A stretch of 64,000 nucleotides of DNA, from assembly GCA_028275705.1 (NCBI GenBank), contig JAPWUD010000005.1, positions 1-64,000 of the forward strand, written 5' to 3'. Position 1 is the stretch's first letter, and every line of letters begins with the position of its first letter. The notes beneath the pieces were generated by a model. That model had not been told where the DNA came from, searched no databases, and worked only from the letters and a program-made list of their open reading frames with translations. Positions 1-64,000 of this stretch are shown here, piece by piece. The stretch comes from Desulfurococcaceae archaeon. GTDB lineage: Archaea; Thermoproteota; Thermoprotei_A; Sulfolobales; Desulfurococcaceae. The translations under genes were made by a program, and so were the position numbers.

Positions 1-13
1 AAAAAAAAAAAAA
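1..13 (-). terminator. oligo-T transcription terminator downstream of the minus-strand pilin-like gene
   Basis: 13 consecutive A on + (T13 on -) just downstream of the stop at 30; archaeal termination typically uses T-runs. Confidence 0.6.
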
Positions 14-29
14 GTAAAAATGTTTAAGA

Positions 30-455
30 CTAGACAACAGCTAGATTAACAGTATATACACCAGAATCAGTCTGAATAACGCCAGTTACTGTGTATACAC
101 CGGGTGGTATACTATTTTGTAATTCGTTACAAGTCGCCTCAAGTGCTTTGGATTCTCCAGGATTTAGCGTTATAGAACCACCTGTGATAGTACAGGTTGT
201 TCCATTCACTATAACACCACTTACTGTTACAGCGGCATTCCCAACATTCCTCACTGAGATATATGCGTTTCCCGTTGAGTTTACTAGAGCTGGCTGTCCA
301 ATTATCTCTAGTGTTCCCGCTTTACTTGCTGTTGGTGCAAACCACCAGAACCAAGCCATTAGTACTAGTCCTGCTGCTATTATTCCAATTGTTACTATTA
401 TTGCTAGAACTGGTGCACTTAGATCTCCACGTATTTTCCTCACGGCTACCACCAT
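30..455 (-). CDS. type IV pilin-like secreted protein with class III-type signal peptide (VRKIRG-DLSAPVLAIIVTIGIIAAGLVL)
   Basis: Short basic N-terminus followed by one hydrophobic helix, then a beta-rich C-terminal domain; ORF track start 503, M17 (455) better fits the signal. Confidence 0.6.
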   Translation of the reverse strand: MVVAVRKIRGDLSAPVLAIIVTIGIIAAGLVLMAWFWWFAPTASKAGTLEIIGQPALVNSTGNAYISVRNVGNAAVTVSGVIVNGTTCTITGGSITLNPGESKALEATCNELQNSIPPGVYTVTGVIQTDSGVYTVNLAVV

Positions 456-616
456 TACTATATAAGTAATCAAAGTCTTTAAAATATTTGTAGTCGTTCT
501 CATTTACTTGCACTCTATATTGGTTATTGGTTTAATTAATGTGTTTAGTTGTCTCTATGTTGGAGTTTAGTGCTTGGTGTTTTAAGTGATTTAAGGTTGT
601 CTAGCATAGTGTATAA

Positions 617-2776
617 TTGAGTGTGGTGTTTGTGGGTGTTGAATACCCGTATCTAGCAATACTGGCAGTTATAGCTTTTACAATGGCTGTATCGGGGTTA
701 ATCTACTTCTTCATAAACACCTACACAGAGGCTTTGAAGACCCCTATTTTATCCACGTATGCACAGGCATGCTACACGGTCGATAATAAAACATACTTGG
801 AGGTAACAATTAAGCATGAGAGGGGGTTGATTGTTAACCTACAGAGGATAGAAGTGTATAGTGATAATGGTGCAGTAGTATATACTCCAGGCGGGAGCTT
901 AGCCGATATCAATGTGACGATGGAGGGGTTTAATGGGAGACTAGGGCCGGGTCAAGTAGGATATGTAAAAATGATCTTCCCCAGTGGATACTTCACACCT
1001 AATAAAACATATAGTGGGGTAGTATTATTCGACGCTGGAAACACAGTATTCACATTCCAAGTAGTGAAATGCCCATTTATAACATACCCATACCCAACAA
1101 CACTACTAAACCTAGGCTTAACAGCATCAACAGGTACAATACTAGCACTTGGATTAATCAAGACAGTCGCCATGAAGCCGGACATACGACTATACACACG
1201 GGAAAACGTATTCTACAACGACACATTCGACACAGACCCCTTCACGACGGGGAGGATAATTAAGGTAAATTGCACTGATAAATGGCAGTATCTATCACAG
1301 AGTATATATATCTCGATAAACCGCGGTGATAAAATAGTAGATGAGTGCATTATACTCGTCAATAAATCACTACCTTCAACGGGTACAGTCTACATTGCAT
1401 TTAATTCAACATCTGGAGTTATGGGAGCCTGGGGACGAGTAGATGCGATCTTGTACAATAACAGCACTAACTACTTTTACACTATTGGTGCACGCTTTCA
1501 GGGAGATAGTGCAGACGCCGTCAATATAACTTTGAATAATCGCTATGTACTATATACTAGTGGTGTTACAGTGAGTGCGCCTTACTACATAGTTGCAATG
1601 TATGTATTTAATATTGGAAACCTTAGTTTATGGTTGAATAATGGCTATTATGGACCTGTTTCAGATAAAACGGTTGTTCCTACTCACGCTGGTCTTGGAG
1701 TACTATGGGAGAAGGCAAACATCATGGTTTATTTAGATAATTTATTGATTACTCTCAATGCACCGCCATGGTTCGTAAATGTGACGAGTGTACCGGTAGG
1801 GTGGAGTATTGTACTGAGGGATCAGAGTGGTAATATCGTTAGTAGCGGTACGTCTGTAAATGGAAATGTAACGCTCGATCTTAGAAACTACAATATCTAT
1901 ATCGTGAAGAATGCCACGCTCGAAGTCTACGATGATCGGGGTTATCTACAGGTGTCTAGGAGTTTTGACTACGTTATGGGTGGAGAAGTATACATTATCA
2001 CCGGGACTTACACACCTGGCGTCGAGTTTAATGGTCTCGCTGTAGGTGTTGGACAATTTGATACTGTAATACTGTATAATATAACGGATCTCGGCAATCT
2101 CTCGCTTGTTCAGAGCATAAGTGCTAACTCAGTGTTTAATGGATCCTCAAGTATAGTGATAGGCTCCGGTACAATCTACTTGTTGAATACTAGTGGTGTA
2201 TATACATACGACTATTCAATGAGTATGTGGAGGCTTGTAACGAGTGCTTGTAGGGCTAGTGGGCTAGGGGCTGGTATAGGTGTGGTTGGAGACGGAGTAA
2301 TTGTTGTACCTGGTGTTGGCAATAACTCACTCTGCATTTACAACATGACTACTGGTTCTACTACTCTCTACTTAGTCACGGATGGTGATGTAACTGAGTA
2401 TACTTGCCTAGCGAGTAGTGGATACACAGTCTACGTGTCTCTACTTGGTAGTAGTGGACCCGTGATAGTTGCATACTATGTATCTAGTGGAGTCGTCTCC
2501 AAGAATGCTACTTACTCCATTAGAGACTATAGGTTATATGGGTTGACGCATGATGGCTCGAGATACCTCTACTTTATTATACCATATGGTGGGGATTATG
2601 GTGGAGTCTATAGACTCGACACATTGACGGGTGAAACATATCCTCTCCCAATACTATTATGGCCGGGCCCCGTTAGCCCTGGGGATAGACTTGAATACTA
2701 CTCTAATAACCTCATATATGCACGCGATGAGGGTACTGATGAATTATACTTGATTCCACTAGAATACGTGCTCTAA
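617..2776 (+). CDS. large membrane/surface protein; pilin-like N-terminal helix, LamG/DUF-like middle domain, repeat-like C-terminal domain
   Basis: 719 aa ORF with N-terminal TM, second TM near aa 165-185, 'FYNDTFDTDPFTTGRI' LamG-like entry, many N-x-S/T sequons. Confidence 0.5.
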   Translation: MSVVFVGVEYPYLAILAVIAFTMAVSGLIYFFINTYTEALKTPILSTYAQACYTVDNKTYLEVTIKHERGLIVNLQRIEVYSDNGAVVYTPGGSLADINVTMEGFNGRLGPGQVGYVKMIFPSGYFTPNKTYSGVVLFDAGNTVFTFQVVKCPFITYPYPTTLLNLGLTASTGTILALGLIKTVAMKPDIRLYTRENVFYNDTFDTDPFTTGRIIKVNCTDKWQYLSQSIYISINRGDKIVDECIILVNKSLPSTGTVYIAFNSTSGVMGAWGRVDAILYNNSTNYFYTIGARFQGDSADAVNITLNNRYVLYTSGVTVSAPYYIVAMYVFNIGNLSLWLNNGYYGPVSDKTVVPTHAGLGVLWEKANIMVYLDNLLITLNAPPWFVNVTSVPVGWSIVLRDQSGNIVSSGTSVNGNVTLDLRNYNIYIVKNATLEVYDDRGYLQVSRSFDYVMGGEVYIITGTYTPGVEFNGLAVGVGQFDTVILYNITDLGNLSLVQSISANSVFNGSSSIVIGSGTIYLLNTSGVYTYDYSMSMWRLVTSACRASGLGAGIGVVGDGVIVVPGVGNNSLCIYNMTTGSTTLYLVTDGDVTEYTCLASSGYTVYVSLLGSSGPVIVAYYVSSGVVSKNATYSIRDYRLYGLTHDGSRYLYFIIPYGGDYGGVYRLDTLTGETYPLPILLWPGPVSPGDRLEYYSNNLIYARDEGTDELYLIPLEYVL

Positions 2777-2793
2777 TAGTGTAAAAATTTGTT

Positions 2794-3717
2794 TTAAACA
2801 CCAAGTATTGTCTTTATTAGAGCCATGCGTATGTATAGTCCATTCTTGGCTTGCTCGAAGTACATTGCTTGTGGTAGTGCATCTACGTCTGTTGTCAACT
2901 CCCAGACTCTTGGTAACGGGTGCATGATTATTGGTATGTGCTTGAGTTTCTTGAGGTAATCGTAGTTTACTATGTAGCTGCCCTTTAACCTCTCATACTC
3001 CTCGGGCTTCATTCTCTCCTTTTGCAGTCTTGTAACGTAGAGAACGTCTAGTTTCTCAATTACCTCGTCTAGTTTTTCATGTAGCTCGTACTTCGCCCCC
3101 CTCTGATCTAGTATCTTCAATACCTCCTCACGTGGCTGTAGCTCTCTTGGTGAAATATAGTGTATTTCAACATCTCTAAAGTTTGAGAGTGCATATGAGA
3201 GACTAGATATTGTCCTCCCATACTTTAAGTCACCCATTAATCCAACACGAGTACCCTCAACTCTACCAAATACTCTCCAAATAGTGTAGATGTCTAGCAA
3301 TGCCTGGGTTGGGTGCTCATTGTATCCATCACCAGCGTTTATAACTGGGGCTCTACAGATTTGCGCGGCTCTAGCTGCAAACCCCGGTTCTCTATGCCTC
3401 ACAACTATTAAGTCAGGGTTGTAGCTGTCAACTGTTCTAAGCGTGTCCTCTGGAGACTCACCCTTAGCCATGCTTGTAGCCTCCTCGGGCCCCAGATCTA
3501 TAGTTAAACCCCCTAGCTTCGCCATTGCAAATTGGAAACTAAGCCTTGTCCTAGTGCTGGGCTCGAAGAATGCTGTAAATAAAATCCTCCCCCTAGCTAC
3601 TTCAAGTCTCTCTCCGCTTTCAACCCTCCTCCTCAACTTCTCTGCTAAATTAACTAGGTACTCTATATCACTCCTACTGAATTGGAGGGCTGATAATACA
3701 TCCATTCCCCTATACAT
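2794..3717 (-). CDS. pyrB: aspartate carbamoyltransferase catalytic subunit
   Basis: FEPSTRTRLSFQFAMAKLGG, NAGDGYNEHPTQALLDIYTI, MHPLPRV motifs. Confidence 0.97.
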   Translation of the reverse strand: MYRGMDVLSALQFSRSDIEYLVNLAEKLRRRVESGERLEVARGRILFTAFFEPSTRTRLSFQFAMAKLGGLTIDLGPEEATSMAKGESPEDTLRTVDSYNPDLIVVRHREPGFAARAAQICRAPVINAGDGYNEHPTQALLDIYTIWRVFGRVEGTRVGLMGDLKYGRTISSLSYALSNFRDVEIHYISPRELQPREEVLKILDQRGAKYELHEKLDEVIEKLDVLYVTRLQKERMKPEEYERLKGSYIVNYDYLKKLKHIPIIMHPLPRVWELTTDVDALPQAMYFEQAKNGLYIRMALIKTILGV

Positions 3718-3764
3718 GTGGATGCACCGTGATGTAGTATAGGGTCTGCGAGTATATATTTATT

Positions 3765-4214
3765 TTGGTGAAGACAATGTACACTCTACCCAGGCTTTTA
3801 GATATTAATGCAAAGTCAAGGGTCTTCAGGGACTCCAAGAAACTAGTAATTGTGAGTAGGTGCCTTGAATTAGAGAAACCATGGGTTATAGAGGAGTTTA
3901 GGAAGAAGGGGTATCAGGTAGTCACTGCATGCCCTGAGGCAGAGCACGTGAATATGCTTGGCTTCAAACTAGCAGGTGTTCTCGCTAGGTGTAGCTTTGA
4001 TGAAGTAGCAGTATTGACTATTGATGGGAGTATGCACTGTACTCAACTACACTGGATGCTGGAGGAGGTATATAAGATTATGAAGCCCCTTGGAGCCCGT
4101 AGACACTTCGTTGTATATGAGGATAAAGTAGTGGAGGCTTCAGAGAAGACTGTTAAGTACTCTAGGTACCTCGCGAAAATACAAAAACTCCTGGGAGAAG
4201 TAAGGGAGGAGTAG
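3765..4214 (+). CDS. conserved-looking hypothetical protein, 149 aa
   Basis: Complete ORF fitting exactly between pyrB and pyrC; Cys/His positions (SRCLE, ACPE, ARCSF, MHCTQLHW). Confidence 0.6.
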   Translation: MVKTMYTLPRLLDINAKSRVFRDSKKLVIVSRCLELEKPWVIEEFRKKGYQVVTACPEAEHVNMLGFKLAGVLARCSFDEVAVLTIDGSMHCTQLHWMLEEVYKIMKPLGARRHFVVYEDKVVEASEKTVKYSRYLAKIQKLLGEVREE

Positions 4215-5555
4215 TTACTTAGTAATTGGCTTCAACCAAACACCTGTTTTTACTCCAGTTAATTCCCCATCTCTAACCACAATGGATCCTCTTAACACAA
4301 CGTGTTTTACTCTACCCTTCAACCTCCAGCCGATGAATGGTGATATCTTATACTTGTACTCGAGCCACTCGGGTGTGATTACAAACTCTGTATTAGGATC
4401 TACTATGACTAGGTCTCCATTAGCGCCTGGGAGGATTGAGCCTTTGAATGGCCATAGTTTGAATAGCTTGGCTGGGTTCTCTGATAGTAGCTTTGGTATA
4501 GTTGTTAGTGGAGTAAAACCACGAATAGCTAAGTCTAGCATTAATGGCAGCATTGTCTGGACTCCTGCAAAACCCGCTGAGGCCTCCCAAATACTCTTAG
4601 ACTTCTCCTCTGGTGTGTGTGGTGCGTGGTCTGATCCAATAGCGTCGAAGTAGCCCTTTGCTACAGCCTCCAGTAGCTTCTCTCTCTGAATTCCTCCCCT
4701 TATTGGTGGATTCACCTTTACAAGGGATCCGTACTTAGAGTAGTCTTCTTCACCGAGTACTAGGTAGTGTGGGCATGTCTCAGCAGTTATGTCGACGCCT
4801 AATTTCCTCGCATTCATTACTGCTTCGAGTGCATCTATTGAGGAGACGTGTACTATGTGTGGTTTTCCACCAGTGTATTTGGCTATAGTAGCGATCTTCG
4901 CGATACTGTACACCTCGGTAACGGGAGGCCTAGCATCGCGGTGGAGTATGGGGTTTTCACCGAGTTTCCTTGCTTTCTCAGTGAAGTACACTACTAGTGC
5001 GTGGTCTTCAGCGTGGAACATTATCCTAGTATTGTGCTTAGCTGATTTAGATAGTATCTCGTATAGTGAGCTATCGCTTGGTGGAGGTATATTACCAGTT
5101 GTCGGCCCCATGAAGACCTTAAAACCCACAGCACCCTCGGCTAGTATATCCTCGAATAAGTGAGTGTTTCCATCGTGGAGTACCCCTGTTAACGCGAAGT
5201 CTACATAGGCCTTGGGCTTGAGGATCTCTGCTTTCTCTCTGAGTCTACTTGGAGTATCCACGGGTGGTATTGTATTTGGGTGTTCTATAACTGTTGTTAC
5301 TCCACCCTTAACCGCTGCCTTAGAGCCGTGCTCAAAGTCGTCTTTATACTCTAATCCAGGCTCCCTCATGTGTACGTGCTCATCTACAACACCTGGTAAT
5401 ACGTAGTGTCCACGGGCTTCAATAACCTCCTCCACTCCACTAGCCGGGAGCCCCCTACCTATCTCCATGATTAATCCATCCTCGATCCTTACGTCTAGTT
5501 GGTATATACCAGTAGAAGTGATGACGAGTCCATTTCTAACTAGTATGCTAGTCAT
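4215..5555 (-). CDS. pyrC: dihydroorotase
   Basis: DEHVHMREPG, FKVFMGPTTG, IGSDHAPHTPEEK motifs. Confidence 0.95.
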   Translation of the reverse strand: MTSILVRNGLVITSTGIYQLDVRIEDGLIMEIGRGLPASGVEEVIEARGHYVLPGVVDEHVHMREPGLEYKDDFEHGSKAAVKGGVTTVIEHPNTIPPVDTPSRLREKAEILKPKAYVDFALTGVLHDGNTHLFEDILAEGAVGFKVFMGPTTGNIPPPSDSSLYEILSKSAKHNTRIMFHAEDHALVVYFTEKARKLGENPILHRDARPPVTEVYSIAKIATIAKYTGGKPHIVHVSSIDALEAVMNARKLGVDITAETCPHYLVLGEEDYSKYGSLVKVNPPIRGGIQREKLLEAVAKGYFDAIGSDHAPHTPEEKSKSIWEASAGFAGVQTMLPLMLDLAIRGFTPLTTIPKLLSENPAKLFKLWPFKGSILPGANGDLVIVDPNTEFVITPEWLEYKYKISPFIGWRLKGRVKHVVLRGSIVVRDGELTGVKTGVWLKPITK

Positions 5556-5719
5556 TTTGGGACACCATTGCTTAGTATTTGGATGAAAGTATTTATTTTA
5601 GTCCCATTGGATAAGATATATTAAGTATATGGTGGTTCACCCTGGAGGATCCATACAAGCTCCTTGAGAAGTGGATATCGGCTGAATCCTACCTAGTTGT
5701 TGGTAGAGAGGTTACGAGG

Positions 5720-7996
5720 GTGGATGCATGGGATAAAGCTCTTGGTAGAGCCATGTTCACGGAGGACTACTACGTCGACTACTTATTGGCTAATGCATTG
5801 TTTATTAAGCAGGTTTTAAGCCCAATGCCTCATGCACGGATAAAGAAGATTGACGCTTCTAGAGCACTATCTATTAGCGGTGTACACGGGGTTTTCACAG
5901 CTAGTAGTATACCCGGTGAGAATCAAGTTGGATATGCAATACCAGACCAACCCCTCATAGCTGAGGGTAAAGTTAGGTATGCTGGAGAGTTGGTTGCACT
6001 TGTAGCAGCCTCCGACTTTGATAAAGCTATTAGAGGTGCTGAGGAGGTTGTAGTTGACTACGAGCCTCTTCCAGCATTACTCGACCCATTGGAGGCTATG
6101 GAGAGGAGGGATGTATTAGTACACGAGGAGAGGGGCTCAAACATAGCATTCCAGACTCGTGTGAGAAAGGGGAATGTAGAGGAGGGTTTCTCCAAGGCAC
6201 ACGTGGTTGTTGAGAATGAGTATAGACTACACCACCAAGAGCACGCGTACTTGGAGACTGAGGCCGCCCTCGCGATACCCGAGAGTGAGGGGAGGGTCAC
6301 AGTTATAGGTGCACTTCAATACCCACACCTAGGGCAGAAAATAGTATCCCGTGTTCTCGGAGTACCCATGAGTAAAGTGAAAATAGTTGCACCATACATT
6401 GGGGGTGGTTTTGGAGGTAAAGACGATGAAGGCCCCTTAACATGTGCAAAAGCAGCTCTCGTAGCGTACTTAACTGGTAGACCAGCCTTCATACTCTACA
6501 GTAGGGAGGACTCTATAAGAGTGCATCCTAAGCGTGAGGCAGCTGTAATAAGGTATAAGAGTGGTGTGGATGCTGGTGGAAAGCTTACAGCAATAGAGGT
6601 CACTATAATCCATGACACGGGGGCTTATGCTAATAGGGGCCCCTTCATACTCTGGAGGGCAACTATGCATGCGTCTGGTCCATACGAGGTTCCAAATGCT
6701 AAGGTTGATGGATACGCTGTCTACACAAATAAAGTATACCAGGGCTCCTTCAGGGGGTTTGGTAATTTATCAATACAGTTCGCTGTGGAGAGGCAAATGG
6801 ATCTACTGGCTGAGAAGCTTGGATTAGACCCTGTGGAGTTTAGGCTTAGAAATATATTGAGGGAGGGCTCCTACACTTTGACGAGCCAGCTCCTAGACCA
6901 CTCTGTTGGAGTTGGAGAGGCGTTGAAGCGTGTTGCTGAGAAAGCTGATTGGTGGAGGAAGAGGAGGGAGATTGAGGAGTTTAACAAGTCTAGTGAGAGG
7001 TTTAAGAGGGGTATTGGAGTAGCGGTTGCATGGCATGGTATAAGTACATCGAGAGCTGTCCCGGACTGGTCTAATGCATATGTGAAGGTTGAGCTAGATG
7101 GATCGGTCACAGTCTACACGGGGATTGTGGAGATGGGTCAGGGCTCTCCAACATCATCACATGTCCAAATAGTTTCAGAGATACTCGGTGTCCCCGTGGA
7201 CAAGGTTAAAGTTGTATTTGCGACAACAGAGGCTCCAGACTCTGGTGCAACTCATGCTTCCAGAGGCACTGGTATAGGTGGACTCGGTGTACTCGTAGCT
7301 GCTGCTAAGATAAGGGAGAGGTTGGCTTCTCTAGCTGGTAGAGTTCTCGGCGTAGATCCGGGTGAGCTTGAATTCAAGGATGGAAGGGTTTATTCTAGGA
7401 GGGATCCATCGAAGAGTATTTCTTGGAGAGACCTAGTGAGGGAGGCTTATGCTAGAGGTGTTGAAGTTAGTGCAACAGGCTACTACTACCTCCCAAAGGG
7501 GAGGTTTGATGAGTCAACTGGGCAGGGGTTTGCATACCCAGCTTACAGCTATATAGTCTTGGTGACCGAGGTTGAGGTGGATACACGGACGGGTCTTGTG
7601 AGAGTACTTAGAGTATACCCTGGCCTAGCCTCTGGGAAGATTATTAATCCAAAGCAGGTGGAGGGGCAGATAGAGGGGGCAATCGCGCAGGCTATAGGCT
7701 ACACACTCATGGAGTACCTATACTTCGATGAATATGGGAGAGTGTTGAATGCAAACTTTACAGACTACGTTATACCGACACCTAAAGACATCCCAGAGAT
7801 CGAGAAGCCGGTGTACGTGGAGGATAAGTTTAGACACGGTGCATTTGGAGCTAAGGGAGTTGGTGAAATGGCGTTAATACCTGGCCCAGCATCTATAGCG
7901 AACGCGGTTGCGCACGCTCTCGGAGTAAACATTACTTCTACTCCTCTAACTCCATGGAGGTTATTGGAGTATATTAAGCGATCTCCAAGGGGATGA
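5720..7996 (+). CDS. molybdenum hydroxylase (xanthine/aldehyde dehydrogenase family) large subunit, copy 1; true N-terminus probably upstream
   Basis: GGGFGGKDDEG, GSFRGFG, HASRGTGIGG, GAKGVGEMALIPG motifs; in-frame coding-like extension 'LVVGREVTRVDAWDKALGRA' upstream. Confidence 0.93.
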   Translation: MDAWDKALGRAMFTEDYYVDYLLANALFIKQVLSPMPHARIKKIDASRALSISGVHGVFTASSIPGENQVGYAIPDQPLIAEGKVRYAGELVALVAASDFDKAIRGAEEVVVDYEPLPALLDPLEAMERRDVLVHEERGSNIAFQTRVRKGNVEEGFSKAHVVVENEYRLHHQEHAYLETEAALAIPESEGRVTVIGALQYPHLGQKIVSRVLGVPMSKVKIVAPYIGGGFGGKDDEGPLTCAKAALVAYLTGRPAFILYSREDSIRVHPKREAAVIRYKSGVDAGGKLTAIEVTIIHDTGAYANRGPFILWRATMHASGPYEVPNAKVDGYAVYTNKVYQGSFRGFGNLSIQFAVERQMDLLAEKLGLDPVEFRLRNILREGSYTLTSQLLDHSVGVGEALKRVAEKADWWRKRREIEEFNKSSERFKRGIGVAVAWHGISTSRAVPDWSNAYVKVELDGSVTVYTGIVEMGQGSPTSSHVQIVSEILGVPVDKVKVVFATTEAPDSGATHASRGTGIGGLGVLVAAAKIRERLASLAGRVLGVDPGELEFKDGRVYSRRDPSKSISWRDLVREAYARGVEVSATGYYYLPKGRFDESTGQGFAYPAYSYIVLVTEVEVDTRTGLVRVLRVYPGLASGKIINPKQVEGQIEGAIAQAIGYTLMEYLYFDEYGRVLNANFTDYVIPTPKDIPEIEKPVYVEDKFRHGAFGAKGVGEMALIPGPASIANAVAHALGVNITSTPLTPWRLLEYIKRSPRG

Positions 7997-7999
7997 ACT

Positions 8000-8884
8000 A
8001 TGTATAGGCTGCCTGAGTACGATTACTATAAGCCCGGTAATCTAGAGGAGGCTTTGAAGCTCTTAGATAAACTTGGGGATGCTAGAATATTGGCTGGTGG
8101 GACAGACTTAATTCTAGACATGAAGACTGGTAGGTATAAACCTAGAAGTGTAATTGATATTGGGGGCTTAAAGGAATTAAAGTACATTATCGACACTGGT
8201 GAAGCACTTAGAATAGGGGCATTAACAACAATCCAGGAGCTCGTTGACTTTCCAATTGTGCACTCGAAGACCCCGTTGCTCTGGGAGGCGGCTATTAGGT
8301 TTGCATACTGGCAGATTAGGAATATGGCTACTATTGGTGGGAATCTATGTAATGCATCGCCAGCAGCTGATACAGCACCACCACTACTAGTATATAATGC
8401 GGTTGTTAAAGCTGCGAGTCTTAGTGGGGAGAGGTATATTCCAATAGGGGATTTCTTCCTGGGCCCGAGGCATGTAAGTCTAGGTAGAAGCGAGCTATTA
8501 GTTGAGGTCATTGTCCCCTATAAGAGCCTTGAGAAGTATGGCTCTGCATACGCTAAGATTGGTAGGAGGAGGGGTCACGATATATCAGTTGTTGCCGCGG
8601 CTGCCGCGATCAGGGTTGAAGACGGCTTAATTGCAGATGCTCGAGTAGCCCTCAACTCTATTGCACCAACACCTGTTAGGGCTAGGAGTGTGGAGAAGTA
8701 CCTAGTTGGTAGAAGACCTGGTATCGAGGTATTTAGAGAGGCTTCTAAACTAGTATCTAGTGATGTATCTCCAATAACCGATGTGAGGGCTCCAGCTGAG
8801 TATAGGTTGCACGCTGCAATGGTCCTCGTTGAGGATCTACTATTAGAGTCATATAAGCGTGCTTTCAGGGGTGGTCAGGAGTGA
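8000..8884 (+). CDS. molybdenum hydroxylase FAD-binding medium subunit, copy 1
   Basis: ARILAGGTDLILDMK, QIRNMATIGGNLCNASPAADTAPPLLV motifs. Confidence 0.95.
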   Translation: MYRLPEYDYYKPGNLEEALKLLDKLGDARILAGGTDLILDMKTGRYKPRSVIDIGGLKELKYIIDTGEALRIGALTTIQELVDFPIVHSKTPLLWEAAIRFAYWQIRNMATIGGNLCNASPAADTAPPLLVYNAVVKAASLSGERYIPIGDFFLGPRHVSLGRSELLVEVIVPYKSLEKYGSAYAKIGRRRGHDISVVAAAAAIRVEDGLIADARVALNSIAPTPVRARSVEKYLVGRRPGIEVFREASKLVSSDVSPITDVRAPAEYRLHAAMVLVEDLLLESYKRAFRGGQE

Positions 8885-9345
8885 GAGTGGAGTTTATACT
8901 CAATGGTAGGAAAGTAGCTGTAGATGTTGAACCAAGTGAAACACTATTGAATACCCTAAGGTTTAAGCTGAGGGTTAAGAGTGTGAAGAGGGGTTGTGAG
9001 AGGGGTGAGTGTGGTAGCTGCACTATACTACTAGATGGTCAACCAGTTACTTCATGTATGCTTCTAACTCTACAGGTTGAGGGGAGGGAGGTAACAACAG
9101 TTGAGGGGTTGGAGAAGGATGATTTATTCAAGAAGCTCGTTGATTACTTCATTGAGGAGGGGGCTATACAGTGCGGCTTCTGTACACCTGGAATTCTACT
9201 AACAGCGTGGGCTGGTTTAAAGCAGGGGCGTTTTAAGTCGGTGGATGATGTTAGAGAATATGTTGCTAACTTATGTAGGTGCACTGGCTACGTGAAGATC
9301 ATTAACGCCATATATAAAGCCGCGACAGGTGTTGCGGGGAGATGA
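8881..9345 (+). CDS. molybdenum hydroxylase 2Fe-2S small subunit, copy 1
   Basis: GCERGECGSCTILLDGQPVTSC and QCGFCTPGIL...LCRCTGY motifs. Confidence 0.96.
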   Translation: MRVEFILNGRKVAVDVEPSETLLNTLRFKLRVKSVKRGCERGECGSCTILLDGQPVTSCMLLTLQVEGREVTTVEGLEKDDLFKKLVDYFIEEGAIQCGFCTPGILLTAWAGLKQGRFKSVDDVREYVANLCRCTGYVKIINAIYKAATGVAGR

Positions 9346-11702
9346 GTCAACTGGGGTTTAGATTTCTAGCTAGGAGGACCCCGAGGAAGGATGCTGAGCC
9401 AAAGGTAAGGGGTCTAGTCAAGTACACTAATGACTTAGAGTACCCGGGTATGTTGATTGGTAGAGTAGTTAGGAGCCCCTATGCATTCGCGGACATAAAG
9501 AAGATTGATGTAAGTGAAGCAGTTAGAATGGGGGCTGTGGTTATAACCCCCGACGACATACCTCAGAAGCCATTTAACCCTAGACTAGTTAGCGTTGATG
9601 AAGTCACCTTTAAAGACACCTATGTATTAACCTATAAGCCTAGGTATCTAGGTGAACCAGTGGCCGCTGTAGCTGCCTCCTCGGAGGAGTTGGCTCAGCG
9701 CGCGGCTGAAGCTATTAGATTAGAGTTTGAGAGAGTCTACAAGCCAATACTAGATCCATTTGAGGCAATGTCCCCTAGTGCACCTAGAATACACGAGAAG
9801 ATTATGAAGGGTGATAAGTGGATTGACGTTGAGAACAATATTGCCGCGAGGCTAGACTACGAGGAGGGTGATGTCGAGAGGGGGTTTAGTGAGGCAGACT
9901 ATGTATTGGAGAGGGGGTTTAAGACTGGTAAGAGGTATCACATGCAGCTAGAGCCAAAGGCGGTTCTATGTGTGCCGGAGCCCGGTGGGAAACTAACTAT
10001 ATACACAACTACTCAGAGTATTCACAATACGAGGATCCTCATTAGCCAGTTATTCAACATCCCAGAGAGTAGGGTAAATGTTGTTAAGGTACCAATAGGG
10101 GGCTCATTCGGCTCAAGCATACAAACCAACTACTTGGTACCAATAGCGGTAGCTCTATGCTTGAAGGCGGGGAAGCCGGTTAAAATAGCTTATACCCGTG
10201 AAGAAGACATGCTCGACCACTCGAACTTCGTATTCCACTTTAAGATAAAAATAGGCGCGAGGAGAGATGGGTCTTTTACAGCAGCTGAATTCACAAACAT
10301 ACTTGACGTGGGTGCACACCAGGTACAACCATACCCACTACTAGGTACGAGTCTAGGTTGGTTTGTCTCAATGTATAAGTGGAGGAATTTAAGGTATAGG
10401 GGTATAGCAGTGTATACAAACAAAGTACCTGGCTGTGCTCTCAGAGGGTATGGTGCTCCGGAGGTTCAATGGGCTGTTGAAACAATGGTTGACGAGATAG
10501 CGGAGGCTCTTGGAATAGACCCAATAGAAATAAGGCTCAAGAACTATGTAGGGCGTGGAGATATATTCTGGGGTCAGGGCCCAACTGTTCGCTCAGTTAT
10601 AAAGTCGGATGGTGTCCCCGAGTTATTGTTGAAGGGTAGAGAGCTGATTAACTGGGATAAACGGGGGAGGCCGGAGGAGAAGAAGGGGAGGTATAGGCGT
10701 GGAATCGGGGTTGCAAGGGGATTTCACACTTCTGGTGCGGGGGGCCCAATAAGTGGTGAAGTTATTGACTACACTGGGTGTATTTTGAAGCTTAATGAGG
10801 ATGGATCTCTAGACTACCTCACAGCTCTCCAAGATCATGGTGGTGGAACCCTAGATGCTCACGTCAAGATAATAGCTGAAGAGCTTGGAGTACCGCCAGA
10901 CTTGATAAACCTAGCGAGTGCGAGTACTGAGAATACGCCGTACGATGTATGTACTCACGCATCTCGAGGTACATTTGTTGGTGGAGAGTGTGCTAGGAGA
11001 GCTGCCCAGATATTAAAGCAGAAGATCTTCGAGACAGCTGTTAGAATCCTGGGTAGAGTAGTAAATCCAGAGGCTCTGAGAATCGGATATGATGAGAAAC
11101 TAGGCGAGACAGTTGTGTATGTTGAGGGGAGTGATTTAAAGATCACTCTCCGAGAGATCGCTAGGACAGCTTGGCAGAGGAATTGGGGTACACTAGTAGC
11201 GGCTGTAACGTATAGAGCCACCTCTGCACCGCCAAGCTTCACAGTTTACTACGTTGAGGTCGAAGTTGACACTTGGACTGGTAAGATTAAGCCGGTAAGA
11301 GTAGTTGCTGGTGCAGATGTTGGCACACCCGTAAACCCAGACATGGTTGAGGGACAGTTGCATGGGGGTTTTGCAATGGCTTGGGGTATGGCTTTCAGTG
11401 AAGACACGAAATACGATCCATCTACAGGGGAGATCATGGGTAGAATGCTGATAACGGACTACAAGATACCAACGGCTCAAGACGTGCTGCCACCCGAGGA
11501 GTTCAAGGTTTTGATTGCAAATACATACGAGCCATCAGGCCCATTTGGAGCAAAGGGTCTTGGCGAGGCAGCCATGAACCCGGCTGTTGGTGCAATACTG
11601 AACGCTGTATACAATGCTATTGGAGTGAGATTCTACGAGTTACCCGTAACTCCAGATAAGGTGGTTAAGGCTTTGAGAGAGCGTGGTGAGACTCCATGGT
11701 AG
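9342..11702 (+). CDS. molybdenum hydroxylase large subunit, copy 2
   Basis: GGSFGSSIQTNY, CALRGYGAPE, HASRGTFVGGE, GAKGLGEAAMNPA motifs. Confidence 0.93.
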   Translation: MSQLGFRFLARRTPRKDAEPKVRGLVKYTNDLEYPGMLIGRVVRSPYAFADIKKIDVSEAVRMGAVVITPDDIPQKPFNPRLVSVDEVTFKDTYVLTYKPRYLGEPVAAVAASSEELAQRAAEAIRLEFERVYKPILDPFEAMSPSAPRIHEKIMKGDKWIDVENNIAARLDYEEGDVERGFSEADYVLERGFKTGKRYHMQLEPKAVLCVPEPGGKLTIYTTTQSIHNTRILISQLFNIPESRVNVVKVPIGGSFGSSIQTNYLVPIAVALCLKAGKPVKIAYTREEDMLDHSNFVFHFKIKIGARRDGSFTAAEFTNILDVGAHQVQPYPLLGTSLGWFVSMYKWRNLRYRGIAVYTNKVPGCALRGYGAPEVQWAVETMVDEIAEALGIDPIEIRLKNYVGRGDIFWGQGPTVRSVIKSDGVPELLLKGRELINWDKRGRPEEKKGRYRRGIGVARGFHTSGAGGPISGEVIDYTGCILKLNEDGSLDYLTALQDHGGGTLDAHVKIIAEELGVPPDLINLASASTENTPYDVCTHASRGTFVGGECARRAAQILKQKIFETAVRILGRVVNPEALRIGYDEKLGETVVYVEGSDLKITLREIARTAWQRNWGTLVAAVTYRATSAPPSFTVYYVEVEVDTWTGKIKPVRVVAGADVGTPVNPDMVEGQLHGGFAMAWGMAFSEDTKYDPSTGEIMGRMLITDYKIPTAQDVLPPEEFKVLIANTYEPSGPFGAKGLGEAAMNPAVGAILNAVYNAIGVRFYELPVTPDKVVKALRERGETPW

Positions 11703-12622
11703 TGTCTGAAATACCGCCAATTAACATCACAGCACGCAATACTAGGATTATCCCCTTTGAATACGAGTACTACGAGCCTAGGAGCCTTAAGGAGGTATTA
11801 GAGCTCTTGGATAGATATGGGGATCAAGCGAGGATTCTTGCAGGGGGAACAGATCTATTGGTGAAGATGAAGGCTAGACTTGTAGAACCAAGAGTCGTAA
11901 TTAACGTCAAGAAGATTGATGGTTTAAGATACATAGTTGAGGATGGAGAGCAAGTTAGAATAGGTGCATTGACGAGGCTGAGGGACGTTGAGAACTCTGA
12001 ATTAGTTAAAAAATACATACCGGCACTCCACGACGCAGTGAAATCCATGGGTAGTATTCAGATTAGGAATATGGCTACTATTGGTGGGAATCTATGTAAT
12101 GCATCCCCAGCAGCTGATACAGCACCACCACTACTCGTCCACAATGCTAAAGTAGTATTGTCTAGTGTAGGTGGCGATAGAGTTTTACCACTGGCTGAGT
12201 TCTTTAAGGGCCCTGGATTAACGATGTTGAAGCCTAATGAGTTACTCAGGGAAATTATTGTTGAGAAGAGTATAGCTGGGTCATCTGCATTCAAAAAAGT
12301 CTCTAGGGTTGCAGTGGACTTGGCAATAGCTAGTGCTGCTGTATACGTTGAGGTCGAGGATGGCTTTATTAGGAATGCTAGAATTGCTCTTGGATCTGTT
12401 GCCCCAAAGCCTCTGCGGGCGGTGAAAACAGAGTCTTTGCTGAGGGGTTTAAGGATTGATTCTAGAGAGGTGTTAAATGCTTTGAAAACTATAGATGAGG
12501 AAATCTCACCTATAACGGATGTTAGGTCTACAGCGGAGTATAGGAGGTATGCATCAAAGGTTCTTGTATTAGACGCTCTTGAAGTAGCTTATGCAAGGTT
12601 GAAGGGTGGTGTTCATGGTTAG
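11696..12622 (+). CDS. molybdenum hydroxylase FAD-binding medium subunit, copy 2
   Basis: ARILAGGTDLLVKMK, QIRNMATIGGNLCNASPAADTAPPLLV motifs. Confidence 0.95.
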   Translation: MVVSEIPPINITARNTRIIPFEYEYYEPRSLKEVLELLDRYGDQARILAGGTDLLVKMKARLVEPRVVINVKKIDGLRYIVEDGEQVRIGALTRLRDVENSELVKKYIPALHDAVKSMGSIQIRNMATIGGNLCNASPAADTAPPLLVHNAKVVLSSVGGDRVLPLAEFFKGPGLTMLKPNELLREIIVEKSIAGSSAFKKVSRVAVDLAIASAAVYVEVEDGFIRNARIALGSVAPKPLRAVKTESLLRGLRIDSREVLNALKTIDEEISPITDVRSTAEYRRYASKVLVLDALEVAYARLKGGVHG

Positions 12623-13100
12623 AGTCTCCTTTAGAGTTAATGGTGAGCCCGTGGAGTTTGATGTTAAGCCAAGTGAGTTACTAATAAATACACTGCGTGA
12701 AAAACTAGGATTAACTAGTGTTAGGTATGGCTGTGGGATTGGTGAGTGCGGTAATTGCACAGTGCTAGTTAATGGTGAACCAGTATTAGCTTGCCTAACT
12801 CTCACTGTGGATGTTGATGGCTGCGAAGTATTAACTGTTGAGGGGTTGTCTAAGAGCGAGTTGACGCGGGTGCAGAAGGCATTTATAGAGGAGGGTGCCG
12901 TACAGTGTGGTTACTGCACACCAGCTTTTATATTAATGGCTGAGTACTTAGTTAGAAGTAAACCAGAGCCGAGTATAGACGATGTTAGAGAGTACTTGAA
13001 GGGAGTTCTCTGTAGGTGCACTGGATACGTGAATATATTTAAAGCGGTATTGAAGGCCTCGGGGAGTGGTAGAGGAAGGGAGAGGGTTGATAAGGGTTAA
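12615..13100 (+). CDS. molybdenum hydroxylase 2Fe-2S small subunit, copy 2
   Basis: GCGIGECGNCTVLVNGEPVLAC and QCGYCTPAFI...LCRCTGY motifs; internal ATG at 12615 preferred over 12606. Confidence 0.95.
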   Translation: MVRVSFRVNGEPVEFDVKPSELLINTLREKLGLTSVRYGCGIGECGNCTVLVNGEPVLACLTLTVDVDGCEVLTVEGLSKSELTRVQKAFIEEGAVQCGYCTPAFILMAEYLVRSKPEPSIDDVREYLKGVLCRCTGYVNIFKAVLKASGSGRGRERVDKG

Positions 13101-13350
13101 AGTAATATTTTTAGGCATTCTCGCAGACATCACGGGGATGTCTATTGAGTACCTAGATATACCTGAGAACACTAGCGTGGGATCACTCATAGCTATTCTA
13201 AGTGAGAAGCATAGTTCACTGTCAGAGTGGCTTAGTAAAGTCCCATTAATACAGGTTAGTGTGAACGGGGTTGATGTAACATCACGTGATGTAATACTAC
13301 ATAGTGGCGATGAAGTAGTTTTGTCAACCTCCCTCTACGAGGGAGGGTAG
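13066..13350 (+). CDS. MoaD/ThiS-family ubiquitin-like sulfur-carrier protein
   Basis: Short beta-grasp-like protein ending in ...STSLYEGG (C-terminal GG) at the end of the Mo-hydroxylase operon. Confidence 0.8.
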   Translation: MVEEGRGLIRVKVIFLGILADITGMSIEYLDIPENTSVGSLIAILSEKHSSLSEWLSKVPLIQVSVNGVDVTSRDVILHSGDEVVLSTSLYEGG

Positions 13351-13387
13351 ATAGTATCAAGTACACTATTACTTAATTACGCGAAAA

Positions 13388-14086
13388 GTGGTTGTATTGA
13401 AATACCATGAGGTATTTGAAAACAACTATACTCGTAAAATAGGGTTTCTATGTAGACTCATAAACCTCCTTGAAGACTTATTGGAGGAGTCAGATTGTAG
13501 AGATATACTAGTAGACTACTCCGAAGACTCCACTAGTGTTGTAATAATAGAAGGTGTCGGCTGCACATACTCTATTTTAGAGAGTCTTGAGCTGTATGGG
13601 AGAAAATACGATATTAATGTATCAATAGGTCTTGGTAGGTTTAAACTAGGTGATCTATATGGAAGAATCATTGAGTATTATAAACGGGGTTTTCACAGTC
13701 GTTTATTAAGCTACGCAGTACTCACAGATGAAACCGGGATCGAGTACTACTTAGGTGTTTTATTCGATGGAAGGGGATTCCTACTAGAAGGTGGAGTGAA
13801 CAGTGTTTCTATACCGCGGATTCCGCAGTGTCTCACAGCTCACACTCATCCATCTCATTCCCCATTACCCAGTAGCCGCGACTTCTCCGCTATTAGGGAT
13901 TTATTTACCAATGGTGGGTTAGCACACTTCATCGTGTCGATTAATAAAAGTATTGCAATTTATCGTGCTGGTCCACTAACCACTAGTGACTACGAGTTGT
14001 TAATTAATGCCGAGAGATCTAGTAGCCCTGTGGAAGCTTTAATGGATCTAGCTAGGGGTAGTCGAGTTAAAGTGTGCTTTATTTAG
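13388..14086 (+). CDS. JAMM/MPN-domain (Mov34-type) metallopeptidase-like protein
   Basis: Exact HxH-x7-S-x2-D motif: HTHPSHSPLPSSRD. Confidence 0.75.
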   Translation: MVVLKYHEVFENNYTRKIGFLCRLINLLEDLLEESDCRDILVDYSEDSTSVVIIEGVGCTYSILESLELYGRKYDINVSIGLGRFKLGDLYGRIIEYYKRGFHSRLLSYAVLTDETGIEYYLGVLFDGRGFLLEGGVNSVSIPRIPQCLTAHTHPSHSPLPSSRDFSAIRDLFTNGGLAHFIVSINKSIAIYRAGPLTTSDYELLINAERSSSPVEALMDLARGSRVKVCFI

Positions 14087-14189
14087 CTAGACTTGTGGAT
14101 CCTTGTTAATGGATTATGTCTTAAATATTTTATTTATAGATATTATTTAGTACATAGTAGTGGAGTTAACACAAGTCTAAACCCGGCTG

Positions 14190-15230
14190 ATGACTAGTGT
14201 GGTTTTAATGGGTGTTATATCTAGAGTTATGCAGGTGGTTTCACTTAGTGTATTGTTGGTGTCAGTAACTCTACTTATTCATGGGGTAAATTATCCTCAC
14301 ACTTCAAACCCTACTTTAACCTATATTGTACTCGATTCTTGTAGTTACGAGGTTGCAAGGGATTTAGTTAAGAAATACCCCGAGCTCCATGGAAGGATCT
14401 TATTTCCAGTTGATTTAAACGAGACAATTGAATCTCCACTAGTGGTTTTAGCTACGAATATATCGAGAGGTGAATATAGTGATGTAGTTGGGTATTTATC
14501 AAGGTTTAATGGCTTAGTCGCCTCCACTGATGTCGTGTCCTCTAAGGAGGCTTTGAATAGTAGTGATCTATGGAGTTACTGTCTATATGGTGATCAAGAG
14601 GCCCTAGAGCGCGTTGCTAATGGAATTATTGAAAGTGTGAAGACGCAGCAAAGTACTACTGTTCTAGCGCCAACAATAGGTGTATTGGCTATAGCCACTG
14701 TTGCTGCAAGTGTATTTATTGCTTCATCATGGGATGACATTAAAGACGTCATACGCAGGATCAAAATTCCACTTCCATTGATTATACCAATTATACTAAG
14801 GCAGAAAGTAAGCGTGGAGGATGCATTAAACCACCCCATCAGGTTGAAAATATATGAATTAGTGAGATCTAATGGTGCGGTACCCTTCTCGAAAGTACTA
14901 GAGCTGGGTGGAAAAGCTGTGGTTGAGTGGCACACTTTTATCCTAACGAGGAGTGGGTTGGTAATCGAGTTGAAAATAGGTAGGAGTGGGAGGAAGAAGA
15001 GGTACTTGGTTATCCCAAATCCAGAGGTATTGTCAAAAATCCTCCCAAAGCTTGATGAGAGAGTTGAGTGTGTAATTACGAACAGGGTTAAACCACCCGA
15101 GAAAATAGCAGATGTCTGCAATCTAGACACTCAAAGCGTTATATCAATTCTAAGACTTGTAGGAGTAATCACTTACAGTTTAAACCCAACTATAAAGCCA
15201 AAGTACGCTGGGATCAACACACAACCTTAG
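14190..15230 (+). CDS. membrane-anchored winged-helix transcriptional regulator
   Basis: N-terminal hydrophobic helix, extracytoplasmic-like segment, central TM (TVLAPTIGVLAIATVAASVFIA), then wHTH-like HPIRLKIYELVRSNGAVPFSKVLELGGKAVVEWHTFILTRSGLV. Confidence 0.65.
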   Translation: MTSVVLMGVISRVMQVVSLSVLLVSVTLLIHGVNYPHTSNPTLTYIVLDSCSYEVARDLVKKYPELHGRILFPVDLNETIESPLVVLATNISRGEYSDVVGYLSRFNGLVASTDVVSSKEALNSSDLWSYCLYGDQEALERVANGIIESVKTQQSTTVLAPTIGVLAIATVAASVFIASSWDDIKDVIRRIKIPLPLIIPIILRQKVSVEDALNHPIRLKIYELVRSNGAVPFSKVLELGGKAVVEWHTFILTRSGLVIELKIGRSGRKKRYLVIPNPEVLSKILPKLDERVECVITNRVKPPEKIADVCNLDTQSVISILRLVGVITYSLNPTIKPKYAGINTQP

Positions 15231-15361
15231 CAATTAGATGCTATGTTAGATTCCTTTACGACTCTCTAGGGTCGCGACTACATAAACTTGTGAAATATAT
15301 CGCCTTGGATTTGTAATTCTCTAAGGTAGTGTAGAAGTAATTATATTAGTCTATGCATGGC

Positions 15362-16117
15362 TCACAAGTAGTCTACATGATCTACCTTGACCTCGTTGAC
15401 GAGGTCGCTAAGGACTCTTCTAACTCTCTCATCGAGCTCTAATGGGTTTTGAGCGTAGATGATTATTGAGATCTCCACTGGTTTCTTGGCATGTGTTTTA
15501 AAGTATGCCCATTGATGCTTGCTCCTTATTTTTTCCAGTGCGTGATCGACTTCTGCCTCAATCATGTGCTGTGTTCTAACGTGGAGTCTCCTCGAGATGA
15601 GGCCTGAAAGCCTTGATAATACTTCTGCAACGTGGTCTTCAAACACAGCCTTCATCTCGGCTGGTACTCCAGGCAGTATGAATATGTTTTTACTGCCTAG
15701 CACTATGTGAACACCTGGCGATACTCCAACTCTATTGTATAGTGGTCTTGAACCCTGGGGTATGTATATTGCTTTTAGATATTGTGGTGTGACTTGACCC
15801 ACTCTAGACTTTACCATTTCTAAAGCCTCCTCGGAAGGGGTCAAGGGGATTCCAAGGGCTTCTGAGACTCCTTGGAGAGTTATGTCGTCACTAGTGAAGC
15901 CTAAGCCCCCAGTCGTGATCACGACGTCTGCCACTTCGAGGCAACTTGTGAGAGCCCACTTCACCTCGCCTAGATCGTCTGGAACTATAATTATTCTCTT
16001 AACGTCAAATCCTAGTTCAACAACTCGCGAGGCAATCCAACTAGAGTTTGTGTCTTGAACAATTCCTCTAGTGAGCTCAGTCCCTATGGCTACTATACAT
16101 GTAGACTTATACTTCAA
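15362..16117 (-). CDS. CinA N-terminal/MoCF-domain protein (COG1058-type, nicotinamide-nucleotide related)
   Basis: IGTELTRGIVQDTNSSWIA, VVITTGGLGFTSDDITLQ motifs. Confidence 0.88.
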   Translation of the reverse strand: MKYKSTCIVAIGTELTRGIVQDTNSSWIASRVVELGFDVKRIIIVPDDLGEVKWALTSCLEVADVVITTGGLGFTSDDITLQGVSEALGIPLTPSEEALEMVKSRVGQVTPQYLKAIYIPQGSRPLYNRVGVSPGVHIVLGSKNIFILPGVPAEMKAVFEDHVAEVLSRLSGLISRRLHVRTQHMIEAEVDHALEKIRSKHQWAYFKTHAKKPVEISIIIYAQNPLELDERVRRVLSDLVNEVKVDHVDYL

Positions 16118-16644
16118 TAGCGTTCACCAGGCGATTTTATGCTCATCTTCCACAGCTTTCTAACTCTCTCAACGCCATTAATTTCAATTATTAACTCTGC
16201 CACGGGGCCTGGGACTAGGCTCATCCAGTCACCTCCCTCCACCATTAACTTCCTCACGAGGGAGCCGCTTACACCCTCCAGCGTAGGCGTAGATCTAACT
16301 TCATACCCATAACTCCTGAATAATTCCTGGACAAACGCGTTATTACTGAAAATAGCTTTCACCCTTGGAATGTAGCTTAGAACGTGGCGGGGCCACGCAT
16401 AGTTATTTGGTATATTATCCACAGGCACTATGTAGACCCTCTCATACAGATCTCCCAGACCCCTCTTGATCATCTCAACGCGCTCCCCAGCCGTGAAGGG
16501 GTTTTCAACTGTGTAGTTAAACTGCGCTGCCGCAACAACTACAACTAGCTCGTCGAACTCGTTGAGAATGTGCCTAGCAGAGTATAAGTGACCATTGTGG
16601 AAAGGCTGAAATCTACCTATTAAAGCAACACGATTAAAGCCCAC
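16114..16644 (-). CDS. nadM: nicotinamide-nucleotide adenylyltransferase (archaeal NadM type)
   Basis: GRFQPFHNGHLY nucleotidyltransferase motif, NPFTAGERVEMI. Confidence 0.93.
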   Translation of the reverse strand: MGFNRVALIGRFQPFHNGHLYSARHILNEFDELVVVVAAAQFNYTVENPFTAGERVEMIKRGLGDLYERVYIVPVDNIPNNYAWPRHVLSYIPRVKAIFSNNAFVQELFRSYGYEVRSTPTLEGVSGSLVRKLMVEGGDWMSLVPGPVAELIIEINGVERVRKLWKMSIKSPGERY

Positions 16645-16809
16645 GTATCAACCCCTACAACACGATCTCTAATTGAGCACGCTCCTTTATATTTTGCCTT
16701 TCATAAAAAACCCCACAAACCCCTGCCCACGCTCCCCTATGAAATATAGCATGCATTATAACTCCAGGTTCCCACCCTTAATGAAGAAAAGCCTAATGAG
16801 TAGGTGACG

Positions 16810-16884
16810 CGGGCCCGCCGGGATTTGAACCCGGGATCTCCGGCTCCGGAGGCCGGCGCCCTCTCCTGGCTAGGCTACGGGCCC
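16810..16884 (-). tRNA. tRNA-Arg(CCG)
   Basis: Reverse complement GGGCCCGTAGCCTAGCCAGGAGAGGGCGCCGGCCTCCGGAGCCGGAGATCCCGGGTTCAAATCCCGGCGGGCCCG; anticodon loop CTCCGGA. Confidence 0.95.
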
Positions 16885-17001
16885 TTTTATTTCTCTATGG
16901 GTATTGAGTCTTCTAAATTTTTATTGGTGTTGACTATGGGTTGTTAAGGTATTTGAGTGTTGCATTTTTGTGGCTTGATGTTTTTGCTTGGTAAGGTGGT
17001 A

Positions 17002-17391
17002 TTATGGGCACTTATTTATTTTCGCAACTGCCTCTATCATTATTTCTGCGTTTCTCGGTAGGTTTTTGACTTCGACGACGCTTCTAGCTGGGGGTTCTTC
17101 CTTGAAGTACTTGGAGTATACTTCATTGAAGACTGGGAACATTGATATATCTCTGAGGAATATAGTTGTCTTCACAATGCTTGATAGTGAGCCACCTGCA
17201 TACTCCACAATGGCTTTCAAATTCTCGAGTACTCTCTCAACTTGTTTCTCAAAATTAGGTGCTACTAGGGTGCCGGTGGAGGGGTCTAGTGGTATTTGAC
17301 CCGAGATAAATAGCCATCCATCAATACAAACAGCTTGACTATATGGACCAATGGGTTTTGGTGCTTTATCAGTGTAAATAACCTTCTTCAT
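17002..17391 (-). CDS. RidA/YjgF family reactive intermediate deaminase
   Basis: APKPIGPYSQAV, FISGQIPLDPSTG, RSVVEVKNLPRNAEIMIEAVA motifs. Confidence 0.96.
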   Translation of the reverse strand: MKKVIYTDKAPKPIGPYSQAVCIDGWLFISGQIPLDPSTGTLVAPNFEKQVERVLENLKAIVEYAGGSLSSIVKTTIFLRDISMFPVFNEVYSKYFKEEPPARSVVEVKNLPRNAEIMIEAVAKINKCP

Positions 17392-17540
17392 ATAGCTCCC
17401 CTCGGGGATTTAAATTATGCAGAGATTAATTAATCTGACCTCCTCCCCGCCTTGAATGACGAGGCTTTCGGTTGTAAATGGCTCTTAGCCGAGTATGTAG
17501 TGGATGATGGGAGAGGAGAAAAAGTGTTGTGTTGGGGCTT

Positions 17541-18815
17541 TTATGGGGTTTTCGGGGACTCCGGCTTTATGAGTTTATACCCTGTTAGCTTAGTTATTAG
17601 GATTGTACAGGCATTGTCTCCACTGCAGTTTATAGCTGTTCTTATAGCGTCTGCGAATGCGTCAATAACCCACATTATTCCTATACCCTCGAGTGGTAGC
17701 CCAACCACTGAGAATACAAATGCAAGCATTACTGTTCCACCACCCGGTATTGCAGCCGTTGCAACAGAGCCCACTGTTGCTGCAAATAATACTAGTCCAT
17801 AATGTGCTGGTGTTAGGGGTATTCCATATAGTTGCGCTATGAATAGTGCACTTAGTGCTTGGTATAGTGCAGTGCCATCCATGTTAACGGTTGCTCCTAT
17901 TGGTAGCGTTATCTTGTAAACCTCATCTGGTACACCCATTTTCTTCGATGCCTCCATATTGTATGGTAGTGCAACTGCGCTGGATCTAGTTGTGAACGCT
18001 ATTATGAATGGTGTCAACTGGTACTTGAAGTACGTAATGGGGTTGAGGCCCCCGAGGGCTACTATAATTGAGTATATTACGATGAAGTGGAAGATTGTGA
18101 ATCCATACTGTACTAGTAGGAAGCTACCGTATGCTTGCAGCATTTGCGGACCATACTGCGAGATCAACCACGCTGAGTAGCAAAATACAGCTACGGGTGC
18201 ATAGTACATTATCACTCTAACAACGCTTACTGACAAATCCGAACCCAGCTCTAGAAACCTCGCTACAGTTCTACCCCTCTCACCCATAAATATAACAGCG
18301 GCTACTCCAAGTATTATTGCAAATATTATCATAGTCATAGAGCCCCCAACTGCTAGTAGTGCGTTGAAGTCTGTTTGGAAGAAGCTTAAGAGTATGTCAA
18401 CACCGCTAGGTGGCTTGGGTGGAGTGTAGCCTGGTGGTGGTTTTAATCTTACCGCTGAGCCGGGCTGGAATACTAGTCCCCCGAGCAAACCCCAGAATGC
18501 AGCTAGTATTGATGTGCCAATGTATAGTATTAGCATCCAGAGTAGTATAATGCCTAGCTTCCTAGCATTTGCAATAGAGGATGTAGCAGCAGCGATCGTG
18601 AAGAATATTAAAACTGGGATTATTATCCTAATCAACCTCACAAATATATCCCCAAAAGCCTTCAACCAGTTATTAATATCGCTTCTCGCCGCAGCCTCGG
18701 GAATAGCTAGAGTTAATGCATACCCAACTACTATACCTAGGACAAACGCCAATAGAATTGCAATTAATAGCCAATACCTCCTTGTAAAACTAGTCTTCTC
18801 CACGAAAATCCCCAT
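17541..18815 (-). CDS. dicarboxylate/amino acid:cation symporter (GltPh/DAACS family)
   Basis: TTRSSAVALPYN (HP1), NMDGTALYQ, AAIPGGGTVM (HP2) motifs; multi-TM. Confidence 0.95.
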   Translation of the reverse strand: MGIFVEKTSFTRRYWLLIAILLAFVLGIVVGYALTLAIPEAAARSDINNWLKAFGDIFVRLIRIIIPVLIFFTIAAATSSIANARKLGIILLWMLILYIGTSILAAFWGLLGGLVFQPGSAVRLKPPPGYTPPKPPSGVDILLSFFQTDFNALLAVGGSMTMIIFAIILGVAAVIFMGERGRTVARFLELGSDLSVSVVRVIMYYAPVAVFCYSAWLISQYGPQMLQAYGSFLLVQYGFTIFHFIVIYSIIVALGGLNPITYFKYQLTPFIIAFTTRSSAVALPYNMEASKKMGVPDEVYKITLPIGATVNMDGTALYQALSALFIAQLYGIPLTPAHYGLVLFAATVGSVATAAIPGGGTVMLAFVFSVVGLPLEGIGIMWVIDAFADAIRTAINCSGDNACTILITKLTGYKLIKPESPKTP

Positions 18816-19267
18816 TTAACATGGAGAAATAAATATGAGTTTAGTTTATAAATATTTATAATTGAAACACATATTTCTCCATAATGAAATCAAAGTAGAA
18901 AAAGCAAGCTCTCTATATCAAGTTCTCTCATTGATGAATCTATATTGTTGTGACAAGCCTAGAACACATCATAAAAACACAGAGTATGCACTTGTAAAGA
19001 AACAAACCACGCAGATCTCCAGCTCCTCGGCAACTCTGCAGAAAACAGAATATTCCAAAATAGAGAGAACCACCTTGCTGATGAGTGGAGAACAATAAAT
19101 TATACAGCCAATAGGCTGCTCAGCGACAAGACCTAACTTTAAGAACTATTAGATTGAAACATCAATGTAAAAACTCGCAGGCACATTGATGTAGGATACT
19201 ACCTGACCCGATGAATGATCTCGAAAGTAATAATTTATAAGCATAGAAGAAATAAGTTTAGAGAGGA

Positions 19268-19343
19268 GCGGCGGTAGTCTAGCCTGGATTAGGACGCCGG
19301 CCTGCCACGCCGGAGATCCCGGGTTCAAATCCCGGCCGCCGCA
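19268..19343 (+). tRNA. tRNA-Gly(GCC)
   Basis: GCGGCGGTAGTCTAGCCTGGATTAGGACGCCGGCCTGCCACGCCGGAGATCCCGGGTTCAAATCCCGGCCGCCGCA; anticodon loop CTGCCAC; upstream TATA-like taatttataa at 19231. Confidence 0.96.
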
Positions 19344-19736
19344 CTAAGCCTAATGAATTCCCACAGGGCTTGGCTTTATCGTGGAACTAGAGTACTACGT
19401 AGGTCTTAGACTTAAGTTGGTATAATTTATAAATGCGGAGTCAAGTAGATGTGATGCACTAATGGACTACCTCATAAAGGAAATATTCAACTTTTAGGAT
19501 GAGAAAAGCCATTTATGAACTATGCATCCTCTTACCCACAGATTATACTCTCTGCATGAATGCATCTAAAGATTGTTAGGTGTTCGCTTAGGGGTTACTA
19601 CTTCTCTCTTTAAAATAAATAGAGCTTTTAAAAGCGCCTAGTAGAGTATAGTTCCCCCTGATCCAGGGTATTTAGATGACCTATTTGGATCAGTCCTTTG
19701 GGAGTGTGTGGAATAGTGGAAATTAAAAATGGAGTT

Positions 19737-21044
19737 TTACTTTGTTCTACTATACATCCATGACAAATAATCACTCGTGTTATTAAACCCCTTGTCTATG
19801 TAGTCTGAGAATACACGGACTACTCGGACATCGCTTCCAAGGTATGGCTTCCAGTAGTTGAGCCAGTTGTTTATCTCGGTCTCTATGTCCTTGGATACAA
19901 TGTTGCCCCATGCATCATGTGTGTAGTAGTGTCCCGCAGGATCAAGTATTACTATTTTACCACCCTGAACTGGTAATTGAACACCTGCATGTGCACCCTT
20001 CGCACCTATGATTATTACGACTTCGACGCTGTACTTCATGTCATTGTAACTCCTGATCATGGAGGCTAGGAGTATTGCCATGTCTTCACAGTCACCCATA
20101 CTGAGTTTCAATGTCTCGTTGGGGAATTGCCACATTTCATCCAAGAAATCTAAGCTTCCAAAGGGTGTACCTGGGAGCATTGGGTATAATCCATCATACC
20201 TATACTCTATGTTCTCGACAACCCAGTCGTAGAGGGCCTTTACATCTATCCAGAACTCGTTCCAGTCTGAGGTATTACTCCACCCTCCTGTGATAGAGTA
20301 TACTGTGCTTTGAACTATTGGATCTGTGGGCGTGATAAAGAGTGTAGCATTCTCGTGATTCCACCTCATGTTAACTCTATCTCTTAAAGCCTGATAGGCG
20401 TTGATGTATGCTTGGAGAGTTGCGTTAAGATCCTCAATCTGCTTACTCAATTGAGATACTTGTAGTTCATAATATGTTATGTTTCCCAGTAGCCAGGCTT
20501 GCAGTTGAACCTTCTCATCCTCAAGTATAGCTATCTGTGAGTTGAGCGTGTCTATCTTGGATTTCAGCATAGCTACTTGTGATTCATAGTATGTAATGTT
20601 CCCTTGGAGCCATGCTTGTGTCTCCCTTAGAAGGGTTTGATTACTTTGAAGCCATAATTGGAGTTGTTCAACCTGGGAACTCAACACCGCTATTTGCGAC
20701 TCATACTGTGTTTTATTCCCCTCTAACCACGAAGCGAGCTTCTCCCTCTCCATGGCCACGGAGTTAAGTAGAGTTGTGTTTCCCCAAAGCCATGATTGGA
20801 GAAGATTCTTCTCATCTTCGAGTTCAGCTACACGTGACCTCAGCATATCCATTATGTTAGCTCTAATTGCAATCTCTGATTTTAAAGCGGAATTCTCACC
20901 TCTCAATTCACTTACTTGGATGTTTAATACATATGTGTAACCAGCTAGAACTCCTATAGAAATAACAAGTAGGATTATAACTACAAGAGCTTTCACTCCA
21001 CTTAGAGAACCCATCTTAAACCCCATGAAGTAATTTAAAAACAA
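19737..21044 (-). CDS. membrane-anchored coiled-coil protein with C-terminal transglutaminase-like domain
   Basis: N-terminal TM; about five WL-x-G/S-N-x-T repeats in coiled coil; Cys/His/Asp candidates in MGDCEDMAILLASMI, GAHAGVQL, ILDPAGHYY. Confidence 0.75.
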   Translation of the reverse strand: MFLNYFMGFKMGSLSGVKALVVIILLVISIGVLAGYTYVLNIQVSELRGENSALKSEIAIRANIMDMLRSRVAELEDEKNLLQSWLWGNTTLLNSVAMEREKLASWLEGNKTQYESQIAVLSSQVEQLQLWLQSNQTLLRETQAWLQGNITYYESQVAMLKSKIDTLNSQIAILEDEKVQLQAWLLGNITYYELQVSQLSKQIEDLNATLQAYINAYQALRDRVNMRWNHENATLFITPTDPIVQSTVYSITGGWSNTSDWNEFWIDVKALYDWVVENIEYRYDGLYPMLPGTPFGSLDFLDEMWQFPNETLKLSMGDCEDMAILLASMIRSYNDMKYSVEVVIIIGAKGAHAGVQLPVQGGKIVILDPAGHYYTHDAWGNIVSKDIETEINNWLNYWKPYLGSDVRVVRVFSDYIDKGFNNTSDYLSWMYSRTK

Positions 21045-21140
21045 TTGTTTATATGTCTATGCAAGTCAACTCGTGGAATAGTAGATTGGAAAATAAAGTT
21101 GAGGGAGATTTAATTAGAGAGGAGACGCTGGTTAATATAG

Positions 21141-22004
21141 CTAGTCTTCTACTGTTGCTTTGTTGAAGGCCCACCCCGCTACTACTAGTAGTGTTATGGC
21201 TGCCGCTGCGAGTATTGCAATATCTATAGTGGGGTTCATGTATTCTAGTCCAACATTGGCTCCCGTTAGCCAGTATCTAACCGAGTGCACTGAGTAGCTT
21301 AGTGGGTTGAATTGCGCGAAAACCTTCATCCAGTCTGGCATTGTGTTGACTGGGTAGAATACTCCACTCATAAACATCAATGGCATTGTTAATAGGTTTA
21401 CTATCATTTGGAACCCCTCAATGCTCCCAAGTTTTAAAGCTATTATTACTCCGAGTGATGAGAATGCAATGGAGGTTGTAAAGAGGTAGACTAAGGCTAC
21501 TGGTATACCGATTGGATTTATCCTCGTTGTTATTGCGAAGCCGAGTAGTATTATGATCAATGATTGCAGAGTATTCACTATAGAGTCACCCACAATCCTC
21601 CCAGTTATAACGAGCCATCGTGGAGCTGGAGCAACAAGGGTCTCTTTGAGGTATCCAAATTGCTTATCCCAGATAACACTAATACCCCCTAGGAAACTAG
21701 CCATGAAGACGGTCATAGCGGCCATACCGCTAACCATGAATGTAATGTAGTCTACGCCACCGAACAATCTATTGAAGTACTCCTCAATAGTCTTAGCGAT
21801 AACATTAACTGGTATTCCAGGTATAGATGGAGAATTAATGCTACCGGGTTGGAAAACAGCACCCCAGCCCAGGCCGAGGAAGATTATCCAGATCAGTGGA
21901 TTGACAATAGTGGTTATAACCCTCGACCGTGCACTCCACCACCTCTTAACCTGCCTATAAACCATCGCGATAAATGGAGACAAATCCATAAAACTCACCT
22001 CCAC
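21141..22004 (-). CDS. ABC-2 type transporter permease
   Basis: Multi-TM, DrrB-like 'FMSGVFYPVNTMPDWMKVFAQFNPLSYSVHSVRYWL'; adjacent to ATPase. Confidence 0.92.
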   Translation of the reverse strand: MEVSFMDLSPFIAMVYRQVKRWWSARSRVITTIVNPLIWIIFLGLGWGAVFQPGSINSPSIPGIPVNVIAKTIEEYFNRLFGGVDYITFMVSGMAAMTVFMASFLGGISVIWDKQFGYLKETLVAPAPRWLVITGRIVGDSIVNTLQSLIIILLGFAITTRINPIGIPVALVYLFTTSIAFSSLGVIIALKLGSIEGFQMIVNLLTMPLMFMSGVFYPVNTMPDWMKVFAQFNPLSYSVHSVRYWLTGANVGLEYMNPTIDIAILAAAAITLLVVAGWAFNKATVED

Positions 22005-22984
22005 CTCCCACGCCTCTGCGTTAATGGATTAGACTCTAGTGAGTCTCTAAGCTCTCTCCCAGTAAGGTGTAGGAATACCTCGTTTAGAGTAGGCCTCTTA
22101 TAACTAACCTCGACTATTCTGTATCCATTAACATATATATTGCTAAGTACCTCTGGCAGGGACTTCGTAGCGTTCTCAACCAGTAACTCTAATGTGTCAA
22201 CCCCGATCTTCCTACAATCCCTAAGACTGGGTAAAACCTTGCAAATGCCCTCAGGGACTTCTCTATCAAACTTTACATATATTACATCGCTTCCAAGCAT
22301 GTTTTTTAAATCGTCTGCTGTACCCATAGCAATGATCCTCCCATGATCCATTATTGCAATTCTATCAGCTAACTCCTCTGCTTCATCCATGTAGTGTGTA
22401 GTCATGAGGATTGTCACATTATACTTCCTCCTCAACTCCCTTATATAATCCCAGATTTTTGCTCTAGATTGAGGGTCTAGGCCAATGGTTGGCTCATCTA
22501 GAACCAACATCTCGGGGTTACTCATTAAACCCCTCGCTAGTTCAAGCCTCCTCTTCATTCCACCACTAAAATACCTCACTTGCTTATTTGCATACTCCTT
22601 GAGATCAACGAACTCAAGTAGCTCAAGTATTCTCTCCTCAAGCTCCCTCCCCCTCAACCCATAGAGTCTCCCGTGTACGTAGAGGTTATCATAAGCTGTC
22701 AATTGATTGTCGAGGCTTGGGTCTTGAAATACAATACCTATTTTCTTCCTCACAATGTCAGCCTCCCTCACTACGTCATGCCCAAAGACCAATACTCTAC
22801 CCGATGTGGGCTTCAATATTGTTGCAATAATGTGTATAGTGGTTGTTTTCCCGGCTCCATTTGGTCCAAGTAGGCTAAATATCTCTCCTCTCACTATCTT
22901 GAAGCTAACACCATTAACAGCTACTACGTCTTTAAACCTCTTCACGAGGTTCTCAACGATCACGGCCTCCATACTACTCCACAC
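21995..22984 (-). CDS. ABC transporter ATP-binding protein (DrrA-like)
   Basis: Walker A LGPNGAGKTTT, signature YFSGGMKRRLELARGL, Walker B MLVLDEPTIGLDP. Confidence 0.96.
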   Translation of the reverse strand: MWSSMEAVIVENLVKRFKDVVAVNGVSFKIVRGEIFSLLGPNGAGKTTTIHIIATILKPTSGRVLVFGHDVVREADIVRKKIGIVFQDPSLDNQLTAYDNLYVHGRLYGLRGRELEERILELLEFVDLKEYANKQVRYFSGGMKRRLELARGLMSNPEMLVLDEPTIGLDPQSRAKIWDYIRELRRKYNVTILMTTHYMDEAEELADRIAIMDHGRIIAMGTADDLKNMLGSDVIYVKFDREVPEGICKVLPSLRDCRKIGVDTLELLVENATKSLPEVLSNIYVNGYRIVEVSYKRPTLNEVFLHLTGRELRDSLESNPLTQRRGRWR

Positions 22985-23435
22985 TCCTCAACTTCTCGAT
23001 TTTATCAGATAGTGTTCTCGCATCCACCGAGATCTCTTCTAGTTTATCCCTCGGTACTTTACCAATGTTTCTAAATAACCACATAATGTCTCTAACTAGC
23101 CTAGTGAAACCATATGTTTTCGCAAGCTTCATGTTGTTTGCAAACTCCTCTAGTCTCGCAAGAGCCTCCCTCCTCTCACTTAGAAACAACCTCCCCTCCT
23201 CAGTAATCGAGTAGACTTTAACCCTCCTCCCATCCTCACTCCTCACCTCTACATCAATGAAACCCATATCTGTAAGCCTCTTGAGAACAGGGTATATTGC
23301 TCCAGGGCTTGGCTTAAACCCATACATCTCCTCAAACCTCGTCATTAACGCATAGCCGTGAACAGGCCCTTTCTCGAGTTCTCGAAGTATTGCTAAAGCA
23401 ATTAATCCACGTTCCTTGAAATCAATCCTCTTCAC
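22974..23435 (-). CDS. PadR family transcriptional regulator
   Basis: LAILRELEKGPVHGYALMTRFEEMYGFKPSPGAIYPVLKRLTDMGFI. Confidence 0.93.
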   Translation of the reverse strand: MKRIDFKERGLIALAILRELEKGPVHGYALMTRFEEMYGFKPSPGAIYPVLKRLTDMGFIDVEVRSEDGRRVKVYSITEEGRLFLSERREALARLEEFANNMKLAKTYGFTRLVRDIMWLFRNIGKVPRDKLEEISVDARTLSDKIEKLRSVE

Positions 23436-23467
23436 AATATATCACCCGATATATCGATTGATATATC
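23436..23467. promoter_or_regulatory. candidate PadR operator: three ATATATC boxes at exact 12-nt spacing
   Basis: ATATATC at 23437, 23449, 23461 directly upstream of the PadR start; overlaps likely TATA box. Confidence 0.5.
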
Positions 23468-23534
23468 TAAAACCCTAATAAACCTTTCCATCCAAGAGAG
23501 GAGAGTGTAGTTAGGGGTTTAGTAGTGAGGGTAG

Positions 23535-24743
23535 TTAGCCAACAGCGTGCTTTGCGACTAAGTCGAGGATGTAGTCCACTTGCTTCCTAATCGAGGTTGG
23601 TAGTGGGGCATCTACATTCATAAACCCCCTCACGAGGACTGCCTTCGCCTCCTCCTCGGTGAAGCCCCTACTCATTAAGTAGTCTAGTTCACGCTCAGCT
23701 ATTAACCCGATAGCTGCCTCATGGCTTAGTACAGCACCCTGCTTCCTCGAGGTGATTACAGGTATAGATGATATTGATGCACTAGGTGATATTAGTAATC
23801 CAAGACACTCAATATGCCCCCTCGTATCAGACTCTAAAGCCTCTAACTCTGCACGTGTATATACAAGTGACTCGTCTCTAGCAACTACGCGTGATACGCT
23901 CTCAGCCGAGGAACCAGGCCCCTCAAGAACCGCCTTTGAGCCAATATCATAAACACCCCTACCACTAGAAGCTATAATAGATGCTAAGTAAGCCCTTGTA
24001 TTCCTCCCTAGGTAGGCTACTGGATAAGTCTGTATAGAGGCTACTGGACTATATGTTACATAGTAGCTAACATACTCACCCCCCTCCTCAACGCTTACAA
24101 CAGTTCTAGGCCTAACATGCAGCCCCTCAGCCCATGCATGTAGCATTGTAAAAGTTAACCTAGCACTCCTCGAAACGTAGAATTCTGAGATGCCAATGTG
24201 GACTCCATCTTTAACACCATGTGGTATAGCGCAGCCAGTAACTAAGTGTGCTTCAGCGCCTTCATCAACGTAGACAATGTTGTGTGTGAATTGAATAGTG
24301 TTGTTTGTTGTTATAGCTAGGCATGTGTATATAGGTATTGGAACTTTAACACCAGGCGGAACATATATAAAGTAACCCAACTCACCGCCATATAGGTAGG
24401 CGTGAGCAGTATACTTATCGCTCGCGGGGTCTAGAAGCCTCCACGCTAGGCTTCTAGCATGAGGCTTCCTAGTAAGAGCCTCCCTCGTTGGGAGAACTAA
24501 GACACTGTATTTTTCAAGAGCTTTAGCTATAGCTGTGTATAGTGCACGCTCATTTGACTGAACATAGGCTAAACCAGTAGACTCCAAGCCAACTCTAGAG
24601 GCGGCGTTTAAGACTGTGGAGTCTAATTCACCCGCCTCCTCAACCCCCGGCTCATCGATTCTATACTTGGATAAATCGATGTCCGGCCCGTAGGGTGCAG
24701 GCTTATTGATAGCGCTTAAGGCGCGTTCACGAGTAGACAACAC
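23535..24743 (-). CDS. SufB/SufD-family Fe-S scaffold component (SmsB-like)
   Basis: SufBD-like C-terminal 'LSHEAAIGLIAERELDYLMSRGFTEEEAKAVLVRGFM'. Confidence 0.9.
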   Translation of the reverse strand: MLSTRERALSAINKPAPYGPDIDLSKYRIDEPGVEEAGELDSTVLNAASRVGLESTGLAYVQSNERALYTAIAKALEKYSVLVLPTREALTRKPHARSLAWRLLDPASDKYTAHAYLYGGELGYFIYVPPGVKVPIPIYTCLAITTNNTIQFTHNIVYVDEGAEAHLVTGCAIPHGVKDGVHIGISEFYVSRSARLTFTMLHAWAEGLHVRPRTVVSVEEGGEYVSYYVTYSPVASIQTYPVAYLGRNTRAYLASIIASSGRGVYDIGSKAVLEGPGSSAESVSRVVARDESLVYTRAELEALESDTRGHIECLGLLISPSASISSIPVITSRKQGAVLSHEAAIGLIAERELDYLMSRGFTEEEAKAVLVRGFMNVDAPLPTSIRKQVDYILDLVAKHAVG

Positions 24744-25471
24744 TACACACCCCTAGAGAGCACTTCTAATCCCTTCCTAAAGCCAAACTTGAAGACTACT
24801 GGTAGTACAACGTCTGGTGATCCCGTGTATGCTATTCTACCATCTATCAATATGTGTACTTTATCAATTCTACTCAGTTTCTCCGTTATTGTACCAGTGT
24901 GTGTGACGAGTATTACTCCAGTGCCACGGGACCTTAAGCTCTCGATCACGCGTGCAATTACCTCAATACTCTCCACGTCTACACCACTATCTGGTTCATC
25001 GAGCATTGCTAATTTAGGGTCTTGCAGCATAACTAGGAATAACTCAGTCCTCTTCCTCTCCCCACCACTAAATCCAACGAATAGACTTCTATTCATAAAT
25101 GACTCTACAAGTAGTGTTTTAGCTAGAAGAGTGCAGTCGCTACAACCATACTTCTTAGCCATTGCATTAGCGACATCTCGTAGTCTAACACCCTTAATCT
25201 CGGGTGGATTCTGGTGTGCGAGGGCAATGCCTAGTTTTGCCCTCTCATAACTAGGCATATTGGTTATGTCTACTCCATTGAACAATATAGAGCCTCCGCA
25301 AACCCTAGCATTCCTTAAACCCATTATAGCTGATAATAGAGTGGATTTCCCACTACCATTAGGACCCATGACTACGTGTACTTCTCCACTATTTAAACTC
25401 AGTGAGGTGTCCTCAATAATTCTCTTATTGTCCACGCATACACTCAGCCCTAGTAGCTCTAGTAGCGGCAT
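24743..25471 (-). CDS. sufC: SufC ATPase (SmsC-like)
   Basis: MGPNGSGKSTLLSAIMG, GFSGGERKRTELFLVMLQDPKLAMLDEPDSGVDVE. Confidence 0.96.
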   Translation of the reverse strand: MPLLELLGLSVCVDNKRIIEDTSLSLNSGEVHVVMGPNGSGKSTLLSAIMGLRNARVCGGSILFNGVDITNMPSYERAKLGIALAHQNPPEIKGVRLRDVANAMAKKYGCSDCTLLAKTLLVESFMNRSLFVGFSGGERKRTELFLVMLQDPKLAMLDEPDSGVDVESIEVIARVIESLRSRGTGVILVTHTGTITEKLSRIDKVHILIDGRIAYTGSPDVVLPVVFKFGFRKGLEVLSRGV

Positions 25472-25565
25472 TGACTCACCAATAACACTGTTATTAATCC
25501 AAAGCCTAATATAGCTTCCAGTACGTCAATATAATAAAAATACCTAATACTAATCTATTACTAAT

Positions 25566-26078
25566 TTATAGAACACTCGTCCTCCTCGACTGCATAATGA
25601 CTGTTGTCTCTCCACCCTCCATGATTGATAAACCAGCCCCCTTCGCAATACCCTTCAATAATAGAGATAGCTTCCTCCTCAGCGGATCGTATTGTGGTAG
25701 AATAATGATATTATCCCCCTGCATTACAATTAATTGATTGCTTAAACCAATTAACTCGATAACCTCCACGGGGTTTAACTCGAGTTCACGGAGGGTTTTA
25801 CCAATTACTAGTCCACGCTCCAATGCAATCTCATCGCTTGCAGGCTCACTGGTTATATCCCATGGTATAATAGTGAAGCCTAGTTTTGAGAGTATTAATT
25901 CAATCCTCCTCTCCGAGAGAGCGCGGGGTGCGAAGTAACCCATCTCCTCTAGTTTTACAGACTCCTCAATGAGCCTCTTGAGGTATGATGCAATACTCAT
26001 ACCTCTACTCACAGCTATTTGCTTCAATAACTCAACATACTCTGCGTCAACACCAATAGTCTTCCTACTCTTTCTCAA
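25566..26078 (-). CDS. ribbon-helix-helix-like DNA-binding protein with extra C-terminal domain
   Basis: N-terminus RKTIGVDAEYVELLKQIAVSRGMSIASYLKRLIEESV is RHH-like. Confidence 0.6.
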   Translation of the reverse strand: MRKSRKTIGVDAEYVELLKQIAVSRGMSIASYLKRLIEESVKLEEMGYFAPRALSERRIELILSKLGFTIIPWDITSEPASDEIALERGLVIGKTLRELELNPVEVIELIGLSNQLIVMQGDNIIILPQYDPLRRKLSLLLKGIAKGAGLSIMEGGETTVIMQSRRTSVL

Positions 26079-26652
26079 AGAAACCGGTCACCCTTATTGA
26101 GACTGTATTATCCTCCCTCTTTACATCTATGATGTTCAAGTGGAAGCCCCTAGCCAAACTAACTGCAATACCCTCAGCGAGTCTGAGTGCTCTCTGGGAT
26201 TGATCCATGAAGGATACTACATACCTATATGAGCCATCACCCTCCTGTAATACATCTATGAAAGCACTAGATATTAGAGCTGAGAGTGATGCCTCGAAAA
26301 TACCCGGCGATGAGCCGTGTTTAACCCGCATAACTTCACCAAACCACATACACGTCTTCTCGACTTCACCCATTAGCTTAATGAATTCATCCTCTCCTAT
26401 TCTATCAAGGAAGTACTTGACGAAGCCCCATGGTAGTATAGCAGAGCCAGTCCTCCTCAAGTCATCTATAGCATCCGCAATGAGTAGTGCTTTTAGTATT
26501 GTTGGCTTATACTTCATGATACCGAGGTTCGCCTGCAGAATCTTCTCTATTAAGACAAGGTATGGAACACCCACCCTCTCAGAGACCTTAACAGCCTCCT
26601 CAATAATAGACTCAGGTAATGGTACAAACCTCCTCCTCTGCTCCCCCGGCAT
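26065..26652 (-). CDS. hypothetical protein, possible RHH-like N-terminus
   Basis: ORF overlaps the downstream RHH gene by 14 nt; M35 (26652) fits better downstream of TATA-like atatttaaat (26687-26696). Confidence 0.55.
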   Translation of the reverse strand: MPGEQRRRFVPLPESIIEEAVKVSERVGVPYLVLIEKILQANLGIMKYKPTILKALLIADAIDDLRRTGSAILPWGFVKYFLDRIGEDEFIKLMGEVEKTCMWFGEVMRVKHGSSPGIFEASLSALISSAFIDVLQEGDGSYRYVVSFMDQSQRALRLAEGIAVSLARGFHLNIIDVKREDNTVSIRVTGFFEKE

Positions 26653-26708
26653 TAAACCACGCCTCAAGTTATTGTATACACGTGAATATTTAAATCCGTA
26701 ATGGAGAG

Positions 26709-26752
26709 AGTGTACACAAGAGTGTACACTAGGGATACACACTTGTAGACAC
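26709..26752. promoter_or_regulatory. 12-nt-phased direct-repeat operator-like array between divergent promoters
   Basis: AGTGTACACAAG/AGTGTACACTAG (11/12 identical) plus degenerate TACAC/GACAC boxes at 36-40 and 48-52 of 26700. Confidence 0.5.
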
Positions 26753-26806
26753 AATCTTTAAAACAACACCCAGGCATTATCCAAAATACACGGGTGAGGC
26801 CTAGAC

Positions 26807-29722
26807 ATGAACTATAAATCCATAATATTCACAATAGCCTTAATCTCCCTACTAATACCCATACTAACACCAGTACTACTAGTACTACCAATAGCGACCG
26901 CGCAAGTAAACTATACTATAACCAACATATACGGAACCACGACTTTCACCGATACAAGTGGCGCCACGCACGATAATGGAGTTTACCCTGGCGACACAAT
27001 TATAGTGGAGGTATATACACCATCCACAGCCACGTTTACCGTTAGAATTGTAAACACATATAATGACTCAATAGTATACGTTGCTCAAACAGTTAAACCC
27101 CCGGAGCCGGGATACGTAAATGTGACTCTAACACTTCCAAAGAAACTACCGGGATTAACTCAAGCGATAGACATACTGGAAGTACAATTAGTGGTGGCTG
27201 GATCGGTTGTTAACTGGAGATACTTATCTGTACTACCAATAATAGAGGTAACACCCTCGGTGACAACAATAGTTGATAGTACTGGAACCCCTATTACAGT
27301 TAAAGCAATAGTTTATGGATTACCAGAAGGTAAGTCGGTAGACGAAGTGGATATTGGTCCATATCCATACTACCCCGTAGACGCAGTAGCAGATGAAAAT
27401 GGAATGGTTGTCATCCCAATAACTCTACTCGATTTAACTGGTGAGGGTATACCGATGGATGTTTATACAGTATCATTCATAGCTCACTACGATATACCCC
27501 CGGAGTACTTTAGGAATACTACATTAACAATTAAACCACAAGTAGTAATTATTCCATCTAGCGGCAACGGCATATTCACAAGTATCCCAGGATATGATAT
27601 TGGGAATGATAAAATTGAAGTATTGGGATATGGGTTCCCTGCAAACACTAATGTGACGAATATAAGGTTAAGTAACACCAACTTCACAGCGGTATACTAT
27701 GACTTCCCATATCCACTAGACCCAGAATTCGCAAATATGACTGATGAATATGGATACTTCAAGGTGAGTGACTTATTGTCTATTATGCCAACAAACATGA
27801 CTGCTGGATTATACATACCAGTAGTATACCTGCCTGATACATCATACGAGTTCAGAAACGCCTACTACTTGGTTAGACCTATACTATTGTTCCTATATAA
27901 TGGCATGATCTACAAGACTTATCCGGTAGTTGTAATGCCGGGCACTGCGATAACTATGGTGGCGTTCGGATACTCTCCCGGCTACGATTGGTACGACTTA
28001 CACAATAATCTCACAGTTACTCTTGACATGGTATCACCGCTTACAGTGGTAGAGCTTGGGAGAGATGGTAATGTTACATTCACGATAACAATACCACCTG
28101 AAACCACTTTCGGCAGCCACTACATACACGGCATTGACTCTAGAGGCTACGAGTATAGTGTTGCAATAGTAGTTGGTGCGAAAGCGGTATTTGTAATAGA
28201 GTTAAAGCCCGGGACAAATGAAGTATGGGCAAGCTACAATAACACACACGTAGAGGCTTGCCCATGTGCAGTGTATGAAGGTAAGACATTCTGTGATGTC
28301 TGCGTGGTATACGCAGGTGCCTGTGACTATGTAGGCGACTATGTTGATGTTACACTATATGGTCTACAACCAGGCGAAACTCTCGTTAAACTATACCTCA
28401 ATACTACAGAGGTGCCCTCCACTCTAATAATAGGCAATACCACGGCGAATGCTTTAGGCACTATGGTATTCAAATTCCTAGTACCCTCAATACCGGAGGG
28501 TGCGTATACTATAAAGGTAGTTACGAGCGTCTCCGGCGAGATTAATGTTGCTTGGGCAAGGAGCCCTAGCATTAACTATATTGTGGTTAAGCCAAAGCTA
28601 CTACTAGTAACACTAGATAGTGATGTAACGAGTGGCAGTGGAGTGCTACCAGTGCTCGTTGGTTCGGGGATTGTGAGAGTTATTGGAACAGGGTTCACGC
28701 CTGGAGTATCGTTTGACACTATACTAGTCAACATGACTGATGCACTTAGAACACTATATACTAGTGTAAGGTATTGGAGTGTGGACTCTAATGGAATAAT
28801 TACTGGTGGAAGTGTAGAGGGCAAGGATATATATCCAGCGATATTATTCCCTGTACTGCAGCCGGGCAAGTACGAGGTTAGATTACTATACTACTATGGA
28901 ACAACCCCGAATTTATCAGATCCTGGATATATCTATGTAGTTAATAACCTAACATATGTAGCTACCAAGGAAGATGTTGAAAAGCTAAGCAATGAAATCA
29001 ACACAGGCTTCAACAACCTCAACACTCTCGTGAGCTCTGGATTCGCTAATACCCAAGCCTTGTTACAAACACTAGACACTAAGTTATCCGCAAAATTAGA
29101 CACTATAACAGTAAATCTATCCACGATAAGCAGTAAGCTAGATAGTGTAAACAAGAGCATTGGCGACGTAGCGAGTAAGATAGGCAGTATTGGTACTCAG
29201 TTGAACACAGTGTATGGATTGATATTATCACAAGGTGGTAAAGTAGATACAATACTGAGCTTAGTCAACGACATCCATACAAACATGACGTACGCTATGA
29301 TCAAACTAGACAAGATCGACGTCATAGTGAGTAAGTTAAGCGATATATCAACCAGTTTATCCACAATAAGTAGTAGTATTAATGCACTATCAGGTAAACT
29401 AGACGATGTAAAGAGCGCTGTTAACAGTGTATCCAGTAGTATAAGCGACTTAAGCAGCAAAGTTGCAGGACTAGACACGAAGATCACTGGATTAGACAGC
29501 AAGATGGACAGTGGGTTCAAGGGACTAGAAGCAAAGATCACATCACTCGACAGCAAAGTTGACACAAGATTTAACGAAGTATCTAGTAAAGTAGACAGTG
29601 CAAGCGGAGCAGCCTCCAACAGCATGTACATTGGAGTAATTGCAACATTCTTCGCACTACTAGCAATGATATTCGCCCTATTAGGATACAGCACAATTAG
29701 GAAGTCCGTTGTTCCAAAGTAG
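26807..29722 (+). CDS. large secreted surface protein (S-layer/stalk-like) with C-terminal coiled coil and TM anchor
   Basis: Signal peptide, long beta-rich region with sequons, about 220 aa coiled coil, terminal TM (MYIGVIATFFALLAMIFALLGY) plus basic tail. Confidence 0.65.
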   Translation: MNYKSIIFTIALISLLIPILTPVLLVLPIATAQVNYTITNIYGTTTFTDTSGATHDNGVYPGDTIIVEVYTPSTATFTVRIVNTYNDSIVYVAQTVKPPEPGYVNVTLTLPKKLPGLTQAIDILEVQLVVAGSVVNWRYLSVLPIIEVTPSVTTIVDSTGTPITVKAIVYGLPEGKSVDEVDIGPYPYYPVDAVADENGMVVIPITLLDLTGEGIPMDVYTVSFIAHYDIPPEYFRNTTLTIKPQVVIIPSSGNGIFTSIPGYDIGNDKIEVLGYGFPANTNVTNIRLSNTNFTAVYYDFPYPLDPEFANMTDEYGYFKVSDLLSIMPTNMTAGLYIPVVYLPDTSYEFRNAYYLVRPILLFLYNGMIYKTYPVVVMPGTAITMVAFGYSPGYDWYDLHNNLTVTLDMVSPLTVVELGRDGNVTFTITIPPETTFGSHYIHGIDSRGYEYSVAIVVGAKAVFVIELKPGTNEVWASYNNTHVEACPCAVYEGKTFCDVCVVYAGACDYVGDYVDVTLYGLQPGETLVKLYLNTTEVPSTLIIGNTTANALGTMVFKFLVPSIPEGAYTIKVVTSVSGEINVAWARSPSINYIVVKPKLLLVTLDSDVTSGSGVLPVLVGSGIVRVIGTGFTPGVSFDTILVNMTDALRTLYTSVRYWSVDSNGIITGGSVEGKDIYPAILFPVLQPGKYEVRLLYYYGTTPNLSDPGYIYVVNNLTYVATKEDVEKLSNEINTGFNNLNTLVSSGFANTQALLQTLDTKLSAKLDTITVNLSTISSKLDSVNKSIGDVASKIGSIGTQLNTVYGLILSQGGKVDTILSLVNDIHTNMTYAMIKLDKIDVIVSKLSDISTSLSTISSSINALSGKLDDVKSAVNSVSSSISDLSSKVAGLDTKITGLDSKMDSGFKGLEAKITSLDSKVDTRFNEVSSKVDSASGAASNSMYIGVIATFFALLAMIFALLGYSTIRKSVVPK

Positions 29723-29751
29723 TGGCTTAGAGCCCGGGGAAAACACAAATC

Positions 29752-29757
29752 TTTTTT
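29752..29757 (+). terminator. oligo-T terminator downstream of surface protein gene
   Basis: TTTTTT followed by pyrimidine-rich ccctctccctcctt after stop at 29722. Confidence 0.45.
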
Positions 29758-29778
29758 CCCTCTCCCTCCTTAAACCCT

Positions 29779-30720
29779 CTACCCAGACCTCCTAGCTTCA
29801 ATTACTCGTCTTAGCTTTCTATAGGTAAACGTAGTGATAACTACATCTAGGATTAACAGTATTGTAGGGATTAATGTAGCTAGTATAGAGTACCCTGGCT
29901 TCTCCGTGAACTCTGCTTTATAGTATATAAGCGTGGTGTTTACAAGTGGACTACTCGAAAACACTGTTATATTTAGTGAACCAGAGGTGAGGTAGAATGA
30001 CTTACTCAAGGCTAGCTCTCGGTAAACTCCACTAGGGGTGTTAATAGATAAAACAACTATTGGCACCACTGGATCCTGTAGGTTGACTCTAAATGCCACT
30101 AGGTATACCTTGCCGAAACCACCAGCAATATCATCCCTCACATTATATACAATCTGCGGTATACCCGTCTCGTTTACCACACCATACTTTAAATCCCTGA
30201 AGTAAACACTCTTAAAGTCCTCGCGGAAGGAGAATCCACAATTAAATCCATCATTTACATAGAGTAGTAGGGTGAGAGTTGGCATTAGGAATAATAATGT
30301 GAGGACAACTAGTAGTGCTATACGCATAGGTGAAGTAGAGGAGAGAATCCTTCTAAATCTTTGAAAGTTGAGTACAAAGAGTACTGTTGACAATGCCACT
30401 ACTGCGAGAACATAGATACTTGGACCCCTTGCAAGCACAATAGCGTAGTCCCCTGTCCCGCGAACTCTAATCAACCCTGGAATACCGCTTACAATACCCG
30501 TCACTCCACTAGTCTCAATAGTGCTCTGCACTGAGACAAGTACCTGCGGCTTGAGATAAGTGAAGAAAACCCTCTCAGTATCTAAGGGGTAAATCCAAGT
30601 GTACTCAGTATTGTAGTCAACGTAGACCACAAGTATCGAAGTTACAGCAAACACTAAAAACAACAAAGCAACCAATAGGCCACTTCGAGAAAACTCAATT
30701 ACAATCCTCTTTTCACCCAT
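29779..30720 (-). CDS. predicted membrane protein, unknown function
   Basis: 313 aa, several TM helices, convergent to the surface protein. Confidence 0.6.
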   Translation of the reverse strand: MGEKRIVIEFSRSGLLVALLFLVFAVTSILVVYVDYNTEYTWIYPLDTERVFFTYLKPQVLVSVQSTIETSGVTGIVSGIPGLIRVRGTGDYAIVLARGPSIYVLAVVALSTVLFVLNFQRFRRILSSTSPMRIALLVVLTLLFLMPTLTLLLYVNDGFNCGFSFREDFKSVYFRDLKYGVVNETGIPQIVYNVRDDIAGGFGKVYLVAFRVNLQDPVVPIVVLSINTPSGVYRELALSKSFYLTSGSLNITVFSSSPLVNTTLIYYKAEFTEKPGYSILATLIPTILLILDVVITTFTYRKLRRVIEARRSG

Positions 30721-30805
30721 TTAAAACACCCTTCATCCACACATATAGACTAATAACAACAGTAATTTTTAAAACCACCTAGAGAATAATAAGTAAAATA
30801 GAGAA

Positions 30806-30915
30806 GCCGCCGTAGCTCAGCCCGGCAGAGCGCCGGACTCATACGGGTTGTGTGTAGTAGCGGAGTCGGCCCAGGGGAGATCCGGTTGTCCCGGGTTCAA
30901 ATCCCGGCGGCGGCA
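30806..30915 (+). tRNA. tRNA-Met(CAT) with about 36-nt intron
   Basis: GCCGCCGTAGCTCAGCCCGGCAGAGCGCCGGACTCATA...ATCCGGTTGTCCCGGGTTCAAATCCCGGCGGCGGCA; intron about 30844-30879 at canonical 37/38 position. Confidence 0.88.
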
Positions 30916-30962
30916 TTCTAGTTAAATGCAATTTGTTTTTAAGCTCAGGATTCTACTAGAAT

Positions 30963-32006
30963 ATGGTGTTACTCGTGGGTGAAATACCTGATTTTGCATA
31001 TGGATTGGTTAAGGCATTAGATGTGCGTGAGCGGAGTATACATGAGTTACTATTGGAGATGAGTAATGCATCATTCCAGGGTAGAGCTCTTGGTGAGGCG
31101 TATAGGGTATTAATAGATATGTTCGACGACCCCGAGAACACTATATTTCTCGGTTTAGCGGGCTCTATGAGTACTGCTGGGATGTGGAGGATTATTAAGT
31201 GGCTTATAGAGGAGCGATATGTAGATGTAGTTGTATCCACAGGGGCTATTATAAGTGAGGACATATATGAAGCAATGGGCTTTAAGTACTACAAGGTAAA
31301 CCCATGTATAGATGATGAAATGCTACTCGAGAGGAAGTATGATAGATTCTACGACACAGTTGCGAGTGAGCTAGACTATAGGAGGATGGAGGGGCTTATA
31401 GGAGAGTTCGTGGAAACCCTCCCCGGAGACCGCGTCTACTCAACACCAGAGTTTCTATACGAGTTTGGTAGATTCCTAGATGAGAGGGGTGTAGATAGTA
31501 TTGTGGCGGCAGCCTATAGAGCTAGAGTACCAGTATTCTCACCAGCACTAGTTGATAGTGGGTATGGCATGGCCCTACTACTCGCGTATAGAAGGGGTAA
31601 GAGGATAACTATAGACATGGTTAGAGACTTCTACCAGCTCGTAGAGATTGGGAGAATAGCTAGGAAAGTCTCAGCAATATATATTGGCGGCGGAGTACCG
31701 AAAGACTATGTAAACCTAATGACAGTTGCTCAAACACTAATAGCTGAGTACGAGGAGAAAAAACACGACTACTACAAGGGATTCGAGTACATAGTGCAGT
31801 TTACAACAGACCTACCACAATGGGGTGGATTAAGTGGGGCAACACTAGAAGAGGCTGTAAGCTGGGGCAAAGTCTCACCACGAGCGAAGAAGAGAGTTGT
31901 ACATGTAGATGCAACAATAGCACTACCAATAATAACGCATGGATTAGTAACGGGTGGAGTAAAGAGGAGAAAACCAAGCGATGTTTTAAAAGCAATAATA
32001 CCCTAG
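30963..32006 (+). CDS. deoxyhypusine synthase
   Basis: GLAGSMSTAGM, VSTGAIISEDIYE, IGGGVPKDYVN motifs. Confidence 0.94.
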   Translation: MVLLVGEIPDFAYGLVKALDVRERSIHELLLEMSNASFQGRALGEAYRVLIDMFDDPENTIFLGLAGSMSTAGMWRIIKWLIEERYVDVVVSTGAIISEDIYEAMGFKYYKVNPCIDDEMLLERKYDRFYDTVASELDYRRMEGLIGEFVETLPGDRVYSTPEFLYEFGRFLDERGVDSIVAAAYRARVPVFSPALVDSGYGMALLLAYRRGKRITIDMVRDFYQLVEIGRIARKVSAIYIGGGVPKDYVNLMTVAQTLIAEYEEKKHDYYKGFEYIVQFTTDLPQWGGLSGATLEEAVSWGKVSPRAKKRVVHVDATIALPIITHGLVTGGVKRRKPSDVLKAIIP

Positions 32007-32326
32007 TCTACACTTAGAATAATGAACCTAGGTGTAGAAGCGAGTGGATTTCTCCACCTAGGGCAACGACTCGGTTTCCTTGGTTTATCGAGATCCCTGA
32101 ATACATAGCCGCACTTCCTGCAGAATGGAGGATCCATGGCTAAGTACTCTCTACCACCACTCCTCGCTCTAATTGATTTAGCTATGTGGACTAAGTGCTC
32201 GTATAATTCTCTAGCATTAACCTCTACTCCTATAGCACTAGATATTTCATCAACCGTCAATGGCTTACTCGTGTTTCTCAAGACTTGGATTATTCGCTCT
32301 CGAATTGTTAAATCCAATAAAACCAC
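32003..32326 (-). CDS. winged-helix plus zinc-ribbon-like predicted regulator
   Basis: TIRERIIQVLRNTSKPLTVDEISSAIGV; FCRKCGYVFRDLDKPRKPSRCPRW. Confidence 0.7.
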   Translation of the reverse strand: MVLLDLTIRERIIQVLRNTSKPLTVDEISSAIGVEVNARELYEHLVHIAKSIRARSGGREYLAMDPPFCRKCGYVFRDLDKPRKPSRCPRWRNPLASTPRFIILSVD

Positions 32327-32863
32327 TTACTTCAAGGACTCGCGGTATCTCTCAATAGCCTTCCTAATCTTCTCGAGAGCAAACTCCCTGTTCTTCCAGC
32401 CTATAACCTTAACCCATTTACCCCTCTCAAGCTCCTTGTAGTGTGCGAAGAAGTGCTCAATTCTCTCCTTCAACGCGTCTGGTAGGTCAGCTATGTCCCT
32501 TACATTCCTATACCTAGGATCTATCTTGTCCGCGGGGACAGCAACTATTTTCGCATCAAACCCCTTCTCATCCTGCGTCTCTAAAACCCCTATGGGCCTC
32601 ACCCTTATCACAGAGCCCGGTAGCAACTGATCCTGAGAAATCACCAGTACATCAACGGGGTCTCCATCCTCCTCCAGAGTTCCAGGTACAAATCCATAGT
32701 TAAATGGATACACCATCGAGGTGTATAGTATTCTATCTACGAATAAAACACCCGTCTCTTTGTCTAGTTCATACTTCACCCCACTATTCATGGGTATTTC
32801 AATTAATACATTCACTTCCTCGGGCGCCTTCTCACCAGGCCCTATTTTGCCATGTAGACTCAT
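32327..32863 (-). CDS. ppa: inorganic pyrophosphatase
   Basis: [25 protein letters not shown] motif. Confidence 0.97.
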
Positions 32864-32913
32864 AGTATACACCATTACAATACTATTGAGGCGTAGAATA
32901 AAAACCTTAAAGA

Positions 32914-33789
32914 CTACCTCAATAAACTACCCAGGAGACTCGGTATCTGGGATGGAGTGTCAGCCACTATTATTCCAGATTCTTCAAGCGTCCTCCTCTT
33001 AGATGAGTAGTCTCCAATACCCATAGATATAATTGCACCTGCATGCCCCATTCTCTTACCTGGAGGCGCTGTTCTACCAGCAATATAGGCTACCACAGGC
33101 TTCCTCACACTGAGCCCCCTATAGTACAATGCAAACCTCTCCTCAGCATCACCACCAATCTCTCCAACTAGTACAACAGCCTCAGTACCCTGATCTCTTA
33201 GAAACATGTCGTAAACATCAATAAAGTCCAATCCCGTAACAGGGTCTCCGCCAAGCCCAACAACTGTTGACACCCCAAAACCCTGTTTACCCAGTTCACG
33301 TGCAATTTCATAAGTTAGAGTCCCACTCCTTGAGACCAAGCCTATTGAGCCCCTCTTGAATACGTGTCCAGGCATTATCCCCAGTTTACACTCCCCAACT
33401 GTTAGTAAGCCAGGCGTGTTCGGCCCCACAATCACCACCCCCTTCTTCCTCGCGTAGTTAATGAATTTTAATTCATCGTGTAGTGGAATACCCTCAGTAA
33501 TTACAACCACAGTCTTCAACCCAGAGTCTACGGCTTCATATACAGCGTCGGGTGCAAACCTAGCTGGTACGAAGACTATGGATGCATCAATAGAACCCTG
33601 CTCTCTAATGGCCTCCTCAATGGTGTTATACACTGGCACCCCGTGTACATACATACCTCTCTTACCGGGTGAAGTTCCAGCAACAATCTTTGTTCCATAG
33701 TCAAGCATTAACTTAGTGTGGAAAGCCCCCTCTCTCCCCGTAATACCCTGTACAATAACCCTTGTCGATGAATCTACAAGAATCCCCAC
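32914..33789 (-). CDS. sucD: succinyl-CoA (ADP/GDP-forming) ligase alpha subunit
   Basis: [61 protein letters not shown]. Confidence 0.96.
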
Positions 33790-33791
33790 AA

Positions 33792-34925
33792 CTACCCCCT
33801 CCTAGATGCTTCTACAGCTGCTTTAACAGCCTCATCCATCTCTACATAGGAGTCAATATTGTGTTCCCTGAGAATACGCCTCCCCTCCTCTTCATTTGTT
33901 CCAAGCATTCTAACAATAATGGGCTTTAACCCACCCACCTCTCCCAATGCATCAACAATACCCAATGCTACTTCATCACACCTCGTTATACCTCCAAATA
34001 TATTTACGAGTAGAACTCTACTCCTCGGATGCTGCAGCATTAGCTTAACAGCTTCTTTAACTCTATCCCTCGTAGCACCACCACCAATATCCAGGAAGTT
34101 TGCCGGTCTCCCACCATAGTAGAGTATGGAATCCATAGTCGCCATAGTTAACCCCGCTCCATTACTAATAACCCCGATATCACCATCAAGCTCTACGTAG
34201 CTAAAACCCAACTCCTTAGCCCTCCTCTCGAAATCCAAGTACTCTCTACCATGTAGTTTCTGGAGTTCAGGGTGTCTCTGTAGGCTATTGTCGTCAACTA
34301 TGATCTTGGCGTCAACCGCGACTACTCTCCCATCACATGTGAGTACGAGGGGGTTGAACTCGACTAGTTCAGCGTCGTGTTCAACCATGATCCTATACAT
34401 AGACTTCAGTAGGGAATCCAAGTCCCCGATAAGACTCCAAGGTAGGTTTAAAGCAGTAAGGGCAATCCTAGCCATGTAGCTTGTATAGCCAACCTCTGGG
34501 TCTATGTATATACGCTTGATTTTACCTGGATACCTCCTCGCCAAATCCTCGATTTCAACTCCACCCATCTCGGAGACCAAGAATACAGGCTTACGCGCAG
34601 CTCTATCAATAGTTAGCGATAGGTATAGTTCACGCGATATACAAATCTTCTCCTCCACTAAAACAGCACTAACTTTAACACCACGTATTTCACTAGATAG
34701 TAGCCTAGATGCAACCTCTACGGCTTCCTCAGGTGAAGATGCAAACTTAACTCCTCCAGCTAAACCCCTACCACCAACTAAAACCTGGGCTTTAACAACA
34801 ACTTCTCCACCAACCTCACTAGCCACTTGTCTAGCTTCGAGTGGAGTAAAAGCAACTCTCCCACGCGGCACTGGTACACCATACTGTTTAGCAATGTTTT
34901 TAGCCTCATACTCATAGAGCTTCAA
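33792..34925 (-). CDS. sucC: succinyl-CoA ligase beta subunit
   Basis: MKLYEYEAKNIAKQYGVPVPRG; NGAGLTMATMD; NIFGGITRCDEVA. Confidence 0.96.
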   Translation of the reverse strand: MKLYEYEAKNIAKQYGVPVPRGRVAFTPLEARQVASEVGGEVVVKAQVLVGGRGLAGGVKFASSPEEAVEVASRLLSSEIRGVKVSAVLVEEKICISRELYLSLTIDRAARKPVFLVSEMGGVEIEDLARRYPGKIKRIYIDPEVGYTSYMARIALTALNLPWSLIGDLDSLLKSMYRIMVEHDAELVEFNPLVLTCDGRVVAVDAKIIVDDNSLQRHPELQKLHGREYLDFERRAKELGFSYVELDGDIGVISNGAGLTMATMDSILYYGGRPANFLDIGGGATRDRVKEAVKLMLQHPRSRVLLVNIFGGITRCDEVALGIVDALGEVGGLKPIIVRMLGTNEEEGRRILREHNIDSYVEMDEAVKAAVEASRRG

Positions 34926-35036
34926 TTAAAACCACCAATTATATTGGAGAAATCAAAGTCAAAAATACCTAATCACTATGACCGATACAAGGGATAATAG
35001 AGTATAAACTACCAGGTGGGATCATTGGATAATAGT

Positions 35037-35120
35037 GCGGGGGGTGGGATTTGAACCCACGCAGGCCTACGCCACCGGGTCCTCAACCCGACCCCTTTGA
35101 CCAGGCTCGGGCACCCCCGC
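35037..35120 (-). tRNA. tRNA-Leu(GAG), class II
   Basis: GCGGGGGTGCCCGAGCCTGGTCAAAGGGGTCGGGTTGAGGACCCGGTGGCGTAGGCCTGCGTGGGTTCAAATCCCACCCCCCGC; loop TTGAGGA, long variable arm. Confidence 0.95.
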
Positions 35121-36560
35121 ATCCTTTTTTAATTGATTTCTAGCAGGGTTATAAACGTAGTCTAGTGGATTTGCAACTACTTCTCTAACTGCTTTAACAG
35201 CATACTCATATAACTCCCTTGTTATTGCCCCCCTCTGATAAAGCGATTCTAGCTCTTCTACATCAATTATTTTCACCTCGTTTGGGGGAGTGATAGCGAT
35301 ATCTATGAGTAAGTCATGATACTTCACAATTGTTGATGAAATCTCGGGTGGTGTATTGATGTTTATATATGTTCCAAGCCAGTTGCCGCCTCTATAGTAG
35401 TTGTGCACTACGTATGGAGAGCCAGTTTTCACCACCATGTAGTCTACGTCTCCAGCTTTCTTCTCAACGCCTAGTCCATCATAGACTCCTGGAGTGCGCA
35501 TATACCTCTCGAGAATAATGAGTAGTTCACTACTATTGAACTCGGCTTTCAACACTCTACCGGGCTGTAGTTTTAAGACTTCACCTGTTGGCTTAATGTG
35601 GTATATATCTACTCTCTCGGTGTTTCTAATGGATTTATATATATAGTTTAATACACCAAGCCCTGTATTCTCCCCTCTACCGTTTAGAATCGGGGTTAAA
35701 ACGTACTCAGCAAAGTCTACTAAGTCGCTGTAACCCATAGACTTTAAGCTATGGTGGTAATCTATAGTGAAAGAAACACCTCTCCTAATTTCATCGAGCT
35801 TCAACTTCGCTAGACTCGTTAATCCAATAATCCCTAAAAACTCCCCTTCTCTAATCTTCAATGGTTCCCTGAAACCCTCCACTCTACTCAATATGCTCTT
35901 ATACTCCTCTATAAGTGAGTTGATTTCACGGGTTATTTCCTCAACGCCTGCATATCTCGAGCTACTCCTAAAGTGTACTCCAACTCCAGAACCCATGAGC
36001 TTTGAAGCAGCTATCGCGGATAGCCTTGCTTTAACCTCAGGCTCACGTATATGCTCTGAAAACGATACTTTACTCTCTCCATGAATTAGAGCAAGCCTCT
36101 TACCCACTATTCTAAAGTTCTTCGTTAATACAAGGTTTTCACCGGGTTTTAATACAGGGTGTTTAACGCCAACAATTACCCTTGACCCCTCATTCTCTCT
36201 GCAAGGTATTAAAACACCCTTAGCTTCCCCAATATCAACGATGCATTGATCGCCACGCTTCTCCACCACTACCCCAAGGTAGACACTATGTAGCTCGGGC
36301 TTTGCCTCCCACTCGTAGACATAGACTAGCTTAGAGACAATGGAGTCTACTACACTCTTAGCCTCCCTTGGAAACCCAACAATGAGTAATTCATCAGGGT
36401 TCTCAGTGTCTTTAACAGTGACATCGCATGGACTTGTATCAAACTCTATGCCCAGTCTCTCACGGATCTTCTCACTCGCTTCAACTAGTTTAAAGCCTTC
36501 ATCATGGAGTATTTTTGAAACTGCAGTAGAGTATATTCCACGAACTCTAACGTATACCAT
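35067..36560 (-). CDS. FAU-1-like probable ribonuclease (RNase E/G-like plus DUF402)
   Basis: S1-like VVVEKRGDQCIVDIGEAKGVLIP; DUF402-like VHNYYRGGNWLGTYININTPPEIS...YHDLLIDIAITPPNEVKIIDVEELE; 3' end lies inside tRNA-Leu. Confidence 0.85.
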   Translation of the reverse strand: MVYVRVRGIYSTAVSKILHDEGFKLVEASEKIRERLGIEFDTSPCDVTVKDTENPDELLIVGFPREAKSVVDSIVSKLVYVYEWEAKPELHSVYLGVVVEKRGDQCIVDIGEAKGVLIPCRENEGSRVIVGVKHPVLKPGENLVLTKNFRIVGKRLALIHGESKVSFSEHIREPEVKARLSAIAASKLMGSGVGVHFRSSSRYAGVEEITREINSLIEEYKSILSRVEGFREPLKIREGEFLGIIGLTSLAKLKLDEIRRGVSFTIDYHHSLKSMGYSDLVDFAEYVLTPILNGRGENTGLGVLNYIYKSIRNTERVDIYHIKPTGEVLKLQPGRVLKAEFNSSELLIILERYMRTPGVYDGLGVEKKAGDVDYMVVKTGSPYVVHNYYRGGNWLGTYININTPPEISSTIVKYHDLLIDIAITPPNEVKIIDVEELESLYQRGAITRELYEYAVKAVREVVANPLDYVYNPARNQLKKDAGVPEPGQRGRVEDPVA

Positions 36561-36604
36561 ACCTCCTAAACCCACGTAATTTAAAACCTCTATTGATAAC
36601 TAGT

Positions 36605-36883
36605 CTAGTCTTTAACAGTCTCAAGTAGTGCAATTACTTGCCATATCTTAGTCCTAGCGCTGAGAGGCATATTTGGGTCTTGGCTCACCTGGTCTAGTGC
36701 ACTAATGGCATTAGCAGCTCTCACACCTGGTGAATACTTCTCATCTCTCAAGTGGTTGAGGGCCTCTGTAGCTGCCCTCCTAATATTCCTCGGTACAGCG
36801 GTGTCGTTAATAATACTTATAAGCATGTATACAGCACTCTTGATCCTCGCTTCACTATCCATTACACGGCTCAATCCAACCAC
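36605..36883 (-). CDS. UPF0147 family protein
   Basis: [21 protein letters not shown]...[27 protein letters not shown]. Confidence 0.9.
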
Positions 36884-37016
36884 CCCCTGGAATGTGAGTT
36901 ATAAGTGGAGTCTAATACACACTAAAATTGTTTAAGCTACCTAGATTAATATGTTTTTATGGTTGAAATAACCCGCTTTTATAGGTGGGAGTAGAGAGGT
37001 TTATATGGTGGGGTAA

Positions 37017-37370
37017 TTGGAGGGGGGCAGAGACCCTGTTAAAATAATGGCGGAGCTATTGAAGTCTGGCGCTGTAATGCTAGCTGAAACATGCCCTGTT
37101 GAAGGCTGTAATCTCCCATTATTTAAACTGAGAAGTGGGGAGGTTGTATGTCCGGTTCATGGGAGAGTTCACATTGTTAAAACAGAGGAGGAGGCGAGGG
37201 AGATTTTCTCAAAGACATACTTAGTCCTCGTACTCGAGAAACTCGAAGCACTTGCATTGAGGACTATTGAGTCGCTGTCGAGTACTCCCGATGCAGACCC
37301 CACTGACTTAATTAAGTGGCTTGAGGTTCTTGAGAGAGTGAGGAGGATTAGATCTATGGCTAGGGAGTGA
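37017..37370 (+). CDS. Sjogren syndrome/scleroderma autoantigen 1-like zinc-binding protein
   Basis: LKSGAVMLAETCPVEGCNLPLFKLRSGEVVCPVHGR; TTG start. Confidence 0.75.
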   Translation: MEGGRDPVKIMAELLKSGAVMLAETCPVEGCNLPLFKLRSGEVVCPVHGRVHIVKTEEEAREIFSKTYLVLVLEKLEALALRTIESLSSTPDADPTDLIKWLEVLERVRRIRSMARE

Positions 37371-37992
37371 GCACTTTACTTAAAGCATTCAAAACAACTG
37401 CCTCCACGTCTCTATATACTTCTTCAATTGGTCTAGCGGCATTAATCGAGATCATTAACCCTCTTTTAACGAGCTCTAAGTATACTTCTCTAACTCTCCT
37501 TGCGAAATCAATTACTTCAAACTCTGGAAACCTAGTAGTCTTGAATTGCTTCCTCCTAAGCCCCGTCTCAGGGTCTACATCTAGGTATATTGTAACATCT
37601 GGCTTCAAAGCATACTTGTTTACTAAAAGAACCCATTCTATTGGCGCGCCGCTAGCTGCTTGATAAGCTACACTACTATACATATACCTATCTGAGACCA
37701 CAATAAACCCCGCCCTCAGTAGTGGAATAACTTTCCTCTTTAAGTGCAATAATCTATCAAGTGCGAAAGTCAATGCATCTACATATGCATCTCTATATTC
37801 ACTATACTTACCCCTAACAACCTCAACAATCTCAGAGTCTGTTGGTTCAAAAGTATACTCTGCTTTAAATCCTAATCCATTGAGTCTATCCACAAGCATT
37901 TTGCTAATAGTAGTTTTACCTGAACCATCAATACCCTCTAAAACTACAAATAACCCACTATACTCTATACTCGACACAGTATAGTCCACCAC
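37360..37992 (-). CDS. tmk: thymidylate kinase
   Basis: FVVLEGIDGSGKTTISKML; VVSDRYMYSSVAYQ. Confidence 0.94.
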   Translation of the reverse strand: MVDYTVSSIEYSGLFVVLEGIDGSGKTTISKMLVDRLNGLGFKAEYTFEPTDSEIVEVVRGKYSEYRDAYVDALTFALDRLLHLKRKVIPLLRAGFIVVSDRYMYSSVAYQAASGAPIEWVLLVNKYALKPDVTIYLDVDPETGLRRKQFKTTRFPEFEVIDFARRVREVYLELVKRGLMISINAARPIEEVYRDVEAVVLNALSKVLTP

Positions 37993-38371
37993 ACTCTTTC
38001 AATTCAATGACTAAACCGGGTTGAAGCCTAGAAATATCATCTCTACTCATAGTAAATAAAGGAATATCTGCTAGAACGCAACCAGCAACTAGGAGAGGCT
38101 CAACCTCCTCGACAATTATGCAAGATGGAGCTTTATTACTCTTCTTCAATGCATACATTACATATGGGCCGACAGTACTCCCCCTACTACCCTTAAAAAC
38201 AAGTATTTTTCCACTAATACAAATTAATTCATTTTCCCTTAAGCAACCAGTCTCTGGGTCTACCTCCCCGAAGAAGCTTAAATACCTATTTAAAACCAAC
38301 ACTTCACCACTACAGCTACCTGGAACAACTGGTCTAGCCTTTAAATCAGTGGCCACAGACGTATTTAACAA
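37958..38371 (-). CDS. aconitase X small subunit/DUF126 (phosphomevalonate dehydratase small subunit)
   Basis: KARPVVPGSCSGEVLVLNRYLSFFGEVDPETG; GSRGSTVGPYVMYALKKSNKAPSCII. Confidence 0.9.
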   Translation of the reverse strand: MLNTSVATDLKARPVVPGSCSGEVLVLNRYLSFFGEVDPETGCLRENELICISGKILVFKGSRGSTVGPYVMYALKKSNKAPSCIIVEEVEPLLVAGCVLADIPLFTMSRDDISRLQPGLVIELKECGGLYCVEYRV

Positions 38372-39518
38372 CCTCCTCGAGTGGGCTAATCCGCGTCTTC
38401 AACCCATGTATCCTCCTAAGGTAGAAAGCGGCCTTCCCACTATTGGTTAATACAACATCATACCTTTGCTTGAAGACAGAGACAACCGGACACGTACCAG
38501 TAGCTATATCCACACCTCTAGATTTCAAGTAGAATACAATATCGTGGAATTTAGCTAGATACTCTGGTGGAATAGTGATGAGTAACCCCCCTCTCTTCAC
38601 ACCACCATACTTAACCACTAGGTTTTTAACTCTAAGTAATTCAAATGGGTGTAAGTGAGGGCATCCAATATACCCTAATACACTATCTCTACTTGAAACA
38701 TCGGGACCAATGTAATCCTCTAGATCGCCTCTCTCAATAAATACCTCGTCTCTAATTTCAAGGGAGAATGTTTTCCTCGGAGTAACACCCTCAATAATAG
38801 CGATCGCGTGGCTACCACTAGCAGCCATAGATGCTAGTAGTACCTTGAGATCTCCAAAACCCATGTTTTTAAAACCAGTTAGAACAGGTATCTCACGTAT
38901 ATTTTCACCAATCCACAATCCAATAGCTCCTACAGGGTACTTCTCCACCATTGGATCTAATCTAACACGTATCCTCCCAACTCTATTATCCAAAATGTGT
39001 AATCCAGCCTTATAGGTATAACCCGTTATAGAAGATGCTAGTGCTATGGGACCCCCCTCTCTATTAGTATATGCACCATAAATAGAGTTTGCATATATGA
39101 CAGCACTGCTCTCACCCCACGCTAAGTGCTCTCCTGGCAATGGGGGCCTGTAATAGTATGGAATACAAGTAAAGACTGGTTTAAAACCCATATTTACTAG
39201 TGCATTATCTATAGCTCTCTGCTCCATGTAATACCTATTATCAATAATCCTTGAAAACCCAGAGTAGTCTATGCAACCAGGGTTTATTGTTGTATATACT
39301 CGTGCTCTCCCACCACCCTTGTAGAAGTCGATAATTAAGTCTAATCCATGCTTACCAATGTTGGAGTATGAAACCCCAGATATATGTGCATGCTTTACCT
39401 CAACTAACTCACTGGCCCCTACAGCATCCCCCACTCTAACAAGCAGCTCCATTGCTTTAGCAATAGCCCAGCCATAATCCCCTCTGAGTAATCTCTCCTG
39501 CTCTCTAGTTAAATACAC
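38346..39518 (-). CDS. aconitase X catalytic subunit/DUF521 (phosphomevalonate dehydratase large subunit)
   Basis: MYLTREQERLLRGDYGWAIAKAMELLVRVGDA; GESSAVIYANSIYGAYTNREGGP. Confidence 0.92.
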   Translation of the reverse strand: MYLTREQERLLRGDYGWAIAKAMELLVRVGDAVGASELVEVKHAHISGVSYSNIGKHGLDLIIDFYKGGGRARVYTTINPGCIDYSGFSRIIDNRYYMEQRAIDNALVNMGFKPVFTCIPYYYRPPLPGEHLAWGESSAVIYANSIYGAYTNREGGPIALASSITGYTYKAGLHILDNRVGRIRVRLDPMVEKYPVGAIGLWIGENIREIPVLTGFKNMGFGDLKVLLASMAASGSHAIAIIEGVTPRKTFSLEIRDEVFIERGDLEDYIGPDVSSRDSVLGYIGCPHLHPFELLRVKNLVVKYGGVKRGGLLITIPPEYLAKFHDIVFYLKSRGVDIATGTCPVVSVFKQRYDVVLTNSGKAAFYLRRIHGLKTRISPLEEVVKYVCGH

Positions 39519-40804
39519 TATGGAATCCCAACTCTCCTATACTTCTCATATGGCTCATTGCGGGGAGTGATAGCGATCAATACTAACTTGTCTCCAACAC
39601 CATTAGAACTCCTGGGGTCCAGTGTACTACCCCTAATATTCTTCAACACAATAACATCCTCACCACTCTTAACCCTCGTTGCAATAGCCCACTCCACCAT
39701 TAATGGGTCATCTACATCTATATCATCATCTACAACGACAACGTGTTTAACACTAGGATGAGCAGATATAGCGACAATGCCTGCAAGCCTTGCATCACCC
39801 TCACTACAACTCCTAGATATAGATACAATAGCGTGAAGCCACATTGACCCACCCTCAGTTAACCTCACGGTTTTAACACATGGAACTGCACGCTTCAAGT
39901 CAGTATACATACGGGCCTCTCTCGGTAAACCCATGAGTAGTAAGTGCTCCCATAACCCAGGCACAATAGCGTGTATGATGGGTGGCCTACGCTTAGAGAC
40001 GTACATTTCTTCCGCTATGAAGACGGGTTGCTCTCTCTCAATATCAGGTAGTAGGAGAATATCGGTGAAAGGCCCCTCTCTACTCTTTTTATCCCTCGAT
40101 AAAACACCCTCGACAACTACACTAGCACTTGCTGGAATAGGTATACCGTACCTAGGGGTCTTCACTACTCTGTGTTCACCCCCAAGCGAAGCCCCCACCT
40201 CGACCTCGAAGACCCCGAGAGGTGGACTCAACGCTGCAGCTAGCTCTTGAATTGGATCCAAGCCTAGAACCATTGCGACAGGCGTATCTAACCCCTTCTC
40301 AGAGTACTTTGAGTAAATGTAGTGTAAGTGTCTTGGAACAATCCTCAGTGTCGCTGTCTCACGTGATAGATACATTGTTCTATGGTAACTGGCATTGCAT
40401 ATTTTCTCGAAGCAAGCTATATAGATAGAGCTTGTGAGGTAGTATCCTCCATCCTCTACATAGTATTTAATAAATGGTAGAACCCCAAGGTCAACACTTA
40501 CACTCTCGAAGAAATCCCAGAAGCTAACAGTCTCTAGTAATGAATCCCTCACACTAAATCCCTCTACCTTATCATACACATCCTCAATGCCCCTAACACT
40601 GAGCAACTTAACAAAATCAATTCTACTAGTGAATAAATTCGAGTATACTGGGTAATCCCCCCGATTCTTCAATCTAGCTAGTAAAACACTTCCCCTCCTC
40701 CTTGAACTCAATCTTGTCAACTCATATTCGGGGTCTACTAAGCCGACATCAATGACTTCCTTGCCAAGCCTCAGTGCATATATGTGTAAATCCTCCAGGT
40801 TCAC
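39518..40804 (-). CDS. UbiD-family decarboxylase (candidate anhydromevalonate phosphate decarboxylase)
   Basis: HRTMYLSRETATLRIVPRHLHYIYSKYSEKGLDTPVAMVLGLDP; EGPFTD; VVVDDDIDVDDPLMVEWAIATR. Confidence 0.93.
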   Translation of the reverse strand: MNLEDLHIYALRLGKEVIDVGLVDPEYELTRLSSRRRGSVLLARLKNRGDYPVYSNLFTSRIDFVKLLSVRGIEDVYDKVEGFSVRDSLLETVSFWDFFESVSVDLGVLPFIKYYVEDGGYYLTSSIYIACFEKICNASYHRTMYLSRETATLRIVPRHLHYIYSKYSEKGLDTPVAMVLGLDPIQELAAALSPPLGVFEVEVGASLGGEHRVVKTPRYGIPIPASASVVVEGVLSRDKKSREGPFTDILLLPDIEREQPVFIAEEMYVSKRRPPIIHAIVPGLWEHLLLMGLPREARMYTDLKRAVPCVKTVRLTEGGSMWLHAIVSISRSCSEGDARLAGIVAISAHPSVKHVVVVDDDIDVDDPLMVEWAIATRVKSGEDVIVLKNIRGSTLDPRSSNGVGDKLVLIAITPRNEPYEKYRRVGIP

Positions 40805-42051
40805 TGCCCACCAACCTCTAAGTACTCTTCTATATAGTTCTCACTTAATTTTATCCTAGACAACTTCAACACCCTTGCTCTACCAGTATACTTTGTCTTT
40901 ACAACTATCTCGCGGTTTTCAAAATTAAATTTCTCGATTAAACATGGGTAGTCTGTTGAGCCTGCTTCTCCAATAGAGCAGTACAGGTTTTTCTCAAAAC
41001 CTGGAGTGTAAACCTTGATCTTCTCAAATCCAAGCTTCTTCAACTCCTCTACATTATAGCCTCTAACAACACCATATATGTGTAATGCCCCTGAGAAGCC
41101 AGTGGCGTAGATTACCCTACCATCTATGAATTGAGATATTGTGTTTGCATCAACCTCTCTACCAGTGAATAATGGGTGTCCAATAACAACTAAATCATCC
41201 ATTTTCAACTTAGTAAAACCAGCATTCTCCAAGAACACACTATACCTTAAACTCCTAAGTAGCCTACGCTCATCCCTACTCCGAGTCTTCCTGTGGATTG
41301 GTGCAGGAAGCTCGTAAACACCTACTCCAACCTTGGAGAGATCTCTGAACACGCCTTGCAGTTCTTCACCCAAAACGAATATTGCGTCTGGTTTAAACCT
41401 CTCAATGAATAACACTTTGTGGAGTATTCCAGACTCGTCTTTAACCCAACCATCGGTATCTACCACGATTGAGTTATAGCCTTTGCTTAGAGCAATGTTT
41501 GAGAGTAGTATGGTTTCATATATTATTGCGTGTCCATAGTACTGTGGCTTATTGTCTCCAATAAACCTCATGTATATTGGCTCTAGCTCTGAGAGCCAGT
41601 ATACTTGCTTAGTAGAAGAGCCCATAGTGACGAAGCAGGGTGGGCCGATATCAGCTTGTCCAACATCACTATCTACTGCAACTGGTTTTAAGCCCCTTGA
41701 GATCATTTTATTGAATAGAATTGTTGTGAGAGAAGTCTTCCCGCAGTCTACACACCCTAACACCATTATTTTTCTATAGCCTTTATTTAATGCATCATCT
41801 ACTAGTTTTATCTTTAATAAGTAGGGGTCTGAGGGATCTAATGACTGTATTTGTGAATCCTCGATCATTGATACCTCCAACTCGGAGGCTTCATCCGCTA
41901 CTACGACGTAGTTTCTAGTCTTGTGTACAGTGAATTTCTCACCCGGCTTTACAATTCTTCCATGTACATCTAAGCACCCACTTCTCAGTGTGACGTGCAT
42001 TGGTCCATATAGTTTAACGGCTTCACCTGGGTCTAGTTTTAAGAGAGGCAT
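40801..42051 (-). CDS. Clp1/Grc3-like polynucleotide 5'-hydroxyl kinase
   Basis: VMVLGCVDCGKTSLTTILFNKM; VDSDVGQADIGPPCFVTMG; VVDTDGWV. Confidence 0.9.
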   Translation of the reverse strand: MPLLKLDPGEAVKLYGPMHVTLRSGCLDVHGRIVKPGEKFTVHKTRNYVVVADEASELEVSMIEDSQIQSLDPSDPYLLKIKLVDDALNKGYRKIMVLGCVDCGKTSLTTILFNKMISRGLKPVAVDSDVGQADIGPPCFVTMGSSTKQVYWLSELEPIYMRFIGDNKPQYYGHAIIYETILLSNIALSKGYNSIVVDTDGWVKDESGILHKVLFIERFKPDAIFVLGEELQGVFRDLSKVGVGVYELPAPIHRKTRSRDERRLLRSLRYSVFLENAGFTKLKMDDLVVIGHPLFTGREVDANTISQFIDGRVIYATGFSGALHIYGVVRGYNVEELKKLGFEKIKVYTPGFEKNLYCSIGEAGSTDYPCLIEKFNFENREIVVKTKYTGRARVLKLSRIKLSENYIEEYLEVGGQ

Positions 42052-42052
42052 T

Positions 42053-42706
42053 TTATAGTACCTCTACACCCTTACTTAGTGCAATTCTATACGCGGCATA
42101 AATGTCTCTATACCTAAATGGCTTCAAACCTCTAAGTTTTTTGTAAAGGTATGTAGCTTCCTCCACTCTATTCTTACTGGGGGTTGTACTATACTCGTCG
42201 ACAACCTCTACGTGTAAATCCCTATACTTAGCCTTAATAGCGTGTATTACATCGCTTGAATTAGAGCCGGAGCCTATCTTTACCCTTAGTTCTTTAAATG
42301 GCATACAAGACAACACGTACTCTACATCCCTAATTAAATCCCCAACTCCACCAATCCCGTATAATAAGAGTATTTCATCCCCTAAGAACACGTAGCTTAT
42401 AGACTCCCCGGGGTCTACACCGACAATAATGCTTTTAAAACCCGTGACATACATTGTTGCAAGTAATGCTTTCTCAAGGCTCCTACAGGATTTCTCAGGG
42501 TCGTAGACGACGAGTACGTCTCCTCTATGCGAGAGATCTCTACTAACTGCCTCTAGATCCGTGTAGACTACACTTCCATAGGGGACATCTGTAGGAGTGT
42601 AGTAGTGGTGGAATATAATCCCCCTTCTCTTTACAATATCAAGTACCCTCATAAACCACTTTGAATCATAAATAGCTATGACTAATGGCCTTCTCTGCAA
42701 AACCAA
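42053..42706 (-). CDS. hypothetical protein; possible RuvC/YqgF-like (RNase H-fold) nuclease
   Basis: IIVGVDPGESISYVFL early Asp motif and C-terminal EEATYLYKKLRG...YRDIYAAYRIALSKG. Confidence 0.5.
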   Translation of the reverse strand: MVLQRRPLVIAIYDSKWFMRVLDIVKRRGIIFHHYYTPTDVPYGSVVYTDLEAVSRDLSHRGDVLVVYDPEKSCRSLEKALLATMYVTGFKSIIVGVDPGESISYVFLGDEILLLYGIGGVGDLIRDVEYVLSCMPFKELRVKIGSGSNSSDVIHAIKAKYRDLHVEVVDEYSTTPSKNRVEEATYLYKKLRGLKPFRYRDIYAAYRIALSKGVEVL

Positions 42707-42770
42707 CTAATCCCTATTACACTATATTAGAGTAAGAGAGTGATTTATAACAATCTGGGTGTAGTTTAAA

Positions 42771-43397
42771 GTGCAGTACTATACAGGGAACAGTGAACTG
42801 GACAAATACATTGAGGAGTCGCTTAGTATACTATTCTACGGGCCAGCGGCAGCGGGTAAAACCACACTCCTCTTGACAATAGCTGGAGAGCTATGTAAAC
42901 ACCACCCCTGCGTTTATGTTTCAACCGAGGAAACACTACACTATGAGAGAGTTGCAAAAAACCCCGATAAGTATGAAAAAGCCTTGTTTACAGAGGCTTA
43001 TGATTATGACGAATTATTGAAGACGGCAATAGCAATTAGTGCTTTAAAACCAAGGTACGTCTTCATAGATAGTATAAACTCTTTATTTCGACTGGAAGCA
43101 CTCAAGGAGGGTTCTGTGGAAAAACTAGCTTTCATAACAAGCCTCCTCTTGGAGACCGTTGAGAGAAATAGTGGAAAATTATTTGCATCAGCCCAGGTTA
43201 GGTCTAGCGAAGCTGGGGAAGTAGAGGCGTCGGGGATTAAGATACTAGACTACTACTTTGATTTAATTGTAAGCATATTAATTGATAGTGAGAATAAGAG
43301 AATACTTAGAGTTATTAAATCCCCAGTTAAAACCATTAAAGAGGCAGCCGAGTTGAAGTTTGCAATTACAGAGAGTGGAGTGGTGTGGTATGTTTAG
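42771..43397 (+). CDS. RadA/RadB-like RecA-superfamily paralog
   Basis: Walker A FYGPAAAGKTT, Walker B RYVFIDSINSLF; lacks full-length RadA N-terminus. Confidence 0.85.
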   Translation: MQYYTGNSELDKYIEESLSILFYGPAAAGKTTLLLTIAGELCKHHPCVYVSTEETLHYERVAKNPDKYEKALFTEAYDYDELLKTAIAISALKPRYVFIDSINSLFRLEALKEGSVEKLAFITSLLLETVERNSGKLFASAQVRSSEAGEVEASGIKILDYYFDLIVSILIDSENKRILRVIKSPVKTIKEAAELKFAITESGVVWYV

Positions 43398-43905
43398 TGA
43401 TAATGGCTTCATTCAGTGGCTGATCAAGTACTACCTACCACCAATGATAGCTAACGCTCTACCCGTGCTTGTTAAGGGTGTTAAAAGAATAGATGCGGGG
43501 AGGGTGTTCATTGATGGGAAACCACTACTAGGCGAGAACAAGACGTGGGAGGGGTTGTTTACAGGGCTAGTTGCCTCATATATAGCAGGGTCTTCACTCT
43601 CGGTAATATATAGTGATCCACAATTACCACTATTATCCACAGGTGCTGGTTTATTTGCCCTACTCGGAGACATACTCGGTGCCTTCATTAAGAGGAGGAT
43701 TGGGTTGAAGCCGGGGGAGCCGGCTTTATTCCTCGATCAATGGGACTTCGCACTGGGATCTACATTTTTCTACTATATTACGGGTACTACACAGGTTTAT
43801 AGTAAACCTCTTTTCGTATTGTTAATGCTTATAGTGGTCTTCACCCTCCACGTTGGGACAAATTTAATCGCCTATTTGTTAGGTTTAAAACACTCAAAGC
43901 TTTAA
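43390..43905 (+). CDS. carS: CDP-archaeol synthase
   Basis: LPPMIANALPVLVKG, PLLGENKTWEGL, GDILGAFIKRRIGLKPGEPALFLDQWDF. Confidence 0.93.
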   Translation: MFSDNGFIQWLIKYYLPPMIANALPVLVKGVKRIDAGRVFIDGKPLLGENKTWEGLFTGLVASYIAGSSLSVIYSDPQLPLLSTGAGLFALLGDILGAFIKRRIGLKPGEPALFLDQWDFALGSTFFYYITGTTQVYSKPLFVLLMLIVVFTLHVGTNLIAYLLGLKHSKL

Positions 43906-43948
43906 TTATATAAAGCAATTATAGCTATATACGCTAGAGGTGTGTGCT

Positions 43949-44239
43949 TTGGCGAGGTATCCAAAGGTTATAGTGACTTATTGCCCGAAGTGCAGAACAC
44001 ACACAGAGCACTCTGTAACAATCTATAAGCATGGAAAAAGGAGGAGTCTTGCTGAGGGGGAGAGGAGGTATGCTAGGAAGAAGAGGGGGTATGGATCTAA
44101 GAGAAAGCCCGAGCAGAAGAGATTTGCTAAGACAACAAAGAAAGTCGTATTGAAGTTGAAGTGCAGTAAGTGTGGTTATGTTACTCATAGGAGGGGGATT
44201 AGGCTTAAGAAGGCGGAGCTTGTGGAGGTGACTAAGTAG
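43949..44239 (+). CDS. rpl44e: 50S ribosomal protein L44e
   Basis: [11 protein letters not shown]...[27 protein letters not shown]. Confidence 0.97.
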
Positions 44240-44439
44240 TGAGGAAGAGGAGTATACTAATACCAATGCCTAGGAGTAGATTCTATAGAGTTGTATGCAA
44301 GAATTGCGGTGCTGAAAACATTGTATTTAGCCACGCATCCTACCCAGCACGCTGTAAAGTATGTGGTTCGCAGATAGTAAAGCCGAGTGGTGGTAGAGCA
44401 AAAATAGTTGACGCTGAGATAGTTGCAGAACTTGGATAG
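44239..44439 (+). CDS. rps27e: 30S ribosomal protein S27e
   Basis: [42 protein letters not shown]. Confidence 0.96.
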
Positions 44440-44526
44440 CACTGTGATTTCTTCACTCTGAGTGAAAAGTATATATTCTCAACCCTACATACTATGTTCT
44501 CGCTATGAGTGACGGGTGCTTGATCT

Positions 44527-44802
44527 ATGAGTAGGGATCAAGTGGTTGGGTGGATCTTGGTTGTGGTTTCAATCGTCGTGATCATAGTGTATACCTACAT
44601 AATGTTCACCCCCCACTGGGAAATACTCACAAAAATCACCCTAGTTGTAGCCATTATAGGAGTATTCGGCATATTGGGGTGGATTGGCTATACATTGGCA
44701 ACTACTCCACCTCCAAAACCAATTGAGGAAATTGAAAAGGAAATCGAGGAGGAACTCAAGAAACTAGAGCAAGAGGCAAAGAAGGAGGAAAAAACAACAT
44801 AG
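44527..44802 (+). CDS. small two-TM membrane protein with charged C-terminal tail
   Basis: Two hydrophobic helices then EEIEKEIEEELKKLEQEAKKEEK. Confidence 0.7.
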   Translation: MSRDQVVGWILVVVSIVVIIVYTYIMFTPHWEILTKITLVVAIIGVFGILGWIGYTLATTPPPKPIEEIEKEIEEELKKLEQEAKKEEKTT

Positions 44803-44809
44803 TGGGGGG

Positions 44810-45085
44810 TCAACAACTAGAATATATGTTAACCCCTGCTCTGCAAAGCCTAAACACTGTTTTTGTACATCCCTTTAATGGCGCAACTCTAAAGTAGACT
44901 TTTTGAGGCTCCCCCTCGGGGTTGATAAATCCAATTGAATCTCGAGTGGACTCAGGGCTCTTAGAGCCAGGGTTCTTACTGCAGTATTCCTCACACGCTT
45001 TTGCCATTTCTTCACTTACAAATAGCGATCTACATATACTGCACGCATAGTATTTACTTCCATTTATTTCCACAATGTAGACCAA
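44810..45085 (-). CDS. small Cys-rich protein, possible zinc finger
   Basis: YYACSICRSLFVSEEMAKACEEYC. Confidence 0.6.
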   Translation of the reverse strand: MVYIVEINGSKYYACSICRSLFVSEEMAKACEEYCSKNPGSKSPESTRDSIGFINPEGEPQKVYFRVAPLKGCTKTVFRLCRAGVNIYSSC

Positions 45086-45199
45086 TAGATCACCCTTTAT
45101 CCAAGTAGTTCAGCAAGCAATAATCCTCACCAATCAGTGTTCGGATCCCTCATCACGCCATTATTAATCCTAATTAATTTAGTAAAAATAGGGTCTTTT

Positions 45200-46030
45200 A
45201 TGTGTAGGATTATGTCGCTAGCGTTTACGAGTGAGAAATCAAACCTTGTAGATTTATTTATAAATGCCTTCATTAAAGCCTCCAGATATGACCCATACTT
45301 AGAGCGATTAAGCAGTGAAGCCTCACATGGAGATGGATGGGGTATAGCATCCATTAGTTTTCAAGACAACAGGCCTCATGTCTACTACTATAAATCAGCT
45401 GACCCCGTATACACAGATAGCTCGGAGAAAGCGTTGAAGTCTATAGTTAATAACTTGAAGAAACATGACTATTCACTAGTTATTATTCACGCGCGTAAAG
45501 CATCACGTAGCGAACCCATTGGGGAGAAGTACTCACATCCATTCTACATAGAGGTAGATGGGTTAAAAGCGTGGTTTATACACAATGGTAGCGCGGATAA
45601 GAAAGTCCTTGGAGATAAACTCGGGTTAGACCCAAGAACACACGTGGATTCAGAGCTCTTGGGTAGACTATTAGTTTTAGAGATAGATAAATGCGTGAGG
45701 AGTGGAGGGGTTATCCAGGATTGCGTATATAGAGCCTATAGTGTATCAAAGGACTATATACTGGAGAAGAGTGCTTTGAATACATCCCTACTCATATCGA
45801 GGAATACATGGTGTGAGCTCTACACATCACACTGGGTTAAAAATCCAGGTAGTGATGCTAGGAGGGAGTATTACTCAATAATTGCATATGAAACACGGGG
45901 TTTTACTGCATCCTGCTCAATCACCATTAAGAACTACCTACCGGGCGATGTTAAAGCTATGATTAAAGTACTAGAACCAGGGATTTACAAGTTGACACCT
46001 GAGTGTATCTCGAGGATATTTAACCTATAG
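45200..46030 (+). CDS. class II glutamine amidotransferase-like (Ntn hydrolase)
   Basis: Met-Cys N-terminus MCRIMSLAF, SHGDGWGIASI, IIHARKAS, WFIHNGS. Confidence 0.88.
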   Translation: MCRIMSLAFTSEKSNLVDLFINAFIKASRYDPYLERLSSEASHGDGWGIASISFQDNRPHVYYYKSADPVYTDSSEKALKSIVNNLKKHDYSLVIIHARKASRSEPIGEKYSHPFYIEVDGLKAWFIHNGSADKKVLGDKLGLDPRTHVDSELLGRLLVLEIDKCVRSGGVIQDCVYRAYSVSKDYILEKSALNTSLLISRNTWCELYTSHWVKNPGSDARREYYSIIAYETRGFTASCSITIKNYLPGDVKAMIKVLEPGIYKLTPECISRIFNL

Positions 46031-46051
46031 TCCTGTAGGGGTTGATCCACT

Positions 46052-47167
46052 TTGACTAGGAGGAAAGTAGGCTTCATTGTAAACCCAATCGCGGGTATGG
46101 GGGGGTCTGTGGGGTTGAAGGGGACTGATGGAGAAGCATATTATAAAGCAATTGAGCGTGGTGCTAAGCCAGTCTCACCGCGAAGGGCCCTTGAATTCCT
46201 TAACTCCATTAAATCAAGTGGTTTCGAGATCTACGCTGCTGCGGGTAAAATGGGTGTAGAGTATGTGTTAAAGAGTATTCATAGAGATAAATTAATGGGT
46301 GTAGTTGGCGAGGAGAAGGAGTATACGAGTAGAATTGACACTGTAAACGCGGCCCGAGTGCTTCGTAGCCAAGTAGATATAATAGTCTTCGTGGGTGGTG
46401 ATGGAACAGCTAGAGACATATGTGAGGCTATTAATACCTCAATACCTGTTCTAGGTGTACCTAGTGGTGTGAAGATGTTTAGCTCCGTCTTCGCTATAAA
46501 TCCCGTTGCAGCTGCATACATACTTGAGAGGTTCTTAAATGGCGAGGTATCTATAGTTGAGCGTGAAGTACTAGATATTGATGAAGAGTCGTATAGGAGG
46601 GATGAGCTCAATATAAAGCTCTATGGATACCTACTAGTGCCGGTGGCAGACGGCTTGCTTCAATCATCTAAAACAATTTACACGGGTGTAGATGAAGAAT
46701 ACGCTAAGGAATCCATTGCTGAATACATTATTGAAAACATGGAGGAGAATACTCCATACATACTTGGGCCGGGGTCAAGTGTTAAGAAGATCTGTGTGAA
46801 ACTAGGTTTAAACTGCACTCTTCTAGGATTCGACATAGTTTTAAACAAGAAGCTACTAGTGAAGGATGCTTGGGAGAAGGATATACTAGACGTAGTTGAT
46901 AAGTATGGTAGAGTCAAGGTAGTTTTAACACCCATTGGTGGACAGGGATTTCTACTTGGGAGAGGTAATCAACAACTATCCCCTCGTGTTTTAGCGAAAA
47001 TAAGTAAAGACGACTTAATTATTGTTGCAACAGAGAATAAAATTAGGGATACACCAGTCTTACTCGTTGATACTGGAGACCCCAGTATAGATAGGAAATT
47101 CATAGGCTACGTAAAGGTTCTCGTCGACTACAATAGATTCATTGTAGTAAAGGTTAGTGCCGGCTGA
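46052..47167 (+). CDS. ATP-NAD kinase family protein
   Basis: GFIVNPIAGMGGSVGLKGTDG; FVGGDGTARDI; GVPSGVKMFSSVFAINP. Confidence 0.92.
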   Translation: MTRRKVGFIVNPIAGMGGSVGLKGTDGEAYYKAIERGAKPVSPRRALEFLNSIKSSGFEIYAAAGKMGVEYVLKSIHRDKLMGVVGEEKEYTSRIDTVNAARVLRSQVDIIVFVGGDGTARDICEAINTSIPVLGVPSGVKMFSSVFAINPVAAAYILERFLNGEVSIVEREVLDIDEESYRRDELNIKLYGYLLVPVADGLLQSSKTIYTGVDEEYAKESIAEYIIENMEENTPYILGPGSSVKKICVKLGLNCTLLGFDIVLNKKLLVKDAWEKDILDVVDKYGRVKVVLTPIGGQGFLLGRGNQQLSPRVLAKISKDDLIIVATENKIRDTPVLLVDTGDPSIDRKFIGYVKVLVDYNRFIVVKVSAG

Positions 47168-47226
47168 GCGTTCTTTAAAACTTATTAAGTTTCTAGTACA
47201 CATTAAACACGTTGAGGTGTATAGAG

Positions 47227-47625
47227 ATGAGTAAAACTTATGAGTCCGTTGGAAACTTAAAGGTTGGTAGCTTTGTAATGATTGACGGCGAGCCCTGTAG
47301 AGTAGTTGATATATCTAAGGCAAAAACGGGTAAACATGGAAGTGCAAAAGCCACTGTCACAGCTGTTGGTTTGTTTTCAAAATCTAAGAAGGTATTAGTA
47401 GCCCCTGTAGATACGCAGATTGAAGTCCCAATTATAGAGAAGCGTGTTGGGAGGATTATAGCAGATCTCGGTGATAAGTTTCAAGTTATGGACGTTGAGA
47501 GCTTTGAGATCTTTGAAGTCTCAAAAGACACTATTGACGAGTCTATAAGAGGTAAGCTTACTGTAGACCAAGAGGTTGAGTACTGGCAGGTATTAAATGC
47601 AAAGCTCATTGTGAGACCGCGCTGA
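47227..47625 (+). CDS. eif5a: translation initiation factor 5A
   Basis: [24 protein letters not shown] hypusination loop. Confidence 0.97.
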
Positions 47626-47756
47626 GATCTTCAGGGAATGCAATCCATCAATACATCAATGGAGCTACTTGGTGGATAGAATAGTAATCTCCTCGTTCCA
47701 TGAACATTTATTTTTATACATGGGAGAGTTATATTTAGATTGGTTATGGTGAAACC

Positions 47757-48554
47757 ATGTCTCAGGCGTCTCTAGAATCAAGGAGTCTGAGTAGTGGACT
47801 AGTTATTGCAGGAGCATATGCAGATAAAGTCAGGAGGACTCTATTCGCACAATTAAGAGACCTTATGAGGCAGGATAAGGAATTCGCTAGAGAGATTGCG
47901 AGAGCGGCTGGCGAACTCAATGCTGTTCTCTACCGCATACTCGTCGAGGAGGTGAAAGTAGAGAAGGGGGATGTAGTGAGGATTAGGGTGAATTACCGCA
48001 TTGACCCAGGATCTAAGAGGATAATCTGGGACTACAACACTCTCTCAATAGAGGCATTTAAGAGGATACCAGATGAGAGGGTATTGGAGATTGTTAATGA
48101 CGTGGTGAGAAATAAGCTTTCAAAAATCCTTGAAGAGTTCTCACGTGCACCTCGAGCTGTAGAAGAGAAGGTGAAGGCGTTTGAAATCCCCGAGGAGAGG
48201 GTGGAGGCTCCTCCTCCACCACCACAGCCAGTGAGCATTAGGGATATAGTTGCATCCGTCGACATTCTCGGAGAGACAATTGATGGGGGATTACTGCTTA
48301 AACTAAGCGATAGTCAAGAGCGGTCTGTAGGATTGGCTTCAGTATCGCCTAGTGGGGAGGAGCTTGTTATAGACGCTATTATAATACATGCAGGGTCTTC
48401 AATGAGGTATCTAACTAGGACTCGTGTAAAACTGAGTGAGTACAGTGAGAACCCATCTAGATTAATAAGCGACTTGGAGAAAATACAGCCAACCACGATA
48501 CCACCGCAGGAAGCGGAGAAGTTGATAAAAGATAAAATGCAGAATCTGCTTTAA
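47757..48554 (+). CDS. DUF2258-like crenarchaeal conserved protein
   Basis: LSSGLVIAGAYADKVRRTLFAQLRDL; RIDPGSKRIIWDYNTLSIEAF. Confidence 0.7.
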   Translation: MSQASLESRSLSSGLVIAGAYADKVRRTLFAQLRDLMRQDKEFAREIARAAGELNAVLYRILVEEVKVEKGDVVRIRVNYRIDPGSKRIIWDYNTLSIEAFKRIPDERVLEIVNDVVRNKLSKILEEFSRAPRAVEEKVKAFEIPEERVEAPPPPPQPVSIRDIVASVDILGETIDGGLLLKLSDSQERSVGLASVSPSGEELVIDAIIIHAGSSMRYLTRTRVKLSEYSENPSRLISDLEKIQPTTIPPQEAEKLIKDKMQNLL

Positions 48555-48621
48555 TATTGTATTTTTAAACCCCCATCTCTTTAAACTATTTCAACTACTC
48601 CATTAATAAATCGGGGACTAA

Positions 48622-49620
48622 TTGCCAAGGCTAGATCTTGGTGAAGCACCGGAGGGCATAATAGAGCTAAGTAATGAAGAAATACTCAAAGAGTTCATAG
48701 AGACTCTTCAAGCAGCTGGCGCTTCAAGAGACACTATAAAAGCTTACTCAGCCGCTATAAGGGATTTTCTACTCTATATCAATGGAAAACCACTACGCCA
48801 AGTTACTCTACGAGATGTTATTGCTTGGAGGAATGAAAGGCTGAGTAATGGATTTCCAGGCGCTAAAACCATGGATAAGTACAAGTGGCAGGTGACACTA
48901 CACTACTACACTCTACTATTAAGGAGGTTCTTCAAGTGGCTTGGACTCAAGGTTAAAATGCCGGGGGTTAAGAGGCTTCCAGCAAAGATTGAGGCATTGA
49001 GGGATGAAGAAGTAGCTGCACTACTTCAGGCTGCTAGAAATCCACGGGATAAGCTAATACTCCAATTGCTATTAACTACGGGGTTGCGGAGTAGAGAACT
49101 ACTAGAGCTGAGAGTTGAAGACATAGATTTAAGTAAGGGGGTTATAAGGGTAAGAGTTGCTAAGTATGGGAAGGAGAGGCTTATAACAGCACCTAGAGAA
49201 GTATTTGAAGCCCTCGACGCTTGGATTAAGCTAAATAACTTAAAGCCCAAGGACAAGTTGTTCAATATAACATACCAAGCACTATACAAAAGACTGAAGA
49301 AACTCGCAGTTAAAGCTGGTATAGATCCAGCTAAGATTAGACCACACATTCTACGACACACATTCGCTACAATGGCTTTGAGAAAGGGGCTAAGCCTCCC
49401 AAGTCTCCAGAGACTACTCGGACACAGCGATATTAGAACTACACAAGTCTACCTACACATGACTATAGAAGACGTTAAACGCGAATACGAGGAGAAAATG
49501 GGGGGTCTACCGAGCTTTAAGCAGTGTCCAAGATGTGGAAATATAGTACCCTATAATGCAGTATACTGCCCATACTGCGGCTCTAAACTATCAGTAGAAA
49601 CCGGGGAGGCATCCACATAG
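48622..49620 (+). CDS. xerA: XerA-like tyrosine recombinase with C-terminal zinc ribbon
   Basis: TTGLRSRELLEL, HILRHTFATMALRKG, LGHSDIRTTQVYLH; C-terminal QCPRCGNIVPYNAVYCPYCGS. Confidence 0.93.
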   Translation: MPRLDLGEAPEGIIELSNEEILKEFIETLQAAGASRDTIKAYSAAIRDFLLYINGKPLRQVTLRDVIAWRNERLSNGFPGAKTMDKYKWQVTLHYYTLLLRRFFKWLGLKVKMPGVKRLPAKIEALRDEEVAALLQAARNPRDKLILQLLLTTGLRSRELLELRVEDIDLSKGVIRVRVAKYGKERLITAPREVFEALDAWIKLNNLKPKDKLFNITYQALYKRLKKLAVKAGIDPAKIRPHILRHTFATMALRKGLSLPSLQRLLGHSDIRTTQVYLHMTIEDVKREYEEKMGGLPSFKQCPRCGNIVPYNAVYCPYCGSKLSVETGEAST

Positions 49621-50094
49621 CTACTCCACCAATCTCGCAAGGAGTATTCTCGGGATTCTAGTGTAGTTTGGATTCCTCTCCCGGTAAGCCTTAACAAGGC
49701 TCTCACCATCCTCGACTGGGTAGGAGTCTCCATAGGAATCCAGCAGTCTATCCAACTCGTTCTCAACGAGTTTAACTATGTATAGGGGATTAACAGGTAT
49801 ACTCCACTTCTCCCCAGAATACTTCAACTCATATAGCTTACTGAGGAAAGCTTCATCATCCTCGTAGCTCGCACTAGCTACAGCTCTATAATACTGAGTT
49901 ATATAGTGTGCAATAATGTAAGCCACTAACTTTACATCCTTGTAGACTTTAATAGTCGTCAATTCGCTGTGATCCTCGAGGACAGCGTGAGGTCCATACT
50001 CGACAACATACCCTAATCCACGTAGTTCACTAATAAATTTCTCTAAGTTCCTCACCTTATCGAAGACTATTATCCTAGACACTTCAACCCCCAT
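49621..50094 (-). CDS. hypothetical protein
   Basis: ORF; stop abuts xerA stop; M25 of ORF track chosen. Confidence 0.6.
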   Translation of the reverse strand: MGVEVSRIIVFDKVRNLEKFISELRGLGYVVEYGPHAVLEDHSELTTIKVYKDVKLVAYIIAHYITQYYRAVASASYEDDEAFLSKLYELKYSGEKWSIPVNPLYIVKLVENELDRLLDSYGDSYPVEDGESLVKAYRERNPNYTRIPRILLARLVE

Positions 50095-50215
50095 AATAGA
50101 GCCATAAAGCAATATATCGTTAAAGATAAGTAATCCAATAGCCTCAATAGCGATTAATAATATCAACTCTTTTATACGGATATAATTACAGCAAAATACC
50201 CTTCTTTTTAGGAGC

Positions 50216-51790
50216 GTGGAGAGGTTTATGTTGAATTATAATTCCATTATACCGGGTAGTGTGGAGGAAGGCAAGTTATCTAGTAGGGTATTATCTGATC
50301 TCCGTGAGAGCCTGGACTGGGTTAAGTCCATCGATGTCCCTGTATTGAAGTGGAGTTGTGAGTGTAGTATTGAGGCTGGTAATAAGGCGTCCTCCTGTAT
50401 TCTACTACCATATAGTAGTGGGCTTCATGGAGAGTTTAAACATGGGGATTTTGTGTGGATTAGAGACCCCCGTGAAATATTATTCGTAGATGTAAGGGGT
50501 AAAGTCATTATTTTAAGGCAGTCATTAGATGAAAAATTGTTGAGGCTTGTAGTATACTTAGCTGTAGTGCGTGGTGCTTCGGGATTAATATTAACGAGTG
50601 AACAACGTGGAGTCTTAAAAGCAAGCGTGGTAGTTGGCTCACCTGGATACAGCTATGTTAGATCACTCCCTGTAAGTATCCCGGTGGTAGCGGTTCCTCT
50701 AGACTCAGTTGATCTATCTGAAAGCAGAGGAGTTGTTATCAGGGTAAAAGCCAACGTAGAGGAGTCTAGAGGCAGGATCATTATAGGGGGGTTGAATGGA
50801 AAGGGTGATAAAGAAGTACACATTATAGGACATCACGACACAATCCTAGGGGGATTCAAGAGTACATCAACCAGGCTTCTCCTCGAATTAGCGAGGGATA
50901 AGGCTATTAGAGAATTGTCTAAAATAGCGAACGTGGTCTTCATTTCATACACTGCTAGAGAGCTGGGTGATCCCGAGTTAAGAGAGTATAATTATACCTG
51001 GGCTGAGCACTACTTATTGAAGATAATAGCGGAGAGGGGCGGTATCGAGAACATACTATACTCTATTGCACTAGGGCCGCTCATCTATGGTGGGAGCTTA
51101 GAGGCTTGGGGTCATCCACTACTCTTAAAACCACTAGTGGAGACTAGAGTAGCTAGGGGTGAAAACACAGCTCTATTGGAGTCACATCCATACATTGAGC
51201 ACGGAGTCCCCTCTATAACACTAACTAATCGGGAGTCTCTTATCTATAGAAACACTAATTTGCAAATAAGTGAGGACTCCTCCACCACGCTACTACGTGA
51301 ATTAGTCAACACAATAACATATCTCACTACACACCTGGAGCCCTTGGATAACTGGGTGAATGTTCTTAGAAGACATGCTTATGAAAGAGTAGGTGAGGCT
51401 ATATTAGAAGCTAGAATTGAGGTAACGCGCCTACTAGATATTGCTCAAAGAGAAGGATTTAGAGGGGTTTATAAAGCTACTCGACTATCCCATAACTTAC
51501 TATACGCTGCCTGTATAGACCCGTTGGAATACTATCTCGACTCCTCGATGTGGGCTGGTTTATCATGGGAGAGCATTAAGGGGTTGGAGAAGCTACTGGA
51601 GGGTTGTAGAGGCCTCTTGTTTATTGGTAGTGAAGAGGGGTATGTTTCATACCCAAGTGTAATTGGCTTCATTGAGGATGTTTTAAGGGGGGTTAGAGGT
51701 ATTACACTTAAAAAATTAAAGACTCGTATTGATAATGAGTTAATTAAGTCAACGCTAACTCATCTAGGTAAAGGGGGTTTTATTGGCTAA
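50216..51790 (+). CDS. M28-like peptidase/PA-domain type protein
   Basis: PA-like GVVIRV segment, HIIGHHDTILGGFKSTSTRLLLELAR, YTARELGDPE. Confidence 0.6.
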   Translation: MERFMLNYNSIIPGSVEEGKLSSRVLSDLRESLDWVKSIDVPVLKWSCECSIEAGNKASSCILLPYSSGLHGEFKHGDFVWIRDPREILFVDVRGKVIILRQSLDEKLLRLVVYLAVVRGASGLILTSEQRGVLKASVVVGSPGYSYVRSLPVSIPVVAVPLDSVDLSESRGVVIRVKANVEESRGRIIIGGLNGKGDKEVHIIGHHDTILGGFKSTSTRLLLELARDKAIRELSKIANVVFISYTARELGDPELREYNYTWAEHYLLKIIAERGGIENILYSIALGPLIYGGSLEAWGHPLLLKPLVETRVARGENTALLESHPYIEHGVPSITLTNRESLIYRNTNLQISEDSSTTLLRELVNTITYLTTHLEPLDNWVNVLRRHAYERVGEAILEARIEVTRLLDIAQREGFRGVYKATRLSHNLLYAACIDPLEYYLDSSMWAGLSWESIKGLEKLLEGCRGLLFIGSEEGYVSYPSVIGFIEDVLRGVRGITLKKLKTRIDNELIKSTLTHLGKGGFIG

Positions 51791-53222
51791 GAAGGCGATA
51801 GGCATTGATAAATACGTGGATTTCGACGACTGGTACCAGGATGCACTGAGAGAAGCTGACTTAGTTGATATAAGGTATCCTGTTAAAGGAATGATTGTTT
51901 GGAAACCATATGGTTTAAAGGCATTGAGGCTTACTCAGAGGATACTCATGGATCTACTCGAGAAAACCGGCCACTTGGAGGCTTATTTCCCAGCGTTAAT
52001 CCCTGAGTCATTATTTGCTAGGGAGAGGGACTTCCTAGAGGGTTTTGGTGGTGAAAGCTTTGTAGTAGAGGGTACTGGGACGAAGAAGTTCAATGAGAGG
52101 TTTTACCTGAGGCCTACTAGTGAGACTGTTATGTACTATATGTGGAATCTATGGATTAAGGGACGTAGAGATCTCCCATTGAAAATGTACCAAGTAGTCA
52201 ATGTTTTTAGATATGAGACAAAGATGACGCACCCTATTCTAAGAGTGAGGGAGATAATGGGGTTTATAGAAGCTCACACAGCACATGCAACCCCTGAAGA
52301 GGCTGAAGCCCAGGTCAAGGAGGCTGTTGGAATATACAAGGAGTTCTTTGATAGACTACAACTACCATACTATATTGTGAAGACTCCTCCATGGGATACA
52401 TTTGCTGGAGCCGAGTACAACTATGACTTCATAACAGTAATGCCTGATGGAAAGGGCCTCGAGCTCGGAAGCGTGATTAATCTAGGGCAGAGGTTTGCAA
52501 AGGCATTTGACATAAAGTACATGGATACTGATGGGCAATTCAAGTACATTTACCAAACATGCTATGGAGTGAGTGAGAGAGTTCTCGGGGCTGTGATAGG
52601 AATACATGGGGATGAAAAGGGATTGTTCTTCCCACCCGAGATAGCGCCAATACAAGTAGTAATAGTTCCAATAGCTAAACCAGAGGATGTACAAGTGCTT
52701 GAGTATGCACGGAGGGTTAGGGAGATTCTGGAGAAATCGGGGATTAGGGTTTTCATTGATGATGACCTAGAGAGATCCCCTGGCTGGAAGTACTACTACT
52801 GGGAGATGAAGGGTGTACCTGTTAGAATTGAAGTGGGACCTAGAGAGGTTAAGGAGAAGACTGTTACAATAGCGAGGAGGGATGGAGCACCTAGGGTTGT
52901 TGCTAAGCTAGATGAATTAATACTTATAATCAACGAGGTCTTTAGGGAAGTAAACACTGCTCTGAGAGAGAGGGCATTAGAGCATCTGAGGAAGTTATCG
53001 ATAATAGCGACATCGTGTACGCCATTGGAGAATTCAAAGGGGTTAATTATTGCACCATGGGATGGAAGTAGGGAGGAGGCTGAAGAGCTGGAGAAGACAT
53101 TTAATAAAGGGGTTCTCGGAGAGATTACAGAGTCTCCAATAACACTCCCACCACCAATTAACTATACTACTTGTAGTGGTAAGAAAGCGGAAAAGTGGGC
53201 TTTACTCGGTGTAACATACTGA
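51783..53222 (+). CDS. proS: prolyl-tRNA synthetase (archaeal/eukaryotic type)
   Basis: RPTSETVMYYMW, VNVFRYETKMTHPILRVREIMGFIEAHTAH, DDDLERSPGWKYYYWEMKGVPVRIEVGPRE, C-terminal Y. Confidence 0.98.
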   Translation: MAKKAIGIDKYVDFDDWYQDALREADLVDIRYPVKGMIVWKPYGLKALRLTQRILMDLLEKTGHLEAYFPALIPESLFARERDFLEGFGGESFVVEGTGTKKFNERFYLRPTSETVMYYMWNLWIKGRRDLPLKMYQVVNVFRYETKMTHPILRVREIMGFIEAHTAHATPEEAEAQVKEAVGIYKEFFDRLQLPYYIVKTPPWDTFAGAEYNYDFITVMPDGKGLELGSVINLGQRFAKAFDIKYMDTDGQFKYIYQTCYGVSERVLGAVIGIHGDEKGLFFPPEIAPIQVVIVPIAKPEDVQVLEYARRVREILEKSGIRVFIDDDLERSPGWKYYYWEMKGVPVRIEVGPREVKEKTVTIARRDGAPRVVAKLDELILIINEVFREVNTALRERALEHLRKLSIIATSCTPLENSKGLIIAPWDGSREEAEELEKTFNKGVLGEITESPITLPPPINYTTCSGKKAEKWALLGVTY

Positions 53223-53333
53223 GGAAAAATAGTGTAAATTTATCAATTATATGCTTCTAGATTGATCGAGAAGAGTTATAAGGGGAATACTATCTTATTT
53301 CATAAAAGCTTGATTTTTGAGAGGGGATGAGGT

Positions 53334-53582
53334 ATGAGTGAGTACTTAAAGCAACTGAAGATACAGATTGTTAGTAAAGTACATGGGATAAAGTTTCAAG
53401 ATGTCTCGCCAGTAGAAATCAGTGTGTTTAAAGAAGGGTTTCCAGAGGTTAGAATTAGAGATGAAAGAGACTATGTTACAGTGAGGTATGGGAGCCAGTC
53501 GATTAAATATGATAAGTGGTATACGAAACCAGAGCACTTGGCTGAAATGATCAAGGTGTTTTACACCACGCAGAGGAAGTAA
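53334..53582 (+). CDS. small conserved-looking hypothetical protein
   Basis: 82 aa ORF, good codon/amino acid composition. Confidence 0.6.
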   Translation: MSEYLKQLKIQIVSKVHGIKFQDVSPVEISVFKEGFPEVRIRDERDYVTVRYGSQSIKYDKWYTKPEHLAEMIKVFYTTQRK

Positions 53583-53599
53583 TGTGCAAGGTATAAAAC

Positions 53600-54295
53600 C
53601 TATTTTTTAAGGAGAGTGATTTCTTCGACTATAAAATAGCCTTCATACTCTGAGACTATTACCCTCCTACCCCGTAAGGCAATTTTGTATTTAAATAAGG
53701 GTGCATTAACAACGAGTGTTTCAGCGTCACCTCCCTCGAATGAGGGGTTAAAACCATACTTCTTTGATAAATTAATAATTCTCTCAACGTCCTGCTTATC
53801 TATGGTTTTTCCTAGTAGATCGTGTGGGATACCCATCGACGTAATAGAGATCAATGTAAATTCTATTCCCATATTTAACAAGCTATATAAGTACTCCTCT
53901 TCATTGACACCCCATAGTGGTGTATAGAGCTTCAATCCATATAAACCAGCGACTTCGCTGAATACTCTATATTGGAAAACACTCTTCACAGCGCCAGCTA
54001 CAACTACTTCAACACTAAGTCTATTTCTAGCTCTCTCCAATATATACTTCAAGGCCTCTCTCTCGCGGGAGGGGTCTATTAATCCAATGGACTCTAGTGG
54101 TATTCTAAGTGATTGAGCTTGAGCTATTAGACACTGGTATATTGGTTGATGATATAGCATTGAATACTTATAGTGTGGTATAATTGACAGTAGTGCAACG
54201 ACTTCAAATCCATCTCTAGTCGCCAAGTGGAGAGCGGCAACAGAGTCTTTACCACCAGTAAATAATACAGCGGCCTTCAAAACCAACCCCTCCAA
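53600..54295 (-). CDS. diphthine-ammonia ligase family (DPH6-like) ATPase
   Basis: AAVLFTGGKDSVAAL; YTPLWG; PSFEGGDAETLVVNAPLF. Confidence 0.92.
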   Translation of the reverse strand: MEGLVLKAAVLFTGGKDSVAALHLATRDGFEVVALLSIIPHYKYSMLYHQPIYQCLIAQAQSLRIPLESIGLIDPSREREALKYILERARNRLSVEVVVAGAVKSVFQYRVFSEVAGLYGLKLYTPLWGVNEEEYLYSLLNMGIEFTLISITSMGIPHDLLGKTIDKQDVERIINLSKKYGFNPSFEGGDAETLVVNAPLFKYKIALRGRRVIVSEYEGYFIVEEITLLKK

Positions 54296-54340
54296 TCCTG
54301 TTTAAAAAGAATATTTAGAAGTATATAGAGGTGTTGATTA

Positions 54341-55045
54341 TTGAAAATAACAATACTATCTAGTGATAAAGCCGGGAAACCAGGTCTTGTCGCCAAGCAC
54401 TCATTCTCCCTGTACATAGAGAGAAATAGTGAAAGCTACTTATTTGGCCTAGGAGTGGAGCCGAGTGTATTAGAGGTCAATGCTAGAATTCTGGAAGCCC
54501 CACTCGACATTGTAGACTACGCTATAGTGTCACACGAGCACACACCACACTACGGAGGCTACAGGTACTTATCCCAGGAAGCTCCATATACAACAGTGTA
54601 CATACCATTCGGCTCAATGGAGTCCCTTGGAAACACGCTTAGATCATATGGTTTAAGACCAGTAGAGGTAGTGAAGTGGACTCTAATAAATGAAGGCGTA
54701 TATGTATCTAAGCCATACTATGGACCCCCATACGAGCACTTACTAGTATTCAATGAACCAAAGGGACTAGTAGTGCTTACAGGCTGCCTCCACCCAGGCA
54801 TCGACGCTCTATTGGATATATCTAAGGCTTTCAATAGGAGGATACATGGATTAATCGGGGGCTTCCACTTGTACAATGCACCAAAAGACTCAATCAAGGT
54901 ATTTGCCTCTAGGATTATTGATGAAGTAAAACCAGAGTTTATTGTGCCACTACACTGTAGTGGAGGTAGGGTTATTGAATTATTAAAGAGCACAGGCGAG
55001 GTTGATGTTATCGATGCTGGAACCGGCGATGTATTGACTATATAG
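54341..55045 (+). CDS. MBL-fold metallohydrolase (beta-RFAP/DHPS-like group)
   Basis: VSHEHTPHYGGYRYL, LTGCLHPGIDALL, GGFHLYNA, PLHCSG motifs. Confidence 0.85.
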   Translation: MKITILSSDKAGKPGLVAKHSFSLYIERNSESYLFGLGVEPSVLEVNARILEAPLDIVDYAIVSHEHTPHYGGYRYLSQEAPYTTVYIPFGSMESLGNTLRSYGLRPVEVVKWTLINEGVYVSKPYYGPPYEHLLVFNEPKGLVVLTGCLHPGIDALLDISKAFNRRIHGLIGGFHLYNAPKDSIKVFASRIIDEVKPEFIVPLHCSGGRVIELLKSTGEVDVIDAGTGDVLTI

Positions 55046-55068
55046 TTGATAATTAATTAGTGCTAAAA

Positions 55069-56133
55069 CTATTCGTTTCCCTCCCCAGGCTCGTTTTCAA
55101 TGTATACATATGCTACGTCTCCGACGACAATGTAGTATTTACCCATACTCTCTGAGTATACTACAGGGGCATTGAATCTCTTAGAGATATCCTCGAAGTC
55201 TCTGTAGTTGCTAATTTGAATTAATTTGAGATTCGACTCATCTACTAAACCTTTTAGTACTTTTCTACGGGGCTTTGGCTTACTTGTAGTGTTTTTGAGT
55301 TTATATGTATTCATGGTAATGAATAGGAATGCTATTGATGCCGCACCCAGCGAAAGCGTAGAGTATAGCGTTATTTTCCTCGAATCCGCAACACTGATCT
55401 TTAGGCCCATTGGTAGGTTCAACGTGTTTTCTACACTTCTTTGAGTACTACTTGTATATGCCTCTGAAGACCCGCTTACTGTTATTACTAATATATTGTT
55501 TAGCTCATTTACACTCAGTAGCATGTATGGATTTAGATCAAATCGTTTACGCTCCCCACTCTCATATAGTACGTTAATCTCAAAACTTATAGTGATATTG
55601 ACGTCGTATCTCCTAGAGCTTACAAGTACTTCTGAGTCTATTGCTCTCACGAGGTTATATAGATCACTCATATTTAACTCTCCCTGAATTAATACGCGTT
55701 TATCTTCACTAACTACATAGGCTTTTAGTGGGAATTTTTTGCTCCAGGCGGGCGTGTTTATGGCCATTGCAGGGGTTACAGTATAGTTTATATTAGATGC
55801 TACTCCACTATATGTATCATTGTAGACTACCCATGCTATGACAAATAAATACTGGATTTTCTGCACTAGTGATAAGTAGATCATGGGGTAATTCACGACT
55901 GCGGCGTAGTCATATATCATTGAGGGCTTTACGCTTACATTATATAATATACTCGTGTTTACCTGGGCTAGTTTATACGTGTTTTTGTAGATGGTGACGG
56001 GCTCTACTCTATAGCTTTCTGCAAAGTAGAAACAGCTAATGGAGAGTAAAGCAATGAATAGAGTAGTTAGAGCTAGAAGTAGTTTTCTAGCAATTGAACT
56101 GGAGAAAATAGATTTTAAACCAATATTCCTCAA
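55069..56133 (-). CDS. DUF5305-like membrane protein, associated with TasA-like locus
   Basis: N-terminal TM, extracytoplasmic segment (YRVEPVTIYKNTYKLAQVNTSILYNVSVKPSMIYD), second TM, cytoplasmic tail; overlaps signal peptidase gene. Confidence 0.65.
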   Translation of the reverse strand: MRNIGLKSIFSSSIARKLLLALTTLFIALLSISCFYFAESYRVEPVTIYKNTYKLAQVNTSILYNVSVKPSMIYDYAAVVNYPMIYLSLVQKIQYLFVIAWVVYNDTYSGVASNINYTVTPAMAINTPAWSKKFPLKAYVVSEDKRVLIQGELNMSDLYNLVRAIDSEVLVSSRRYDVNITISFEINVLYESGERKRFDLNPYMLLSVNELNNILVITVSGSSEAYTSSTQRSVENTLNLPMGLKISVADSRKITLYSTLSLGAASIAFLFITMNTYKLKNTTSKPKPRRKVLKGLVDESNLKLIQISNYRDFEDISKRFNAPVVYSESMGKYYIVVGDVAYVYIENEPGEGNE

Positions 56134-57326
56134 TATAAAACAACCTCTTTAGCTATGTAATAGACGTAAATTAGGGATAATAAACTAAGCACTAGAGATA
56201 TCATGTTTATAAAACTGCCCGTAGTCTCCAAGAGGAGTACAGCGGGATACCCTACTAGTGGAATATTGAGAAATACCCTTCCCACCACATTGTCTCCACA
56301 AGCCCATAGTGGGTCGTTGTTTTCATTTGCATCACCCTTAGTTATAAAGCAATTGTCTCTACTAAACCCAACTACCCTATGGACGACGAGGTTAGAGTCT
56401 CCCTTGAAGACTATTATATCTCCTACTTTTACATCACTTATTGAAACAGGAGTTGAGACAACTACATCTCCAATATTGATCTCTGGAGTCATACTACCGC
56501 TTGTAATAGCGAGGAATCTAGTTCCACAAAGGAATGAAATAAGGAACCCCACTGAAATAGCTAAGCTAGCAGTAGAAATAATCTTGGAGTATTTACTTGG
56601 ATTAACAACCTGGTAAATTACTACATTGTCTAGATTAAATGGTTTTGCTACAATATACAGTACTACTGCGATAAAAATACTTTGAATTATTAATGGGAAT
56701 ATATAGCTCATTAAATTTGTATTCAATGGGAGAATCGGTGAAACCTTGTAGAATCCAGTGAAGGCCACTACATGCATGATCAGAGTTCTTAGATCATAGA
56801 TCCACGCAATAATGGACAATAACGCGTTATATGATAGTAGAGCTAGATATTTAATAAACCAGTTGATCCCCGTGGGAGGTTCCTCAAATACATAAATATA
56901 TAATGTGGTTGATACGATAGTTGCAATAATTAATCCAATTAATGGATTTGTATAGACTACACGGTTTTTTACTAGAAGTGTTCTCGTTGATTCAATGAAC
57001 AATATAGAGGATGCGAGGAGAGTAATCTTTAGTATTAGGGTTAAGGGTGAGAGAATTAAGATGTTTAATCCAATTCCAAAAATCAGTCCTGAAAATATAA
57101 AAGATACGACATAGGTGATCAAGGATAAAACCATGAACACTACTTGATAGTCACCGTGTTTTTCCATAAACTTTGCGTTAATTATGAAGCCCATTAGCAT
57201 CATGATTGATGGGATCAAGTAGTAGGCTAACCCATAGATTACCTTGAAGGACAAGAAGTAAACTATAATTGTGAAGATAAATACAATGTTGACAAATGGA
57301 AGGATACGGGTTAAAAAAAGATTCAA
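56130..57326 (-). CDS. SipW-type signal peptidase I with N-terminal multi-TM region
   Basis: FLAITSGSMTPEINIGDVVV, VGDIIVFKGDSNLVVHRVVGF, FITKGDANENNDPLW. Confidence 0.9.
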   Translation of the reverse strand: MNLFLTRILPFVNIVFIFTIIVYFLSFKVIYGLAYYLIPSIMMLMGFIINAKFMEKHGDYQVVFMVLSLITYVVSFIFSGLIFGIGLNILILSPLTLILKITLLASSILFIESTRTLLVKNRVVYTNPLIGLIIATIVSTTLYIYVFEEPPTGINWFIKYLALLSYNALLSIIAWIYDLRTLIMHVVAFTGFYKVSPILPLNTNLMSYIFPLIIQSIFIAVVLYIVAKPFNLDNVVIYQVVNPSKYSKIISTASLAISVGFLISFLCGTRFLAITSGSMTPEINIGDVVVSTPVSISDVKVGDIIVFKGDSNLVVHRVVGFSRDNCFITKGDANENNDPLWACGDNVVGRVFLNIPLVGYPAVLLLETTGSFINMISLVLSLLSLIYVYYIAKEVVLY

Positions 57327-57349
57327 TTAAACCTTCCTCGCAGGCTACA

Positions 57350-58030
57350 TTAACCTCCGGATGGAACGTAGTATTCATTCCATGCAACTGCGTCTAGCGA
57401 TATTGTGAACGACAATGTTGCCCCCTGCGGTGCTGTTTGTAGTATTGTCAAGTCTAAGCTGATATCAGCTGATTGACACGGGTGGAGTTGAACACCGAAG
57501 TTGTCTCCCCACCATACGAGTATATCTGGTTCTCCATCTCTATTTATGTCTACTTCTACTCCTTGTTGGAGTGTACCTCTGTTTATTTCGTAGTATTCAT
57601 TTCCATCGAATACGACTCTCCATATTTTTAATGGTATTGTACCATCATTGTGTACTTTGAATGCAATGTGGTTGTAATACCATGGGTATACATTATACAT
57701 TGTAATGTTCAACGTGTCCTTGTCTCCATCTCCATCAGAGTCTATTAGGGTAACAGTTGTGCATCCAACGTCTTTGTCGAGCTGTAATGCACCCGGCCCC
57801 GGTAGATATGTTGCATTCCAGTCATTTCCTGCAAAGTCACCATATCCTGGTGGTAGTCCACATGCATCTTTATATATTGCTGTACCAGACATAAATTCCC
57901 AGTCGAGTTCACCACTAGCTACGTATACATTGGCTCTTATACTTGTTAGCCACATCGCTATTCCAACTAACACCATTACACCTACGAATCCAGCTATTAA
58001 CGCATTTCGAGTGCTTTTATTCATATACAT
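57350..58030 (-). CDS. TasA/camelysin-like secreted fibre subunit candidate 1
   Basis: Signal helix then MWLTSIRANVYVASGELDWEF; VHNDGTIPLKIWRVVFDG; DSDGDGDKD. Confidence 0.7.
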   Translation of the reverse strand: MYMNKSTRNALIAGFVGVMVLVGIAMWLTSIRANVYVASGELDWEFMSGTAIYKDACGLPPGYGDFAGNDWNATYLPGPGALQLDKDVGCTTVTLIDSDGDGDKDTLNITMYNVYPWYYNHIAFKVHNDGTIPLKIWRVVFDGNEYYEINRGTLQQGVEVDINRDGEPDILVWWGDNFGVQLHPCQSADISLDLTILQTAPQGATLSFTISLDAVAWNEYYVPSGG

Positions 58031-58096
58031 ACACCTATTCGATTCATTATGGATAAGTGCCCGCTATGCACAGGCACTATTTACGCTTTTAAAAAA

Positions 58097-58669
58097 CTAT
58101 GGTACCTCGTTCCACTGTGCGAACGTGTATTCTACTTCAAACGTGTACGTTGTACGCTCCTCCGCGCCTTGCTCTACAGCGATCTTAATGCCCAGATCGA
58201 GTGTACCATCTGGGTGTATCTGCGTATTCTCTGGTATGTTTAAGTCCACTGATAGTGCTGTTGTATTCACGCCTGTTGTAGTGTAGTCTAGTAGTTTAAC
58301 TGGGATTGTTCCAATATTCTTCACTGTTAGAGTTACTTCTGGTGCGTATCCTGGATACGCATTTACGAGAGTTATATTAACTTTAACTACGTTTTGTTCC
58401 TCATCATATACCTCTGGTTCCACTATGCACTCTGCTACGTTTTTGCCCTCTGAATTATGGTATGGATCTCCAGACTGAGGGTCTGGACCTGTATCTGAGC
58501 AAGTCCAATCGACCCATGCTACTTTGACTTCACCAGTGTGTACGTATGTGTTTACTCTTAGTGTCTCCATCCACATTGCTGACGCTACGCCTATTGCTAG
58601 GAGGATTAACCCTACGAGGGTTATTCCCTTTATGTTTGTTATTCCTATCATGTTTTTACACCTTTGCAT
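58097..58669 (-). CDS. TasA/camelysin-like secreted fibre subunit candidate 2
   Basis: Signal helix then MWMETLRVNTYVHTGEVKVAWVD; VKNIGTIPVKLLDYTTTG. Confidence 0.7.
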   Translation of the reverse strand: MQRCKNMIGITNIKGITLVGLILLAIGVASAMWMETLRVNTYVHTGEVKVAWVDWTCSDTGPDPQSGDPYHNSEGKNVAECIVEPEVYDEEQNVVKVNITLVNAYPGYAPEVTLTVKNIGTIPVKLLDYTTTGVNTTALSVDLNIPENTQIHPDGTLDLGIKIAVEQGAEERTTYTFEVEYTFAQWNEVP

Positions 58670-58729
58670 GTTAGAGATACTAGGCTTTTTGTTTTAAAAC
58701 ATATCGCCTTAGTTATACATACAAACTAT

Positions 58730-59353
58730 CTAGACAAATAATACATCTCTAAGTGGTAGAACTCTTGGTTCATTGAGTGGTTTAGAAGTGGAAAAGATAT
58801 TCACAATAGAGTCAACTAGGCTCTTATTCCTAACAATTACTAGTAGTGGTATCCCAGTGTCATTTGATGCGAGGAGTGAGTAACCTAGGCTTCTAAGAGA
58901 ATACTGAGATAGGGATTTCTCATCTACTAGGAGAACTAAGTACTCACCACCTCTATATTTAATAGTCAACTGTGTATAGTCCAACCCTGTTTTACCCTTC
59001 AGAGTCTTATAGATTAATACATAGTCTTCAACACCCAGCGTCCTACTTAGTGATGGATTAGAGATCATTGAGTCATCCTTACTCAGCTCACTCCTCAACT
59101 CTAATAGCTCAACGAGGTTCCTCAGTTTCTCGAGGACTTCAAATCCCTTTGGTGTAAGAACGTAAGCAGTGTTTCTACCTTCTTTCACACATGAAACTAA
59201 TCCAATTTTAGTCATCCAGTCCAGGTACTTCTCAAGATTAGTTGTATTTAGGTTTGAGGAGTATAGTATATGTGTTTTGAGTGCTTTATCTCTACGGGCA
59301 ATATATCCAAGTATTCTCTCAACGATCTCAATTTTACTTCTGTAATTGTTCAA
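58730..59353 (-). CDS. winged-helix transcriptional regulator within TasA-like locus
   Basis: ILYSSNLNTTNLEKYLDWMTKIGLVSCVKEGRNTAYVLTPKGFEVLEKL. Confidence 0.75.
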   Translation of the reverse strand: MNNYRSKIEIVERILGYIARRDKALKTHILYSSNLNTTNLEKYLDWMTKIGLVSCVKEGRNTAYVLTPKGFEVLEKLRNLVELLELRSELSKDDSMISNPSLSRTLGVEDYVLIYKTLKGKTGLDYTQLTIKYRGGEYLVLLVDEKSLSQYSLRSLGYSLLASNDTGIPLLVIVRNKSLVDSIVNIFSTSKPLNEPRVLPLRDVLFV

Positions 59354-59473
59354 GCAATAAAACCTCTAAGTTAAATCAATGATATAGGTGTATTAAACAC
59401 CAATCAGGTATATAAATTTAACGTATCATTCATTCACTTTACAAGCATATTCGAGTACTTTGTGGTATGTACG

Positions 59474-60046
59474 CTATGAAATACGTGAAGTGATTTTAAC
59501 AGCGATCTCCGTATTACTCAACCCTAAGTTTATATAAATCCATGCAACCATTTTATAACCGACTGGAATGTGAATAGGGAGGGTACTAGAGTATCCACTC
59601 ACGGGGAGATCGCTGCATGATATACCTCCCCAGTAGGGCATATTTCCAACACCTGTTTTAATGGGTTCATATAGGTAGTATTGTGGAGTAATATTGTATG
59701 ACCCGAGAGAGTCGTTTAAAGAAATATTGATCTCAGCGAGGTCTACACCGATCTCCCCATTGTTCTCTACTACGAGGCCTATCCACATGGAGTTAACAAC
59801 AGTATTCCCTATATCTATGTACAGTGTATCATTCTTAGGCGATAAGTGTGTGGCATTGAATCCACGGCAGGAGGAATCCTGATAAGTTGCGAAGACTCTC
59901 CAAGACCCAATCTCTAGTCTAGATGGAACAATGTAGACATATACATTAGCTCTTAGAGAACTACTCCACAATCCATATCCAACGCTAACCAGCAGTGTTG
60001 CTAGTAAAGCAAGTAGCAATATGTAAGCATTATTCAACTCCAACAC
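59474..60046 (-). CDS. TasA/camelysin-like secreted fibre subunit candidate 3
   Basis: Signal helix then GLWSSSLRANVYVYIVPSRLEIGSW; LVVENNGEIGVDLAEINIS. Confidence 0.65.
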   Translation of the reverse strand: MLELNNAYILLLALLATLLVSVGYGLWSSSLRANVYVYIVPSRLEIGSWRVFATYQDSSCRGFNATHLSPKNDTLYIDIGNTVVNSMWIGLVVENNGEIGVDLAEINISLNDSLGSYNITPQYYLYEPIKTGVGNMPYWGGISCSDLPVSGYSSTLPIHIPVGYKMVAWIYINLGLSNTEIAVKITSRIS

Positions 60047-60486
60047 CTATTGCTTTGGGAGGGTTTCATAGTTAATAAACTAAATGTATTTTTTGTACAT
60101 AAAAAGTGTTCTCTTCAAAAACTAATAAGAGGTGAAAGATATACTATGTTAACTCTCACACTTAACCAACGTGGTAGGTGCTTGTGGAGAACATTGATAA
60201 AAATATGTGGTGCAGTCGTGGAGGTTAAAATAAAAGTCAATGGTCATTTTCAACTGGAAAAGGAATATTTATAAGCCCTCGGGATTTAAACTGCTCCTGG
60301 TGATTGGTATTAAGTACTATGAGCCTTTGGCAATGATCGAGCTACCTATAAAAGCCGTTTCTGACGAATATAGGTTTGTTTACCACAGGATCAAGGCATG
60401 GATTAAGTCGTTTGGAATAGTAATTTACAATAATGCCTGTGTATTTATTAGAATTTTTTTAGTAGTTATGAGTACGTTACTGCAAG

Positions 60487-60801
60487 GTGGTTTCTACGAG
60501 TAGTATTGTGAAGGACATTGAGTCTGAGGCTGCAAAGATTATTGAGGATGCTAAGAGGAAAGCTGAGGAGATATTGAGAGAGGCTAGGAGGAAGGCTATG
60601 GAGATACTTGAAGATAAGTCTTATCTTGTGGATTTAATGGCTGAGAGGAAGAGCCTCGAGGATAAAACCGAGAGTGAAGCTAGGCGAATAATTGAGGAGG
60701 CACATAAGAAAGCCCGTGATTTAAAAGAGTCTATGAAAACTAGAATTGATAGCATAGCTAAGCGAATAGCCTCAATGGTTGCCGGTGTCGAGGTCCGATA
60801 A
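60487..60801 (+). CDS. atpH: A/V-type ATP synthase subunit H
   Basis: Heptad-rich IIEDAKRKAEEILREARRKAMEIL; upstream of atpI. Confidence 0.85.
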   Translation: MVSTSSIVKDIESEAAKIIEDAKRKAEEILREARRKAMEILEDKSYLVDLMAERKSLEDKTESEARRIIEEAHKKARDLKESMKTRIDSIAKRIASMVAGVEVR

Positions 60802-60804
60802 CGC

Positions 60805-62790
60805 TTGTCTCTTCTCTCAAAGATCTCCTTAAACAAGCCAGATATCGCTTTAAGAGCATACGTTATTACGCCAAAAGAGAGTGCTGAAACCCTTGTTGAA
60901 GAGCTTGTAAGAAAAGGACTTTTCGAGCCACTACCACCACAAGAAGCAGGTAAAGCACTGGAGATTGCTAAGAAAAGGTATGAGTTATCTGAGAAAGCAA
61001 TTGGGTTATTTAGAGAACTGAGCTCGTTGGTTAAGAAGAGAGTTGAAGTAGAGGTTAAGGAGTTACCATGGGATACCGATAAAGCACTCGAGAAACTCGT
61101 TGCTGATTTCGAGGAGTTAAGGGATATTGTTACACGCTTAATCAGCGAATCCGAGAAGCTTAAGGGAAAGCTAGAGAAGCTTCAAGCATTAAGAATAGTG
61201 GTCACGGAACTTTCGAGAGAGGGACTTCTTGACAAGTCACTACTAGACTATGAAGGAGTGTACTTAGCATCAAAGACTCTTTATGGAGGTGTTAAGGATT
61301 TAGAGTACGTAGCCTCGAGGTCTCTGAAATCTATTTTCCACCGTGCTCTAGGTGAGGAGAAAGCTGTTGCCGTGGTTCTACTTGAAAAGAAAGTTTATGA
61401 GAGCAATAAGTCCCTTATAGAGAAACTGGAGGTCCCAGTAAGAGACCTAGTGGGAGGCGAGGAGCAACTAAGTCTACACAATGTAGATAACGCTATTAGA
61501 GAAGTTGAAGCGGAGTTGAGTGCTATTGAGAATAGGCTTGAGGAGTTATTAGAGAGTAGGCTATACGAGCTAGCACTACTCAAAGTCCTAGCAGAAGTCA
61601 TTAACTCAGAGCTAGGCGTTCTCGGTAAGGCCTTGAGCTCAAAGTACATGGCTATTGTAGTGGGCTGGACTCTTAAATCCCGGGTGAGCGAATTGGAGAA
61701 AATAGTGGGTGCAAATAGTGGCTACGTAGTCTACGAGGGAGATCCAAATCCACCCGTGGAGTTCAATAACCTCAAGCCATTCAAGCCATTCGAGGTAATC
61801 ACGGAGGTTATGGGTTTACCATCCCCGAGTGAGTGGGACCCCACGCCACTACTCACATACTTCTACTTGATATTCTTCTCGCTAATGTACCCAGATGTTG
61901 GATACTCCATTGGCTTGATTATTGGGGCAAGGCTCGTACTACCATACTTTGTTGAGAACCGGGAGACCCTCAAGAGGTTGATAAACATAGCGACGTACGC
62001 AGGTATAGTTGGATGTATAACTGGATTCCTAGCTAACAGCTTCTTCGGCTCATTGCTTGGATCTTACATAGGGCTAGTAGTTCCAAAATTACTGCCAAGT
62101 ATCCCGGCTGGGCTATCCGACCCCATCGCCATGAAGTCAGCTGTAATAGGCTATATAGCACTTACACTAATTCTTGGATACTATGTAGTACTATTTGCCC
62201 ATGTGTTGGGTGCCTTGAAAAACGCTATTGCTAAGAACAAGTTTGGATTCCTCTATGAGGTATTGACGGTAATTATAGCGGTACTTGGACCAGCAGCTAT
62301 ACAGGCTAGTATTGGACTTAGTACTGATGTGTGGGGGTTATTGAAGTTCTTGAATCAAAAAGAGGTAATTTACGCCACGATTCTACTCGTCATAATCTAC
62401 GCAGTGCTGAGGAGTGTTTTCGATAGACCTTTTGGCGCTATCTTGTGGCTTTTCGACGTTATAGGAATACTTGCGGACGTTCTCTCATTTGTGAGAATAG
62501 CTGGTATAGCTTTGGGTAGTGCTATGCTAGCGGAGATTTTTAATGGCTTAATACTTAACGTATACTCATCGCTGAGTGGACTTAGCTTTTTGCTAGGTGT
62601 CCTAGTAGGCGCGCTGATCTCGATACTACTCCACATTATAAACCTAGGCTTCTCATCGCTAAGTCCCTTCATCCACTCACTAAGACTAGTAATGTATGAG
62701 CTCTCTTCGAAATTCTACGAGGGCTCCGGTAGAAGAATATCGCCAGCAGCTACACCACTACTCAGAGTAAAAATAGGGACGATTGGCTAA
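60805..62790 (+). CDS. atpI: A/V-type ATP synthase subunit I
   Basis: 661 aa; YFYLIFFSLMYPDVGYSIGLIIG; DVLSFVRIAGIALGSAMLAEIFN; LHIINLGFSSLSPFIHSLRLVMYE. Confidence 0.95.
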   Translation: MSLLSKISLNKPDIALRAYVITPKESAETLVEELVRKGLFEPLPPQEAGKALEIAKKRYELSEKAIGLFRELSSLVKKRVEVEVKELPWDTDKALEKLVADFEELRDIVTRLISESEKLKGKLEKLQALRIVVTELSREGLLDKSLLDYEGVYLASKTLYGGVKDLEYVASRSLKSIFHRALGEEKAVAVVLLEKKVYESNKSLIEKLEVPVRDLVGGEEQLSLHNVDNAIREVEAELSAIENRLEELLESRLYELALLKVLAEVINSELGVLGKALSSKYMAIVVGWTLKSRVSELEKIVGANSGYVVYEGDPNPPVEFNNLKPFKPFEVITEVMGLPSPSEWDPTPLLTYFYLIFFSLMYPDVGYSIGLIIGARLVLPYFVENRETLKRLINIATYAGIVGCITGFLANSFFGSLLGSYIGLVVPKLLPSIPAGLSDPIAMKSAVIGYIALTLILGYYVVLFAHVLGALKNAIAKNKFGFLYEVLTVIIAVLGPAAIQASIGLSTDVWGLLKFLNQKEVIYATILLVIIYAVLRSVFDRPFGAILWLFDVIGILADVLSFVRIAGIALGSAMLAEIFNGLILNVYSSLSGLSFLLGVLVGALISILLHIINLGFSSLSPFIHSLRLVMYELSSKFYEGSGRRISPAATPLLRVKIGTIG

Positions 62791-63088
62791 ACTAGGCTTG
62801 AAAGGCGTGTCTTTTAAGACACAGGTAGAATGCATATAAGTTTTATTGAATTCACTAATTTCGGTGCTTAGTAACTATGATCTACGAGCCATTGGCGATG
62901 GACAATTAGTTATTAACTCTAAGTCCCAGGGGAGGTGGGATCAACGAGTGAAGACACAGCTTATTATTATACCCTTCAGAGAGAGGTGTGATCTCAACTC
63001 GTCTCACTACTCTTAGGAGTGAGAGTTCTTGTAGAGTAAAGTGGTTGTTTTTAACCCTATACCTCATAGTATCCATAGGTGATTTTCC

Positions 63089-63577
63089 ATGGCCGATATA
63101 TATACCCTTATAGCAGCGCTGGGACCTGGGTTAGCAGAGGGTTTAGCTGCAGCTGGAACTACCTTGGGAATAGCAGCGGCAACGGCATCCGGCATCCCAA
63201 CACTAGCTGAAGAACCTGGTATGAGGGGTAAAATATTTATCTTGGCGTTCCTGCCAATGACGCAGACTCTTGTCTATGGATTTGCATACATGTTTATCTC
63301 TTACTTCGTGGTATTGCCTAGTCTACTCGCTAAGTATGGTGGTGCTATACCACCATTCATAGCTGGGGCCATTCTAGGTATAAGCATTTGCGTGGGCCTT
63401 GCAGAGATGGTTTCAGCGTGGCAGCAAGGCGTAATCTGTGGTCAGGTGGGGGCACAGCTTATTAAGACGCGTGGAGGGATTTTCGGCGTTGGCATAATAC
63501 TCGCGATCTTTGAGGAGCTATTCGGCATTCTAGGCTTAGTGTTTGGGCTATTGGTGTTATTCGTGGTTATAGTCTAG
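63089..63577 (+). CDS. atpK: A/V-type ATP synthase subunit K (four-TM c-ring proteolipid)
   Basis: Two tandem hairpins; FLPMTQTLVYGF in helix 2, AIFEELFGILG in helix 4. Confidence 0.93.
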   Translation: MADIYTLIAALGPGLAEGLAAAGTTLGIAAATASGIPTLAEEPGMRGKIFILAFLPMTQTLVYGFAYMFISYFVVLPSLLAKYGGAIPPFIAGAILGISICVGLAEMVSAWQQGVICGQVGAQLIKTRGGIFGVGIILAIFEELFGILGLVFGLLVLFVVIV

Positions 63578-63583
63578 CGGCCA

Positions 63584-64000
63584 ATGGGTGCTATCTCTTT
63601 GAGCCTAGAGGAATTAAAAAGAACAGTTTTGAACAAGGCTAAGTTAGAGGCTGAGGAGATAATAAGAGACGCCTATGAGAAGGCAAAAAGCATTATTAGA
63701 GAAGCCGAGGAGAAGAAGAAGGCAATTATTGAGGAGGAGCGTAGAAAGAGCATTAGTGAGCTCGGGTTAGAGGCTAAGCTAGCTGAGGCTAGGAGGGAGG
63801 CAAGACTTATCATTGCCAAGGCCAAGCAAGAGGTAGTGGATGAGATTAAGGGGAGGATTAAGGAAATACTTGAAAATATGAGTGTGGAGAGTAGGAGGGA
63901 TTCTCTGAAAAAACTCCTCTACGAGTCCCTAGAGGAGTTGAAGAAGTGTGGTTTTGGAGTTGAGGGCGTCGTAGTGCATGTATCACCCAGGGATAAGAGT
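63584..64000 (+). CDS. atpE: A/V-type ATP synthase subunit E, truncated by window end
   Basis: Not in ORF track; reading from ATG 63584 gives MGAISLSLEELKRTVLNKAKLEAEEIIRDAYEKAKSIIREAEEKKKAIIEEERRK... open to 64000. Confidence 0.85.
   Translation, partial: MGAISLSLEELKRTVLNKAKLEAEEIIRDAYEKAKSIIREAEEKKKAIIEEERRKSISELGLEAKLAEARREARLIIAKAKQEVVDEIKGRIKEILENMSVESRRDSLKKLLYESLEELKKCGFGVEGVVVHVSPRDKS

Follow-up and report, generated by a model that had tools for sequence, protein, structure and literature searches.

A conserved gene cluster of a Desulfurococcaceae archaeon encodes relatives of the fibre protein AbpX beside a membrane-extended signal peptidase and probably builds a TasA-type surface fibre

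The window, a stretch of 64,000 nucleotides from a thermophilic Desulfurococcaceae archaeon (contig JAPWUD010000005.1, positions 1 to 64,000), carries six minus-strand open reading frames, which run C, winged-helix (wHTH) protein, A, B, S26 signal peptidase and DUF5305-like protein, all found where the first-pass annotation had placed them. Subunit C (59474..60046, minus strand; 190 aa, GTG start) is a divergent secreted paralogue, while subunits A (58097..58669, minus strand) and B (57350..58030, minus strand; 226 aa) are secreted TasA/AbpX-like proteins. For A, the ATG at 58651, giving 184 aa, is probably the start rather than 58669, because one orthologue lacks an upstream methionine and a GGTG site precedes 58651. 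The wHTH protein (HTH_45; 58730..59353, minus strand) has 207 aa. The signal peptidase I (56130..57326, minus strand) combines a multi-spanning membrane extension of ∼240 residues with the S26 domain, and its ORF is overlapped by 4 nt by that of the DUF5305-like membrane protein (55069..56133, minus strand). A search of the cluster against Rfam gave no match.

In A, B and C the motif W-x2-S/T-L/I-R-A/V-N follows the hydrophobic signal segment, and N-x-YP-x-Y...N-x-GTIP-x-K is present in A and B, as the first reading of the sequence had proposed. Profile comparisons with hhalign bore out the kinship that these motifs suggested, with a probability of 100 and an E of 1.3e-39 over 186 columns for A against B, a probability of 96 (E 4.5e-9) for A against C and of 93 (E 3.8e-7) for B against C. 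By these comparisons A and B are related over their whole length and C more distantly, and the motifs common to all three, or to A and B, are not due to chance. All 29 orthologues of A keep W33, T45, G46, N103, Y105, P106, Y108, N118, G120-K125 and the C-terminal QWNE, and A29 and A31 are nearly invariant. C, whose orthologues were found in near relatives only, keeps W-S-S-S-L-R-A-N-V-Y-V and is without the TG(E/D) and QWNE hallmarks. B contains an acidic loop, DSDGDGDKD (57716..57742, minus strand), of predicted calcium-binding type, with D97, D99, D101 and G102 invariant in 22 orthologues, and a second acidic and aromatic motif, DxxxDxxxDxxxWWGDNFG (57494..57550, minus strand), likewise invariant in these 22; we infer that the loop binds an ion.

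The closest structurally known relative is AbpX of Pyrodictium abyssi (PDB 9sj2 and 9rhp; ABPx in PMC11952670). A single-sequence search with A reached AbpX at an E of 3.7e-4 (phmmer), and the profiles of A and B matched it at 2e-14 (chain residues 2–144) and 4.3e-5, respectively. C did not match any solved fibre subunit directly, and its link to AbpX runs only through A and B. On this evidence A and B share common ancestry with AbpX, and C does so more distantly. The mature domain of AbpX is homologous to those encoded here, with the same N-terminal WSETL...TG strand and the same GTIP region, but it lacks the C-terminal QWNE/WNEY of A and B, and B carries acidic motifs additional to it. A profile of distant relatives of the subunits, searched against the PDB, recovered AbpX at 9e-29 and, as the next best entries, Bacillus subtilis TasA (5of1 and 8aur; E 0.024 and 0.025), a weak profile link. 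Camelysin (PF12389) was the Pfam family matched most among distant relatives (8 of 26, best 0.0013), and the model for SipW-dependent signal peptides, TIGR04088, matched weakly in 7/29 members of A and 5/22 of B; the cluster's own proteins matched neither PF12389 nor TIGR04088. According to PMC11952670, TasA, ABP and ABPx all form fibres by donor-strand exchange. The homology to AbpX supports a fibre locus better than the analogy to TasA alone.

The shared motif is, by comparison with AbpX, the mature N-terminus of the three proteins. The AbpX chain in 9sj2 begins QWSETLSLSATISTG, and the construct 9rhp has this stretch at its C-terminal end, which is what one would expect if it acts as a donor strand. 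In A the predicted mature N-terminus and putative donor strand, WMETLRVNTYVHTG (58532..58573, minus strand), follows an A-x-A cleavage site and aligns with WSETLSLSATISTG of AbpX; that of B, WLTSIRANVYVASG (57911..57952, minus strand), agrees with A and AbpX in position and consensus, and that of C, WSSSLRANVYVYIV (59927..59968, minus strand), occupies the position that corresponds to the first residues of AbpX. The donor-strand consensus W-S-[ED]-[TS]-L-x-[IV]-N...TG is conserved across the paralogues and lies directly after the predicted signal peptidase I site.

This arrangement bears on whether A and B might instead be type IV pilins or other components of type IV filaments. The heads of archaeal type IV pilins are also Ig-like sandwiches, and there were weak matches to a Pyrobaculum pilus (8fk7; E 0.006), the S. 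acidocaldarius AAP filament 8q30, an archaellum and UpsA. However, the hydrophobic helix is missing from the AbpX chain and must therefore be cut off, not retained, the site A-x-A before x-W is of signal peptidase I type, the partner enzyme is an S26 and not a prepilin peptidase, and the cluster has no assembly ATPase or platform gene. With the helix missing from the AbpX homologue and a peptidase of this type, pilin identity was rejected as highly improbable.

AlphaFold2 models, which drew on sequences from the window and two further loci (L001 and L002) and rested on 3–9 sequences each, placed a beta-sandwich of 8 to 10 strands behind a removable helix, with the N-terminal segment unpacked. 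In the model of A (pLDDT 72.9) the unpacked part is the donor-strand segment, and in that of C (pLDDT 79.6) it is a low-confidence N-terminal stretch. Searching the A and C models, with the same 3–9 sequences behind them, by Foldseek (library to April 2026) gave no significant match to TasA, AbpA or AbpX, and the matches obtained were generic Ig-like sandwiches only, which we counted neither for nor against the fibre reading. Such sandwiches are common among cell-surface proteins, and together with the invariant acidic DxDxDGD loops of B this would suit individual proteins, secreted or of the cell wall (envelope, metal-binding or S-layer associated), that share a dedicated export peptidase and do not polymerise. 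We regard that as unlikely, given that A and B are homologous to a fibre protein and that a plain secreted protein has no need of a conserved donor-strand consensus just after its signal peptide.

The annotation of the peptidase as an S26 enzyme with a long extra transmembrane region was upheld. The protein scores 95.9 bits against TIGR02228, the model for archaeal signal peptidase I (cut-off 51.85), its catalytic residues S278, H316, D332 and D338 are 97% conserved, and it has several further hydrophobic segments, the ∼240-residue extension forming a family of its own. It differs from SipW in this extension and in scoring far below the equivalog cut-off of the SipW model NF046067 (55 bits against 190). 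The genome encodes two signal peptidases, the long one of the cluster and, at another place, a short one of 151 aa, so that the enzyme beside the predicted substrates is distinct from the housekeeping one. The co-occurrence of subunit homologues and peptidase, on which the fibre interpretation had been staked, was clear across 99 related genomes: the extension accompanied A in 37 of 41 genomes and occurred in one of the 58 that have no A (A and extension 37, A alone 4, extension alone 1, neither 57; Fisher 1.7e-21). In those A-alone genomes that were read, the subunit genes are next to the end of a contig.

The identity of the overlapping membrane protein held in part. Its overlap with the peptidase ORF stands, and assignment to DUF5305 comes through the orthologues, 18/21 of which match PF17231 (best 3.7e-20), the protein itself scoring 20.6 bits, below the Pfam cut-off of 29. 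It has an N-terminal hydrophobic segment, an outer region of ∼200 residues, a second hydrophobic segment near 254–274 and a tail of ∼75 residues. DUF5305 co-occurs with subunit A almost as well as the peptidase extension does (Fisher 2.9e-16). The genome that encodes AbpX gave no DUF5305 match, so the family is not essential for such fibres, and we found no paper on it in the literature searched. The wHTH annotation rests on PF14947 (61.5 bits, cut-off 25.5), with NF053610 (Sso10a-like) just under its cut-off; the gene adjoins the cassette in most Desulfurococcales loci, and its product is a probable local regulator.

Comparison of gene neighbourhoods, suggested with the first annotation, showed a conserved order in Desulfurococcales, where A and B are nearly always adjacent and co-inherited, and the series of subunits, extended peptidase and DUF5305 is repeated across Thermoproteota. 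Distant relatives in another family of Thermoproteota (L115–L117) carry paired subunits with an extended peptidase, and some relatives have long, adhesin-like subunits. A protein identical to AbpX is encoded at one of the loci compared, followed by the same kind of membrane-extended signal peptidase; AbpX has a single subunit gene and a peptidase, whereas here two old paralogues, C, DUF5305 and the wHTH gene are linked. A viral origin was rejected, profile scans with A and B having found no relative in viral contigs.

Taken with the homology of A and B to a donor-strand protein, the co-occurrence of the peptidase supports the fibre locus proposed in the first-pass annotation, and we consider it very probable that the cluster as a whole builds a cell-surface fibre of the TasA or archaeal bundling pilus type. 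A and B, and with them C, would leave the cell by the Sec route, and the membrane-extended peptidase would cut at the small residue just before the invariant tryptophan. The strand released at the N-terminus, W-x2-S/T-L-x-x-N-x-x-V-x-T-G, would then enter the neighbouring subunit's beta-sandwich by donor-strand exchange and so drive polymerisation outside the membrane. Holding or nucleating subunits at the membrane is the most likely role of the DUF5305 protein, which would make it the functional equivalent of TapA; the fibre may be capped or tipped by C or by the longer third subunits, and the wHTH protein probably regulates the cluster. More speculatively, and on balance doubtful, the peptidase and DUF5305 could form one membrane machine coupling signal-peptide cleavage to donor-strand polymerisation, in which the ∼240-residue extension would grip the freshly cut subunit and DUF5305 would present or cap it. 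Such a machine would amount to a chaperone/usher-like assembly platform, undescribed for TasA-type fibres in the literature searched and common to most Thermoproteota with these subunits.

The cluster is a well-supported addition to a known class of fibre loci. As in the TasA/camelysin operons (B. subtilis tapA-sipW-tasA; B. cereus sipW-calY1-bc_1280-calY2), secreted subunits adjoin a dedicated signal peptidase, and B. cereus too has more than one subunit paralogue (PMC9674648, PMC10151520); in contrast to these operons, no TapA was found here, and DUF5305 and the wHTH protein are additional. The archaeal bundling pili of Pyrobaculum calidifontis, a thermophilic archaeon, are described as TasA-like donor-strand pili; their protein AbpA gave no match in the PDB profile searches. 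The threads of Sulfolobus acidocaldarius (Saci_0406) are a thermoproteotal donor-strand fibre for which a signal peptidase I site is predicted, and neither a chaperone nor an usher was found in the neighbourhood of their gene (PMC9715654); no PDB entry for their subunit appeared among sequence matches up to E 10. What appears to be new is the old A/B pair, in which B bears calcium-type motifs, along with DUF5305 as a partner, the covarying hairpin in the A–B spacer and, in relatives, long subunits that resemble adhesins. These results link the experimentally known fibre AbpX to a cassette of several genes that is conserved across Thermoproteota and has probable accessory parts, above all DUF5305 and the peptidase with its co-inherited membrane domain. 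The assembly and anchoring of TasA-type fibres can thereby be tested in archaea, and the case for a common origin of the biofilm fibres of bacteria and archaea is strengthened.

Within the fibre interpretation, A and B may each form a fibre of their own, or a fibre of A may be decorated by B and C; we hold this to be a real possibility, if somewhat short of an even chance. As ancient sister subunits, A and B have long formed distinct groups, and both are strongly codon-biased (ranks 4 and 1 of 54 genes). B. cereus likewise has two camelysins with one SipW (PMC10151520). Against this, the adjacency and co-inheritance of A and B fit one mixed fibre equally well. The A–B spacer adds a further point for separate fibres: in near relatives a T-tract and a hairpin lie between the two genes and could uncouple their expression. 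Here a T6 tract (58091–58096) stands directly behind the A stop codon and before the hairpin (58056..58078, minus strand). The hairpin is absent from many other loci, and the folding of the spacer taken alone is not unusual (z −1.1). In near relatives only, it is supported by covariation, with compensatory changes in 6/9 pairs among four distinct sequences.

All six minus-strand genes that the first-pass annotation had assigned to a TasA-like fibre locus were found in the window as described: three secreted subunit candidates, A (58097-58669), B (57350-58030) and C (59474-60046), a wHTH gene (58730-59353), an S26 signal peptidase (56130-57326) and a DUF5305-like membrane protein (55069-56133). 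Pfam and NCBIfam searches identified the wHTH product as a winged-helix HTH_45 protein and the peptidase as an archaeal-type signal peptidase I (above model cut-off), and no curated family in either library matched A, B or C. The match of the window's DUF5305-like protein was sub-threshold; its assignment comes from the orthologues, of which 18 of 21 match the family (best 3.7e-20).

Subunits A and B resemble AbpX (‘archaeal bundling protein X’), a donor-strand fibre protein of Pyrodictium abyssi. In the PDB, the single sequence of A matched AbpX at E 3.7e-4, a profile of 29 A orthologues at 2e-14 (chain residues 2-144) and the B profile at 4e-5. A wider profile reached B. subtilis TasA (5of1, 8aur) next after AbpX, at E 0.02, and camelysin (PF12389) was the Pfam family to which the largest number of distant relatives gave a match. 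TasA, ABP and ABPx are listed as donor-strand exchanged fibres (PMC11952670).

The alignment of the A profile with AbpX opens with the motif W-x2-S/T-L/I-R-A/V-N-V/T-Y-V, which follows the signal segment in A, B and C. The AbpX chain (9sj2) starts exactly after the signal peptide, at QWSETLSLSATISTG, and in the 9rhp construct this stretch is placed at the C-terminus. Shifting the N-terminal strand to the C-terminus is a usual design for a self-complemented donor-strand protein and, since 9rhp matches it, we infer from the deposited AbpX sequences that the motif is the donor strand. The models that AlphaFold built for A (from 9 sequences; pLDDT 72.9) and for C (from 3; pLDDT 79.6) have a long N-terminal helix and a beta-sandwich, and where the motif lies the chain is unpacked and of low confidence. 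When these models were searched against the PDB with Foldseek, no match fell below 1e-3 and none of the 50 best was a TasA or Abp entry.

Profile comparison showed A and B to be paralogous over their whole length (E 1.3e-39), with C more distantly related, its likeness running from the signal peptide through the motif to the middle of the domain. In a tree of 84 relatives A (24/29), B and C stay separate across many families, which makes the split between A and B an old one; C has a long branch of unsure placement.

The genome encodes two signal peptidases, a short one elsewhere (151 aa frame) and the long one in the cluster. In the latter S278, H316, D332 and D338, the expected catalytic residues, are 97% conserved among 36 relatives, and the membrane extension of ~240 residues is divergent, yet retains G80, G84, E112, P197 and P200. 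The predicted co-occurrence of subunit homologues and peptidase held across 99 related genomes, the extension being present in 37 of 41 with subunit A vs 1 of 58 without; in the four exceptions (G009, G067, G085, G086) the subunit matches lie near a contig end. This co-inheritance makes dedication of the peptidase to the cluster well supported at the level of inheritance. DUF5305, of which no mention was found in the literature searched, likewise occurs in 36/41 genomes with A vs 5/58 without (Fisher 2.9e-16).

Across the Desulfurococcales the gene order is, with few changes, wHTH, A, B, (third subunit), extended peptidase, DUF5305. Elsewhere in the phylum, in further orders and families, the extended peptidase adjoins two or three subunits, and DUF5305 and a small wHTH gene are often present as well. 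In a related genome, G075, the product of one gene (locus L066, 8065-8727) is identical in sequence to the AbpX chain, and this gene is directly followed by the extended signal peptidase, the two spanning 8065-10091; no DUF5305 match was found in that genome.

The third subunit differs among loci, being C in the window and a protein of 418-502 aa in relatives (L048 6509-8017, L049 6377-7633, L054 6696-8105, L067 1724-3115), including same-genus G005 (L055 9410-10801). In these long forms a TasA-like N-terminal fibre domain precedes further domains, and by eye some of the latter look like SdrD/Cna-B repeats; on the simplest reading the long forms are candidate adhesin-like tip subunits.

In subunit B two acidic motifs of calcium-binding type are invariant, DxDxDGD (57716-57742, minus strand) and DxxxDxxxDxxxWWGDNFG (57494-57550, minus strand), which suggests calcium-dependent folding or assembly. 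Among 54 window genes codon bias, a noisy measure on short genes, is strongest in B and fourth strongest in A (peptidase 51st, DUF5305 39th), which fits abundant production of A and B. Immediately after the stop codon of A, the window and closely related loci (L001, L002, L033, L034, probably L036) have a T6 tract and then a hairpin (together 58056-58096, minus strand), with compensatory changes in 6 of 9 hairpin pairs among four distinct sequences. The element is possibly a partial terminator or mRNA-end element, which would allow an excess of A over B and the enzyme genes; the hairpin is missing from many other loci, which makes it a local device.

The comparisons establish the ancestry, conservation and co-inheritance of the cluster's parts, and from these we infer how they may work, including bundling, the stoichiometry and what C and the wHTH protein do. 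The subunits would leave the cell by Sec export, be cut just before the tryptophan by the dedicated peptidase and polymerise outside the membrane by a donor-strand mechanism, with DUF5305 as a putative membrane partner.

A TasA/ABP-type fibre with a dedicated peptidase is of a known kind, and B. cereus is known to have one SipW and two camelysins (PMC10151520). In the literature searched, which excludes the AbpA/AbpX papers, no description of the extended peptidase, DUF5305, the A/B pair or the wHTH gene was found; some of these additions may already be noted in those papers. Elsewhere in the window, a 110-base tRNA match in Rfam (30806-30915, plus strand), not reported by ARAGORN, is probably a tRNA with an intron.
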